DNA from: Lacunisphaera sp. | Lineage (GTDB): Bacteria > Verrucomicrobiota > Verrucomicrobiia > Opitutales > Opitutaceae | Assembly (NCBI GenBank): GCA_029945445.1 | Contig: JAQSCO010000048.1 | Coordinates: 1-64,000 of the forward strand | DNA length: 64,000 bases | Direction of reading: 5' to 3' | Shown: one piece after another, positions 1 through 64,000 of the stretch | How the letters are laid out: each line of letters starts with the position of its first letter | Numbering within the stretch: the first letter of the stretch is position 1 | Program-made: the position numbers and the translations under genes | Notes under the pieces: generated by a model | Database searches by the model: none | Seen by the model: the letters and a program-made list of their open reading frames with translations, nothing else | Told to the model about the DNA's origin: nothing

Positions 1-16
1 GCCCGGGTAACGCGCA

Positions 17-41
17 GGGCGCAGCAAGACTGCGCCCCTAC
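17..41 (-). repeat. REP-type hairpin with GTAG foot
   Basis: On the minus strand a GTAG tetranucleotide (41-38) is followed directly by a perfect 8-bp stem, GGGCGCAG (37-30) and CTGCGCCC (24-17), around the loop TCTTG. The same plan (GTAG, 7-8 bp GC-rich stem, 5-nt loop) recurs at 11472-11574 and 62524-62583. GTAG-footed hairpins are the hallmark of REP sequences mobilised by REP-associated tyrosine transposases. No such transposase is in the window, and the element may continue left of position 1. Confidence 0.7.
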
Positions 42-53
42 CCTTTAAGCCCC

Positions 54-1097
54 ATGCTGAGCCGCGTCGCCAACAACCTCTACTGGATGAGCCGCTACAT
101 CGAGCGCGCCGAGAGCATCGCGCGCCTCGTGGACGTGAACCTCCAGCTCCTCCTGGATTTCCGCAACCTCGACGACGCCGGGCTCGCCGCGCACTGGATG
201 CCCATCGTGCAGAGCTCGGGCGACGAGGAGCAGTTCCGCCGGCTGCACCAGCGCGCCACCGGCCAGACCGTGACGCAGTTCCTCGTCTTCCAGGCGGCCA
301 ATCCGAACTCCATCGTCTCCTCCATCGCCCAGGCCCGCGAGAACGCCCGCATGGTCCGCGACCAGATCACCGTCGAGCTCTGGGAGGAGATCAACCGCCT
401 CTACCTCTTCCTCCACTCGCCCCGCGCCGAGGAGATCTGGCGCGAGAACCCCTCCGACTTCTTCCGGATCATCCGCAACGCCTCGCTGCTGCTGCAGGGC
501 CTGACCGACGCCACGATCGTGCGCAACGAGGGCTGGTCCTTCATCCAGGCCGGCCGCTACCTCGAGCGCGCCGACAAGACCTCGCGCATCCTCGACGTCC
601 GCCACGCCTCGCTGCCCGCCCAGGGCGCGCCCACCGCCGCCCTGAACCAGGCCGACGCCCTCGGCTGGTCCGCCGTCCTCCGCTCCTGCAGCGCGTGGGA
701 CGCCTACAAGGCCATGCACGGCGCCGAGGTCCAGCCCGCGCTCGTCGCCGAGTTCCTGCTGCTCTCCGACGACTTCCCGCGCTCCGTCCGCTTCTGCGTG
801 CGCCGGCTCGACCACGCGCTGCGCAGCATCTCCGGCGTGGCCGAGGGCCGCTTCTGCAACGACGCCGAGAAGCTCGCCGGCCGCCTCCTCGCCGAGTTCC
901 AGTTCAGCACGGCCGATGATATTTTTGACATCGGCCTCCACACTTACATCGATGTCGCCCAGGCCAAGCTGAACGCCATCGGCGAGGCCCTTTTCCAAGC
1001 CTACATCTTCCAGCCTTTCCACACGCAGGAGGAGCACGAGCTCCGCCAGCAGGAGGAACAGCAGCAGCAGACCGCCCGCCCGACGCCGACCGCATGA
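54..1097 (+). CDS. Alpha-E domain protein (DUF403)
   Basis: A 347-residue soluble, nearly all-helical protein. The N-terminus (MLSRVANNLYWMSRYIERAE) is the typical opening of the alpha-E family, and the length matches the family norm of about 310-350. Alpha-E proteins are known to occur beside a circularly permuted ATP-grasp protein and a transglutaminase-like protein, a set predicted to form and process peptide bonds; no reaction is proven. Here the transglutaminase follows with a 4-bp ATGA overlap. The ATP-grasp partner would lie left of the window. The last 20 residues are a low-complexity Gln/Glu tail. Family assignment is firm, function is inferred. Confidence 0.88.
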   Translation: MLSRVANNLYWMSRYIERAESIARLVDVNLQLLLDFRNLDDAGLAAHWMPIVQSSGDEEQFRRLHQRATGQTVTQFLVFQAANPNSIVSSIAQARENARMVRDQITVELWEEINRLYLFLHSPRAEEIWRENPSDFFRIIRNASLLLQGLTDATIVRNEGWSFIQAGRYLERADKTSRILDVRHASLPAQGAPTAALNQADALGWSAVLRSCSAWDAYKAMHGAEVQPALVAEFLLLSDDFPRSVRFCVRRLDHALRSISGVAEGRFCNDAEKLAGRLLAEFQFSTADDIFDIGLHTYIDVAQAKLNAIGEALFQAYIFQPFHTQEEHELRQQEEQQQQTARPTPTA

Positions 1098-1987
1098 AAC
1101 TGCACGTCCTCCACCGCACCCGCTTCCACTATGCGGCCACCGTGCGGGAAAGCTTCAACGAGGCGCGGCTGCAGCCCGTCACCCACGGCGCACAGGTCTG
1201 CCACAACTTTATCCTGAAGATCCTGCCGACCACGCGGCTGTCGCACTACCTGGATTTCTACTTCAACTACGTGCACCTCTTCGACCTCACGCAGCCGCAC
1301 ACCGAGCTGGTCGTCGAGGCGAACTCCACGGTGACAACGGGCGACACGCCCGCCCTCGCCGCGGACGCGGCGCCCGCGCCGCTGAGCGCCATCGACGAGT
1401 GCGCGCGCATGGAGCGTTGCTATGATTTCCTGCAGACGAGCACCTACGTGGACGTCAGCCCCGAGGTGTGGCGGCTCGCGCTGGACGCCACCGAGGGCCA
1501 GACCGACACCTGGCAGGCGGCCCAGGGCATCATGCGCTACATCCACCGGCATTTCCGCTACCAGTCCGCGGCCACGCATGTGCACACCCACATGCGCGAC
1601 GTGCTGCAGGCCCGCGCGGGCGTCTGCCAGGATTTCGCCCATGTCATGCTTGGCTTCTGCCGCGCGCTGAAAATCCCGGCGCGTTATGTCAGCGGCTACC
1701 TCTACAACGGCCCCGCCGACCAGTTGAAGGGCGCGCAGGCCAGTCATGCCTGGGTGGAGATCTATCTGCCGGACCACGGCTGGTGCGGGCTCGACCCCAC
1801 CAACAGCCGGCTGGCCGACGGCCATTACGTCAAGGTCGCGGTCGGCCGCGACTACGCCGACGTCTCGCCCCTCAAGGGCACCTACCGCGGCACCGCCAAG
1901 CGCAAGCTCACCGTCGAGGTGCTGGTGACGCGCGTGGAGGGGGACGACCCGGTGCACCCGGCGTCCCACGCCACGGCGCGCTATTGA
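1094..1987 (+). CDS. Transglutaminase-like cysteine peptidase family protein
   Basis: A 297-residue protein with an N-terminal bacterial transglutaminase-associated beta domain (about 1-85) and a transglutaminase-like core. The catalytic triad is visible: Cys178 in AGVCQDFAHVM, His218 in ASHAWVEIY and Asp234 in CGLDPTNS. There is no signal peptide, so it should act in the cytoplasm. The start ATG overlaps the stop of the alpha-E gene, which implies translational coupling. In related operons the alpha-E/transglutaminase pair is thought to act on an unknown peptide or peptide-tagged substrate. The fold is sure; the substrate is unknown. Confidence 0.9.
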   Translation: MKLHVLHRTRFHYAATVRESFNEARLQPVTHGAQVCHNFILKILPTTRLSHYLDFYFNYVHLFDLTQPHTELVVEANSTVTTGDTPALAADAAPAPLSAIDECARMERCYDFLQTSTYVDVSPEVWRLALDATEGQTDTWQAAQGIMRYIHRHFRYQSAATHVHTHMRDVLQARAGVCQDFAHVMLGFCRALKIPARYVSGYLYNGPADQLKGAQASHAWVEIYLPDHGWCGLDPTNSRLADGHYVKVAVGRDYADVSPLKGTYRGTAKRKLTVEVLVTRVEGDDPVHPASHATARY

Positions 1988-2103
1988 GCTGACGATTTCT
2001 TCGTGGGCCAGCGCGCTTGCTCGCGCCCATGCGCCGCAAGCGGGCGGCCTACAGGAATACAATCCTCCCGAGTCTGCTTGCCCGGGACCGGCCGAAGGGG
2101 AAG

Positions 2104-3741
2104 ATGAGCGCATCTCCCGCCATGACGGATTTTGAACACGCGCTCATCCTGATCCTGCTGCTGACGGCCCTCAGCATCGCCGGCCGCTGGCTGCCGTGGC
2201 CGATGCCGATCACCTACGTCGTGGGCGCCAGCGCGGCCGCCTTCTGGCTGCACTTCCCCCGGGTCGTCCTCAACCCGGAGTTCTTCTTCCTGTGCTTCGT
2301 GCCGCCGCTGCTTTTCTCGGACGGCTGGCTGATGCCGCTGCGCGATTTCATGACGGCCCGGCGGCCCATCCTCACGCTGGCGATCGGACTCGTGATCTTC
2401 ACCACCGTGGCCATCGGGCTGGTGGCTCACTGGCTGGTGCCGGGGCTGCCGCTGGCGATGGCCTTCGCCCTCGGCGCGGTGGTCTCGCCCACCGACGCGG
2501 TCGCCGTCGGCGCGATCACCCAGCGGCTCAAGGTCCCCGCCCGGCTCACGGCCGTGCTCAACGGCGAGAGCCTGATGAACGACGCCACGGGCCTCGTGGC
2601 CTTCAAGTTCGCCCTGGGCGCGCTGGCGGTCGGCACCTTCTCGATCCGCGCGGCCTCGGTGAACTTCCTCGTGCTCGCCGCGGGCGGCATCGGGGCGGGC
2701 CTGGTCGTCGGCTGGCTGGTCGGCAAGATCCGCGATCTGCTCCGCCACGTGCGGAGTTCCGATACGTTCATCGAGGTCACCCTGTCGCTGATGACGCCCT
2801 ATGCCGCCTACCTCCTGGGCGAGAAGCTCGGCCTGTCGAGCATCCTCGCGGTCGTGACCGCCGGGCTGTATTCCGGCTGGCGCGATCCGTTGCGCATGGA
2901 CGTGGCGACGCGCCAGACGAACTGGGCGGTGTGGTCGATGGTGCTGTTCTGGCTCAACGGCCTGGCGTTCGTCCTGCTCGGCCTGCAGTTCCCGTCCATT
3001 CTGGCCGCGATGAGCGCGCATTACTCCGCCGGACAGATCCTGCTGTTCACCGCGGTGGTCTCGGGCACGGCCATCCTGACCCGGCTCATCTGGGTTTATC
3101 CCAGCGCCTACCTGCCCTTCCTGCTGTTCCCGCGGCTCCGCAAGCGGGAGAAACCACCCTCGAAACAACTGGTGATGGTCGCCGGCTGGGCCGGCATGCG
3201 CGGCACGATCACGCTGGCGGCCGCCCTCTCGATCCCGGAATTTACGGCCGAGGGCACCCCGTTTCCCGCGCGCGACCTGGTGATCTTTCTCTCGCTGGGT
3301 GTCATCATGGTGACCCTGCTCCTGCAGGGCACGACCCTGGAATGGCTGATCTGCCGCGTAGGGCTCCGCGCCGACAACACCCGGATCAAAGAGGAGCGGC
3401 TCGCGCGCATCGCCGCGGTGGAGGCCGGCCTGGCCAGCCTGCGGCACCCGGAGGTCGCACCGACCACCAAGGAGGGCCGCACGGTGCTGGGCCTGATCAT
3501 CGCGGAATACGAGCACCGTCTGCTCGAACTTACTGCCGAGGGCGAAACCCAGGCCGCCTCGCAGCGCCACCGCGCGGCCGGCCGGCAGCACCGCCTGCTC
3601 GCCCTGCAGGCCGAGCGCACGGCGATCGACGATCTCTGGACGCGCGATGTCATCACCGACGACATCCACCGGCCGCTCCAGCAACTGCTGGATCACGAGG
3701 AATCCCTCCTGCACGACCAGTCCGGCCGGGCGGAAAGCTAG
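2104..3741 (+). CDS. Na+/H+ antiporter, CPA1 family
   Basis: A cation:proton antiporter of about 545 residues with roughly 12 membrane segments and a soluble tail after about residue 420. The family signature GAVVSPTDAVAVGAITQRL and the following LNGESLMNDATGLV, with acidic residues in the transport core, are clear. I chose ATG 2104 because the purine tract GAAGGGG at 2094-2100 lies just upstream and the first membrane helix begins soon after. An in-frame TTG at 2017 would add 29 residues rich in Arg that look untranslated. Ion preference (Na+ or K+) cannot be told from sequence. The gene ends 4 bp from a convergent neighbour. Confidence 0.9.
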   Translation: MSASPAMTDFEHALILILLLTALSIAGRWLPWPMPITYVVGASAAAFWLHFPRVVLNPEFFFLCFVPPLLFSDGWLMPLRDFMTARRPILTLAIGLVIFTTVAIGLVAHWLVPGLPLAMAFALGAVVSPTDAVAVGAITQRLKVPARLTAVLNGESLMNDATGLVAFKFALGALAVGTFSIRAASVNFLVLAAGGIGAGLVVGWLVGKIRDLLRHVRSSDTFIEVTLSLMTPYAAYLLGEKLGLSSILAVVTAGLYSGWRDPLRMDVATRQTNWAVWSMVLFWLNGLAFVLLGLQFPSILAAMSAHYSAGQILLFTAVVSGTAILTRLIWVYPSAYLPFLLFPRLRKREKPPSKQLVMVAGWAGMRGTITLAAALSIPEFTAEGTPFPARDLVIFLSLGVIMVTLLLQGTTLEWLICRVGLRADNTRIKEERLARIAAVEAGLASLRHPEVAPTTKEGRTVLGLIIAEYEHRLLELTAEGETQAASQRHRAAGRQHRLLALQAERTAIDDLWTRDVITDDIHRPLQQLLDHEESLLHDQSGRAES

Positions 3742-3745
3742 GCGC

Positions 3746-4672
<927 letters not shown>

Positions 4673-4705
4673 AACGGAGGGGGTAACTAGGGCAAGGCGG
4701 CGGGG

Positions 4706-5866
4706 CTAGCCAGCAAAACTTGCGGTGGGGTCGGCGCGCTCGCCCGCCTCGTAGCGCCCGATCCAGGCGCGGTGCCACGGGCCGTAATCGCCGGCCTCGA
4801 TGTGCGCACGGGCCTGCGCGACGAGGTCGAGGTAGAAATGGATGTTGTGCAGCGAGACCAGCGTGCTCGCGAGGATCTCGTTGGCCATGACGAGGTGCCG
4901 CAGGTAGGCGCGGGAGAAGTTGCGGCAGGTGTAGTTGTCGAGGCCCGCGACCAGCGGGTTCGGGTCGGTGCGGTAGCGCTCGTTGCGGAGGTTGATGAGC
5001 CCGTCGGGCGTGAAGGCCGCGCCGTTGCGCGCCACGCGCGTCGGGTGCACGCAGTCGAACAGGTCCACGCCGAGCGCGATCATCTTCAAAATCTGCGGCG
5101 GCGTGCCGAGGCCCATCGTGTAGCGCGGCTTGTGGGCCGGCAGGAACGGCGTCGTGGCCGCGACCTGCTTGATCATCTCCGGCTCGGGCTCGCCGACGCT
5201 GACGCCGCCGACGGCGTAGCCGGTAAAATCCAGCGCGGCCAGCGACTCGGCCGCCTCGCGGCGGAGGTCGTCAAAGGTCGAGCCCTGCGCGATCGCGAAG
5301 ACGTGGTGACCGGCACCGAGGAAGCCGTTGTCGGTCGCGATCTGCTTGCACTGCTGCGCCCAGCGGTAGCTGCGGTCGACGGCCTGGCGGCACTCGTCCT
5401 TCGTGCAGGGCCACGGCGGGCACTCGTCGATGACCATCGCAATGTCGGAGCCGAGGTTGGCCTGGATGGTCATCACCTCGCGCGGGCCGAGGAAAATCTT
5501 TGCCCCGTCGACATGCGACGCGAATGCGATGCCGTCGTCGCGGATGTCGCGCAGCTTCGCGAGGCTGAAGACCTGGAAGCCGCCACTGTCGGTCAGGATC
5601 GGGCCGACCCAGCCCATGAACTTGTGCAGCCCGCCGAGCTCGCGGATGAGTTCCGAGCCGGGGCGGAGGTTGAGATGGTAGGTGTTGCCGAGGATGATCT
5701 GCGCGCCGGCCTCGCGGATCTGGGCGGGCGTGAGCGCCTTGACGGTCCCCTGCGTGCCGACCGGCATAAAGATCGGCGTCTCGACGACGCCGTGCAGTGT
5801 CCGCAGCCGTCCGCGCCGGGCGGCGGTCGCGGTGTCGGTCTTCAGCAGGTCAAAGGGGGCGGTCAT
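4706..5866 (-). CDS. tgt: tRNA-guanine transglycosylase
   Basis: A 386-residue enzyme exchanging guanine 34 for a queuine precursor in GUN-anticodon tRNAs. It has the substrate-pocket motif LTDSGGFQVFSL, the GGVSVGEPE loop and the nucleophile Asp271 in FDCVHPTRVARNGAAF. Start ATG 5866 gives the usual N-terminus MTAPFDLLKTD; an in-frame TTG 42 bp upstream adds only a low-quality extension. Oddity: the zinc site is normally CxCxxC plus His, but here the segment reads GLDNYTCRNFSRAYL, so only Cys314 of the three cysteines remains. The rest of the fold is well conserved, so I call it a functional-looking Tgt with a doubtful zinc site. Confidence 0.93.
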   Translation of the reverse strand: MTAPFDLLKTDTATAARRGRLRTLHGVVETPIFMPVGTQGTVKALTPAQIREAGAQIILGNTYHLNLRPGSELIRELGGLHKFMGWVGPILTDSGGFQVFSLAKLRDIRDDGIAFASHVDGAKIFLGPREVMTIQANLGSDIAMVIDECPPWPCTKDECRQAVDRSYRWAQQCKQIATDNGFLGAGHHVFAIAQGSTFDDLRREAAESLAALDFTGYAVGGVSVGEPEPEMIKQVAATTPFLPAHKPRYTMGLGTPPQILKMIALGVDLFDCVHPTRVARNGAAFTPDGLINLRNERYRTDPNPLVAGLDNYTCRNFSRAYLRHLVMANEILASTLVSLHNIHFYLDLVAQARAHIEAGDYGPWHRAWIGRYEAGERADPTASFAG

Positions 5867-5893
5867 TGGCGGACTATCACCCTGCCCGCGGTC

Positions 5894-5922
5894 TTGACCC
5901 CCTGTCAATTACCGGCTATGTT
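5894..5922 (+). promoter_or_regulatory. Sigma-70-type promoter for pabA
   Basis: TTGACC at 5894-5899 and TATGTT at 5917-5922 are separated by exactly 17 bp. The expected transcription start falls at about 5929-5931, on or next to the GTG at 5931, which would make the pabA mRNA leaderless. It lies in the 64-bp divergent gap between tgt and pabA. This is pattern matching only. Confidence 0.5.
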
Positions 5923-5930
5923 TGTCAAAA

Positions 5931-6497
5931 GTGCTGCTGGTCATAGACAACTACGATTCGTTTACCTTCAACCTGGTCCAATACTTCGGCCAGCTGGGCG
6001 TGAGCATGCGCGTGTTCCGTAATGACGAGATCACTCCCGCCGAAGCCGAGAAGCTGAACCCCGACCGCGTCCTCATTTCCCCGGGCCCCTGCACCCCGAC
6101 CGATGCTGGTGTAAGTATCGACATCATAAAGACCTTCGCGGGTAAGAAGCCCGTGCTGGGCGTCTGTCTCGGCCACCAAGCCATGGGCCAGCACTTCGGC
6201 GGCAAGGTCATCCGCGCCGACCGCCAGATGCACGGCAAGCTTTCGCCGATCAACCACCGGGGCACCGATATCTTCCAGGGCCTCCCCTCGCCCTTCACGG
6301 CCACCCGCTACCATTCCCTGCTGGTCGAGCGCGCCAGCTTCCCATCCTGCCTTGAGATCACCGCCGAGACCGCCGAAGGTGAAATCATGGGCCTCCGCCA
6401 CAAACAATTTCCCGTTTACGGTGTCCAGTTCCATCCGGAGTCCATCGCCACCGAAGGCGGCATGCGGATTCTGCAAAACTTCCTCGCCCTCAATTAA
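5931..6497 (+). CDS. pabA: Aminodeoxychorismate/anthranilate synthase glutaminase subunit
   Basis: A 188-residue class I glutamine amidotransferase that supplies ammonia to PabB or TrpE for folate or tryptophan synthesis. The triad is visible: Cys79 in GVCLGHQ, and His168 and Glu170 in QFHPES. I chose GTG 5931 because it gives the family's standard opening ([11 protein letters not shown]) and sits at the predicted transcription start. A TTG at 5922 adds three residues but overlaps the -10 box. No pabB or trpE is nearby, so the pabA versus trpG name is arbitrary; such subunits often serve both enzymes. Confidence 0.88.
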
Positions 6498-6539
6498 TCG
6501 GCCTCTCGCCCCTAGCCTCTCGCCTCAAGCCTCCCATTC

Positions 6540-7022
6540 ATGCGCTGCCCCAAGTGCACCTCCATTGAAGACAAGGTGATCGACTCGCGCATCGCCCGCG
6601 ACGGCAATTCCATCCGCCGCCGCCGCGAATGCCTCGAGTGCGGCCACCGTTACACCACCAACGAGGAGTTTGTCCGCGACACCCTCGTCGTCATCAAGCG
6701 CGACGGCCGCCAGGAGCCGTTCAGCCGGGAAAAGCTCGTCGGCGCCGTCCGCGCCGCCTGCCACAAGCGCCCGGTCGACAACGAGCAAATCGGCATGCTC
6801 ATCGAGGACGTGATCGACGCTGTCGAGGCGCAGTATGAAAGCCAGGTGCCGACCAAGGTCATCGGCGAGCACGTCATGCAGCGCCTGCGCAAGACGGACC
6901 AGGTCGCTTACGTCCGCTTTGCCAGCGTCTACAAGGAATTCCGCGACGTCTCCGAGTTCGTCGACGAAATCAGCAGTCTTGCACCGCACCGTCCTTCCGA
7001 TAATCCGAAGACCAAGAAATGA
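6540..7022 (+). CDS. nrdR: Transcriptional repressor NrdR
   Basis: A 160-residue regulator of ribonucleotide reductase genes. It has an N-terminal zinc ribbon with Cys3, Cys6, Cys31 and Cys34 (CPKC and CLECGHRY), then an ATP-cone domain (about 49-139) that senses ATP/dATP. Length and order match the family. No nrd gene is in the window, so its targets lie elsewhere. The stop overlaps the start of the next gene by 4 bp (ATGA). Confidence 0.95.
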   Translation: MRCPKCTSIEDKVIDSRIARDGNSIRRRRECLECGHRYTTNEEFVRDTLVVIKRDGRQEPFSREKLVGAVRAACHKRPVDNEQIGMLIEDVIDAVEAQYESQVPTKVIGEHVMQRLRKTDQVAYVRFASVYKEFRDVSEFVDEISSLAPHRPSDNPKTKK

Positions 7023-7495
7023 CGCGCCCCCTTCAACTGCGCCGGCTGCACTTCCTCAACGCCCTCTTCGCCCCGCTCACCGGGCACGACCTTTATCTGG
7101 CGCAGCAGATCGACGACGCCATCAGCACCAGCCTCCCCGAGGCCGAGGAGCGAGATCCGGCCGATCCGGTCTTCATCGCCGCCGCCGCGAAACTCTTCGA
7201 GCGCCTCTGCTCAGCGCAGCCGCGCCATGGTTTCTTCCACTGGGATGCCAGCGCCGAAGACATCGGTGCGACCCCGCTCTTCACGCGCGCCGGCGTCATG
7301 CAGGGCCTGAAGCAGCTCGCAACCTTTCCCGAGTCCACGCTGCTGGTCACCAACCTGCGCGCCGCCCACTGCCCGCCCGCAAGGCGCTGGACCGAGCGCC
7401 GCCGGCGCGACTACGACGATTCCCTGTCCCTCATCCGCGAACTCGCCGCCGCCCGGTCCCGTCGCAGCGCGAATATGAATCTGCTGTTTCTTTAG
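7019..7495 (+). CDS. Hypothetical protein coupled to nrdR
   Basis: A 158-residue soluble protein that I do not recognise. It has no signal peptide or membrane segment. Features seen: a hydrophobic N-terminal half (LHFLNALFAPLTGHDLYLAQ), an acidic middle and an Arg-rich stretch near residues 120-130 (ARRWTERRRRDYDD). The codon use is like that of its neighbours. The 4-bp ATGA overlap with nrdR argues that it is translated and co-expressed with the repressor. Its last base is also the first base of a 62-bp palindromic repeat. Confidence 0.6.
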   Translation: MTRPLQLRRLHFLNALFAPLTGHDLYLAQQIDDAISTSLPEAEERDPADPVFIAAAAKLFERLCSAQPRHGFFHWDASAEDIGATPLFTRAGVMQGLKQLATFPESTLLVTNLRAAHCPPARRWTERRRRDYDDSLSLIRELAAARSRRSANMNLLFL

Positions 7496-7556
7496 CCCGC
7501 TAATCACGCGAATCGACGCGAATCATTATTGGCGTAAATTCGCGTCATTTGCGGGC
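7495..7556. repeat. 62-bp palindromic intergenic repeat
   Basis: Two 19-bp arms (7495-7513 and 7538-7556) are inverted copies with 17 of 19 positions matching; each arm ends in GCCCGC/GCGGGC and carries ACGCGAAT. The 24-bp centre repeats GACGCGAATC, so an inner 9-bp pair GACGCGAAT/ATTCGCGTC also exists. There is no T-run, so it is not an obvious terminator. It fills nearly all the space between the hypothetical gene and the HIT gene. It looks like a dispersed palindromic repeat, but only one good copy is in the window. Confidence 0.55.
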
Positions 7557-7566
7557 ACCTCCTGTC

Positions 7567-7911
7567 ATGAGCAAAACGATTTTCCAGAAGATCATCGACC
7601 GCGAGATTCCGGCGAAATTCGCGCATGAGGATGACCTCTGCATCGCCATCCACGACGTCAGCCCGCAGGCGCCGGTGCATGTGCTCATCATCCCCAAGAA
7701 GCCTGTCGCCCGCCTCAGCGAGGCCACCGCCGCCGACCAGGCCCTGCTCGGACACCTTTTGCTGACCGCCGCGGTCGTCGCAAAGAAGCTCGGCATCGCC
7801 GAGTCTGGCTACCGCATCGTGATCAACAACGGCCGCGACGGCGGCGAGACGGTGCCGCATATGCATGTGCACCTGCTCGGCTCGCGCCCGCTCGCGTGGC
7901 CGCCAGGCTGA
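7567..7911 (+). CDS. HIT family nucleotide-binding protein
   Basis: A 114-residue histidine-triad protein of the HINT branch, which hydrolyses AMP-lysine-type or other nucleoside phosphoramidates. The signature HMHVHLLG is at the C-terminus, with the preceding NNGRDGGETVPH typical of HINT. ATG 7567 gives the standard start MSKTIFQKIIDREIPAKF; an in-frame TTG 18 bp upstream would begin inside the palindromic repeat and is unlikely. Length matches the family. It is convergent with the S9 peptidase gene. The natural substrate is not known. Confidence 0.93.
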   Translation: MSKTIFQKIIDREIPAKFAHEDDLCIAIHDVSPQAPVHVLIIPKKPVARLSEATAADQALLGHLLLTAAVVAKKLGIAESGYRIVINNGRDGGETVPHMHVHLLGSRPLAWPPG

Positions 7912-7919
7912 GGGAGGTG

Positions 7920-7965
7920 GTCGCCGATGTCCCCCTCGGCGACTGGCGCCGGTATGGAAACCGGC
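7920..7965. terminator. Two stem-loops in convergent gap
   Basis: GTCGCCGA (7920-7927) pairs with TCGGCGAC (7936-7943), and GCCGGT (7948-7953) pairs with ACCGGC (7960-7965). They fill the 62-bp gap between two convergent genes and could end transcription from either side. No T-run follows on either strand, so this would not be a classical intrinsic terminator. Confidence 0.4.
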
Positions 7966-7973
7966 ACCCAAAC

Positions 7974-10076
7974 TCACTTCAGGTATTTCGCCAGCCAGGC
8001 GTGGACCTCGCCATACCAGTAGCGGCTGTCCTCGCCGCGGAGGATCCAGTGGCCGGCCTCGGGGAACACCAGCAGCTTGCTCGGCACGCCGAGGCGTTGC
8101 TGCGTGGCAAAGTTCATCAGCGCATTGTTCATTGGCACGCGGAAATCCAATTCGCCAACCGTGATCAGGATGGGCGTGACGAAGCCGGTGCCTTTGGCGT
8201 GGTTGCCGCCCTGCATGACCGGGCTCTGCTCGCGCCAGACCTTGCTGTCGCCCCAGATCGGTGTGCCGCTGTTGACCTCGCGGCCAAAGATGCTGTCGCT
8301 GGTGCCCCACTGCATGACGAGGTCCATCTCGCCCGCGTGGGAAATGAAGCACTTGTAGCGCGTGGTCGTGGCCTGAAGCCAGTTGGCGAGGTGGCCGCCG
8401 TAGCTGGCGCCGCCCGCGGCCTGCCGTGAGGCGTCGATGAAACTGTAACGCTTAATCGCCTCGTCCGCAGCTTCGTTGACCTCGTCCGCCGGGCCCTTGA
8501 GCGGGTCGAGCTGGATGGCGCGGGCGAACTCCTCGCCGTAGCCGGTCGAGCCCTTGTAGTCGGTCAGCAGCACGATGTAGCCGGGCGCGCCGAGCAGGTG
8601 GTAGTTCCAGCGGAGCACGAAGGTGTCGTGCCACATGCTCGCCGCGCCGCCGTGGATGACGACGAAGAGCGGATACTTCTTCGCCGGGTCGAAGCCCGCG
8701 GGCTTCACGATCATGCTGTGGATCTCCCGCCCGTCCGAGGCCCGGAAGTCGAAATGCTCCAGCGGCGGCAGGTCGAGCGTCGCGGTCTTGGCCGTGTTGA
8801 TCGACGTCAGGCGCTTCGGACCGCCGTTGAAGGAATAGACCTCGGCCGGGCTGGTGGCACTGTCCCAGAGGCCCGTGAGCGCCTTGCCGCCGGCGCTGAG
8901 GCCGGCGATGGTCCCGGTCGCGGGCGAGGCCTCGACGCGAACGTCGCCACCCGCATAGCTGACAGAGTGAAGCTGCTCGATCCCCGCATGCTCGAGGGTA
9001 AAATAGATACGATCGCTGCCCGCCGGCGCGGCGTAGCGCGAGATCGCGCGGTCGAGCGAGGCCGTCAGCACCTTCCGGCCGGCGGCGTAGAATGGCCAGG
9101 GGAAGCTCGCGAGGCGCGCCAGGTCGTAGACTTTGTCGGGCGTGTTGGCATCGGTGGTGCAAAGCAGTGTGCGACCGTCGGGCGAGAAGGAGACCGAGCC
9201 GTAGCTGCTGCCGTCATTGGTCAGGCGCGCGGGCTCGCCGCCGGCCGGGCCGACGGAAAACAGCTGGGTGTTCACGTTGGCGCGAGCGCTCTCCTCGCGG
9301 TTCAGCGTGGCGGTGAAGACAACCGCGCTGCCGTCCGGCGCCCACTCAGCCTCCATGCTCTCACCCTCGCTGCCGAAGGAGCCGCCGAAGCCGGGGCTCG
9401 CCGCGAGCTTGGTGTCCGCAAGCAGGTCGCGCGCTGCGGCCCCGGCCTTGGCCTCCTGCACGAAGAGGTGCGGCTTGCGGTCATCAAGCCAAGCCATCCA
9501 GAAACGCGGCGGAAACTGCTCGTAGGCGCGCGCGTTGTATTTGCGGTCCTTGCGCTCCTTCGCGGCCTTCTTGTTGGCGTCGTCGTTCGCGGCGCCGGGA
9601 TAGACGTTGCTCACGAACAGGAGCGACTTGCCGTCGGGGCTCCACTTCGGCGCGCCAGCCCCGGTCGAGAGCGACGTGATGCGCTCGGCCTCGCCGCCGT
9701 TGGCTAGGTCGAGCACGTAGACCTGCGCGACCTCATCGGCGTCGCGCTTGGCTGTAAAGGCGAGTTTCTTGCCGTCCGGCGACCAGTTCGCACCGCCCTC
9801 GGCGGGTTTGTTGTAGGTAATGCGCCGGGCCGGCGTGTCGTCGGCGAGCGACTTGAGCCAGAGGTCGGAAAACGTGTCCTTGGCATCGTAGGCCGGCTCC
9901 GTGACGGAGAACACGGCCCATTTGCCGTCGGGGCTGGGGACGGGCGCGCCGACGCGCTTCATGAGCCACACATCCTCGTGGGTGATGGCGTGTTTGGCCG
10001 GCGCCTCAGCGGCGCGGACAAAGCCGGCCGCAAGGGCCAGCGAGGACAAGGCAAGGAACAGGCGGACGTTCTTCAT
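7974..10076 (-). CDS. S9 family peptidase (prolyl oligopeptidase type)
   Basis: A 700-residue exported serine peptidase. ATG 10076 starts a clear signal peptide (MKNVRLFLALSSLALAAGF, cleavage near VRAAEA). An in-frame start 51 bp upstream would bury it. An N-terminal beta-propeller of WD/PD40-like repeats (several SPDGK motifs) covers about 40-420. The C-terminal alpha/beta hydrolase has Ser558 in GASYGGHL, Asp near 644 in GELDFRVP and His676 in EAGHWI. It resembles dipeptidyl or acylaminoacyl peptidases that degrade short peptides in the periplasm. Exact specificity is not evident. Confidence 0.92.
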   Translation of the reverse strand: MKNVRLFLALSSLALAAGFVRAAEAPAKHAITHEDVWLMKRVGAPVPSPDGKWAVFSVTEPAYDAKDTFSDLWLKSLADDTPARRITYNKPAEGGANWSPDGKKLAFTAKRDADEVAQVYVLDLANGGEAERITSLSTGAGAPKWSPDGKSLLFVSNVYPGAANDDANKKAAKERKDRKYNARAYEQFPPRFWMAWLDDRKPHLFVQEAKAGAAARDLLADTKLAASPGFGGSFGSEGESMEAEWAPDGSAVVFTATLNREESARANVNTQLFSVGPAGGEPARLTNDGSSYGSVSFSPDGRTLLCTTDANTPDKVYDLARLASFPWPFYAAGRKVLTASLDRAISRYAAPAGSDRIYFTLEHAGIEQLHSVSYAGGDVRVEASPATGTIAGLSAGGKALTGLWDSATSPAEVYSFNGGPKRLTSINTAKTATLDLPPLEHFDFRASDGREIHSMIVKPAGFDPAKKYPLFVVIHGGAASMWHDTFVLRWNYHLLGAPGYIVLLTDYKGSTGYGEEFARAIQLDPLKGPADEVNEAADEAIKRYSFIDASRQAAGGASYGGHLANWLQATTTRYKCFISHAGEMDLVMQWGTSDSIFGREVNSGTPIWGDSKVWREQSPVMQGGNHAKGTGFVTPILITVGELDFRVPMNNALMNFATQQRLGVPSKLLVFPEAGHWILRGEDSRYWYGEVHAWLAKYLK

Positions 10077-10095
10077 GGGGGGATGGAACTGAAGG

Positions 10096-11235
10096 CTAGA
10101 CGGATGACCGGGCTTCAAACGTGCCATCGGCGCGCTTTGAGACCAGCTTTTTTAACTCGAGTCCCATCAACGCCGCGGACACCTCCGCCGAACCCAGTCC
10201 GGTGGCGGCCGTGAGCGCATCGATGCCGAGCAGGCCGCCGCCGCTGAAAGCCGCGATGACCCGCCGTTCTTTCGCATCGAGCTGTGGCATCAGCTGCTCG
10301 AGCAACCCGAGCTGGCCCTCGGTCGTGATCGCCTGCGGGCGCAGGCCGTCGAGGTAGTTCAGTTCGTTGAGAATATCATCCACGCTGGTGAACAACGTCG
10401 CCCCATCGCGGATAAGCTGGTGGCAGCCCGCGCTGCTCGGCTGGTCGATGCGGCCTGGCACGGCGTAGATCAGGCGGCCCTGCTCGCCGGCGAAGCGCGC
10501 CGTGATCATTGCGCCGCCCGATACATCGCTCTCCACGACCACCGTGGCCTCGCACATGCCGGCGACAACCCGGTTGCGCATCGGGAAGGTCTGCTTGTCC
10601 GCTTTCCGGCCGAACGGAAATTCCGACAACACCGCGCCCGTCTCCGTAATGCGCCGGTAGAGTTCAAGGTTCTCGGGCGGGTAGACAATATCGATACCGC
10701 AGCCGAGCACGGCGGCCGTCTTGCCGCCCACCGACAATGCGCCCTCGTGTGCCGCGGTATCGATACCACGGGCGAGGCCGCTGACCACGCAGAAGCCGAG
10801 CCGCGCGAGGTCGGCGCCGAGCTTCTTCGCCACCGACTGCCCGTAGAGCGTCGTGCGCCGGCTGCCGACGACGGCGATGCAGGGCTGGTTGAAAAGATAA
10901 CCACCCTTCCGGTAGAGCCCGATCGGCGGATCGTGGATTTCCTTCAAAAGCTTCGGGTAGCCCTCGTCGCGCGTGGTGATGAAGGTCGCGCCGGCCTGCG
11001 CCAGCCGCTCCTCCTCGCGCACGAGGTCAAAATGCGTGCGCCAGTTGAGCAACGCCGCGCTCGTCTCCGGGCCGACGCCGCGCACCGACTCGAGCCGGCG
11101 TTTGTCCGAGGTAAGGATGTCGCGCGGGTCGCCGCCGAATTCTTCCAGCAGACGGTTGAGCGAGATGGGGCCGATGTTGGGCAGGTCGTTCAGGATCATG
11201 AACGCCTGGCGCTCGGTCAGTTCAGGGGGAGTCAT
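10096..11235 (-). CDS. dprA: DNA processing protein DprA
   Basis: A 379-residue protein that binds incoming single-stranded DNA and loads RecA during natural transformation. A helix-hairpin-helix region is at about 15-70. The Rossmann-like DprA core carries VVGSRRTTLYG, VVSGLARGIDTAAH and SGAMITA-like loops (here SGGAMITARFA). A C-terminal winged-helix domain covers about 300-375. Its start overlaps the end of the nnr gene by 14 bp, an arrangement often seen for dprA with unrelated housekeeping genes. No other competence gene is nearby. Confidence 0.95.
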   Translation of the reverse strand: MTPPELTERQAFMILNDLPNIGPISLNRLLEEFGGDPRDILTSDKRRLESVRGVGPETSAALLNWRTHFDLVREEERLAQAGATFITTRDEGYPKLLKEIHDPPIGLYRKGGYLFNQPCIAVVGSRRTTLYGQSVAKKLGADLARLGFCVVSGLARGIDTAAHEGALSVGGKTAAVLGCGIDIVYPPENLELYRRITETGAVLSEFPFGRKADKQTFPMRNRVVAGMCEATVVVESDVSGGAMITARFAGEQGRLIYAVPGRIDQPSSAGCHQLIRDGATLFTSVDDILNELNYLDGLRPQAITTEGQLGLLEQLMPQLDAKERRVIAAFSGGGLLGIDALTAATGLGSAEVSAALMGLELKKLVSKRADGTFEARSSV

Positions 11236-12757
11236 GGGCCGCGTGGATCAAGGCAGGTTGCAGATAGTCGAGCAGCTGGGTCGTCTGCACTGCCACCTGG
11301 CCCTTGTCGCGAGCGAGCAAATCCGCAGCGAGGCCATGCCACACTACGCCGCGGCCGGCGGCGAGCAACAAATCGTCCGGCGCCTGCGCCAGCAACCCGC
11401 CGGTCAGGCCCGTGAGCAGGTCGCCGCTGCCCCCGCGTGCCAGCACGGGGCCGCCGAAGAAAGAGTAGTAAGTAGGGCCGGTCTCCGACCGGCCCAAATC
11501 GCTCACGATCCGCGTAACCGGGCCCTTGAGCACAGCGACGGCCTCGCCTTGGGCCGGTCGGAGACCAGCCCTACCCCCGATCCGCTGCCACTCGCCCGCA
11601 TGCGGCGTGCAGATAAAGCGCATGCCCTGGGCGGCCGCAATGACCTCCGGGCGCAACGCGTCGGCGTCGAGCACGAGAGGAATGTTCGTATTACGAACAA
11701 TGGCCTCGACGACGGAAAGGGTTTCCGGTTCCGCCCCGAGGCCCGGGCCGATGGCGAGGGCCGTGGCACGCGGGAGTTTTTCGAGCAAAAGCTCCACGCC
11801 TGTGGCGGCCAGTCCGCCAGCGGATGTCTCGGGCCAGCCGACCCACATCGCCTCGGGAAATTTTGCAGCATATTCCGGCACGAGCGACGCGGGCACAAAG
11901 GCCGTCAACAACCCGACCCCGCTGCGCAGCGCCGCCTGCACGGTCATGAGCACGGCGCCGGGATACTGCCGTGAGCCCCCGACGACGAACAGGTGGCCGT
12001 AGGTGCGCTTGTCGGTCTGCGCCGGGCGTAACTTTGCCAGCGGCGCCAGGATTGAGGCTTGGAGCACACGCGACGACGAGGCCGGCTGGCTTTCCGCGAA
12101 AAAACCAAGGTCGAGGTAGCGCAGGCGGCCGGTGTAGAGGGCGTTGCTCTCCGCGACGACCGGCGCCTTCACGATACCGGTCGCGTAGGTGAAGTCGGCG
12201 CGGAAGACCGTCCCGCCGTTTTCCTCGCCCATCCCGCTCGGCAGGTCGACGGCCGCGCGCAGGCGGATGCGCGGATGGGTGTTCACCCACGCCAGCATCT
12301 TGGCGGCCGGTTCCTCGAGCGGCGGATGGAACTGCATCCCGAACACACCATCAACGCAGAGATCGTAGGAACTGGCCTGGGCCGATTGCCAGTCGAACGG
12401 CTCCTCCCGATTCCCGGCCGCGAGGACAAATTCCTGCCGGGCACGCTGCGTCAGCGGACGAGGTGAACCCGTGCTGAATACGGGGTGAATCGTCACCCGG
12501 GCGCGTGGCCTGTTTTTCAGCAGCGCCGTGGCCGCAAGCACCGCATCGCCGCCATTGTGGCCCTGGCCCATGAGCACGAGGATGCGGGCGTCGTCCGGCA
12601 GCCCGCCGATCTCCTTGAAATCCTCCTCGATGGCCGCGGCGATGGTGGCGCCGGCACGCTGCATCGCGGCCCACTCCGCGGCCTCATCCTTGAGCCGGCC
12701 GGCCTCCCACGCCTTGGCCTCGGCGCAGGGGAGGACCGGGTGCGAAGGCAGCTGCAT
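11222..12757 (-). CDS. nnr: Bifunctional NAD(P)H-hydrate epimerase/dehydratase
   Basis: A 511-residue fusion that repairs hydrated NAD(P)H. The N-terminal YjeF epimerase domain (about 1-215) has the motif GQGHNGGDAVLAA. The C-terminal ADP/ATP-dependent dehydratase (about 230-505) has GGSRQYPGAVLM, TPHAGE, VLKGP and the catalytic GGSGDLL. Oddity: a pair of inverted REP-type hairpins is embedded in frame at residues about 395-403 and 421-429, giving GRAGLRPAQ and LGRSETGPT. The spacing between TPHAGE and VLKGP looks much shorter than I expect for the family. The catalytic motifs survive, so it may still work. Confidence 0.92.
   Translation of the reverse strand: MQLPSHPVLPCAEAKAWEAGRLKDEAAEWAAMQRAGATIAAAIEEDFKEIGGLPDDARILVLMGQGHNGGDAVLAATALLKNRPRARVTIHPVFSTGSPRPLTQRARQEFVLAAGNREEPFDWQSAQASSYDLCVDGVFGMQFHPPLEEPAAKMLAWVNTHPRIRLRAAVDLPSGMGEENGGTVFRADFTYATGIVKAPVVAESNALYTGRLRYLDLGFFAESQPASSSRVLQASILAPLAKLRPAQTDKRTYGHLFVVGGSRQYPGAVLMTVQAALRSGVGLLTAFVPASLVPEYAAKFPEAMWVGWPETSAGGLAATGVELLLEKLPRATALAIGPGLGAEPETLSVVEAIVRNTNIPLVLDADALRPEVIAAAQGMRFICTPHAGEWQRIGGRAGLRPAQGEAVAVLKGPVTRIVSDLGRSETGPTYYSFFGGPVLARGGSGDLLTGLTGGLLAQAPDDLLLAAGRGVVWHGLAADLLARDKGQVAVQTTQLLDYLQPALIHAAHDSP
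11472..11574. repeat. Inverted pair of REP hairpins inside nnr
   Basis: The plus-strand copy has GTAG at 11472-11475 and a stem GGGCCGGT/ACCGGCCC (11475-11482, 11488-11495) with loop CTCCG. The minus-strand copy has GTAG at 11574-11571 and a stem with one T-G wobble (11571-11564, 11558-11551), also with loop CTCCG. The two hairpins face each other about 55 bp apart, as in bacterial interspersed mosaic elements. Both are read through as part of the nnr protein. Confidence 0.8.
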
Positions 12758-12764
12758 GGAAATC

Positions 12765-13169
12765 CTAATGCTTCACCAGTGCGGCGACGGCCATCGCATG
12801 GCTGTCGATGTGCGAGAGCGAGAGCCACACATGCGTGGCGCCGACCTCGGCCAGCAGCGCCGTGGCCTTGGCGTCGAGGTGGACGAGCGGCTCCTTGCGC
12901 GTGCCGTGGTAGACGGAGACCGAGGTCCAGTCGAGGTGTTCGCCGATACCGGTCGTGAAGCATTTCGACACCGCCTCCTTGGCGGCCCAGCGCGCGGCGT
13001 AGTGCTTATGCGGGTATTTCAGGCTGTTGCAGTAGGCCTGTTCCTCCTCGGTGAAGATGCGCTTGAGGAACCGGTCGCCGTGCTTCTCGAGCACGTTCTT
13101 GATGCGCGCGGTCTCGATGAGATCGCAGCCGAGGCCGATCAGCACGCCGCCGGGAGGAAGGGTGATCAT
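12765..13169 (-). CDS. acpS: Holo-[acyl-carrier-protein] synthase
   Basis: A 134-residue phosphopantetheinyl transferase that converts apo-ACP to the holo form using CoA. The signature GLGCDLIETARI near the N-terminus and RWAAKEAVSKCF in the middle carry the Mg-binding Asp and Glu. The ATG overlaps the stop of pdxJ by 4 bp, and only 7 bp separate its stop from the nnr start. pdxJ-acpS-nnr is a common gene order in other bacteria and supports the call. The C-terminus SLSHIDSHAMAVA is typical. Confidence 0.95.
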   Translation of the reverse strand: MITLPPGGVLIGLGCDLIETARIKNVLEKHGDRFLKRIFTEEEQAYCNSLKYPHKHYAARWAAKEAVSKCFTTGIGEHLDWTSVSVYHGTRKEPLVHLDAKATALLAEVGATHVWLSLSHIDSHAMAVAALVKH

Positions 13170-13909
13170 GGGTTCATCAGGCGTTTCATCGTGCGCACAG
13201 CCTCATCGATTCCGGTGGAAAGTGCACGACTGATAATGCTGTGGCCGATGTTGAGCTCGTGGAGGTGCGGGATGGTGCGGATCTCGGCGATGTTGACGTA
13301 GTTGATGCCATGACCGGCGTTGACCACGAGGCCGAGGGCGTGCGCCTGCTGCGCGCCGGCGACCAGGCGCGCAAACTCCGCGGCGCGGCCGGCGCCGTGG
13401 TAAGCGTTGGCGTAGGCGCCGGTGTGGAGCTCGATCCATGGCGCCTGCAATTTGGCCGACAGCTCGATCTGCGCCGGCTCGGGGTCGATGAAGAGGCTCG
13501 TCTTGATGCCGGCGGCGTTCATGGCGTCGGTCACGCGGGCGACCTTGTCGCGGTGCTTCACGACATCAAGGCCGCCCTCGGTCGTGATCTCCTCGCGGCT
13601 CTCGGGCACGAGGCAGACGGAATGCGGCTTCAGTTTGAGCGCAAAGGCGGTCATCGCCGGCGTGCAGGCCATCTCGAGGTTGAGGCGGGTGGACTTGGAA
13701 GCCGCGAGGCGCATGACGTCCTCGTCCTGAATGTGCCGGCGATCCTCCCGGAGGTGGACCGTGATGCCATCGGCCCCGGCTTTTTCACAGCGGAAAGCGA
13801 GTTCGACTGGGTCGGGCTCGACGTTGCCGCCGTGCGTGGCACCGGCCGACCGGTAGCGGGCCTGGCGCAGCGTGGCGGCGTGATCGATGTTGAGGCCGAG
13901 GAGAATCAT
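13166..13909 (-). CDS. pdxJ: Pyridoxine 5'-phosphate synthase
   Basis: A 247-residue TIM-barrel enzyme joining 1-deoxyxylulose 5-phosphate and aminoacetone phosphate in vitamin B6 synthesis. The start ATG 13909 gives the hallmark N-terminus MILLGLNIDHAATLRQARY. Other signatures are GADGITVHLREDRRHIQD, the LNLEMA strand and the C-terminal LNIGHSIISRAL. The frame stays open 636 bp further upstream, but that part runs antisense to the next gene and lacks any pdxJ similarity. First gene of the pdxJ-acpS-nnr-dprA operon. Confidence 0.96.
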   Translation of the reverse strand: MILLGLNIDHAATLRQARYRSAGATHGGNVEPDPVELAFRCEKAGADGITVHLREDRRHIQDEDVMRLAASKSTRLNLEMACTPAMTAFALKLKPHSVCLVPESREEITTEGGLDVVKHRDKVARVTDAMNAAGIKTSLFIDPEPAQIELSAKLQAPWIELHTGAYANAYHGAGRAAEFARLVAGAQQAHALGLVVNAGHGINYVNIAEIRTIPHLHELNIGHSIISRALSTGIDEAVRTMKRLMNP

Positions 13910-13960
13910 GGGGGCGAGGTTGACGATTAAGGGCCGCGCGCTTCTGCTTGGCAAAACGAA

Positions 13961-14731
13961 ATGACCGACCCGACCCCGACAGCGCCCGCGCCCAAACCGG
14001 AGAATCTGCTCCTCAATCTCATTTGCAACGTCGCCCTGCCGACGGCGATCCAGACCTGGGGCAGTGGCGAGCGGGGGCTCGGGCCGAAGTGGGGCCTGGT
14101 GGTGGCGCTGCTCTTCCCGCTGGCCTACGGGCTCTATGACTTCGCGGTGCGGCGGCGGTTCAATTTTATCTCGGCACTCGGCTTCACCAGCGTGCTGATC
14201 ACGGGCGGTTTCGGACTGATGCAGCTCGACGGTTTCTGGTTCGCGGTGAAGGACGGCGCCGTGCCCGGCCTGATCGGGCTCGCGGTGCTGGCGTCGATGG
14301 GGACCAAGGCGCCGCTGGTGGAGGAACTCCTCTACAACCCGCAGGTCATCGACGCGGCCCGGGTGAATGCCGCGCTCGCGGCGCGGAACCACCAGCAGGA
14401 ATTCGCCCGCCTGATGAAGGGCTCGAGCCACCTGCTGGCGCTGTCCTTCTTCCTGAGCGCCGGCCTGAACTACGGTCTGGCGCGGCTGATCATCACGGGC
14501 CAGCCCGGCACGGAGCTGTTTGTGCAGCAGTTGGCCAAGATGCACTGGGCCAGCCTCGGCGGCGCGGTGCTGCCGGCCATGGCCATCATGTTCTATGCGC
14601 TGTGGCGGATGTTCAAGGGCCTGGAGCGGCTGACCGGCCTGACGCTGGACGAAATCCTGAAGCAGCCGCCAGCGAAGAGTGAGCCGCGGGGTGAGGGCAC
14701 CCCGCCCACAGATCCAAGCGGCGCCGCCTAG
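13961..14731 (+). CDS. VC0807-like integral membrane protein
   Basis: A 256-residue membrane protein with about five to six hydrophobic helices and a polar Pro-rich C-tail. Motifs such as [36 protein letters not shown] and [11 protein letters not shown] resemble what I recall as the VC0807 family, which has no known role. It is divergent from pdxJ (51-bp gap). Its TAG stop lies within a CTAG that also contains the stop of convergent gltA. Family recognition is from memory of motifs, not a search. Confidence 0.7.
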
Positions 14732-16023
14732 CCGCGCTGGGCCGCGGGCACGTAGTCGCGCTTCGGCGTGCCGACGTAGATCTGGCGCGGACGGTAGATG
14801 CGGCCCTTGGGATTGGAGGCGACCTCGCGCCAGTTGGCGATCCAGCCGGGGGAGCGGCCGATGGCGAACATCACCGTGAACATGTTGGTCGGGATGCCGA
14901 GGGCGCGGAAGATGATGCCCGAGTAGAAATCGACGTTCGGGTAGAGCTTGCGGGAGATAAAGTAGTCATCCTTGAGCGCGGCCTGCTCGAGGTTGTGCGC
15001 GATGGCGAGGAGCGGATCGGACTTGCCGAGCTTCTTCAGCACGACGCCACAGGCTTCGCCGATGATCTTGGCGCGCGGATCGAAATTGCGGTAGACGGCG
15101 TGGCCAAACCCCATGAGCCGGTTGCTCTTGGTGCCGCCCTTGGCGGCGGCGATGAAGCGCGTGCCGTCGTCGCCCTCGTCGTGGATGGACTGGAGCATGT
15201 TCATCACCGCGGTGTTGGCGCCGCCGTGGAGCGGGCCGGAGAGGGCGTTGACGCCGGCGGCGAGCGAGGTGAAGAGGTTGGCGCCGCTGGAGCCGACCAT
15301 GCGCACGGTCGAGGTGCTGCAGTTCTGCTCGTGGTCGGCGTGCATGAGCAAAATCAGGTTCAGGGCCTGCGTGACCTCGGGGATGATCACGTAGTCCTTG
15401 TAGGGCTCCGAGAACATCAGGTGCAGGAAATTGTCGCAGAACGGCAGGTCCTTCGGGTGGACGAATGGCAGGCCGCGGTTGTGCCGGTAGATCATCGCCC
15501 CGAGGGTGCGGATCTTCGAGATGGCCAGGGCCGCCGCGAGGTCGAAGTTCTGCAGGTCCTTCTCGAAATTGTTCGTCGCGAGATTCGGATAATACGCCGC
15601 GAGCGCGCCGACCAGCGAGGACAGCATGCCCATGGGCGGGGCATCCTTCGGGAAACCCTCGAAGAGGCGCTGCATCTGGGGCTCGATGTGGGCGTTGTCC
15701 CGCAGCAGGTCGCCAAACTTCCGGCGCTGTCCCATAGTGGGCAGTTCGCCGTAGATCACCAGGTAGGCGGTCTCGACGAACTCGGAGTGCGCCGCCAGCT
15801 GCTCGATGGGATAACCGCGGTGGCGCAGGATGCCGTTGTCGCCGTCGAGGAAGGTTACCTGGCTCTCACAGGAACCGGTGTTGCCGTAGCCTTGGTCGTA
15901 GAAAATATAACCGGTATCCTTGCGCAGATTGCGGGCATCGACCGCCTGTTCGCCCTCGGTGCCCGTCATCACGGGGTAAGTCACTTCCTTGTCGTCGATC
16001 TTGATGAGGGCGGTCTTTTGCAT
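14728..16023 (-). CDS. gltA: Citrate synthase (type II)
   Basis: A 431-residue enzyme condensing oxaloacetate and acetyl-CoA at entry to the TCA cycle. Catalytic motifs are present: [31 protein letters not shown] and [15 protein letters not shown] with the active-site Asp. The N-terminal strand domain is that of the hexameric, NADH-regulated Gram-negative type ([18 protein letters not shown]). Length fits. It is a single-gene unit with a 137-bp upstream region in which I see no clear promoter. Its stop shares the palindrome CTAG with the convergent neighbour. Confidence 0.97.
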
Positions 16024-16160
16024 ACGGGGGTGAGGGACCTAAAAGAACAGAAATCAGGCCTGTTGCAAAGCAAAGCCGCGGGATTTGCCGCCCGCCGGCC
16101 AAGCATTAGCCAGCCGTGTCGGCACGAAAAGAAGAGATTACGCCCGGCGGGCGCCGCGAC

Positions 16161-16892
16161 TCAGTTCGCCCGCAGGGTCGGCACCGCAAACTCGGCGCCG
16201 GCCAGGGGCGCATTCAGCTCGACCTTGTCGAAGGTGATGGTCGTGACCGCGCCGTTGGGCGCCTTGTTGATGACTCTTTTCGGGAAGCGGACCCCGCCGG
16301 CGCTAATCTCACCCTCTTCGCGGATCTCGGTGCCATTCTCCGTCTCAGTCTTGACCAGCCGGCCAGTGGCCTTGTCGAAATAGCGGCTGAAAACAATGTT
16401 GTCGGCGTGGACAAAGGTGAGCTTCGTGCAGGCCACGCCGTCGACGGTGACCTCGCCGCCCGCCTGCACCTTGCCGCCCTTCTTCTCGATGCCGGTGAAG
16501 AAATTGAGGTTTTCCCAGGTGTTCGCGCGCAGCCGTTTCACCTGCCCGGCGTCGAGCAACGTCACCTGCCACTCGGTGGAATTGGTGGGGTTGGTGCGCT
16601 TCTTCCAGGCGTCATAGCCGTCGAGCGCCGTCACCTCGATGAGCTTGGGGCTGGTCACCGTGATGCGCTGTTGGAAAGGTTTTTGGAAAACGATGTCCAC
16701 GGGCAGCCTCGTGTTCGCATCCACCTCGAGGGTCCCGGTGAAATGGATGGCCCCGACGGCGCCGAGCGCACTCTCGCTGCCCAGGAACGCGCGGGCCTTG
16801 GCGAGCACCGCCCCAACCGAGTCGGCCGCCCGGAGCGGGCCGGCAGTGAGGACGACCAGGGTGGCGAGGACGAGGGAAAGGCGGTGTTTCAT
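16161..16892 (-). CDS. Exported LolA-like protein of unknown role
   Basis: A 243-residue protein with a signal peptide (MKHRLSLVLATLVVLTAGP, cleavage near LRAADS), so periplasmic or outer-membrane associated. The rest is beta-rich with motifs such as DAWKKRTNPTNS, DGVACTKLTFVHADN and YFDKATGRLVKTETENG. These resemble the half-barrel found in LolA/LolB and outer-membrane lipoprotein-sorting relatives. No lipobox cysteine follows the signal. I chose ATG 16892; an upstream in-frame start at 16958 would hide the signal and overlap guaA by 10 bp. Real role unknown. Confidence 0.7.
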   Translation of the reverse strand: MKHRLSLVLATLVVLTAGPLRAADSVGAVLAKARAFLGSESALGAVGAIHFTGTLEVDANTRLPVDIVFQKPFQQRITVTSPKLIEVTALDGYDAWKKRTNPTNSTEWQVTLLDAGQVKRLRANTWENLNFFTGIEKKGGKVQAGGEVTVDGVACTKLTFVHADNIVFSRYFDKATGRLVKTETENGTEIREEGEISAGGVRFPKRVINKAPNGAVTTITFDKVELNAPLAGAEFAVPTLRAN

Positions 16893-16948
16893 GCGGGGTG
16901 GGTAGACACGCAAAATTGGCGCCAGTGCCCGCTTTCGCAACGGGAAAC

Positions 16949-18487
16949 TCACTCCCATTCGATGGTCGCGGGGGGCTTCGAACTGATGTCCAGGACCACG
17001 CGGCTGACGCCCCGCACCTCGTTGGTGATGCGGCTGGAAATTTTCTGCAGCAGGTCGTGCGGCAGCTTCGCCCAGTCGGCCGTCATGGCGTCGATGCTCT
17101 CGACGATACGCAGGGCGATGACGTAGTCGTAGGTGCGCTCGTCGCCGAACACGCCGACGGTCTTGACGGGCAGGAACACGGCGAACGACTGCCAGACCTT
17201 CCAGTAATAGCCCGACTGCATCATCTCGTCCTGCAGCACCGCATCGGCGTTGCGGAGGATCTCGAGTTTTCCCGCGGTGATGTCGCCCATCACGCGGACG
17301 CCGAGGCCCGGACCGGGGAAGGGCTGGCGCCAGACGACCTCCTTGGGCAGGCCGAGCGCGGCGCCGACCAGGCGGACCTCGTCCTTGAAGAGCTCGCGCA
17401 GCGGCTCAATAAGCCTGAGTTTCATGCGCGCGGGCAGGCCGCCGACGTTATGGTGGGTCTTGATGAGCGACGCGGGGTTGCCCGCGATGGAGACGGACTC
17501 AATGACGTCCGGATAGAGCGTCCCCTGCCCCAGGAACTCGGCGCCGCCGATGGATTTCAGGGATTGCTCAAACACCTCGACAAAAGTGCGGCCGATGATC
17601 TTGCGCTTGGTCTCCGGCTCGGTCACGCCCTTGAGGCGCCGGAGGAAGAGCGGCGAGGCGTCCACGACGCGCAGGTCGATCTTGAAGTTCCGCTGGTAGA
17701 GCGCCTCGACGTAGGCGCGCTCGTCCTTCCGGAGCAGGCCGTTGTCGACGAAGACGCAGGTAAGCTGCTTGCCAATGGCCCGGTGCAGGAGCGCGGCCGC
17801 GACGGAAGAGTCCACGCCGCCGGAAAGGCCGAGCAGCACGCGGGACTTGCCGACCTTGGCGCGGATGTCCGCGACGGCGTGCGCGATGAAGTCCTTGGTC
17901 GTCCAGTCCTGCTTCGCCTGGCAGACGCCGACGAGAAAGTTGCGGATCATGTCTACGCCACGCTCCGTGTGGAAGACTTCGGGGTGAAACTGGATGCCGT
18001 AGAAGCCGCGCTTGGCGTCCTCGATGCCGGCGAACGGGGAGTTGTCGGACACGGCGGTGGCGGTGAAGCCCGCAGGAAGCTTGGTGAGCTTGTCGCCGTG
18101 GGAATTCCAGATGCGAAGCTTGCGCGGCAGGCCGGCGAAGAGCTTGCCCGGTTTCCTGATGGTCAGATGGCCGTGGCCATATTCCCGCGCCTTGCTGTGC
18201 GCGACCGTGCCGCCGAGGAAATGCCCCATGAGCTGCACGCCGTAGCAGATGCCAAGGACCGGCACGCCGAGCTGGAAGATCTCCGGATCGGGGTGCGGGG
18301 CGGTCTTGGCGTAGACGCTCTGCGGGCCGCCGGAGAGGATGATGCCGACGACGCCCTCCTCCCGGAGTTTGGCGGCCGGCGTGCTGAAATGGTAGATCTT
18401 CGAGTAGACCTGGCACTCGCGGATGCGGCGCGCGATGACCTGCGTCAGCTGGGAACCGAAATCGAGGACGGCGATTGTCTGTGCCAT
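16949..18487 (-). CDS. guaA: GMP synthase (glutamine-hydrolysing)
   Basis: A 512-residue enzyme converting XMP to GMP. It has an N-terminal glutamine amidotransferase with Cys in [10 protein letters not shown] and His/Glu in QFHPEVFHT. An ATP pyrophosphatase domain with P-loop [15 protein letters not shown] follows. The C-terminal dimerisation domain carries [13 protein letters not shown] and ends in KPPATIEWE. Length and order are canonical. A weak promoter-like pair (TTGATT 18522-18517, CATAAC 18498-18493 on the minus strand, 18-bp spacer) ends only 5 bp before the ATG. Confidence 0.97.
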
Positions 18488-18581
18488 GCGAAGTTATGGG
18501 TGAATCGCCGCGGACGAATCAACACCAATCACGGCCGATCCGGCACAGTGCGGCGGTTTTTCCGGGAAGGCGACCGCATCT

Positions 18582-18881
18582 TCAGCCCGCCAGCAAGTCC
18601 AGCGCCCCGGCCAGCACGCGCACCCCGTTGGCAATGTCGCCGGGCGAGGAGTATTCGTCCGGCCGGTGGCTGATGCCGTCCTTCGAGCGCACGAAGATCA
18701 TGGCCGTGGGGCAGACCTGCGCCATGAAGAGCGAGTCGTGGTAGGCCCGGCTGATCATCCGCCGGCAGGGCAGGCCCAAGGCGGCCGAAGCCCGCGTGAT
18801 CGAAGGATACGGCGTATCGGAGATGCGTGCGAGATACTCGATCTCCGCGTTCAGGCGCTCGGGGTCAATCTGCAGGCTCAT
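18582..18881 (-). pseudogene. Internally deleted M20-type amidase remnant
   Basis: A 99-residue frame whose first 30 residues (MSLQIDPERLNAEIEYLARI) resemble the N-terminus of hydantoinase/carbamoylase-type M20 amidases. The last 65 (YHDSLFMAQVCPTAMIFV, then SKDGISHRPDEY) resemble the C-terminal end, including the His-Asp metal region. The usual enzyme is about 400 residues, so some 300 internal residues, including most zinc ligands and the lid domain, are gone. The junction is in frame near residue 33. It cannot be an active enzyme of this family. The family match is from motif memory. Confidence 0.65.
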
Positions 18882-18946
18882 AAGGGAAGCGGTGATGGTG
18901 CCCGCCACCCTCCCCCAGCAGGACCAATGCCGGGCCCGGCCTGAAA

Positions 18947-20713
18947 CTAACGGGCGAACCAGGCCCTGATATGCGCCTCGAGCACGTCGAGCGGCAGGGC
19001 GCCCTCCATCAGGACCTCGTCGTGGAAGCCGGGCAGGTCGAACTTCGCGCCGAGCTGCTTCTCCCCGAGGGTGCGAAGCTCGCGGATCTTGAGCTGGCCG
19101 ATCTTGTAGCCCAGCGCCTGGCCGGGCGCCGCCATGTAACGCTCGACCTCGGCGACATGCGACTCGGGCGTGCCGCCCTCATTCTCCACGGAGAACCGCA
19201 GGGCCTGCTCGCGCGTCCAGCCCTTGGCGTGCATGCCGGTGTCGACGACGAGGCGGACGGCGCGGTGCATGTCGCCGAGCAGCATGCCGAAATACTGGTA
19301 GGGGTCGGCATACATGCCGAGTTCCTTGCCGAGGGTTTCGCAATAGAGCGCCCAGCCCTCGACGTAGGCGTTGTTGGCGTCGTAGCGCCGGAAACGCGGG
19401 AGGCCGGTGTTCTCGAGGGCGAGTGAAAGCTGGAAATGGTGGCCGGGGATCGCCTCGTGCAGGAACAGGTCCTCCATGCGCGGGCTGCGGAACTTGGCGA
19501 CGTCGGGGATCGGCACGTAAAACACGCCAGGGCGCGCGCCGTCGGCGGTGCCGGCGTTGTATTCCGCGGACGCGGTGGCGGCGCGGAATTTTTCGGTGGC
19601 GCGCACCTCGAACTTCGTGCGCGGGAGGTGGCGGAAGAACTTCGGCACGGCGGCCATCACCCGGCCCTCGATGGCGCGGTAGCCGTTGAGCACCTCCTCG
19701 TCCGTCTTATACGGCGAGAACTGCGGGTCGGTGCCGACGAATTTCAGGAAATCGTTGAGCGTGCCCTTGAAGCCGACCTGCGCCTGGACCTTGTCCATCT
19801 CGGCGCGGATGCGAGTGACCTCGCGTAAACCGATGTTGTGGATCTGGTCGGGCGTGAGATTCGTGGTGGTCTGGAGCCGGACGGTATAGGCGTAGGCCTG
19901 CTCCCCGCCGGGCAGGGCGCCGATGCCGGCGGTCGGGCGGCAGTGCGGCAGGTATTCGTCGCGGATGAAAGTGTGCAGCCGGGCATAGGCGGGACGGATG
20001 ACCGAATTGATGCCGGCGCGATATTCCTCCGCCAGCTGCGCCTGCTCGGCGGCACTGAGACCGGCCGGAAGCTTCTCGAGTGGCTTGAAGAAGACGTTTT
20101 GCGCGGGGTCGGCGGACATCATGGGCTCGAGCTGCGGCAGCACGCGCTCCATCAGGATGCGCGGCTGGACAATGCCCTTGGCGACGCCCGCGCGCATGTT
20201 GGCGATGGCGGTATCAACCCAGGTGCTGAAGTCCCGGGCGCGGCGGAGAAAGTTGCGGTAGTCCTGCGCAGTGTTGAAGGGATGGACGGAGGCGCCCGCA
20301 CCCATCTGGGCGAACGTGAGGTGCGGCGTGCTGAACTGGTTGACCGGCGTCAGGTGGAAGAACTGCCGCGTGCCCTCGCGCCGGACGCTGAGGCTCCACT
20401 TGAGGGTGTCGTAGCTCAGCCGGTCGGCGGGCGGGAGCGTGTCGCGGTCATAAGTGGCCAGGGTCGTGAGATATTTGTCGCACAGCGCCGCGACCTTGGC
20501 GCGATGCTCGGCGCCGATGTCGTTCGGCCAGACCGCGTCGTAGCGCGGGTCGTTGTCGCCGTTGATGGCCGCGTCGATGGGGAACAGCGCGAGGTATTCC
20601 TCGTAGTAGCGGTCGAGCACGGCCGCCAGGTTCGGGGCGGCGCGCAGGGCCGGCAGGAGCAGGCCGAGGCAGAGCAGGATGAACAGGGAACGCCGGACGG
20701 AGATGGATCGCAT
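18947..20713 (-). CDS. DUF885 family exported protein (putative metallopeptidase)
   Basis: A 588-residue protein with a signal peptide (about 1-25, hydrophobic SLFILLCLGLLLPALRAA). The DUF885 hallmark HEAIPGHHFQ starts at His419 and gives an HExxxGHH zinc-like site. Length is usual for the family, whose members resemble thermolysin-fold carboxypeptidases, though few have been assayed. It probably acts in the periplasm on peptides, like the S9 peptidase nearby. The next gene upstream ends 12 bp before it, so the two may be co-transcribed. Confidence 0.87.
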   Translation of the reverse strand: MRSISVRRSLFILLCLGLLLPALRAAPNLAAVLDRYYEEYLALFPIDAAINGDNDPRYDAVWPNDIGAEHRAKVAALCDKYLTTLATYDRDTLPPADRLSYDTLKWSLSVRREGTRQFFHLTPVNQFSTPHLTFAQMGAGASVHPFNTAQDYRNFLRRARDFSTWVDTAIANMRAGVAKGIVQPRILMERVLPQLEPMMSADPAQNVFFKPLEKLPAGLSAAEQAQLAEEYRAGINSVIRPAYARLHTFIRDEYLPHCRPTAGIGALPGGEQAYAYTVRLQTTTNLTPDQIHNIGLREVTRIRAEMDKVQAQVGFKGTLNDFLKFVGTDPQFSPYKTDEEVLNGYRAIEGRVMAAVPKFFRHLPRTKFEVRATEKFRAATASAEYNAGTADGARPGVFYVPIPDVAKFRSPRMEDLFLHEAIPGHHFQLSLALENTGLPRFRRYDANNAYVEGWALYCETLGKELGMYADPYQYFGMLLGDMHRAVRLVVDTGMHAKGWTREQALRFSVENEGGTPESHVAEVERYMAAPGQALGYKIGQLKIRELRTLGEKQLGAKFDLPGFHDEVLMEGALPLDVLEAHIRAWFAR

Positions 20714-20725
20714 AGGGGAAACCGG

Positions 20726-20962
20726 TCAGAACTTCAGCCGCGTGTTCGGGTGGCCGCACTTGGGGCACGGTGCCGTGCCGGTGCCAGCCGGCTCGGTATA
20801 GAGGTGGTCGCAGCGGATGCAGTGGAAGGTGATCTTGCGGCGCTGCGTGTCGTAAAGCGCGCGATCGCGGCGGTCGTAATAGAGCCACAGGAAGCCGAAT
20901 GCGCCCAGCACCAGCAGGCCGTAGAGGACGACATGGAGCGTGAAATCGGGCGGCGTGACCAC
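20726..20962 (-). CDS. Small membrane protein with zinc ribbon
   Basis: A 78-residue protein starting at GTG 20962. One membrane helix (about 8-28, HVVLYGLLVLGAFGFLWLYY) is followed by a basic linker and a C4 zinc ribbon: CIRCDHLY and CPKCGHPN, 17 residues apart. The layout suggests an inner-membrane anchor with the ribbon in the cytoplasm, by the positive-inside rule. I do not recognise a named family. It is 12 bp upstream of the DUF885 gene on the same strand. Confidence 0.7.
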   Translation of the reverse strand: MVTPPDFTLHVVLYGLLVLGAFGFLWLYYDRRDRALYDTQRRKITFHCIRCDHLYTEPAGTGTAPCPKCGHPNTRLKF

Positions 20963-21005
20963 GGCCGAACTTCACACAGAAGGCGGCAAAACGCCAAGGG
21001 GAAAG

Positions 21006-21034
21006 AAAAACGCGCCGACTTGTGGTCGACGCGT
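21006..21034 (-). terminator. Intrinsic terminator after rplQ
   Basis: On the minus strand ACGCGTCGAC (21034-21025) pairs with GTCGGCGCGT (21019-21010), ten pairs including one T-G wobble, around loop CACAA. A T-run follows to 21006. It lies 25 bp past the rplQ stop and ends the whole ribosomal block. Confidence 0.85.
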
Positions 21035-21059
21035 TGAGAGTGAGGAGGCAGGGGGTCGC

Positions 21060-21551
21060 TCAGGCCTTGGGGGCTTCGGGCGCGGCGGCGGGCGCCGCGG
21101 CCTCGGCGGCCGGCTTGGCCTTCTTGGCGGACTTCTTCTTGCCCTTGGACTTCTTGTAGCCCTCGTCGTCGGCGCCGATGAGCTCGATGAGCGCCATCTC
21201 GGCGGCGTCGCCGATGCGCTGCGGGCCGAGCTTGTAGATGCGGGTGTAGCCGCCCGGGCGCTTGGCGAACTGCGCGGCCTTCTCGTTGAAGAGGAGGGTA
21301 ACCGCACCCTCGTCGCGAATGTCCTTGAGGGCCATGCGGCGGAGGTGGAGGGCGTCCTTCTTTTCGGCAGCGGCCGCGGCGTTCTTCGCCTTGGTGATGA
21401 CCTTCTCGATGAAGGGACGGAGAGCCTTGGCCTTGGTCAGCGTGGTCTCGATGCGACCGTGCTTGATCAGGCTGGCGCCCATGTTGGAGAGCATCGCCTT
21501 GCGGTGCTCGCGGGTGACGCCGAGGGAGGCGTGGTGTTTATTGTGACGCAT
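21060..21551 (-). CDS. rplQ: 50S ribosomal protein bL17
   Basis: A 163-residue large-subunit protein near the exit tunnel. Its core (MRHNKHHASLGVTREHRKAM) is typical, and the family ends at about 120 residues. The extra C-tail from about 130 is rich in Lys, Ala and Pro (KKSAKKAKPAAEAA), as in other ribosomal proteins of this window. Last gene of the alpha operon, 87 bp after rpoA, followed by a strong terminator. Confidence 0.97.
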   Translation of the reverse strand: MRHNKHHASLGVTREHRKAMLSNMGASLIKHGRIETTLTKAKALRPFIEKVITKAKNAAAAAEKKDALHLRRMALKDIRDEGAVTLLFNEKAAQFAKRPGGYTRIYKLGPQRIGDAAEMALIELIGADDEGYKKSKGKKKSAKKAKPAAEAAAPAAAPEAPKA

Positions 21552-21638
21552 TGGGTGTTGATGTTAGCGGCCCCCGATCGGCAATCCGGTCGCAGCGTTG
21601 GGCGGCAGCGGACGGCGCGAGGGACGAAAGATTAAGTT

Positions 21639-22640
21639 TTAGGCTTCCTTCTTCGTGTCGAGGAGGCGCTCGTCGAACTTCATGCCGAGGGACAGGCCGA
21701 GGGCTTCGAGTTTTTCCTTGATCTCGTTGAGGGACTTCTTGCCGAAGTTGCGGTACTTGAGCATCTCCTGCTCAGTCTTCATGGCGAGTTCGCCGACGGT
21801 GGTGATGTTCGCGTTGTTCAGGCAGTTCGCCGCGCGGACGGAGAGCTCGATCTCGTTGACCGACATGTTGAGGAGCTTGCGGAGCTTGTTCTGTTCCTCG
21901 GAAACCTCGGCGGCCTGGCTCTCGAACTCGTAGGCTTCCTGCGAGACGCGGTCGAACACGTCGAGGTGGTGCTTGAGGATCGAGGCGGACTGCTTGAGGG
22001 CGTCGTCCGGGGTGATGCGGCCGTCCGTCCAAACCTCGAGGACGAGCTTGTCGTAATCGGTGATCTGGCCGACGCGGGTGTTCTCGACGGCGTAGCGGAC
22101 GAGACGGACCGGGGAGAAGAGCGAGTCGATCGGGATGACGCCGATGGCCTGCTCTTCCTTCTTGTTGTTCTCGCCGGGGCAGTAGCCGCGGCCGGTCTTG
22201 ATCTCGATCTCGGCTTCGAAGGTGCGCTTGTGGTCGAGGGTGCAGATGACCTGGTCGGGGTTGACGATCTTGATGTTGGCGTCGGCCTGGATGTCGGCGG
22301 CGGTGACGGCGCCCTCGCGGTTGACCTTGAGGTGCAGTTTGATGGTCTCGCGCTTCTCGGAGACGATCAGGATCTTCTTCAGGTTGAGGACGATGTCGGT
22401 GACATCCTCGACCACGCCGTCGACGGACTGGAACTCGTGGTTCACGCCGTCGATCTTGATCGAGCTGATGGCGCTGCCCTCGATGGAGCTGAGGAGCACG
22501 CGGCGGAGGGAGTTGCCGATGGTGTGGCCATAGCCGGCCTCGAAGGGCTCGGCGATGAACTTGGCGTAGGTGGACGTGGCGCCCTCCTCGATCTTGGTGA
22601 GCTTGGAGGGAATTTCGAACTTTCCGAGACGCTTGGGCAT
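21639..22640 (-). CDS. rpoA: RNA polymerase subunit alpha
   Basis: A 333-residue protein. The N-terminal domain dimerises and nucleates polymerase assembly (GYGHTIGNSLRRVLLSS). After a linker the C-terminal domain (about 255-320) contacts UP elements and activators (ELSVRAANCLNNANITTVGEL, split by helix turns). Length is normal. The ATG is preceded by ATTCCTCCC instead of a purine-rich ribosome site. It lies between rpsD (89 bp) and rplQ, the standard alpha-operon order. Confidence 0.98.
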   Translation of the reverse strand: MPKRLGKFEIPSKLTKIEEGATSTYAKFIAEPFEAGYGHTIGNSLRRVLLSSIEGSAISSIKIDGVNHEFQSVDGVVEDVTDIVLNLKKILIVSEKRETIKLHLKVNREGAVTAADIQADANIKIVNPDQVICTLDHKRTFEAEIEIKTGRGYCPGENNKKEEQAIGVIPIDSLFSPVRLVRYAVENTRVGQITDYDKLVLEVWTDGRITPDDALKQSASILKHHLDVFDRVSQEAYEFESQAAEVSEEQNKLRKLLNMSVNEIELSVRAANCLNNANITTVGELAMKTEQEMLKYRNFGKKSLNEIKEKLEALGLSLGMKFDERLLDTKKEA

Positions 22641-22729
22641 GGGAGGAATAATTTAGGAGTGAGAGGAAATGTGAGAGTGAACCAACCCGCCTTCGCCCGG
22701 AGGGCTACGGCGAGATGAGCCCGGAGGGC

Positions 22730-23341
22730 TCAGAAGCGCGAGTAGTATTCGACGATGAGCTGCTCGTTGATGGAGGGCTCCATCTCGTCGCGCGTGGGCA
22801 GGCGGGTGATGGTGCCCTTGAGGGCCTCGTCGTTGCGTGTGAGCCAGGCGGGGACGACGCGGGCGCGGTTCTCTTCGATGGCGCGCGTGGCGAGCTGGCG
22901 GGAGGAATTGACGGCCTTCATTTCAACCTCGTCCCCCTGGACGACGTTGTAGCTGGCGATGTCGACCTTCTTGCCGTTGACGCGGACGTGGCCGTGGTTG
23001 ACCAGCTGGCGGGCGGCGGCGCGGCTCTTGGCGAAACCGAGGAGGTAGACGACGCTGTCGAGGCGGGTCTCGAGGAGCTGCAGGAAGCGCTCACCGGTGA
23101 CGCCGCGCTCCTTCTTGGCGATGGCGAACACGCGGCGGAACTGGCGCTCGAGCAGGCCGTAGATGTAACGGAGCTTCTGCTTCTCGTTGAGGCCGACGGC
23201 GTATTCGGAGAGCTTGCGGCGCGACTTCGGGCCGTGCTGGCCGGGCGGGAAATTGCGGCGCTCGAGCACCTTGGCCGAGCCGACGATATACTGGCCGAAG
23301 CGGCGGCTGATGCGGGTGGATGGTCCTGTGTAGCGAGCCAT
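22730..23341 (-). CDS. rpsD: 30S ribosomal protein uS4
   Basis: A 203-residue primary 16S rRNA binder. The N-terminus lacks the zinc cysteines (C-minus form), and the S4 RNA-binding domain (about 93-155) contains SRAAARQLVNHGHVRVNGKKV. Length is normal. In E. coli S4 represses the alpha operon by binding leader mRNA; no such pseudoknot was tested here. CTCCTCCC stands directly before the ATG. Confidence 0.98.
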   Translation of the reverse strand: MARYTGPSTRISRRFGQYIVGSAKVLERRNFPPGQHGPKSRRKLSEYAVGLNEKQKLRYIYGLLERQFRRVFAIAKKERGVTGERFLQLLETRLDSVVYLLGFAKSRAAARQLVNHGHVRVNGKKVDIASYNVVQGDEVEMKAVNSSRQLATRAIEENRARVVPAWLTRNDEALKGTITRLPTRDEMEPSINEQLIVEYYSRF

Positions 23342-23373
23342 GGGAGGAGATGATTAGTGGTTAAAGAGGTGGA

Positions 23374-23988
23374 TTAGACGCGACGGCGCTTGCGCGGGCG
23401 GCAGCCGTTGTGCGGCACCGGGGTGACGTCGATGATGGAGGAGATCTCCAAGCCGATGGCCTGGAGACCGCGGATGGCGGAGTCACGGCCGAGGCCGGGA
23501 CCGCTGACACGGATCTGCACTTCCTTGAGGCCGTGCGCCATGGCGTTGCGGGCGGCGTCCTGCGCCACGACCTGGGCGGCGTAGGCGGTGGACTTGCGCG
23601 AGCCGCGGAAGTTGCACTTGCCGGCCGAGGACCAGGAGATGACGTTGCCCTTCGCATCCGTGATGGAGACGATGGTGTTGTTGAAGGTCGCCGCGATGTT
23701 CGCGATGCCGGAGGTGACGTTCTTCGAACCCTTGGCCTTGCGGACCTTGATCGAAGCCAGCTCTTCCTTGAGCAGGTCCTCGGCCGTGACCTGCTTCGGC
23801 ACGCCATGGACCAGCTCAACGGGCTTGGTGTCGGCAGCCGGCGCGGCGGCTTCGCCTTCAGCGGCGGGCTTGCCGGCCTTCGGGGCCTTGGCGGGCCGGG
23901 CGTCGGCCGCGGGAGCGGCGGCGGCGTCAGCAACAACGGCCTTCTTGGGGGCCTTTTCCTTCTTGGGAGCGGATTTCTCGTCGGACAT
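23374..23988 (-). CDS. rpsK: 30S ribosomal protein uS11 with long N-extension
   Basis: The core from about residue 80 ([19 protein letters not shown] onward to CRPRKRRRV) is normal S11 of the platform. The usual protein is about 130 residues; this one has 204. The added N-terminal 75 residues are rich in Lys, Ala and Pro ([20 protein letters not shown]) and probably disordered. No internal ATG with a good context shortens it neatly, so the extension seems to be translated. It lies 18 bp after rpsM. Confidence 0.95.
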
Positions 23989-24006
23989 GGAGATGGGATT
24001 AAAAGA

Positions 24007-24387
24007 TTAGACTTCCTTGGCCTTGGTGACGCCCACGGTCTTGCGCGGGCCCTTGCGGGTGCGGGCGTTGGTGCTGGTGCGCTGGCCGCGAACGGGCAGG
24101 CTCCGGCGGTGGCGGATGCCACGGTAGCAATTGATCGCCTGGAGGCGCTTGAGGTTGCCGGCGATGTCGCGGCGGAGATCGCCCTCGACCACCCACTTGT
24201 TGTCGGTGATGACGTGGAGGATCTTGTTCAGCTGCTCCTCGGAGAGGTCCGAGGCGCGCATGTTGGCATCGAGGCCGGCGGCCGCGATGATGAGATCGGC
24301 CCGGGCGGGGCCAATGCCGTAGATATACCGGAGGGAGTATCCGATCTTCTTTTTGGCGGGAAGTTCAACGCCGAGGAGACGAGGCAT
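24007..24387 (-). CDS. rpsM: 30S ribosomal protein uS13
   Basis: A 126-residue head protein that contacts P-site tRNA and the intersubunit bridge. [20 protein letters not shown] at the start and the C-terminal basic tail ([19 protein letters not shown]) are standard. It follows map by 51 bp. In most bacteria infA and rpmJ sit between map and rpsM; here there is no room for either. Confidence 0.98.
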
Positions 24388-24438
24388 GTTGGATTTGGTT
24401 TAGAGTTGAGTGTGGAGAGTGGAGAGAGAGGAAAATTT

Positions 24439-25209
24439 TCAGGCGGGCCGCGGGATCGTGAGGATCTCGGGGCCGGAATCAGCGGTGAGCACGGTGTGTT
24501 CGAAGTGGGCGGAGGGCTGGCCGTCGCTGGTGACGATCGTCCACCCGTCGCTGAGGGTGCGGACCGGGTAGCCGCCGAGGTTGACCATGGGCTCGATGGC
24601 GAGGGTCATCCCGGGCTTGATCTTCTCGCCGGAGTTCTTCCGGCCGAAGTTCGGGATCTGCGGTTCCTCGTGCATCGCGCGCCCCACCCCGTGGCCGACC
24701 ATTTCGCGGACGATGCCGAAGCCGTGGGCCTCGACGAAGGTCTGCACGGCGTGCGAGATGTCGCCGATGCGGTTGCCGACGACGGCCTGCCGGATGCCGA
24801 GGGCCAGGGCCTCCTCGGTGACTTTCAACAGCTCGGCGGTGCGGGGGGCAATGGGGCCGACCGGAACCGTCAGGGCGTTGTCGCCGATGTAGCCGTTGTA
24901 TTCAACGACCACGTCGAGCGAGATGATGTCACCGTCGCGCAGGATGCGCTTGATGGAGCCGATGCCGTGGACGACCTCTTCGTTGACCGAGAGGCAGGTG
25001 TAGGCGGGATAGCGGCGCGAGTGCAACTGGTAGCCGTGGCAGGCGCTGCGGGCGCCGAACGAGGCGATGAGATCGCGGCCGATTTGATCCAAGTCGTAGG
25101 TCGTGATACCGGGACGAACCTGTTCGCGCAGTCGCGCCAGAACGGTCGCGGCGACGGCACAGGCTTCGCGCATCCGCGTGATGGCTTCCGGATTTTTGAT
25201 CGGGATCAT
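24439..25209 (-). CDS. map: Type I methionine aminopeptidase
   Basis: A 256-residue enzyme removing the initiator Met from nascent chains. The metal-binding residues are in LDVVVEYNGYIGDNA, VGHGVGRAMHEEP and AIEPMV, as in the MetAP family. No N-terminal zinc-finger extension is present. ATG 25209 overlaps the stop of the adenylate-kinase-like gene by one base (TGATG), so the two are translationally coupled. secY-adk-map is the usual spc-operon end in many phyla. Confidence 0.96.
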   Translation of the reverse strand: MIPIKNPEAITRMREACAVAATVLARLREQVRPGITTYDLDQIGRDLIASFGARSACHGYQLHSRRYPAYTCLSVNEEVVHGIGSIKRILRDGDIISLDVVVEYNGYIGDNALTVPVGPIAPRTAELLKVTEEALALGIRQAVVGNRIGDISHAVQTFVEAHGFGIVREMVGHGVGRAMHEEPQIPNFGRKNSGEKIKPGMTLAIEPMVNLGGYPVRTLSDGWTIVTSDGQPSAHFEHTVLTADSGPEILTIPRPA

Positions 25210-25631
25210 CAGGCGGCGGCGGAGAGGGCTCCACGGAGGAGGCCCTGGGTGCGGTAGTGGGTGACGACGGAGTCCGCGGAAAGCGGGTCGGCGGCGAAGC
25301 ACGCGGTGAGGGTTTCACCACGGGTTTCGAGCCACTCGTCGAACACCAACGCTTGGAGCAGCGTAGCCGGGAAACCTTCGAGAAGGAATCCCGCATCGGG
25401 TTTGCGCGCCCAGAACCATTTGCGGAGAACCGCCATGGTCAGCTGGTCAGGCACGGCAGAGCCGCGCGTGATGGCCGCGCCGACCTGTTGGCCGAGCGGC
25501 GTGCGTCGCGAAATCTCCTGTTGCACAAGGGACGCAGGAGAGACGTGCTCAAGATTCAAAGAACGGCCTTGGGCCGCCAAACCCGCGAAATGCGGGCCGG
25601 AAGGACCAAGGAGAAGGAACTTCACTTTCAC
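25209..25631 (-). CDS. Degenerate adenylate kinase-like protein
   Basis: A 140-residue protein in the normal adk position between secY and map. It keeps the adk order: KFLLLGPSG, a region like the AMP-binding entry (LVQQEISRRTPLGQQV), VPDQLTMAVLRK and GFLLEGFPATLLQA. But the P-loop GxPGxGKGT is replaced by GPSGPHFAG with no Lys, the STGD motif is lost, and the LID and C-terminal part are missing (normal length about 215). It is unlikely to bind ATP as an adenylate kinase. I chose GTG 25631; GTG 25676 is possible and adds 15 residues. A true adk must lie elsewhere. Confidence 0.7.
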   Translation of the reverse strand: MKVKFLLLGPSGPHFAGLAAQGRSLNLEHVSPASLVQQEISRRTPLGQQVGAAITRGSAVPDQLTMAVLRKWFWARKPDAGFLLEGFPATLLQALVFDEWLETRGETLTACFAADPLSADSVVTHYRTQGLLRGALSAAA

Positions 25632-25688
25632 CGAGGCGAAAGTGGAAAAGGGGCTGGAGTGTTCAGGCCCTTTCACCGAAGTAAAGTG

Positions 25689-27191
<1,503 letters not shown>

Positions 27192-27258
27192 TTGGGAGAT
27201 TCGAGGGGAACGAAAGTGACGAGGGCGCAGGTCAGGTGGTCAGCCCACCCTCTCCGGC

Positions 27259-27705
27259 TCAGGCCGTGATGGCCTGGCCGCCAGCCTTCTCGAGCTTGGC
27301 CTTGGCCGAGCCGGTGAATTTCTGGGCGGTGACCTTGAGCGCGCGGCTGATTTCGCCGTCGCCGAGGACCTTGAGCAGCTTCACATTGCCGCGGATGATG
27401 CCGGCCTTCGCGAGCACCTCGGCGTTCACCTCGGTGACCGCCGCGTCGAGCTTCGCCAGATCGCCGACATTGACGACGGCGTAGCTGGTGCGGAACTCGT
27501 AGTTGTTGAAGCCGCGGTGCGGGAGCTTGCGGTAAAGGGGCATCTGGCCGCCCTCAAAGCCGGGGCGGATCGAGCTGCCGGAGCGGGCGCTCTGGCCCTT
27601 GCCCCCGCGCGTGGAGGTCTTGCCGTGGCCGCTGCCTTCGCCGCAGCCGACGCGCTTCTTGCGGTGCACGGCACCCTTGACGTTAACGAGATTGTGGAGA
27701 CGCAT
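27259..27705 (-). CDS. rplO: 50S ribosomal protein uL15
   Basis: A 148-residue late-assembly protein. The N-terminal Gly- and basic-rich region (KKRVGCGEGSGHGKTSTRGG) and the C-terminal LAKLDAAVTEVNAEVLAKAG are standard. rpmD (L30) normally precedes it after rpsE, but the 71-bp gap here cannot hold the roughly 60 codons. Confidence 0.97.
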   Translation of the reverse strand: MRLHNLVNVKGAVHRKKRVGCGEGSGHGKTSTRGGKGQSARSGSSIRPGFEGGQMPLYRKLPHRGFNNYEFRTSYAVVNVGDLAKLDAAVTEVNAEVLAKAGIIRGNVKLLKVLGDGEISRALKVTAQKFTGSAKAKLEKAGGQAITA

Positions 27706-27776
27706 TTTCTTGATTCCTAATTTTGGCGCCGCCCCCTCGCCAAAGCGCAGGGACGACTCGGATGGGTTTTACTGGA

Positions 27777-28280
27777 TCAGGCGCGCAGCGCCTTGAAGTC
27801 TTCCTCGAGGCGCAGCTTGCGCAGGCCGTTGAGGGTCGCGTGGACGACGGCGATGTGGTTCTTGGAACCCATCGACTTCGTGAGAACGTTGTGGACGCCC
27901 GCGGCCTCGAGGACGGCGCGGACGCCGCCGCCGGCGATGAGGCCGGTGCCGTTGGAGGCGGGGCGGAGGAACACTTTGCCGCCGTCATACTGGCCGAGGA
28001 CCTCGTGCGGGATCGTGGTGCCCTTGAGCTTCACGGAGACCATGCGCTTCTTGGCGGACTCGGTGGACTTCTTGATGGCGTCGGGGACCTCGTTGGCCTT
28101 GCCGTAGCCGATGCCGACCATGCCCTTGCCGTCGCCGACGACGGAGAGGGCGGAGAAGCTGAAGCGGCGGCCACCCTTCACGACCTTGGCGCAGCGATTG
28201 ATGAAGACGACCTTCTCGAACATGCCGGGCTCACCCGAATCATTGCCGGGGCCGGAAAAAGACCTGTTATTGTTAGCCAT
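27777..28280 (-). CDS. rpsE: 30S ribosomal protein uS5
   Basis: A 167-residue protein at the mRNA entry site that supports helicase activity and fidelity. The S5 N-domain ([20 protein letters not shown]) and the C-domain [20 protein letters not shown] are normal. The short N-extension is rich in Asn, Gly and Ser. AATCCTCCCCC stands before the ATG, not a Shine-Dalgarno sequence. 9 bp after rplR. Confidence 0.98.
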
Positions 28281-28289
28281 GGGGGAGGA

Positions 28290-28652
28290 TTAGAATTGCA
28301 GACCACCCTCACGGGCGGCGTCGGCGAAGGTTTTGACGCGCCCGTGGTAGAGGCGGCCGTTGCGGTCGAACACGACCGAGGCGATGCCGGCGGCCTTGGC
28401 CTTGGCGGCGAAGGAGACACCGAGCGACTTGGCGCCGGACACATTGCCCTTCACGCCGCCCTTCTTCACCTCGGGATCGAGGGTCGAGAGGAACACGAGG
28501 GTCGCACCGGCGTCGTCGTTGACGAGCTGCGCGTAGATGTGCTTGCCGGAGAACTTGACGGTGAGGCGCGGGCGGGCGGCGGTGCCGGTCACCTTCTTGC
28601 GGATGCGCCACTTGCGCTTCTGGAGGAGCTGGGCCTTGTAAACGGTTTTCAT
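28290..28652 (-). CDS. rplR: 50S ribosomal protein uL18
   Basis: A 120-residue 5S rRNA binder acting with uL5. The start [20 protein letters not shown] and [20 protein letters not shown] fit the family, as does the end [17 protein letters not shown]. Length is normal. 14 bp after rplF, with CACCTCC before the ATG. Confidence 0.97.
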
Positions 28653-28666
28653 GGAGGTGGTGCGGT

Positions 28667-29212
28667 TTAGGCGACGGTCTTGCCTTCCTTGCGGCGGACA
28701 CGCTCGGCGTGCTCGCCGACGATGCGGACGCCCTTGCCCTTGTAGGGCTCCGGCGGGTAGTAGGCGCGGATCTCGGCGGTGACCTGACCGACGAGCTGCT
28801 TGTCGGCGCCCTCGATCTTGAGCTTGGTGCCGTCGGTGACGGTGACCTTGATGCCCTCGGGGATGTCGTGGAGGATCGGGTGCGAGTAGCCGAGCGCGAG
28901 GTCGAGCTTGCTGCCCTTGAGGTTGGCCTTGAAGCCGACGCCCTGGATCTCGAGCTCCTTGAGGTAGCCGATGCTCACGCCCTTCACCATGCCGGCGATG
29001 ACGGAACGGGCCGTGCCATACATGGCGCGGGAAAAGCGGGTCTCCTCGGTGGGCGAGACGATGACGGTCTTGTCCTTGATCTCGATCTTCACGACGGGTG
29101 CGAAGGTCTTGGAAACTTTGCCCTTAGGGCCGTCGACGGACACGGTGGTGCCCTGGATGTCGACCTTGACCTTGTCGGGGATCTGAACGGGTTGTTTGCC
29201 GATTCTGCTCAT
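28667..29212 (-). CDS. rplF: 50S ribosomal protein uL6
   Basis: A 181-residue protein near the factor-binding site, with two repeated RNA-binding domains. The start [16 protein letters not shown] and the C-terminal [12 protein letters not shown] signature are canonical. A true Shine-Dalgarno AAGGAG lies about 11 bp before the ATG, unlike rplR and rpsE downstream. Confidence 0.98.
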
Positions 29213-29226
29213 GGTGGTGGTGCTCC

Positions 29227-29619
29227 TTACCAGACGGTGCAGACGAGCTCGCCACCGAGCTTGTTGCGCCGCGCGTCCTGGTCCTTCATGAGGCCCTTGG
29301 ACGTGGAAATGATGGAAATGCCGAGGCCGTTGAGGACGCGGGGGATTTCCGAGTAGCCGGTGTAGAGGCGGCGGCCCGGGGTGGACGAGCGCTTGAGGCC
29401 GGTGATGACCGGGGCGCTGTCGACATACTTCATGGTGACGATGACGGTCTTGTGGCCGCGCTCGTCGGTGCCGGAGGCAACGTCACGGACGAAGCCCTCG
29501 GTCTTCAGGATGCCGGCGAGGCTCTCCTTGACCTTGGAGTGCGGGGAAACGCACTGCGCGAGACCGGCCTTCGACGCATTGCGAAGGTGGGTCAGGAAAT
29601 CACTGATCGGGTCTGTCAT
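29227..29619 (-). CDS. rpsH: 30S ribosomal protein uS8
   Basis: A 130-residue primary assembly protein. MTDPISDFLTHLRNASKAG and the C-terminal GISIISTSKGLMKDQDARR with GGELVCTVW are canonical. In E. coli S8 also represses the spc operon by binding the rplE leader. A perfect 7-bp hairpin (29647-29663) lies in the 62-bp gap before it; whether S8 binds there is unknown. Confidence 0.98.
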   Translation of the reverse strand: MTDPISDFLTHLRNASKAGLAQCVSPHSKVKESLAGILKTEGFVRDVASGTDERGHKTVIVTMKYVDSAPVITGLKRSSTPGRRLYTGYSEIPRVLNGLGISIISTSKGLMKDQDARRNKLGGELVCTVW

Positions 29620-29681
29620 GGCTGGATGTTTTTTATTTTTGGCCCCGTCGGATCATATCCGACTTCCGGCGGGAAAGTGGT

Positions 29682-29987
29682 TTACCAGGAGGACTTCGTG
29701 ACGCCCGGGATCTTGCCGGCGAGCGCGAGCTCGCGGAGGGTGATGCGGGAGACGCCGAAACGGCGGTGGAAGCCGCGCGGGCGGCCACTGAGCGAGCAGC
29801 GGTTGCGGATGCGGACCTTGGAGGAATTGCGGGGGAGCTTCGCGAGCTTCTTCTGCGCGGCGAAGAACTCGTCGTCGGTGGTCGCCGGGTTGGCGAGGAT
29901 GGCCTTCAGCTCGGCGCGCTTGACGGCGTGCTTCTCGACGAGGCGGATGCGCTTCTTGTTGCGTTCGATGGCGGAGGTTTTCGGCAT
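29682..29987 (-). CDS. rpsN: 30S ribosomal protein uS14 (zinc-free form)
   Basis: A 101-residue long-form S14. It has only one Cys in the signature [20 protein letters not shown], so it is the zinc-independent type and not the short CxxC form. The C-terminus PGVTKSSW is typical. It lies between rplE (12 bp) and rpsH, in standard spc order. Confidence 0.97.
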
Positions 29988-29999
29988 GGTCGGAAGAGG

Positions 30000-30578
30000 T
30001 TAGGCGGCGGAAGTCTTGGCGGGCGTCGGCTCGATGCGGCGGAATGGCATGCCGAGGAGCTTAAGGAGTTCGCGGGCCTCGTCGTCGGTCTCGGCGGAAG
30101 TCACGAAGGTGATGTCCAGGCCCATGGAGCGCTTGTTGTTCTCGACGACGATCTCGGGGAAGATGGTGAAGTCGGTGATGCCGATGGTGTAGTTGCCCTG
30201 GCCGTCGAGCTTGTTGGGCACGCCGCGGAAGTCGCGGATGGTGGGCAGCGCGACCGCGAGGAGGCGCATCAGGAAGTGCCACATGCTCTCACCGCGGAGC
30301 GTGACGTGGCAGCCGGTGATCTGGTTGGGCTTCAGCTTGAAGTTGGCGATGGCCTTCTTCGAGCGGTTCAGCACGGGCTTCTGGCCGGCGATGAGGCCCA
30401 TGTCGCGGGCGGTGTCGGCGATCGTGTTCTTGTCGGCCTCGGAGGAGATGCCGGTGTTGAGGACGATCTTCTCGAGCTTCGGGACCTGGTGCTTGTTCTT
30501 GTAACCGCGGGAGGTCATCAAGGCCGGGGCGACGGACTCGGCGTAGTGTTTCTGGAGAGGAGTGGGTTGTTTGCTCAT
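30000..30578 (-). CDS. rplE: 50S ribosomal protein uL5
   Basis: A 192-residue central-protuberance protein that binds 5S rRNA and contacts P-site tRNA. It contains PKLEKIVLNTGIS, NQITGCHVTLRG and FRGVPNKLDGQGNYTIGI. A short Pro/Ala/Lys C-tail (TPAKTSAA) extends the usual 179 residues. 65 bp after rplX. Confidence 0.98.
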   Translation of the reverse strand: MSKQPTPLQKHYAESVAPALMTSRGYKNKHQVPKLEKIVLNTGISSEADKNTIADTARDMGLIAGQKPVLNRSKKAIANFKLKPNQITGCHVTLRGESMWHFLMRLLAVALPTIRDFRGVPNKLDGQGNYTIGITDFTIFPEIVVENNKRSMGLDITFVTSAETDDEARELLKLLGMPFRRIEPTPAKTSAA

Positions 30579-30643
30579 GGTGCTAACCGGATTTCCGACC
30601 CGGATGCTTGGGTGTTTATTAAAAGTGGTGTCCCCTCGCCGGC

Positions 30644-30928
30644 TCAGGCCTTGGCCGCGGGCGCGGCGGATTTCTTGGCGCGCTTCGACGAGTCGTAGCG
30701 CGACTGGAGCATGAGGTTCGACACGTGGATCGTGCCCTCGCGCTCGGAGATGGTGCCCTGGGGATGCTCCTGGGACTTCTTGAGGTGGCGCTTGATCATG
30801 GCCACGCCCTCGACGACGGCGCGGTTCTTGGCCGAGCGGATCTCGAGGATCTTGCCGGTCTTGCCCTTGTGGGCGCCGGCGATGACGACCACGACATCGT
30901 TCTTCTTGATGTGGAATTTCTGGGACAT
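30644..30928 (-). CDS. rplX: 50S ribosomal protein uL24
   Basis: A 94-residue assembly initiator for the large subunit, with a KOW motif (KNDVVVVIAGAHKGKTGKIL). I chose ATG 30928 for the standard start SQKFHIKKND; the frame is open upstream but that part overlaps rplN antisense-like sequence with no family match. It ends in a Lys/Ala-rich tail (KRAKKSAAPAAKA). Only 1 bp separates it from rplN. Confidence 0.96.
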   Translation of the reverse strand: MSQKFHIKKNDVVVVIAGAHKGKTGKILEIRSAKNRAVVEGVAMIKRHLKKSQEHPQGTISEREGTIHVSNLMLQSRYDSSKRAKKSAAPAAKA

Positions 30929-30929
30929 G

Positions 30930-31295
30930 TTAGAGGACCTCCGGGGCGAGCGAGATGATCTTCGAGTAGTTCTTGGCGCGGAGCTCGCGGGCGACGGGGC
31001 CGAAGATGCGGGTGCCCTTCGGGTTGCCGTCCTCGCCAATGATGACGACGGCGTTGGAATCGAAGCGGAGGTAGCTGCCGTCGGGGCGGCGCAGCGGGGC
31101 GCGCGTGCGGACGATGATGGCCTTGACGACCTCGCCCTTCTTCACGGTGGCGTCGGTGCTGCTCTCCTTGATGTTGATGGTGATGATGTCACCGACGTGG
31201 GCGTAGCGGGACGGGTGCCCGATCTTGCCGATCATCGACGCGCGACGCGCGCCGGTGTTGTCGGCAATATCGAGGATGGAACGCATTTGGATCAT
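30930..31295 (-). CDS. rplN: 50S ribosomal protein uL14
   Basis: A 121-residue protein at the subunit interface. Signatures are [19 protein letters not shown] and [13 protein letters not shown], ending in [10 protein letters not shown]. Length is normal. A GGAG lies 13 bp before the ATG. Next to rplX by 1 bp, suggesting coupling. Confidence 0.98.
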
Positions 31296-31316
31296 GGTGG
31301 TATCTCCGGTGGACGG

Positions 31317-31670
31317 TTAGGCCTTGGCGGCCACGTTCGCCTTGCTGGTCTTGGTGGGGACGGCCTCGGCCACGTCCTTCTCGGTCACGGCGACGATATC
31401 CAGGCCGATGGAGGCCTCGACGACGCGGATGACGCGCCAGCGCTTCAGGCGGCTGATGGGGCGGGTCTCCATGATCTCGATCTTGTCGCCGACCTTGGCC
31501 TCGTTCTTCTCGTCGTGGACGTGGAGGACGGTCTTGCGGTTGATGACCTTGTGGTAAAGCGGGTGCGGCGTCTTGTAGGGGACGGTGACCTTGACGGACT
31601 TGTCGCCCATCTTGGAGCTGACGAAACCGATGACGGTCTTGCGGACGTTATGGCGAGCGTGAGTGGACAT
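31317..31670 (-). CDS. rpsQ: 30S ribosomal protein uS17
   Basis: A 117-residue primary 16S rRNA binder. The core RKTVIGFVSSKMGDKSVKVT through ETRPISRLKRWRVI is normal and usually ends near residue 85. The last 30 residues form an extension (VTEKDVAEAVPTKTSKANVA). CTTACCTCC stands before the ATG. 27 bp after rpmC. Confidence 0.96.
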   Translation of the reverse strand: MSTHARHNVRKTVIGFVSSKMGDKSVKVTVPYKTPHPLYHKVINRKTVLHVHDEKNEAKVGDKIEIMETRPISRLKRWRVIRVVEASIGLDIVAVTEKDVAEAVPTKTSKANVAAKA

Positions 31671-31697
31671 GGAGGTAAGCGGTTAACGCGGGGTGCC

Positions 31698-31898
31698 TCA
31701 GGCGACCGGCGTGGTTTTCTTCTGCTTGAGGATGGTCTCAAGGCGCGCGATGTCCTTGCGGTAGGTGCGCAGCAGGTGGGGTTTCTCGACCTGGCCGGTG
31801 TTCTTGCGCAGGCGGAGCTGGAGGAGCTGGTCGCGGGTCTCGCGGAGCTTGGTGGTGATCTCGGCGGGAGCGAGGTCGCGGATTTCCTTGGAAGTCAT
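31698..31898 (-). CDS. rpmC: 50S ribosomal protein uL29
   Basis: A 66-residue exit-tunnel protein where trigger factor and SRP dock. [20 protein letters not shown] and [16 protein letters not shown] are the family signature. ATG 31898 has a good AAGGAG about 13 bp upstream. The frame is open far upstream but only as a shadow of rplP. Lies between rplP and rpsQ as expected. Confidence 0.97.
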
Positions 31899-31918
31899 GG
31901 GAACGGTTCTCCTTAAGA

Positions 31919-32344
<426 letters not shown>

Positions 32345-32377
32345 GGGAGCAGTGGCGCATCGCGCCGGGTAAGGAGA

Positions 32378-33007
32378 TTAGTTGGCTTCGTCTTTTTTGC
32401 AGATCCAGCATTTGACACCGATCTTGCCCCAGACGGTCTGGGCCTCGGCGAAGCCGTATTCGATGTTCTCGCGCAGCGTCTGCAGCGGAACGCGGCCCTG
32501 TTTTTGCCATTCGCGGCGGGCGATGTCGGCGCCGCCGAGGCGGCCCGAGCACTGGATCTTGATGCCGTCGATGCCGAGCGACATCGCGATCTGGATGGAC
32601 TTCTTGATGGCGCGGCGGAAGGCGATGCGGCGCTCGAGCTGGAGCGCGACGTTCTCGGCCACGAGCTGGGCCTCGATCTCGGGCTTCTTCACTTCCTGGA
32701 TGTCGAGGAGGACCTCCTTGCCGGTGAGCTTGCCGAGGGCGACCTTCATGTTCTCGACCTCCTGGCCCTTCTTGCCGATGACGATGCCGGGGCGCGCGGT
32801 GAAGATCTTGACGCGGACGCGGTTGCCGGCGCGCTCGATGAAGATGCGCGGCACCGAGGCCTGCTTGAGCTTTTCCATCAGCGTGGCGCGGATGACCTGG
32901 TCCTCGTGGAGGAGCTTGGCGAAATCTTTCTTGCGCGCGAACCAGCGCGACTGCCAGTTGCGGCGGACGGCGAGGCGGAAGCCTGTAGGGTTGGTCTTTT
33001 GTCCCAT
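32378..33007 (-). CDS. rpsC: 30S ribosomal protein uS3
   Basis: A 209-residue protein forming the mRNA entry tunnel. The start [20 protein letters not shown], the KH domain with [15 protein letters not shown] and the C-domain [19 protein letters not shown] are canonical. AACTCTTCCC precedes the ATG in place of a Shine-Dalgarno sequence. 8 bp after rplV. Confidence 0.98.
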
Positions 33008-33015
33008 GGGAAGAG

Positions 33016-33357
33016 TTAGTTGGTTTTGCCGTCGGAGACGATGATGCGGAGGTGCGACATGCGCTTGACGCGCGGCTTGGCGGAGCCCTTGGCGCCGGCC
33101 TTGAAGCGCTTCAGCACCGGGCCGGGCTCGACGAGCGCGCGGTAGACGGTGAGCTGGTCGGCCGAGATGCTGTTGTTGTTCTCGGCGTTGGCCACGGCGC
33201 TCTTGAGCGTCTTGACGAGGAGGCGGGCCGACTTGCGCGGGATGAGCGTGAGGAAGTCGATGGCGTCGTTGACACGGCGGCCCTGGATCTGGTTCGCGAC
33301 TTCGCGGACCTTGCGGGGCGACATGCGCGCGTTGCGGGTGAGAGCTTGGATTTCCAT
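33016..33357 (-). CDS. rplV: 50S ribosomal protein uL22
   Basis: A 113-residue protein whose loop lines the exit tunnel. ATG 33357 gives [20 protein letters not shown]. The hairpin region [19 protein letters not shown] is normal, with no insertion of the kind linked to macrolide resistance. The frame extends upstream antisense to nothing known and is ignored. 26 bp after rpsS. Confidence 0.97.
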
Positions 33358-33383
33358 GGTGGTGTTTCCGGTTGGCGGGCGCC

Positions 33384-33662
33384 TTAGATTTCCTTGCGGG
33401 TCATACCGCCGTGCGCCTTGAAGATGCGGGTCGGGGCGAACTCGCCGAGCTTGTGCCCGACCATGTTCTCCGTGATGTAGACAGCGACGTGGGTCTTGCC
33501 GTTGTGGACGCTGATGGTGTGGCCGACGAACTCGGGCGTGATGGTCGAGCGGCGGCTCCAAGTCTGGATGGGCTTGCGGGTGCCGGTGATCTTGGCCGCC
33601 TTCTGGATTTTCTCCAGGAGGTGGTAGTCGACAAAGAAACCTTTCTTGATGGAACGTGCCAT
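33384..33662 (-). CDS. rpsS: 30S ribosomal protein uS19
   Basis: A 92-residue head protein next to uS13. [19 protein letters not shown], the mid motif [20 protein letters not shown] and [14 protein letters not shown] are canonical. Length is normal. 18 bp after rplB, in standard S10 order. Confidence 0.98.
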
Positions 33663-33680
33663 GGTGCGGAGTCGTTGGGA

Positions 33681-34547
33681 TTATTTCTGGCCGCGCGGCT
33701 TGCGGCCGTTGGCGCGAACGAGGATGAAATTGCTGGAGAGCTTGGTGCGGCGGCGCGTCGGGAAACCCTTCGCGAGCTGGCCCCACGGCGAGACGAGGTG
33801 CTGGCGGCCGCCACCACCCTTGGACTTGCCCTGACCGCCACCGTTCGGGTGGTCGACCGGGTTCATGGCGACGCCGCGGACGCGTGGGCGCTTGCCGAGC
33901 CAGCGGTTGCGGCCGGCCTTGCCCAGCGAGCGCTTGCTGTGGTCGGCGTTGGAAACCTCGCCGATGGTGGCGCGGCACTTGGCGTTGACCAGGCGGGTCT
34001 CGCCGGAGGAGAGGCGGAGCTGGGCGTAGCCGTTCTCGACGGCGACGAGCTCGACGGACGTGCCGGCGGAGCGGGCCAGCTGGGCGCCCTTGCCGGGGAG
34101 CAGCTCGACGGCGTGCAGCTTCGTGGCGGGCGGGATGACGGCCAGCGGGAACGAATTGCCGGGGCGGAAATCGTTGGTGTCCGTCTTCAGCAGATTGTAG
34201 ATGGTGTCGCCGGCCTTGAGGCCCGCGGGGGCGAGGACGTAGCTCTTGGTGCCGTCGGTGTAGGCGAGCAGCGCGAGCAGCGCGGTGCGGTTGGGATCGT
34301 ATTCGATCGCCTGGACCTTGGCCGGCATGTCGAGCTTGGCGCGCTTGAAGTCGATGATGCGGTAAAGCTTCTTGTGACCGCCGCCGCGGCGGCGCGAGGT
34401 GATGCGGCCATAGACGTTGCGGCCGCCGGTCTTGGACTTCGACTCGACGAGCGAACGCTCCGGGCGCTTCTTGGAAATGTCATCCGGGCGGTTCAGGGTG
34501 GTGAACCGGAGGGACGCGGTGAGGGGACGGAAGGATTTAAGGGCCAT
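33681..34547 (-). CDS. rplB: 50S ribosomal protein uL2
   Basis: A 288-residue core protein needed for subunit joining and peptidyl transfer. Signatures are GGRNVYGRITSRRRGGGHKK and the C-terminal VRGVAMNPVDHPNGGGQGKS, including the conserved His. A little longer than the usual 275. 20 bp after rplW. Confidence 0.98.
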   Translation of the reverse strand: MALKSFRPLTASLRFTTLNRPDDISKKRPERSLVESKSKTGGRNVYGRITSRRRGGGHKKLYRIIDFKRAKLDMPAKVQAIEYDPNRTALLALLAYTDGTKSYVLAPAGLKAGDTIYNLLKTDTNDFRPGNSFPLAVIPPATKLHAVELLPGKGAQLARSAGTSVELVAVENGYAQLRLSSGETRLVNAKCRATIGEVSNADHSKRSLGKAGRNRWLGKRPRVRGVAMNPVDHPNGGGQGKSKGGGGRQHLVSPWGQLAKGFPTRRRTKLSSNFILVRANGRKPRGQK

Positions 34548-34567
34548 GTTGGGTGGTCTCCGGGGGC

Positions 34568-34852
34568 TCAGGTGAGCTCGATCTTGTCGCCCGACTTGAG
34601 GGTGACGATGGCGCGCTTGCTGTCGGAAGCGTGGGTGGCGAGGCCCTTGCGCGTGCGCTTCGGCTTGCCGGCGCGGTTCTGGATGTTCACGCGGGTGACG
34701 GTGACCTTGAAGGTCTGCTCGACGGCCTCGCGCACGGTGTATTTCGTGGCGGAGGGATACACCTCGAAGGTGTATTGGCCGTAGTTCGAGGAGAGCTTGT
34801 TGGACTTCTCCGTCATGCGGATGGTTTTGATGACTGAGGCGGCGTTAATCAT
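34568..34852 (-). CDS. rplW: 50S ribosomal protein uL23
   Basis: A 94-residue exit-tunnel protein that docks trigger factor and SRP. TEKSNKLSSNYGQYTFEV and VTRVNIQNRAGKPKRTRKG are typical. The start overlaps the end of rplD by 4 bp (ATGA), so translation is coupled. Confidence 0.97.
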   Translation of the reverse strand: MINAASVIKTIRMTEKSNKLSSNYGQYTFEVYPSATKYTVREAVEQTFKVTVTRVNIQNRAGKPKRTRKGLATHASDSKRAIVTLKSGDKIELT

Positions 34853-35481
34853 GACTGACCTCCGTTGGCGCGGGCGATGATCTGCTCGAGGGCCTTGCTG
34901 GAAACAACGATCCAGCTGAAGGTGACGAGGTCGAGGGTGTTGAGCTTGGAAGCATCCTGCAGCGTGACGCGCTTGAGGTTGCGCGCGGCGCGGTTGGCCT
35001 CGCTGGTGAACGGGGCGTCGACGATCAGCACCTTGCCCTTGGGGGCGATGCGGGTGATGACCTCGTTCATGGCCTTGGTCTTGGTGTTCTGGGCCGCGAA
35101 GGCCTCGATGACGCTGATGTCACCGGCGCTGGCGCGGTCGAACAGGGCGCGGTTGAAGGCGAGGGACTTCACCTTGCCGTTGATTTTCTTGGAATAGTCG
35201 CGGGGCTTCGGGCCGAACACGACGCCACCGCCGCCCCACAGGGGGGAGCGGATGGAGCCGGCGCGGGCGCGACCGGTGCCCTTCTGGTTCCACGGCTTCT
35301 TGCCGCCGCCACGGACTTCGCCGCGGGTCTTAGTGGAGTGGGTGCCGAGGCGGGCGTTGGCCTTGTGGGCGACGACGACTTCCTTGACGGCCTGCAGGCC
35401 GCGGTTGCCCTCGAAGACGGGGAGGTTGAAATCCTTCTCGGAACTCTTCGTGGCGTCGGTGGTGAAAATTTTGAGCTTCAT
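34849..35481 (-). CDS. rplD: 50S ribosomal protein uL4
   Basis: A 210-residue tunnel-constriction protein. The extended loop carries GTHSTKTRGEVRGGGKKPW and GTGRARAGSIRSPLWGGGG. In E. coli L4 regulates the S10 operon by attenuation and by blocking translation; no matching leader is evident in this fused operon. GGAG lies 13 bp before the ATG. Confidence 0.98.
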   Translation of the reverse strand: MKLKIFTTDATKSSEKDFNLPVFEGNRGLQAVKEVVVAHKANARLGTHSTKTRGEVRGGGKKPWNQKGTGRARAGSIRSPLWGGGGVVFGPKPRDYSKKINGKVKSLAFNRALFDRASAGDISVIEAFAAQNTKTKAMNEVITRIAPKGKVLIVDAPFTSEANRAARNLKRVTLQDASKLNTLDLVTFSWIVVSSKALEQIIARANGGQS

Positions 35482-35502
35482 GTGATGCGTTCTCCGGGTG
35501 GC

Positions 35503-36147
35503 TTAGGCTTTCTTCGGGGCTTTCTTGCCGGAGCGGATGATAACATCGTCACCGTTGGCGCCGGGGATGGCGCCGTTGACGAGGATGAGGTTCTTGTCGG
35601 CGATGATCTTCACGACGCGCAGGTTCTGCACGGTGCGCATCTCGCTGCCCATGTGGCCGGGCATGCGCTGGTTCTTCCACACGCGGCCAGGAGTCTGGCG
35701 CATGCCGACCGAACCGATGCGGCGGTGGAACATCGAGCCGTGGGCGGCGGGACCGCCCGCGACGCGAAAGCGCTTCACGACGCCCTGGAAGCTCTTGCCC
35801 TTGGTGACACCGAGCACATCGATGATCTGGCCCTCGGTGAAGGCCGTGACGGTGATGACATCACCCGGCTTGCCGGTGTAGGCCTCGGTGAGGCGGACCT
35901 CATTGAGCACGCGGGGCGTGACATCGAGCCCGGCCTTCTTGGCGTGGTTCGACTCGCCCTTGGTGGCGTTCTTGGTCTTGCGGGCCCCGAAGCCGAGTTG
36001 CACGGCGTTGTAGCCGTCGGTCTCGACTGTCTTGACCTGGACCACCGGGCACGGGCCGGCTTCAACCACGGTGACCGGGACCAGGACGTTTTGGGCGTCG
36101 TAGACCTGGGTCATGCCGATTTTTTTTCCTAATAGTGTAGCGATCAT
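35503..36147 (-). CDS. rplC: 50S ribosomal protein uL3
   Basis: A 214-residue early assembly protein whose loop reaches the peptidyl-transferase centre. MIATLLGKKIGMTQVYD, FRVAGGPAAHGSMFHR and GRVWKNQRMPGHMGSE are canonical. It follows a 105-bp gap after rpsJ, larger than most in this operon; I see no clear promoter or hairpin there. Confidence 0.98.
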   Translation of the reverse strand: MIATLLGKKIGMTQVYDAQNVLVPVTVVEAGPCPVVQVKTVETDGYNAVQLGFGARKTKNATKGESNHAKKAGLDVTPRVLNEVRLTEAYTGKPGDVITVTAFTEGQIIDVLGVTKGKSFQGVVKRFRVAGGPAAHGSMFHRRIGSVGMRQTPGRVWKNQRMPGHMGSEMRTVQNLRVVKIIADKNLILVNGAIPGANGDDVIIRSGKKAPKKA

Positions 36148-36252
36148 GGGCTAAGTGGTAGGTGGCGGGTGAGCGCCGTTTGTTTAGACCTACTTTAGCA
36201 AGGGCCGGGGTGAGCCGGCTGGCTTGGCTAAGATGGTTGTGGGGTTGAAATT

Positions 36253-36561
36253 TTAGACGTTGATGGTGATGTCGACGCCGGACGGGAGATTGAGTTTCTT
36301 GAGCTCGTCGACGGTCTGGGCGGTGGGCTCCAGGATGTCGATGAGGCGCTTATGCGTGCGGGATTCGAACTGCTCCATGGACTTCTTGTCGACGTGCGGG
36401 GAGCGGTTGACCGAGAGCTTCACGATGTGGGTGGGCAGCGGGATGGGACCCGAGACGCGGGCGCCGGAGCGCTTGGCGGTTTCCACGATTTCCACGGCCG
36501 ACTGGTCGATGACGCGATAGTCGTAGCCCTGGAGTTTGATGCGAATGCGTTGGCCTTTCAT
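36253..36561 (-). CDS. rpsJ: 30S ribosomal protein uS10
   Basis: A 102-residue head protein that also binds NusB in transcription antitermination. [20 protein letters not shown] and the mid-protein [20 protein letters not shown] are canonical. Placed 27 bp after fusA with no tuf between them, so str and S10 operons are fused here. Confidence 0.98.
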
Positions 36562-36588
36562 GGCGGTATAAAGAACGAGGGTTAAAGG

Positions 36589-38784
36589 TTAGGTGCGGGA
36601 CGGGCCCTTGGCGTTGGTCTCGACGATCTTCGCGAGCTGCGAGTTCGGGACCTGCGCGAAATGGGACGGCGTGATGGACGCACTGGCACGGCCCTTCGAG
36701 AGGGAGCGAATATCGGTGACGTAACCGAAGAGGAGCTCGAGCGGGACGTGCGCCGAGATGATGCACGCGCCGGACTTGTTTTCCATGCCCTGGATCTGGC
36801 CGCGGCGACGGTTGATGTCGCCCAAGAGGTCGCCCTGGTATTCCTCCGGGGTGGTGACCTCGACGCCCATGATCGGCTCGAGCAGGATCGGGCCGGCCTT
36901 CTTCATCGCCTCCTTGAAGGCGAAGATGCCGGCCATCTTGAAGGCCATTTCGGACGAGTCGACTTCGTGGAACGAACCGTCGGTGATGCGGATGATCGCA
37001 TCGACCACCGGGAAGCCGGCGATGACACCGTTGTTGGCGCCCTCGAGGATGCCGTCAGTCGACGGCTTGATGAATTCCTTCGGGATGGAGCCGCCGACGG
37101 TCTCGTTGATGACCTCGACGCCCTTGCCCTTCTCGTTCGGCTCGATCTGGACGACGACATGGCCGTATTGGCCCTTGCCGCCGGACTGGCGGATGAACTT
37201 GCCTTCGCCTTCGGCCTTCTTGGTGATAGTTTCGCGATAGGCGATCTGGGGCTTGCCCGAAGTGGCCTCGACCTTGAACTCGCGCTTCATGCGGTCGATG
37301 ATGATCTCAAGGTGCAGTTCGCCCATGCCGGCGAGAATCGTCTGGCCGGTGTCTTGGTCGGTCTTGACGCGGAGCGTCGGATCCTCGGCCACAAGGCGCT
37401 GGAGCGCGATGCCCAGCTTTTCCTGGTCGGCCTTGGAGTTCGGCTCGATCGACATCGAGATGACGGGCTCGGGGAACGACGGCGGCTCGAGACGGATGTC
37501 GAAATCCTCGTCGCAAAGCGTGTCGCCCGTGATGACGTCCTTCACACCCACGACGGCGCAGATGTCGCCCGAGTAGGCGACTTCGATCTCCTCGCGCTCG
37601 ATGGCGCGCATGAGGACGAGGCGGGAAACGCGCTCGGTGCGACGGGTGCGGGGATTGTAGAGGGACATGCCGCGCGGCAGCTTGCCGGTGTAGACGCGAA
37701 AGAACACGAGACGGCCCACGAACGGGTCGTTCCAGAGCTTGAAGGCGAGTCCGGCCATCTTGGCCTTGTCGTCGACGACGGCCTCGACGGCCTTGCCGTC
37801 GCTGTCCTGGCCCTGCATGGGCGGGACGTCGATCGGGCTCGGGAGATAGTTGACGACGCAGTCCAGCAGGCGTTGCACGCCCTTCTTCTTGAAGGCCGAA
37901 CCGGGAAACACGCCGGTGAACTGCAGCGAGATGGTGGCCTTGCGGACGCCGAGCAGCAGCTCGTTGACGGAGATCTCCTCGCCGTTGAGATATTTTTCGG
38001 CGATGACATCGTCAAAGTCGGACACGGCCTCGATCAGCTTGTCGCGATATTCCTTCGCCTGCGCCTTCATGGCGTCGGGAATCTCCATCGTGACCGGCTT
38101 CATGCCGAGCGGATCAGCCGGGTTTTCCTCGAAGGAATAGGCGACGTTCTGCACGAGATCGATCAGGCCGGAGAAATTCTCCTCGGCGCCGATCGGGAGG
38201 TAGAGGGCGTGGGCGTTCGCCTTGAGCTTCGTGCGGATATCCTCGATGCAGTGGAAGAAATTCGCGCCGACACGGTCCATCTTGTTGATGAAGGCGATGC
38301 GCGGGACGTTGTATTTGTTGGCCTGGCGCCAGACGGTCTCGGACTGGGGCTGCACACCGGCGACGGCGTCAAACACGGCGACGGCGCCGTCGAGCACCCG
38401 GAGCGAGCGCTCCACCTCGGCCGTGAAGTCCACGTGTCCGGGGGTGTCGATGATATTGATGCGCTGCTTGATCCCCTTCCAGGGGCCCCAGGAGGCGTTC
38501 CAGGCGCAGGAAATGGCGGCGGCGGTGATCGTGATGCCGCGCTCGCGCTCCTGCTCCATCCAGTCGGTCACCGTGGTGCCCTCGTGGACCTCGCCCATCT
38601 TGTGGACGGCGCCGGAGTAGAAAAGGATGCGCTCGGTCGTCGTGGTCTTGCCGGCGTCGATGTGCGCGGCGATGCCGATGTTGCGCGTCCACTCGAGCGG
38701 GAACGGACGGTCCTTCGAATTGACGGCCGAGACCTTCGCCTTGTCGGTGACGACAGTAATCTTGGATGCGACGGAAGAAGACAT
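36589..38784 (-). CDS. fusA: Elongation factor G
   Basis: A 731-residue translocation GTPase. GTP motifs are AHIDAGKTTTTERIL, DTPGHVDFTAEVER and FINKMDRVGANF; domains II-V follow in normal order. The N-terminus is about 30 residues longer than usual (VTDKAKVSAVNSKDRPFPLE) before the G domain. ATG 38784 is the best start; a GTG 21 bp upstream is possible. It lies between rpsG (14 bp) and rpsJ; no tuf follows, unlike E. coli. Confidence 0.98.
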   Translation of the reverse strand: MSSSVASKITVVTDKAKVSAVNSKDRPFPLEWTRNIGIAAHIDAGKTTTTERILFYSGAVHKMGEVHEGTTVTDWMEQERERGITITAAAISCAWNASWGPWKGIKQRINIIDTPGHVDFTAEVERSLRVLDGAVAVFDAVAGVQPQSETVWRQANKYNVPRIAFINKMDRVGANFFHCIEDIRTKLKANAHALYLPIGAEENFSGLIDLVQNVAYSFEENPADPLGMKPVTMEIPDAMKAQAKEYRDKLIEAVSDFDDVIAEKYLNGEEISVNELLLGVRKATISLQFTGVFPGSAFKKKGVQRLLDCVVNYLPSPIDVPPMQGQDSDGKAVEAVVDDKAKMAGLAFKLWNDPFVGRLVFFRVYTGKLPRGMSLYNPRTRRTERVSRLVLMRAIEREEIEVAYSGDICAVVGVKDVITGDTLCDEDFDIRLEPPSFPEPVISMSIEPNSKADQEKLGIALQRLVAEDPTLRVKTDQDTGQTILAGMGELHLEIIIDRMKREFKVEATSGKPQIAYRETITKKAEGEGKFIRQSGGKGQYGHVVVQIEPNEKGKGVEVINETVGGSIPKEFIKPSTDGILEGANNGVIAGFPVVDAIIRITDGSFHEVDSSEMAFKMAGIFAFKEAMKKAGPILLEPIMGVEVTTPEEYQGDLLGDINRRRGQIQGMENKSGACIISAHVPLELLFGYVTDIRSLSKGRASASITPSHFAQVPNSQLAKIVETNAKGPSRT

Positions 38785-38798
38785 GATACGGAAATTCC

Positions 38799-39272
38799 TT
38801 ACCAACGAAGATGGGCGAAGGCGCGGTTGGCCTGGGCCATCTTGTGCATCTCTTCCTTCTTCTTCACGACGGAGCCGGTATTGTTGTAGGCGTCGATGAT
38901 CTCGGTGGCGATCGCCTCGCGCATCGGGACGCCCTTGCGGCCGTTGGCGGCGTCGACAATCCAGCGGAGGGCCAGGGACTCCTGGCGCTCGAACGAAATT
39001 TCCACGGGCACCTGGTAGGTGGCGCCACCGACGCGGCGGCTCTTGACCTCGAGCTTCGGGCGGGCGTTTTCCATCGCGCCCATCAGCAGGTCGACCGGGT
39101 CGCCCTTCTGGAGCTTCTCGCTCACCTTCTCGAAGGCACCGTAGACGATGCGCTCGGCGAGCGTGCGCTTGCCGCTCTTCATGATGACATTGATGAGGTG
39201 CGTAACCAGAGCGCTGTTGTAGCGGACATCCGGAACGGTGGGACGGTGGGTGGCTCGGCGGCGGCGTGACAT
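38799..39272 (-). CDS. rpsG: 30S ribosomal protein uS7
   Basis: A 157-residue 3'-major-domain assembly protein. MSRRRRATHRPTVPDVRYNS, VEVKSRRVGGATYQVPVEI and RAFAHLRW at the end are canonical. In E. coli S7 represses str-operon translation. 22 bp after rpsL. Confidence 0.98.
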   Translation of the reverse strand: MSRRRRATHRPTVPDVRYNSALVTHLINVIMKSGKRTLAERIVYGAFEKVSEKLQKGDPVDLLMGAMENARPKLEVKSRRVGGATYQVPVEISFERQESLALRWIVDAANGRKGVPMREAIATEIIDAYNNTGSVVKKKEEMHKMAQANRAFAHLRW

Positions 39273-39294
39273 GGGAACTTAAAAAGAACGAGGG

Positions 39295-39684
39295 TTAGGC
39301 GGAAGCCTTGGCGGCTTTCGGGCGCTTGACGCCGTATTTGGAGCGGGAGCGGCGGCGCTTCTCGACGCCGGTGGCGTCGAGCGTGCCGCGGACGATGTGA
39401 TAACGCACACCGGGGAGATCCTTCACGCGGCCACCGCGCACGAGCACGATCGAGTGCTCCTGAAGGTTGTGGCCCTCATCGGGGATGTAGGAGATGACCT
39501 CCGTGCCGTTCGTGAGGCGAACCTTGGCGACCTTGCGGATCGCCGAGTTCGGCTTTTTCGGCGTGCGGGTCATGACCTGCACACAGACGCCGCGGCGGAA
39601 GGGGTTACCCTGCAACGCCGGAGCCTTGGACTTCGCGACGACCTTGCGACGTCCTTTTCTCACGAGTTGGTTGATGGTTGGCAT
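39295..39684 (-). CDS. rpsL: 30S ribosomal protein uS12
   Basis: A 129-residue decoding-centre protein. ATG 39684 gives [20 protein letters not shown]. The loops [12 protein letters not shown] and [13 protein letters not shown] keep the Lys residues whose change gives streptomycin resistance, so it is wild-type there. A short Lys/Ala tail ends the protein. First gene of the fused str/S10/spc/alpha operon, with a 583-bp region upstream. Confidence 0.98.
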
Positions 39685-40210
39685 GTGGTTGGATGGAAGT
39701 GTTTGGAAAAGTAGAAAAAGAGCGCGGAACCTACCCGAGGCGATGCCTCCGGCAAGCACTATTTCGCGCTTTGGTTGGAAACACGAATTTCAGAGGGAAA
39801 ACCGCCGGAAATCGTGGCGTCTCAGGTGCCTCAACAGTTTGGCTGCCGCGGCTGTAAGTGACGAATGGGATGGTTAGGAAAGCAGGCGGCTTCACCCCCT
39901 ATCAAGTGTTAAATCAACAAAAGCCCGGAAAAGTTGTTCACAAGGCGCTCGTCGGACCAAAAGCCGATTGTAAAACCCGTTTCCACTCCCCTCGCCCCGC
40001 CCCAGCCCTGCCTAGTCGAAGCCAAAAAGAACGACCGGCCAGTAAAGGCCGGGCGAGAAAACATCAGGAGCTAGGCTCTACCGACATCTTTTTGGCGGGA
40101 GGAACTGCAGAGTCCCTTTTTTTAGAGGGGAAAACAAGTCTGGTTTTTCCCATGCGAGGATGATCTGCCTTCGCCCTGCGCGCTAAGGCGCGTTTGTTTT
40201 GGGCTCCGCC
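39685..40210 (-). other. Non-coding leader region upstream of rpsL
   Basis: This is the only gene-free stretch above 300 bp. It probably holds the promoter of the rpsL-rplQ operon and a long leader. It is more A/T-rich than the coding parts. I found no strong -35/-10 pair. TACAAT (39972-39967, minus strand) is a possible -10, but no good -35 precedes it. A hairpin is noted at 40035-40052. A 101-codon plus-strand frame here looks non-coding. Confidence 0.5.
40035..40052 (-). terminator. GC hairpin, possible second terminator or attenuator
   Basis: CCGGCC (40052-40047) pairs with GGCCGG (40040-40035) on the minus strand around TTTACT. TCGTTCTTTTT follows, a loose T-rich tail. It is about 160 bp beyond the main rpoC terminator, so it could catch read-through or act in the rpsL leader. 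Confidence 0.35.
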
Positions 40211-40246
40211 AAAAACAAAAAAGCCGCGGACTTTCGTCCGCGGCTT
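40211..40246 (-). terminator. Intrinsic terminator after rpoC
   Basis: On the minus strand an 11-bp perfect stem, AAGCCGCGGAC (40246-40236) with GTCCGCGGCTT (40231-40221), and the loop GAAA are followed by TTTTGTTTTT (40220-40211). It lies 21 bp past the rpoC stop and separates the rpoBC unit from the rpsL operon. Confidence 0.92.
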
Positions 40247-40267
40247 CGAAGTTTCTTTCTGGTGAGT

Positions 40268-44395
<4,128 letters not shown>

Positions 44396-44426
44396 TATGA
44401 TTTTGCTCCCAGTATAGTGTTAAGAG

Positions 44427-48221
<3,795 letters not shown>

Positions 48222-48352
48222 GGAATTTCCCGTTTAAGTGTGAGACGAAAAGAAAGTGACAAAACTCAGCCGTGCAGGAGCGCACGACCGGCAGTGGGGC
48301 GCCCGGACGCGGGGTCCTGGGACGCGGAAAGAACGAATGAAAGAAAGCCGAA

Positions 48353-48382
48353 AGACAGGCCGCGGTTCGACACGGCCTGTCT
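48353..48382 (-). promoter_or_regulatory. Stem-loop between rplL and rpoB
   Basis: AGACAGGCCG (48382-48373) pairs perfectly with CGGCCTGTCT (48362-48353) around a 10-nt loop on the minus strand. TTCGGCTTTC follows, with only a weak U-rich tail. In E. coli a partial attenuator and an RNase III site lie at this same place and reduce rpoBC relative to rplJL. By position this hairpin may do the same; that is inference. Confidence 0.55.
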
Positions 48383-48422
48383 CGGTGAATTGAGCTGACT
48401 AGAGGGCGAAAACGCCAAGCGG

Positions 48423-48803
<381 letters not shown>

Positions 48804-48931
48804 GGTATTTTCTCCTGAAGCGGATAGCGGTCCCGGTTGGAACGCGTTTAAGGGACGTATCCCCTAGCCTCTTCCTTGGATATTTTGCTTCCCCGGCTTG
48901 CGCCGGAAAAATTGGGTTGGGAATCGGTTGG

Positions 48932-49429
48932 TTAGGCGGCCGGAGCAGCGGACTGCTCCTTCTTGACCTTGGCGTCGAGGACGCGGACGAACGCCGCGCC
49001 CTGCATGGTGAACAGGCCGAGGAGCATCGAGCGCAGTGCGTCGAACGACGGCAGGTCGGCGAGCTTCGAGAGATCCGCGGCGGACATCATCTTCTTGTCC
49101 ATGACGCCGACCTTCACCTCGAGCTTCTGCTTTTCCTCGATGAACTTTTTCAGGACCTTGGCGACGCCGGGGGCATTCTTGCCGCCGACGACGACGGCCG
49201 TCTGGCCGGTCAGGGACTTCTCGAGGTCGGGCAGGCCCAGGGCCTTGGCGGCGACGCGGAACGAGCTGTTCTTGACGACGTGAAACTCGGCCTTCTCCGG
49301 GGCGAGGCGCTTGCGCAGCTCGGCCGCGTCGGCGACGGTGAGTTTCGTGAAGTTCGTGAGGATGACGTAGTCGGACTTCTTCAGGTGCCCGCTGACCTCA
49401 TCGATCAAATATTGTTTTTCGGCTCTCAT
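48932..49429 (-). CDS. rplJ: 50S ribosomal protein uL10
   Basis: A 165-residue stalk base. MRAEKQYLIDEVSGHLKKSD, the RNA-binding KAEFHVVKNSSFRVA and the C-terminal helix for L12 dimers are seen. AAGGAG lies 6 bp before the ATG. In E. coli the L10-L12 complex represses its own mRNA. 128 bp separate it from rplL. Confidence 0.97.
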   Translation of the reverse strand: MRAEKQYLIDEVSGHLKKSDYVILTNFTKLTVADAAELRKRLAPEKAEFHVVKNSSFRVAAKALGLPDLEKSLTGQTAVVVGGKNAPGVAKVLKKFIEEKQKLEVKVGVMDKKMMSAADLSKLADLPSFDALRSMLLGLFTMQGAAFVRVLDAKVKKEQSAAPAA

Positions 49430-49439
49430 GGTGGGCTCC

Positions 49440-50135
49440 TTAGAATTTGTTGAACTCGGTGGCCGCGAGCTTCACGCCCGGGCTCATCGAGGACGAGAGC
49501 GTGACGCTCTTGATGTAGTGGCCCTTGAACGCGGCCGGCTTGGCCTTGCCGACGGCCTCGAGGACCGCGGAAATGTTCTCGGTGATCTGGTCGGCGCTGA
49601 ACGAGCGCTTGCCGACGCCGACGCCGATGTTGGCGGTCTTGTCGACCTTGAACTCGACGCGGCCGGCCTTGACGGCCTTGATGCCCGCGGCGATGTCGTC
49701 GGTGACGGTGCCGGACTTCGGGTTCGGCATGAGGCCCTTGGGACCGAGCACGCGCGCGAGGGTGCGGACCTGCTTCATGGCCTCGGTGGTCGAGATGGCG
49801 ACGTCGAAGTCGAGCCAGCCGCCGTTGATCTTGGCCATCAGCTCGGTGAGGCCGGCATGGTCGGCGCCGGCGGCGATCGCCTTGTCGGCATCGTCGGTGA
49901 AGACGATCACGCGGACCTTCTTGCCGGAACCGTTGGGCAGCGGCGTGGTGCCGCGGACCATCTGGTCGCCCTGGGCGGGATCCACGCCGAGGCGGAAGGA
50001 CAGCTCGACGGTCTCGTCGAATTTGGCCTTCGGGAATTTGTTCAGGATCTCCACGGCATCCTTGAGGGGATACTCCTTGGCGAGATCAGCCGCCGAGACG
50101 GCGCTGCGGTATCTTTTGCTTTGTTTGACGGGCAT
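49440..50135 (-). CDS. rplA: 50S ribosomal protein uL1
   Basis: A 231-residue L1-stalk protein that helps E-site tRNA release. Signatures are MPVKQSKRYRSAVSAADLA, LPNGSGKKVRVIVFTDDAD and LGPKGLMPNPKSGTVTDDIA. In many bacteria L1 represses the rplK-rplA mRNA. AAGGAG lies 7 bp before the ATG. 63 bp after rplK. Confidence 0.98.
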   Translation of the reverse strand: MPVKQSKRYRSAVSAADLAKEYPLKDAVEILNKFPKAKFDETVELSFRLGVDPAQGDQMVRGTTPLPNGSGKKVRVIVFTDDADKAIAAGADHAGLTELMAKINGGWLDFDVAISTTEAMKQVRTLARVLGPKGLMPNPKSGTVTDDIAAGIKAVKAGRVEFKVDKTANIGVGVGKRSFSADQITENISAVLEAVGKAKPAAFKGHYIKSVTLSSSMSPGVKLAATEFNKF

Positions 50136-50198
50136 GTTGGACTCCTTGCGGTGCGAACGTCCGTGAGGACTCCCGCGGTGAGTGGTGGTTGGGTGAAA

Positions 50199-50624
50199 TT
50201 AGTCGACGACTTCAATGCCCATGTTGCGGGCGGTGCCGGCGATCATGCGGATGGCGGCCTCTTCGCTGTTCGCGTTGAGGTCGGCCTTCTTGATCTTGAT
50301 GATCTCGAGGATCTGCTTCTTCGTGACCTTGCCGACCTTGTCCATGTTGGGCTTGGCGGAACCGGTCGCGATGCCGGCGGCCTTCTTCAGGAGCACGGAC
50401 GCCGGGGGCGACTTGAGGATGAACGTGAAGGACTTGTCCGAGTAGACCGTGATGACGACCGGAATGATCATGCCATTCTGGTCCTTGGTCTTCGCGTTGA
50501 ATTCCTTGCAGAAGCCCATGATGTTGACGCCTTGGGCGCCGAGGGCGGGACCGACCGGGGGCGCCGGATTGGCGGCACCGGCGGGAAGCTGGAGGCGGAC
50601 GTAGCCTTGAATCTTTTTGGCCAT
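50199..50624 (-). CDS. rplK: 50S ribosomal protein uL11
   Basis: A 141-residue factor-binding-site protein, involved in stringent response signalling and thiostrepton binding. [40 protein letters not shown] and the C-terminal [10 protein letters not shown] are canonical. 45 bp after nusG. Confidence 0.98.
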
Positions 50625-50669
50625 GGTAGTTTTTGGTAAGGGAGGACTGGTTGGTGGGGGGCGGCTGGA

Positions 50670-51245
50670 TCAGCTTTCAGAGGCGCGCTGGACCTGCCAG
50701 TATTCGAGTTCGACGGGCGTAAACCGGCCGAAAATGGAGACGGAAATCTTGAGCTTGCCGCGGGCGGGATCGACCTCGTCGACGCGGCCGGTGAGGTTGG
50801 CGAAGGCGCCGTCGGTGATCTTGAGTTCCTCGCCGACCTCGAAGGTGACCTTCGGCACTTCCTTGCCGGAGGCGGCCTCGATGCGGGCCTTGATCTCGTC
50901 GATCTCGGCCTGGCGGAGCGGGGCGGGATGGTCACCGCCGACAAAGCCGATGACGCCGGCCGCGTCCTTCACGAAGTAGAACGGCTTGATGATGACCTGT
51001 TTTTCCGCGTCGTAGAGCGACATGTTGATGAACACGTAGCCCGGATAGAGTTTGCGGACCTTGGTGGACTTCTTGCCGCCCTTGACCTCGGACACGACCT
51101 CGGTCGGCAGCAGCACCTCGAAGATGTGGTCGTCGAGTTCCTCGGCCTTCTTGAATTTCTCGAGGTAGTTCTTCACCTTGTTCTCCTGGCCGGAGAGGGT
51201 GTGGAGCGCGAACCATTGGGCGCCGGTGGAAGTCTGGGTGCTCAT
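50670..51245 (-). CDS. nusG: Transcription termination/antitermination factor NusG
   Basis: A 191-residue elongation factor linking RNA polymerase to Rho or the ribosome. The NGN domain contains ALHTLSGQENKVKNYLEKF and the KOW domain contains KITDGAFANLTGRVDEVDPA. The segment VKGGKKSTKVRKLYPGYVFI joins the strands of the NGN fold. 11 bp after secE, the standard pair. Confidence 0.97.
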   Translation of the reverse strand: MSTQTSTGAQWFALHTLSGQENKVKNYLEKFKKAEELDDHIFEVLLPTEVVSEVKGGKKSTKVRKLYPGYVFINMSLYDAEKQVIIKPFYFVKDAAGVIGFVGGDHPAPLRQAEIDEIKARIEAASGKEVPKVTFEVGEELKITDGAFANLTGRVDEVDPARGKLKISVSIFGRFTPVELEYWQVQRASES

Positions 51246-51256
51246 CGGGAAAGGGT

Positions 51257-51463
51257 TTAGCGGGCGACGAGCGACGTCACGGCATCGACCACGTTGTAGA
51301 GGGCGAAGTCGCTGATGCCGGTGAACAGGCCGAGAAGCAGGCAGGCGACGACCACGACGATCGTGGAGTCCTTGAGCTCGGACTTGGACGGCCAGTCGGC
51401 TTTCAGCAACTCGTGCCAGAGTTCGACGAAGAAGATGCGGGCGCTGCGGAAGGGATTTGCCAT
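51257..51463 (-). CDS. secE: Preprotein translocase subunit SecE
   Basis: A 68-residue minimal SecE that clamps SecY. The amphipathic RIFFVELWHELLKADWPSKS carries the conserved WP, followed by one membrane helix (about 36-60, STIVVVVACLLLGLFTGIS). ATG 51463 is chosen; the open frame upstream runs into tRNA-Trp. It lies 20 bp after the tRNA. Confidence 0.95.
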   Translation of the reverse strand: MANPFRSARIFFVELWHELLKADWPSKSELKDSTIVVVVACLLLGLFTGISDFALYNVVDAVTSLVAR

Positions 51464-51483
51464 GTGTTTTTGTCGGGCGAAAG

Positions 51484-51559
51484 TGGCAGGGGCGGAGGGA
51501 ATCGAACCCCCAACCAACGGTTTTGGAGACCGCTACTCTACCAATTGAGCTACACCCCT
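51484..51559 (-). tRNA. trnW: tRNA-Trp (CCA anticodon)
   Basis: A 76-nt cloverleaf on the minus strand. The acceptor AGGGGTG (51559-51553) pairs with CGCCCCT, the D-arm is GCTCAATTGGTAGAGT and the anticodon loop is CTCCAAA, giving CCA. The T-arm carries GGTTCGATTCC. The discriminator is G, and the 3' CCA is encoded (51486-51484). tRNA-Trp between tuf and secE is a common bacterial order. Confidence 0.97.
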
Positions 51560-51585
51560 GTGATTATTACTGTTTTCTTTTAGAC

Positions 51586-51623
51586 GACACAGCCGGGACC
51601 CCCAAAGGAGCCCCGGCAGCGTC
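51586..51623 (-). other. Long stem-loop between tuf and tRNA-Trp
   Basis: On the minus strand 51623-51607 pairs with 51602-51586: 17 positions with one mismatch and three G-T wobbles around a TTTG loop. No T-run follows (TCTAAAAGAAAAC), so it is not a clear intrinsic terminator. It could be a processing site that frees the tRNA, or a barrier that shields the tuf 3' end. Confidence 0.55.
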
Positions 51624-51645
51624 GGTCGGAAGAGGTTAAGGACGC

Positions 51646-52836
51646 TTATTCGACGATCTCGGTGACACGACCGGCACCGATGGTGCGGCCGCCCTCGCGG
51701 ATGGCGAATTTCTGGGTCTTCTCCATGGCGATCGGCACGATCAGCGCGATATCGACGGCGATGTTGTCGCCCGGCATGATCATCTCCACGCCCTTCGGCA
51801 GGTTGACGACGCCGGTCACGTCCGTGGTGCGGAAGTAGAACTGGGGACGGTAGCCGTTGAAGAACGGCGTGTGGCGGCCACCCTCGTCCTTCGAGAGCAC
51901 GTAGATTTCGGCCTTGGCCTTCGTGTGCGGCTTGATGGACTTCGGGGCGGCGATGACCTGGCCGCGCTCGATGCCTTCCTTTTCAATACCGCGGAGGAGG
52001 ATGCCGACGTTGTCGCCCGCCTGGCCCTGATCGAGGAGCTTGCGGAACATCTCGATGCCGGTGACGACGGTCGTGGTCGTGTCCTTGAGGCCGACAATCT
52101 CGACGGTCTCGTTGATCTTGACGATACCGCGCTCAATACGGCCCGTCGCGACGGTGCCGCGGCCGGTGATCGAAAAGACGTCCTCGACGGACATCAGGAA
52201 GGGCTTGTCGAGCTCGCGGACGGGCTCGGCGATTTCGGCATCGACGGCCTCCATCAGCGCCTGGATCGCGGCCAAGCCCTCGGGCTTGCCCTCGAGGGCG
52301 GCGGTGGCGGAGCCCCGGATGATCTTGGTCTTCGCGCCGTCGAACTGATACTTGGTCAGCAGGTCGCGGATTTCCTCTTCGACGAGGTCGAGGAGTTCCT
52401 TGTCATCGATCAGGTCGACCTTGTTCAGGAAGACGACGATGTTCGGCACGCCGACCTGACGGGCGAGCAGGATGTGCTCGCGGGTCTGCGGCATCGGGCC
52501 GTCCGCCGCGGAGACGACGAGGATCGCGCCGTCCATCTGGGCGGCGCCGGTGATCATGTTCTTGACGAAGTCGGCGTGGCCGGGGCAGTCGACGTGCGCA
52601 TAGTGGCGCTTGTCGGACTCATACTCCACGTGGGCGACCGAGATCGTGACGATCTTGGAGGCATCACGCACCGTGCCGCCCTTGGCGATGTCCGCGTAGG
52701 ACTTGGCCTCGGCGAGACCCTTGCGGGCCTGAGCCGAGAGGATTGCGGTCGTCAGGGTCGTTTTGCCGTGGTCAACGTGACCGATGGTCCCGATGTTGAC
52801 GTGCGGCTTCTTGCGTTCGAATGTTCCTTTAGCCAT
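51646..52836 (-). CDS. tuf: Elongation factor Tu
   Basis: A 396-residue GTPase delivering aminoacyl-tRNA. ATG 52836 gives [23 protein letters not shown] motifs are [19 protein letters not shown] and NKVD; domains II and III end in [15 protein letters not shown]. It is the only tuf in the window and is missing from the usual second place after fusA. 69 bp after tRNA-Thr. Confidence 0.99.
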
Positions 52837-52905
52837 ATGGAGTAGTAGTTTAGTTTGGTATTGAAGTTGTTGATCTTGATTAACGTCGGAGATCAGAGAC
52901 GTCCC

Positions 52906-52981
52906 TGGAGCCCAGAACCGGATTCGAACCGGCGACCTCGTCCTTACCAAGAACGTGCTCTACCAACTGAGCTATCTGGGC
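52906..52981 (-). tRNA. trnT: tRNA-Thr (GGT anticodon)
   Basis: A 76-nt cloverleaf on the minus strand. The acceptor GCCCAGA (52981-52975) pairs with TCTGGGC, the D-arm is GCTCAGTTGGTAGAGC and the anticodon loop TTGGTAA gives GGT. The T-arm has GGTTCGAATCC. The discriminator is T, and CCA is encoded (52908-52906). tRNA-Thr just upstream of tuf is common. A TTGACG hexamer (53046-53041, minus) upstream could be a -35, but no convincing -10 follows. Confidence 0.97.
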
Positions 52982-53074
52982 AGACCAAGTCACTGGCAAA
53001 AAACAAAGAGAACGTCGAAGAAACGACTCCTAAAATAGACCGTCAACTAGATTCTTCCGAATTTCCCAAAAATC

Positions 53075-53806
53075 CTATGGCCCCACCAAAACGCGGTAGC
53101 GGCCCGGGCTCAGGCGTTCGCCCAGTCTGAATGATTTTACAAAATAGGAACGGAAGAAACTATCAATCTCTTCCCAGCCGGATCCGCTTACCAGCACCAG
53201 ATCACCAACTATCCCGGCGCTGTTTACGACTGCCAGAAATTCCAAGGGCGCAAAATCCGATCGTGGCAGCGGGAGGCCTCTAAGTGATTGGGCCATAGTG
53301 TTTTTACTGACAACCAAGTTCCTGATTTCCACGAAAGCACTGCGCTCCTCCAAGGCCGAATGCGGCACGTCAATCTGTCCCACACCGGCAAATGGCGCCT
53401 CATTGCCTTGGGCAACCACATCCGCCAGCCGCTCCGGCACCACCGCCGCTTCGCTGCCGTAGCTTTTGATACTTTGGTCACCCAGCGTGATTTTCTCCCC
53501 GAAATTCTCGAAGACCTTCCCCGGCTGGCGGCGCATGCTTTGCGGCAATGGCCGCTGGCCGAAATTCCATTCGGTCGGGAAAAATAGCGGCGTCGGGTCC
53601 ATCAATTCCGCCTGCTCGCGCAAAACTTGGTCCCCCGCCCCCGTGCCTGCCCCGGCCAGCCGCACGAAGGGCGCCTTCCCCGAAGCCGTCACCGCCGTCA
53701 CCGCGGGCTTCACCCGCGCCGTGTTCCACCACACGCCCGTCACCATCACGGCCGAAGCCAGCCCGATCCAGACGCGGCGCTTGATTTCGATTTTCCCGAT
53801 GCGCAT
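53075..53806 (-). CDS. Membrane-anchored protein with TonB-like C-terminus
   Basis: A 243-residue protein starting at ATG 53806. It has a basic N-terminus, then one membrane helix (about 10-28, RVWIGLASAVMVTGVWW) and a periplasmic part with Ala/Gly/Thr-rich linker. The last 45 residues (GDLVLVSGSGWEEIDSFFRS, then RLGERLSPGRYRVLV) resemble the TonB C-terminal domain pattern of a strand, a helix and a closing strand. It lies 10 bp after the exbD-like gene, the normal place of a tonB gene. TonB assignment is inference from layout and weak similarity; no long Pro-Lys spacer is seen. Confidence 0.6.
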   Translation of the reverse strand: MRIGKIEIKRRVWIGLASAVMVTGVWWNTARVKPAVTAVTASGKAPFVRLAGAGTGAGDQVLREQAELMDPTPLFFPTEWNFGQRPLPQSMRRQPGKVFENFGEKITLGDQSIKSYGSEAAVVPERLADVVAQGNEAPFAGVGQIDVPHSALEERSAFVEIRNLVVSKNTMAQSLRGLPLPRSDFAPLEFLAVVNSAGIVGDLVLVSGSGWEEIDSFFRSYFVKSFRLGERLSPGRYRVLVGP

Positions 53807-53816
53807 GGGCGCCTCT

Positions 53817-54281
53817 TTATTTCGTCTGCTCCTGCGCGGACTGCGGCTCGGCCGCGAGCAACACGTTGGCAAAGCCGACCGACTTCGCCATCTCGCATAG
53901 GTCGGCAAATGCCTGTACCGACACTTGCCGGTCCGCGCGCACAAGCATCACGGCTCCGGGATGGTTTTTCACGTAGCCTTCCATGTGTTTCCGCAGTTCC
54001 GACAGCGAATACATGCCGCCCTCGAATAAAATAATCCGGTCGCTCCGGTAGCTCACCACCACGGACGCCGCGCCGGCGCCCTGCGACGCGGTCCCGACCG
54101 ACGGCAGGACCAATGTGCCCGGCTCGCCCACCCCGACCGGCAATCCCGGCGCCAGCACAAAACTCGAACCGAACAGGCTGAAGAAAAGCACGATCACCCC
54201 GACGTTCACCCACGCGACGAAATCGAGGTCGCGCGGCGGCGGGCTCATCCGCGATTCCAGCTCAAGCGGGCGCGTGATCAT
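53817..54281 (-). CDS. ExbD/TolR-family biopolymer transport protein, Asp-less
   Basis: A 154-residue protein with one N-terminal membrane helix (about 21-42) and a periplasmic domain ending in FADLCEMAKSVGFANVLLAA, as in ExbD/TolR. Normal family members have an essential Asp in the helix (Asp25 in E. coli ExbD) that carries protons. Here the helix reads VAWVNVGVIVLFFSLFGSSF, with Asn26 at the expected place; the nearest acids are Asp18 and Asp20 at the membrane edge. The start overlaps the exbB-like gene end by 4 bp. Confidence 0.85.
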   Translation of the reverse strand: MITRPLELESRMSPPPRDLDFVAWVNVGVIVLFFSLFGSSFVLAPGLPVGVGEPGTLVLPSVGTASQGAGAASVVVSYRSDRIILFEGGMYSLSELRKHMEGYVKNHPGAVMLVRADRQVSVQAFADLCEMAKSVGFANVLLAAEPQSAQEQTK

Positions 54282-54922
54282 TTTTTCTCCCCCGCGCCGT
54301 TCCGATATTCGCGGAGCAGGAAGCGCATCAGCTCGCTGCCCGCCCACTCCATGTCCTGCACGAGCGCCCGCACGCGGCCCGTCAGGAAATGCCGCGCGAG
54401 GTGCGCCGGGATCGCCACCGCGAGGCCGGCCGCCGCCGTCAGCAGCGCCTCCCACATGCCGCCGGCCAGCACCGCGGCGGTCGCGTAGTTGCCGCCCTGG
54501 TTGAAGAGCCAGAAGGTCTTGATCATCCCGAGCAGCGTGCCGAGCAGGCCGAACAGCGGCGCGATCTGCGCGATGGCCGCGAGGGCGCTGATGCGCCGCT
54601 CCAGCACGGGAATCTCCACGATCGCCGCCTCCTGGATCGCGAACCGCATCGCGGGCTCGTCGTCCGTCGCGTGCCGCAGCCCGGCCTTCACCACCTTCGC
54701 CACCGGCCCGGGCGTTTCCTCCGCCAGTGTCAGCGCCTCCATCAGGCGCTGCTTCAGCAGCAGGTTCTTGATGCCGTTGAGAAATTCCGTGGACTTGATC
54801 TGCCCGCGGTGCAGGAAGAGCGCGCGCTCGGCGAAGATGATCAGCGCCGCCAGCCCGAGCCCGACGAGCAGCCACATCACCGGGCCGCCCTTGGCGAAGG
54901 CACTGTAACTGAAAGCGTTCAT
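54278..54922 (-). CDS. ExbB/TolQ/MotA-type proton channel protein
   Basis: A 214-residue inner-membrane protein with three membrane helices (about 13-33, 112-135, 150-175). The conserved pore segments are IAPLFGLLGTLLGMIKTF and EALLTAAAGLAVAIPAHLA, which keep the Thr/Gly pattern of ExbB. It forms a proton-driven motor with an ExbD partner. Length is typical. It follows the TPR gene by 49 bp and overlaps the exbD-like gene by 4 bp, so all three are likely co-expressed. Confidence 0.93.
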   Translation of the reverse strand: MNAFSYSAFAKGGPVMWLLVGLGLAALIIFAERALFLHRGQIKSTEFLNGIKNLLLKQRLMEALTLAEETPGPVAKVVKAGLRHATDDEPAMRFAIQEAAIVEIPVLERRISALAAIAQIAPLFGLLGTLLGMIKTFWLFNQGGNYATAAVLAGGMWEALLTAAAGLAVAIPAHLARHFLTGRVRALVQDMEWAGSELMRFLLREYRNGAGEKK

Positions 54923-54971
54923 CGGGTCGCGCGCATCATGCGCGGCGCCGGGCGGTCGTAAATGCCAAAGC

Positions 54972-57590
54972 TCACGGCTTTGTCCCCCCGGTCGTGCGGG
55001 ACCGCGCGAGCTTCGCCTGCGCCTGCACCGTGCCGCTCAATTTGTAGTCGACGATCAGCTGATACGCCCGCTGGGCCTCGTCGAGCCGGCCCGCGTCCTC
55101 GTGGATCTGCCCCAGCTCCAGCAACGCGCGCGAAATCCAGTAGCGGCCCTTCGCGCCGAGCTGCGCCGCCTGCGTCGCGTCGAGGAGGAACGCGTCCACC
55201 ACCGACCAGAAAACCGTCTGGGCCTTGGCCGGCTGCGCGCGCTTGGCCAGCGCGTAGCCCCACTTGAAGCCGGCCTCCGCGCGCAGATCCACCGGCGCGG
55301 ACGGCAGGTCGCGCAGCCGCTCGAAGAGCGCCGCCGCGCTCTCGTAGTTCGCCAGGCTGTTGGCGCCCTGGGCAAAGAGCGAGTCGGCCAGGGCCAGCTG
55401 CGCGAGCAGGATGTCCGGGTGCTGGCCCTGGTTGTTGATCAGGCTCTCATAGATCTGCCGGGCCGCGGGAAAGTCATTCAGCTTCCGCAGCAGGTCGCCC
55501 TGCTTCAGCAGCACGTAGAAAACCAGTTCGTCCGCGGGGTAATTTTTAATCAGCCGGTCGAGCAGATTGTAGGCTTCCGCCAGTTGCCGGTCGAGTCCCT
55601 GCCGCTCAAGGTTCAGGGCCGCCTCGTAGAGCGCGAGGGGGGCGTATTCGCTCTGCTTGTATTCGGCCGTGTCCACAAAACTGATGAGCACGCGCTGCGC
55701 CGCCGCCATGTCGCCGCCCTGCGTCAGGTAGCCCGCCTGCACGAGGTAGGAATACTGGGCCGCGGCCGTGCCGCGGAACTCCGTGCGCAACTGCTCCAGC
55801 AGGGCGAAGCCCTCCTTGTCGCGGTTGAGCGCGAGCAACGCCTGCGCTTTCAGCAGCTGGGCCATGCTGGTGACGTTCGTGCGCAGCGCGGCGTCGGGCT
55901 GCGCGGCGGGCGACAGCGCCCCGAGCAGTTCGTCCGCCTGCCGCAGCGTGACGTCGGGCTGGCCGTTGTCGAACGAGAGCTTCGCGCGCAGCCACATGAG
56001 CCGGATCCGCAATTCCTCCGGCACCCCTTGGGCGCCGCCGGCGAGCAGCCGGTTCACCCGCGCGTAGGCCGCCGGCGCCTGCCCGCGCACCTGCAGTTCC
56101 TTCACTAGATTCCATTCGGCTTGCCAGCGGTTGACCGCGTCGAACGCGGGGTTCGCCGCGGCCTCGTCGAGTTGCTTGGCGGCGACATCAAGCTGGTCCG
56201 CCCGAATGTCGGAGAGCACCAGTTGGAAAATCAACACGCCCGCGGGCACGACGGCCGGCGGCTCGTGCATGGCCGCAAGGGCCGCCTCGTAGGCGGCGGC
56301 GGCGTTCTTGTAGTCCTCGGCCCGGAAAAATGCCTCCGCCAGCAGCACCCCCAGTTCATTGCGTTCGCGGCCCGGCGCAATGACTCCCCGCAGCTGGGCG
56401 ATCACGTCCGCCGCAGCCCGGTAGCGTTTCACGTCCCACGCCACGGCCAGCCGCACGCCCAGGGCCGCCGCCTTCAGCGGCGTGCCGGGATAGCGTTCAA
56501 GCAAGGCGCGGGCGTCCTCCTCCGCGGGGGCATAGGCCTTGTCGGCGAGCGCCGCCTGGGCTCGCGCCAGCAGCAGGTCCTCGATGATGGGGTGCTGCGT
56601 GGGTGCGCCGATGAGTTCGCTCAGGTCGCGCCGGAGCTGTTCGCGCTCCGCCGGGTTGTTCGCCCCGCGCGCCAGCAATTGCAGGGCGAGGCGCTGGGTC
56701 TCGGGCTTCTGGCCGTCGCTCAGCAATTGCTTGAAGGCCTGCCGGCCGGCGACGCTCCGCTCGCCCGCGATCAGGCCGAGCATCAGGCCGAGCTGGTCGG
56801 CGGCGTCCCGCTCGGTCGCGGGCACCACGGCGAGCTGGCGCTGCAACAGGGCCTGGGCCTCGCCGGCGCGCCCAAGCGCGGCCAGCGCCGCGGCGTAGGT
56901 GCGCACGTAGGTGTAGCCGGTGCGCGTGCCCTGGAAGCGTTCCATGTTGCCCCGCAGGGCGGTGAGCTGCGCCTCGCTGGTCTGGTTGGCGCGCAGGCGG
57001 TTTTGCTCCTGCCCGAGCAGGAAGCGCGCGCGTTGCAGTTCGGACACCGCGGCCCTCCCCGCCTGTTCATAGAGATTGTTCGCCGCCACGGTGTCACCGT
57101 CGGCATCCGCCACCTGGGCCTGGAGGAAATACCACCAGCCGCGGTCGGTCGCCGGCAGCTCGTCGATCCTGCCCGCCGCCAGCGCGGCCTTGGCGGGCAG
57201 GATGCGCCGCGCGTTCGCGGCGAGGAGCCCCGCGCGCAACTGATACGCGGCGTTGCGCGGCCCGTCGTAGCTCGAAAGGATTTTCTCCGCGTCCGCCAGC
57301 TCGCCGGCGTCAAGCTGCGCGGTCACCAGCGCGAGCGTCAGGCGGGGCCGGCTGTCCGCCGGCACGTCCATGTCATGCAGCAGGTCGCGGTAGATGCCCG
57401 CCGCCGTCGCGGGAAACCCGGCCTGCAGCGCGGCGTTCGCGCGGCCCTCCGCCACGATCCAGCTGCCGGGCACCAGGACCGCCGGCGAAACCGGCCCGGC
57501 CAGCGGACTCGGGCCCGCGGGTTGCGCGGCGAGCCGGCCGCCAGCCAACGCAATGCTCAGGGTAAGGAGTAGGCGCACCGGCAACTTCAT
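54972..57590 (-). CDS. Exported tetratricopeptide-repeat protein
   Basis: An 872-residue protein with a signal peptide (MKLPVRLLLTLSIALAGGRL, cleavage near LAAQPA). The mature part is almost wholly helical, with many degenerate 34-residue TPR-like repeats containing A..LY..G and Y..AL patterns, such as AEDYKNAAAAYEAALAAM. An in-frame start 123 bp upstream would hide the signal. It is the first gene of the exbBD operon. By analogy to CpoB/YbgF in the Tol system it may be a periplasmic scaffold; its partner is unknown. Confidence 0.85.
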   Translation of the reverse strand: MKLPVRLLLTLSIALAGGRLAAQPAGPSPLAGPVSPAVLVPGSWIVAEGRANAALQAGFPATAAGIYRDLLHDMDVPADSRPRLTLALVTAQLDAGELADAEKILSSYDGPRNAAYQLRAGLLAANARRILPAKAALAAGRIDELPATDRGWWYFLQAQVADADGDTVAANNLYEQAGRAAVSELQRARFLLGQEQNRLRANQTSEAQLTALRGNMERFQGTRTGYTYVRTYAAALAALGRAGEAQALLQRQLAVVPATERDAADQLGLMLGLIAGERSVAGRQAFKQLLSDGQKPETQRLALQLLARGANNPAEREQLRRDLSELIGAPTQHPIIEDLLLARAQAALADKAYAPAEEDARALLERYPGTPLKAAALGVRLAVAWDVKRYRAAADVIAQLRGVIAPGRERNELGVLLAEAFFRAEDYKNAAAAYEAALAAMHEPPAVVPAGVLIFQLVLSDIRADQLDVAAKQLDEAAANPAFDAVNRWQAEWNLVKELQVRGQAPAAYARVNRLLAGGAQGVPEELRIRLMWLRAKLSFDNGQPDVTLRQADELLGALSPAAQPDAALRTNVTSMAQLLKAQALLALNRDKEGFALLEQLRTEFRGTAAAQYSYLVQAGYLTQGGDMAAAQRVLISFVDTAEYKQSEYAPLALYEAALNLERQGLDRQLAEAYNLLDRLIKNYPADELVFYVLLKQGDLLRKLNDFPAARQIYESLINNQGQHPDILLAQLALADSLFAQGANSLANYESAAALFERLRDLPSAPVDLRAEAGFKWGYALAKRAQPAKAQTVFWSVVDAFLLDATQAAQLGAKGRYWISRALLELGQIHEDAGRLDEAQRAYQLIVDYKLSGTVQAQAKLARSRTTGGTKP

Positions 57591-57738
57591 GGATGGCGGC
57601 AGCGTGCCGCCCGTCCCGCCGCGTGGCAAGCGCGCCTTGCCGGCTTGAAATATACCGTGGCAGTGTAACATGAAAATTCTCGCGCCTCCTCCCGCGTTGG
57701 GACAAGTTATCACCCGTTAAGTTCAACCCTACTTCACT

Positions 57739-58341
57739 ATGAGTGCTGTCCTGATCGTCCTCGGAGTCCTGCTCCTTGCCGCCATCGTCCTCGGCCTGTG
57801 GGTCGCGGGTATCTACAACTCCCTCGTCACCCTGCGCAACCGCTTCAAGAACGCGTTCGCGCAGATCGATGTCCAGCTGAAGCGCCGCTACGACCTCATC
57901 CCGAACCTCGTCGAGGTCGCCAAGGGCTACATGAAGCACGAGAGCGGCACGCTCGAGGCCGTCATCGCCGCGCGCAACACCGCCTACGCTGCCTCCAAGG
58001 CCGCCGCCGCCAATCCGGCCGACGCCGCCGCGATGAAGGGCCTCCTGGGCGCCGAGTCCGGCCTCGCCGGTGCCATGTCGCGCCTGATGGTCGTCGCGGA
58101 GCAATACCCCGACCTCAAGGCCAACCAGAACATGATGCAGCTCACCGAGGAGATGACCTCCACGGAGAACAAGATCTCGTTCGCCCGCCAGGCCTACAAC
58201 GACTCGGTCATGAGCTACAACACGACCCGCGAGTCCTTCCCGACCAACCTTCTCGCCGGCATGTTCAACTTCGCCGAGGCCGCGCTCTTCGCCATCGAGA
58301 ACGCCACGGAGCGCGCCGCCCCGCAGGTCAAGTTCACCTGA
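57739..58341 (+). CDS. lemA: LemA family protein
   Basis: A 200-residue protein with one N-terminal membrane helix (about 4-26) and a helical-bundle domain. Signatures are [40 protein letters not shown] and [19 protein letters not shown]. LemA proteins often pair with M48 or TPM-domain proteases in envelope stress; the role is not settled. It starts 148 bp from the divergent TPR gene and leads a three-gene operon. Confidence 0.95.
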
Positions 58342-58363
58342 GCGCCGGCCGCCGGCTGCGTCC

Positions 58364-58687
58364 ATGCTCTCCACCACCAATCCGTCCCTGGCCGGCCAGC
58401 GCGTCACGAAGGAACTCGGCACGGTCCGCGGCATCGTCGTCCGTTCGCGCTCGGTCATCGGCAACATCGGCGCCAGCATCCAGACGATCTTCGGCGGCGA
58501 CATCACCCTCTACACCGAGCTCTGCGAGCACGCGCGCCAGGACGCCTACGAGCGCATGTGCGCCCAGGCCCGCACGCTGGGTGCCAACGCGATCACCGGC
58601 CTGCGCTACGACGCCACTGAGATTGCGCCGAGCGTGACCGAGGTGCTCTGCTACGGCACGGCCGTCGTCGTCGAACCGGGAGCCTAG
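58364..58687 (+). CDS. YbjQ/UPF0145 family protein
   Basis: A 107-residue protein of the YbjQ family (heavy-metal-binding domain name in databases, though metal binding is unproven). The core [20 protein letters not shown] and the segment [16 protein letters not shown] are diagnostic. The fold is a small alpha/beta unit that makes pentameric rings in homologues. Between lemA (22 bp) and the M48 gene (16 bp), so one operon. Confidence 0.9.
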
Positions 58688-58703
58688 CCAACCCGCCCGG
58701 GGC

Positions 58704-60704
58704 ATGGATTTCTTCGAAGCCCAGGAGCGCGCCCGGAAACGAACCAACCGGCTCGTCGTCCTGTTCGCGTTCGCCGTGCTGGGCACGATGCTCGCCGGCT
58801 ACGTGGCCGCCATGCTGGCGGTCAACTATGCCGGGGGCTCCAGCTCCCGCCGGGGCGGGTATTATTATGAGACGCGGCCGGCCGCCGTCTCCGACTGGTG
58901 GAACCCCGTGGTCTTCCTTTGGGTCGCGGGCGGCACCAGCGCCATCGTTGGGCTCGCGTCTCTTTATAAGTGGTCGCAGATGCGCGAAGGCGGCTCCGCC
59001 ATCGCCGAAATGGTCGGCGGCCGGCCGGTCGACCCCAAGACGACCGACCTCCGCGAGCGCAAGCTGCTCAACATCGTCGAGGAAATGTCCATCGCCTCCG
59101 GCATCCCGATGCCCGCCGTCTACGTGCTCGAGGACGAGCCCGGCCTGAACGCCTTCGCCGCCGGCCTCACCACCAGCGACGCCGCCGTGTGCGTCACGCG
59201 CGGCTCGCTCGACAAGCTCACGCGCGACGAGCTGCAGGGCGTCATCGGCCACGAGTTCAGCCATATCCTCAACGGCGACATGAAGCTGAACGTGCGCATC
59301 ACGGCGATCGTCTTCGGCATCCTCTTCATCGGTCTCATTGGCCGGGGCATCCTCCAGTCCCTCGGCCGCGGGCGCTCCAGCGGCGGCAAGAAGGACGGCG
59401 GCGTGGTCGCCCTCCTGGGCCTCGGGCTCGCGCTGATGGTCATCGGCTACATCGGCTACTTCTTCGGCCGGCTCATCCAGGCCGCCGTGTCGCGCCAGCG
59501 CGAGTTTTTGGCCGACGCCTCCGCCGTGCAGTTCACGCGCAATCCCGGCGGCATCACCGGCGCGCTCCGGAAAATCGGCGGCTACGCGCTCGGCGGCAAC
59601 GTCGTCGGCCGTAACACCGCGGAGCTCGGCCACTTTTTCTTCGCGCAGGCCTTCATCTCCAACTTCGGCGGGCTCTGGGCCACGCATCCGCCGCTCGCGG
59701 AACGCATCCGCGCCGTCGATCCCACCTGGGACGGCAAGCTTTACGAGCCGGAGGAAGTGGTGGACATCGCGCACGAGACCTTTGCCACCGCCGGCTTCGG
59801 CGGCGGCACGCGTTTCCCGGCCAACGAAACCCTCGAGCGTGTCCACGCGGCGCCGGCGGACATTCCCCCCTCTCTTGCGATCAAGCCGGTGGCCTTCAAG
59901 CCGGCCCACATCGTCGCGGACATCGGCGCGGTCACGGAGTCGCACTTCCGCCATGCCCAGCTGCTGCTCGAGACGATTCCCGCCCGGCTGCGCGAGTCCA
60001 CCCGCGATCCCGCCGCCGCGCAGGTCCTGGTCTACGGCCTCCTGCTCAACGGCGACAAGGCCGCGCGCGACCACCAGCAGCAGCTCGTGGAAAAATTCGC
60101 CGGGCCCGGGGCCGCCACCGCGCTGGCCGGCCTGCGCACCGCCCTCAGCCTGCTTGAACCCGTCGCGCGCCTGCCGCTGCTGCAGCTCTCGATGCCGGCC
60201 CTGCGCACGCTCGACCGCGCCGCGCTCGACCGCTTCGTCACCACGCTCGACGAGCTCGTGCACGCCGACGGCGTGGTCACGCCCTTCGAATACGCGATGC
60301 AGAAGATGCTCCTCAGCCAGCTGGAGCTCGCGAAGCAACCGGTCCAACGCGTGCAGTTCGAATCGTTCGACGCCGTGCGCAGCGAAATCGCCGTCGTGCT
60401 CTCCTCGCTGGCGCATCTCAGCCCCAAGGACTCCGCCGGCGCCTTCGCCGAAGGCGCGGGCCAGATGCCGGTCATCCGCGACCAGCTCGCGCTGCTCCCG
60501 GCCGCCGCCTGCGGCCTCGCGCAAGTCGACGCCGCGCTCGACAAGCTCGTCCTGAGCACGCTGCCCATCAAGCAGCGCCTGCTGGTGGCCGCGGGCCATG
60601 TCATCGCGAACGATGGCACCGTGACGGTCGAGGAAGGCGAGCTCTACCGCGCCTTCAGCGCCACGCTGGGCTGCCCGATGCCTTCGCTGGGCCAGGCCGC
60701 CTGA
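58704..60704 (+). CDS. M48 family membrane metallopeptidase with C-terminal domain
   Basis: A 666-residue protease of the HtpX/M48 type. Zinc ligands are His183 and His187 in [11 protein letters not shown], and Glu267 in REFLADASA. Membrane helices are at about 18-40, 68-88, 197-217 and 235-257. After the protease core (to about 350) comes a 300-residue soluble helical region with [20 protein letters not shown] and an acidic repeat, resembling a TerB-like domain. This extension is absent from HtpX. Co-operonic with lemA and the ybjQ-like gene. Confidence 0.9.
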
Positions 60705-60735
60705 AGAAGAAACGGACCGGAGGTTACCCTTGTCA

Positions 60736-60753
60736 GCCCGCGGGATCGCGGGC
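60736..60753 (+). terminator. Hairpin between M48 and kinase genes
   Basis: GCCCGCG (60736-60742) pairs with CGCGGGC (60747-60753) around GGAT. No T-run follows. It lies 31 bp after the M48 stop and 19 bp before the kinase ATG, so it may weakly separate the two units or fold near the ribosome site. Confidence 0.35.
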
Positions 60754-60772
60754 ATTGAGGATTTCCCGCGCC

Positions 60773-62494
60773 ATGTCCTATCCCGTTCCGCCCAACGACA
60801 CCGCCCGCGTGCAGCAATTGCGGTCCCTCGGCATACTGGATACGCGGCCCGAACCGGAATTCGACGATCTGGCCCTGCTGGCTTCGCAGATCTGCCAGAC
60901 CCCCATCGCCCTCGTGAGCCTGGTTGACGCCACCCGGCAATGGTTCAAGGCACGGGTTGGCCTCGCCGCGGCGGAAACGCCGCGCGAACATTCGTTTTGC
61001 AGCCACGCCATCTGCGAACCGGAACGGGAATTCTTTTTCGTGCCGGACGCCACCGCCGACCAGCGCTTCGCCCAGAACCCGCTCGTGACTGGCGACCCTG
61101 GCATTCGCTTTTACGCCGGCACGCCGCTCATCACGCAGGACGGAACCGCGCTGGGCACTCTCTGTATCATCGATCGCAAGCCGCGCGAACTGACCGAGGA
61201 ACAGAAGCGCGCCCTGCGCGTGCTCCGGCGCTACATCATCAACGCCCTCGAACTCCGGCGGCTCATCCACGTCCAGCAGACGACCATCGGCCAGCTGCAC
61301 GAGACCCAGGTCTCGTTGGAGAAAGCGCGGACCGAGGCCGAGGCCGCCACGAAGGCGAAGAGCCGGTTCCTCGCCCTGATGAGCCATGAGATCCGCACGC
61401 CGATGAATGCCATCATCGGCATGAGCACCCTCCTGCACGACACGCCGCTCAACGCCGAGCAGCGTGACTACGCCGAGACCATCGGCGCGAGCAGCGACCT
61501 GCTGCTCACGCTCATCAACGACATCCTCGACTTTTCCAAGATCGAGGCCGGGCAGCTGGAGCTCGAGCGCGCCGCGTTTTCCCCGGCGGAGAGCGTGCAA
61601 ATCGCGCTGACGATGGTGACCGCGGCCGCCAAGGCCAAAGGCCTGCAGCTTGATTCTTCCCTCGCGGCTGACTTGCCGGCCGCCGTGCTGGGCGACCGCA
61701 CGCGCCTGAACCAGATCCTGGTCAACCTGCTCGCCAACGCGGTGAAATTCACCCGGCAGGGCCAGGTCCGCGTCACCGCCGCCGTCGCGCCTGCCGCCAA
61801 CGGACAGGTTGAGTTGCATTTCGCCGTCAGCGACACCGGCATCGGCATTCCCTCCGACCGGCTCGACCGGCTTTTCCGGGAGTTCAGCCAGGCGGAGGCC
61901 TCGACCACCCGCCAGTTCGGCGGCACCGGCCTGGGGCTGGCCATCAGCAAGCTTCTCGCCGAGTTGCACGGCGGCCGCATCTGGATCGAAAGCCAGCCGG
62001 GCACCGGCTCGACCTTTCACTTCACCATTTTGGCCGGACCGGCCGGGACGGAGGCCCGGACCACGCCAAAGGAGGCGACCGGACTCGACCCCGGCTTCGC
62101 CACGCGCCACCCCGCCCGGGTGCTGCTGGTCGAGGATAACGCCGTGAACCAGAAGGTCGCCGTGCAACTGCTCCGGCGGCTCGGCTACCAGCCCACGGTC
62201 GCCGCCAATGGTCGCGAGGCCCTCGGGGCGCTGCGGCAGCAATCCTTTGACCTCGTCTTCATGGATGTGGAGATGCCCGACATGGACGGCCCGACGGCGG
62301 TCGCGCACATCCGCCGCGAGTTTGCCCCGGCCGCCCAGCCCGTCATCGTCGCCCTCACCGCCCACGCGATGAGCGGCGACCGCGAGCGCGCCCAGCTCGG
62401 CGGCATGGACGATTACCTCACCAAACCGCTGCGCGTGAACGAACTCCAGCGCGTGCTCGCCCGGATCCCGGAATTGCGCGCCCGCGGGGCCTAG
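60773..62494 (+). CDS. GAF-domain hybrid histidine kinase
   Basis: A 573-residue cytoplasmic sensor kinase without membrane helices. A GAF domain (about 20-165) is followed by a coiled coil (165-195). HisKA has His205 in [18 protein letters not shown], and the HATPase_c domain has N322 in [17 protein letters not shown] and [12 protein letters not shown] receiver domain (449-568) has Asp498 in [11 protein letters not shown] and Lys551. No DNA-binding output or Hpt domain is present, so the signal must pass to another protein. ATG 60773 is preferred over a start 18 bp upstream. The TAG stop lies in the end of a 140-bp repeat element. Confidence 0.92.
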
Positions 62495-62523
62495 GGCGGT
62501 TTAAGAAATGTCGTAGCCGAATC

Positions 62524-62548
62524 GGGCGTGGACGAGCCACGCCCCTAC
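62524..62548 (-). repeat. REP-type hairpin with GTAG foot
   Basis: On the minus strand GTAG (62548-62545) is followed by a perfect 8-bp stem, GGGCGTGG with CCACGCCC, and loop CTCGT. Left hairpin of the 140-bp element. Confidence 0.75.
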
Positions 62549-62558
62549 ATGCCTCATC

Positions 62559-62583
62559 GTAGGGGCGCGCCTTGTGCGCGCCC
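62559..62583 (+). repeat. REP-type hairpin with GTAG foot
   Basis: GTAG (62559-62562) is followed by a perfect 8-bp stem, GGGCGCGC (62563-62570) with GCGCGCCC (62576-62583), and loop CTTGT. Right hairpin of the 140-bp element, pointing away from the left one. Confidence 0.75.
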
Positions 62584-62626
62584 GGTTTGGTGGCAATCCA
62601 ACGGCTACACTTCTATTTGAACCGCT

Positions 62627-62929
62627 CTAGTGCCGGAGCTGGTTGATCACGATCGCGAGCACGATCGACCCGGCGATCAGGCCGCGCGCGTAGAGCGTGC
62701 GCTTCGCCTCGTCGGGGAGGAGCAGGGCCTCGCGCTTCGCCAGCCACATGAAGAAAACCGCCGGCAGAATCAGCGCGTAGAGCCAGTGCACGCCCAGCCG
62801 CGTGAGCAGCACGTTCACCGCGTGCGATAGTGGCCAGCCGAGCATGAACGTGGCGAAGAGCAGCGCGAACGTCACGCTCCGGCCCTTGAAGCCGCGCCAC
62901 AGCCAGGAGATTGCAAACGGGTTGACCAT
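62627..62929 (-). CDS. Small integral membrane protein, unknown
   Basis: A 100-residue protein with three hydrophobic stretches (about 19-38, 47-65 and 81-97) and positive loops. I do not recognise a family. The N-terminus MVNPFAISWLWRGFKGRSVT is basic and likely cytoplasmic. Its TAG stop is formed by the CTAG at the right end of the 140-bp element. It is divergent from sufE; an alternative sufE start at 62928 would overlap this gene's ATG in a shared CATG. Confidence 0.65.
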   Translation of the reverse strand: MVNPFAISWLWRGFKGRSVTFALLFATFMLGWPLSHAVNVLLTRLGVHWLYALILPAVFFMWLAKREALLLPDEAKRTLYARGLIAGSIVLAIVINQLRH

Positions 62930-62993
62930 GCCGGCCAGTCAAACGGACGCCGGGCGGCTTGCAAGCCGCGGCCCGGCCGCCCAGCTTTCTCCC

Positions 62994-63407
62994 GTGACCC
63001 TCGCGGAGAAACAACGGCAGCTCGTGGACGATTACCTGATCATCCCCGACCCGCAGGAGCGGCTCGCCGCCGTCGTGGACCACGCCCGCCGCCGCCCGCC
63101 GTTGCCCGAGACCGAACGCACCGAGGACAACCGCGTCCGGGGCTGCGTCTCCCTGGCGTGGGTGGCCGGCGAGAGGCGCGACGGCCTCTGCCATTTCCGC
63201 AGTGACGCCGACTCGCCGCTCGTGCGCGGCCTGCTCGTGCTGCTCTGCGATTTCTACAGCGGAGCGACGCCCGCCGACGTGGCCGCCACCGAGCCGGCGT
63301 TGCTCGAGGAACTCGGCCTCGCGAAGAACCTCTCCCCCACCCGCCTCAACGGCCTGCGCAGCGTGCGCGCAAAAATCCGTGAATTTGCCGCCGCGCCGGC
63401 GACCTGA
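62994..63407 (+). CDS. sufE: SufE family sulfur acceptor
   Basis: A 137-residue protein that takes persulfide sulfur from the cysteine desulfurase SufS for Fe-S cluster assembly. The active Cys is in NRVRGCVSLAW. I chose GTG 62994 because it gives MTLAEKQRQLVDDYLIIPD, the normal N-terminus. ATG 62928 would add 22 residues with no similarity and cover a GC hairpin. No sufS or sufBCD is near, so it works with genes elsewhere. Confidence 0.9.
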   Translation: MTLAEKQRQLVDDYLIIPDPQERLAAVVDHARRRPPLPETERTEDNRVRGCVSLAWVAGERRDGLCHFRSDADSPLVRGLLVLLCDFYSGATPADVAATEPALLEELGLAKNLSPTRLNGLRSVRAKIREFAAAPAT

Positions 63408-63467
63408 TTCCATGTTGCAGGAAACTTGCGGCCGGTCCGCTCGTCATTAGCCCAACCAGTCACCCCA

Positions 63468-64000
63468 ATGTCCGCCGATCACCATCACCATCCCTGTTGT
63501 GGCGTCTCGACCGACCCGCAGGATTATTTCCTCACGCGCCGCCAGTTCCTCAACCGCACCGGCATGGGCCTCGGCGCGCTGGGCCTCGCCTCCCTGCTCG
63601 ATCCGCTGAACCTCGTCGCCGCCCCGGCGGACGCGAAGACCGTCGTCGCCAATCCCCTTGCGCCGCACGCGCCCCAGTTTCCCGGCAAGGCCAAGGCCGT
63701 CATCCATATTTTTGCCCAGGGCGCGCCGTCGCACGTCGATACCTGGGACCCGAAGCCGATGCTCACGAAGATGAACAACAAGACCATCGGCACCGAGGGC
63801 GGCGTCGCGATGGGCTCGCCGTTCAAGTTCCAGCCCTACGGCAAGTCCGGCATCGAGGTCAGCGAGCTCTTCGCCAGGACCGCGGCGCACGTCGACGACA
63901 TGGCGGTCATCCGCTCGATGTATACCGACATCCCGGCGCACGAGGTCGCGACCGTGTTCATGAACACCGGCTCGCTGCGGATCACGAAGCCCAGCCTCGG
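63468..64000 (+). CDS. DUF1501 family Tat-exported protein (partial)
   Basis: The first 177 residues of a protein that runs past the right edge. A His-rich start (MSADHHHHPCCG) is followed by a twin-arginine signal, TRRQFLNRTGMGLGALGL. The mature part (KAKAVIHIFAQGAPSHVDTW, then WDPKP and IRSMYTD) is typical of DUF1501, which is common in Planctomycetes and Verrucomicrobia next to DUF1800 or DUF1549/DUF1553 cytochrome-like genes. The fold is sulfatase-like. Function is unproven. Confidence 0.88.
   Translation, partial: MSADHHHHPCCGVSTDPQDYFLTRRQFLNRTGMGLGALGLASLLDPLNLVAAPADAKTVVANPLAPHAPQFPGKAKAVIHIFAQGAPSHVDTWDPKPMLTKMNNKTIGTEGGVAMGSPFKFQPYGKSGIEVSELFARTAAHVDDMAVIRSMYTDIPAHEVATVFMNTGSLRITKPSL

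Follow-up and report, generated by a model that had tools for sequence, protein, structure and literature searches.

GTAG-type REP sequences in frame within two loops of the nnr dehydratase domain of Lacunisphaera, and several REP families at one of these loops in related genomes

REPs are short non-autonomous repeats that are thought to be mobilised by RAYT (TnpA-REP) transposases. According to the portion available to us of a study of TnpA-REP proteins, these recognise GTAG REPs and cleave in vitro at CT (PMC8266576). REPs are normally intergenic, as the preliminary description of the present locus stated, but intragenic GTAG REPs have already been reported and, in the portion of the source available, are most numerous in Opitutus terrae, a member of the same phylum (PMC3733652, BMC Genomics 2013). 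The same portion of that paper describes recB of two Xanthomonas species, in which different REPs occupy about one site, proposes that REPs within genes may have neutral effects where they fall in linkers or loops, and gives the range of GTAG-type REPs in its Table 1 as stems of 5-13 bp and loops of 2-20. It also deals with the Rickettsia elements RPE-1, -4 and -6, palindromic repeats lying in frame within protein genes, of which RPE-4 and RPE-6 are of the CGTC type and RPE-1 is longer. Since intragenic GTAG REPs are already published, the nnr case described here is of a known kind, and its new part is a recurrent docking loop shared by several REP families. Our reading, to which we give a probability of about 0.78, is that GTAG-type REPs were inserted separately in two dehydratase-domain loops of NnrD, are tolerated there as loop peptide, and have hit the second of these sites repeatedly.

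The window, i.e., the whole stretch of 64,000 nucleotides of Lacunisphaera sp. that was analysed, carries nnr at 11222..12757 on the minus strand, encoding a bifunctional NAD(P)H-hydrate epimerase/dehydratase of 511 aa with one match in the window's genome (G000). Profiles Pfam YjeF_N, Carb_kinase and TIGR00196 matched above their cut-offs and TIGR00197 below its own; both domains of an NnrE-NnrD (YjeF) protein are present, and the dehydratase motif GGSGD (residues 442-446; 11420..11434, minus strand) has survived intact, as had been claimed. The two hairpins are convergent copies of a single 24-nt element with a GTAG foot, copy 1 at 11551..11574 on the minus strand (site 1, GTAGGGCTGGTCTCCGACCGGCCC) and copy 2 at 11472..11495 on the plus strand (site 2, GTAGGGCCGGTCTCCGACCGGCCC), each consisting of GTA, a 9-bp stem and the 3-nt loop TCC, with a single C-to-T stem change in the 11551 copy. 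The arms 11472-11497 and 11549-11574 are 96% complementary over 26 nt. This agrees with the preliminary description, which had placed a convergent, GTAG-footed pair with the same loop and nearly the same stem in frame within nnr at 11472-11574. By coordinate arithmetic on the 511-aa frame, copy 1 falls within residues 395-403 (GRAGLRPAQ) and copy 2, read on the gene strand, within 421-429 (LGRSETGPT), which are the two peptides previously read in the dehydratase domain; each insertion keeps the reading frame, so that the REPs would be translated as a tolerated loop peptide. The 24-nt pattern, at up to three mismatches, occurs in the window at these two places only, and its mean over 100 shuffles was 0.00. 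Elsewhere in the window, a GTAG-footed hairpin at 17-41 on the minus strand (GTAGGGGCGCAGTCTTGCTGCGCCC) is perhaps another REP variant.

The two sites differ in what the REP has displaced. The site-1 peptide follows TPHAGEWQRI and occupies the place of a variable segment; between TPHAGE and VLKG, the window protein has 19 residues, and the 149 genes lacking a REP at this site have 14-33 with a median of 21 (the regular expression missed 11 of the 165 genes), and, as the window span lies inside the range of the REP-free genes, replacement fits better than net insertion, in line with the earlier supposition that the residues between TPHAGE and VLKGP had been replaced. At site 2, the REP peptide substitutes for a short TDG-type turn and is several residues longer. 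The 55 nt between the hairpins (11496..11550, minus strand, GEAVAVLKGPVTRIVSD) encode VLKGPVTRI and are native to nnr, with K411, G412 and T415, all within this VLKGPxTRI interval, unchanged throughout an alignment of 39 genes, some with and some without REPs.

In the 4.17-Mb genome of the window, the pattern was matched 20 times at up to three mismatches and its reversed control not at all, which answers the earlier call for a count of genomic copies. A covariance model built from 20 rows, one of them mistyped, gave at least 38 matches at E<=1 and at least 27 at E<0.01, counts that are lower bounds because scoring covered 150 of the 3356 first-look candidates. The 27 matches at E<0.01, one of which belongs to family B, fall into 16 clusters, of which 11 are converging pairs; the span is 47-72 bp in ten of these but 103 bp in the nnr pair, which is wider by the 55 nt of nnr between its hairpins. 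With GTAG at the foot of both copies, a stem and a loop within the published range, and many genomic copies that are often head-to-head dimers, the element (family A) is a GTAG-type REP. Five Y1_Tnp loci were detected in the genome, three of them above the cut-off, and no good family-A copy was found beside any of the five, the best match of the A model there reaching 16.5 bits. A further family, D (GTAGGGGCGCGCCTTGTGCGCGCCC type), has 34 copies in this genome at up to one mismatch, compared with 12 for family A; one family-D pair, with feet facing each other, lies in the window at 62524-62583, and a Y1_Tnp (RAYT) match at about 81.2-82.0 kb of contig C45 (L043) has family-D REPs within 300 nt on both sides and is likely a REPtron.

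Comparison with the described systems places the window pair close to, and apart from, each of them. Like the intragenic REPs of O. terrae in the available part of PMC3733652, these are GTAG-footed hairpins in genes, single or dimeric; unlike the cases described there, several REP families re-use one turn in eight genera. The Rickettsia repeats are likewise in-frame intragenic palindromes, but RPE-4 and RPE-6 are not of the sequence type of the window element, which is GTAG-type and about 24 nt long, and RPE-1 exceeds it in length (comparison limited to what the available part of PMC3733652 says of them). A REPIN consists of inverted REPs and a repeat-specific spacer that are moved together, and the window pair resembles such a RAYT-mobilised dimer in having two inverted REPs; unlike a REPIN, it encloses native coding sequence and has a span above the 47-72 bp range. 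The idea that the pair was inserted as one unit, or moved as a REPIN, was therefore rejected, because its spacer is the conserved VLKGPxTRI strand pair, and we regard the locus as two single REPs placed around that strand pair. In the literature searched, by terms other than the gene name "nnr" and with the main sources available in part, neither a report of REPs in nnr nor a case of several REP families sharing a single turn in different genera was found; the former may figure in Additional file 3 of PMC3733652.

The predicted fold of the protein is undisturbed by the REP peptides, which are modelled as loops. The model of the window protein, based on 39 sequences, has a mean pLDDT of 93, with the first REP segment (395-403) mostly loop and including a four-residue helix at 395-398, and the second (421-429) forming the turn that joins the predicted strands 415-419 and 429-432. 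The best PDB match of the whole model was Thermotoga maritima TM0922 (3rss; Z 35.2, rmsd 6.2, 468 aligned), and the dehydratase domain by itself matched 3rph (Z 30.2, rmsd 2.7, 262 aligned). In the model of the G017 protein, a 20-residue peptide of family B is a low-confidence loop (428-436 with pLDDT <50) and the fold is again intact. The REP-bearing enzyme is probably still functional.

The gene nnr was present in 35 of 38 related genomes (E<=0.001) and in 190 of 200 sampled family genomes (E<=1e-60), and 165 nnr genes, 158 family-level and 7 order-level, were read from among the matches listed. REP sequence was found at site 2, the beta-turn after KGPxTRI, in 14 of these 165 genes from eight genera (by genus codes), with families assigned by eye: A in seven (G000, G007, G003, G139, G086, G057 and the degenerate G161), B dimers in three (G017, G005, G075) and C dimers in four (G145, G060, G187 and the degenerate G015). 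Site 1 carries a REP in five of 165 (G000, G003, G007, G145 and, degenerate, G161), with G145 combining C at site 2 and A at site 1. The native turn in many relatives is TDGKT. Site-2 length was tabulated for 164 genes, the motif search having returned a blank for L207; longer site-2 sequence in L119, L186, L019 and L022 was left out of the REP count, as were, outside the 165, longer site-2 sequence in L300 and L349 and the relic-like L325. G017 and G007 each have an nnr region identical to that of a Lacunisphaera sp. MAG, a different one in each case, both MAGs being Opitutaceae. The A-family pair of the window was also found in two further genomes of the genus, and site-2 dimers of A, B or C occur in other genomes; a recent insertion private to one strain, as had been envisaged, was accordingly rejected. 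Beyond the two sites, GTAG hairpins were seen in other nnr loops, namely after LDLGFF in G023 and G105 and, as a pair, in the epimerase domain of G078 (L193), and the nnr gene of G011 (L033) has a long insert (THPGASRHPSLEGIFDRPSARSPLERGARQGG) in an N-terminal epimerase-domain loop that resembles a different repeat.

Under our reading of separate insertions, RAYT transposases would have moved the REPs, perhaps by single-strand insertion, into each of the two NnrD loops; insertions that broke the frame or the fold would have been lost, and survivors would have persisted in the tolerant site-2 turn, which different REP families may so have filled many times, replacing the native turn. An alternative is that one ancient insertion per loop was inherited vertically, lost many times, and overwritten with the local REP family by gene conversion from copies elsewhere in the genome. 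The site-1 REPs of G000, G003, G007, G145 and the degenerate G161, alike in orientation and nucleotide position, speak for it, and trees built without the loop columns (FastTree for 165 rows; IQ-TREE for 44 rows that include the carriers by choice) do not separate gain from loss, parsimony counting changes rather than gains: presence requires a minimum of 11 changes (165 rows) or 10 (44 rows), presence by family 14 or 13, and site 1 five on both trees. We suppose that the changes were mainly gains. The nearest gene to the window's nnr, that of G017 (support 100/98), has no site-1 REP and another family at site 2. Against this alternative, REP-free relatives within the genus have the ordinary short TDG turn. 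Conversion should also preserve the insertion ends, whereas these differ by family: the B dimers begin right after the Ile codon and the A and C dimers 4 nt further on, and C insertions end 4 to 7 residues short of the usual Tyr codon. Ancient insertion with conversion appears unlikely.

Third codon positions of G000 and G007 match at 6/8 and 8/8 in the REPs, compared with 48% in the rest of the gene and 42% between the REPs, and those of G000 and G003 at 6/8 and 7/8, compared with 43% in the gene outside the REPs. Against ordinary 8-codon windows, site 1 (87.5% nt) equals the 95th percentile, and at site 2 the G000/G007 identity of 100% exceeds the maximum of 95.8% and the G000/G003 identity of 91.7% lies below it. 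The REPs appear to postdate the divergence of the genes or to have been held alike by conversion, which would also give high REP identity; judged against such windows, the age test is milder and not decisive. The family at site 2 tends to be one abundant in its host genome, among A, B and C. With two copies removed, 10 of the 14 carriers hold the most abundant of these three, compared with 4.9 in permutations (p 0.004), and a log-likelihood permutation of nnr family against host A/B/C counts gave p 0.0006. The exceptions are G007 and G057, with B more numerous and A in nnr, G145, which has 205 copies of A and 159 of C and yet C at site 2, and G015, whose nnr has a degenerate C and in whose genome no C was found. 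The match was tested among A, B and C only, the three families seen at site 2; family D, commoner than A in G000, is at none of the 14 site-2 REPs, so that a rule by which nnr carries the most abundant REP of its genome fails for G000 once D is counted.

Another alternative, improbable in our estimate, is that the insertion machinery targets the DNA itself, for instance TAC/GTA beside site 2 or a secondary structure. It would account for the ends of A and B insertions, which in nine of ten cases (all but G161) come no further than one codon from the usual Tyr codon, and for the identical start nucleotide of the three B dimers in two genera. In favour of our own reading, a strict scan of the 165 nnr genes found 26 GTAG hairpins, whereas three codon shuffles gave 4.3 on average. 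At 177 distinct loci, a loop stretch picked after the data were seen (200 nt before GGSGD) held 16 hairpins in 35.4 kb, at 10 loci, versus 13 in 229.0 kb in the rest of nnr and 9 in 183.1 kb and 8 in 182.0 kb in the flanks, i.e., hairpins were 8 to 10 times as dense there as in the rest of nnr or in the flanks, which include intergenic DNA; this contrast suits our reading and targeting alike. Against targeting, the ends of the C insertions differ, and REPs are also present in other nnr loops and in ccoG. In our reading of separate insertions, the recurrence at site 2 would mainly reflect survival in a tolerant loop.

The ccoG gene (L068:2209-3735; G000:C51:135969-137492) is the other clear in-frame case in the genome, with a REP dimer (VGPVSDWPRDRSETGPT, C51:136761-136810) that sits in the Fer4_18 domain immediately ahead of the cysteine motif CIDC; it served as the control gene. 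Among the 16 clusters at E<0.01, those in nnr and ccoG are the two that lie between conserved gene parts; two further clusters precede the first Pfam domain of GxGYxYP ORFs and possibly fall outside the true gene, and some of the remainder are in ORFs without a family match and some in no ORF. Thirty genomes were searched for the ccoG loop and 29 matched; one has the REP, the other 28 have none there, and five (L223, L227, L236, L237, L240) have other extra sequence at the loop without a strict GTAG hairpin, an uneven comparison with nnr in that nnr REPs were part of the reason for selecting the 30 genomes, and the REP of G000 the reason for selecting ccoG. A codon-bias screen of 20 stretches each of G000, G003 and G145, which did not include nnr, flagged 4 of 20, 5 of 24 and 3 of 43 hairpin clusters, respectively; by sequence, one (ccoG), none and two of these were family-A REPs, the others resembling chance hairpins.

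The preliminary description left the pair as either tolerated or adopted by the protein. Tolerance is upheld by a repeated family lying in frame in a single-copy open gene with an intact predicted fold. Adoption, in which the REP peptide or an mRNA or DNA hairpin such as a regulatory stem would be selected in nnr, could draw on the recurrence and on the folding of the 123-nt stretch well beyond shuffles (z -7.9 as DNA and -7.2 as RNA), an excess to be expected for any inverted REP pair; but 151 of the 165 genes lack a site-2 REP, the peptides vary by family, the dimer loop is of low predicted confidence, and two copies (G161, G015) are degenerate, which makes this part of the earlier proposal very improbable. 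An assembly artefact or chance palindromes can hardly be credited, for although many genomes are fragmented and the named records were found to be nearly all metagenome assemblies, the same pair occurs in the one-contig genome G003, and with pattern controls of 0 in the searches of the window's genome and of the genus, a chance origin of the repeats was rejected.

A bolder and doubtful reading is that the nnr dehydratase turn might be a preferred insertion site which several Opitutaceae REP families reach repeatedly, a safe harbour at the level of the protein in which the native turn is replaced each time. The locus amounts to a natural repeated experiment in the passage from mobile hairpin to protein, in which at least three repeat families occupy one loop across eight genera, with both filled and empty alleles. 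The question of whether intragenic REPs are targeted, tolerated or adopted becomes testable with one assayable enzyme, and, for annotation, such loop inserts should be read as repeat-derived.
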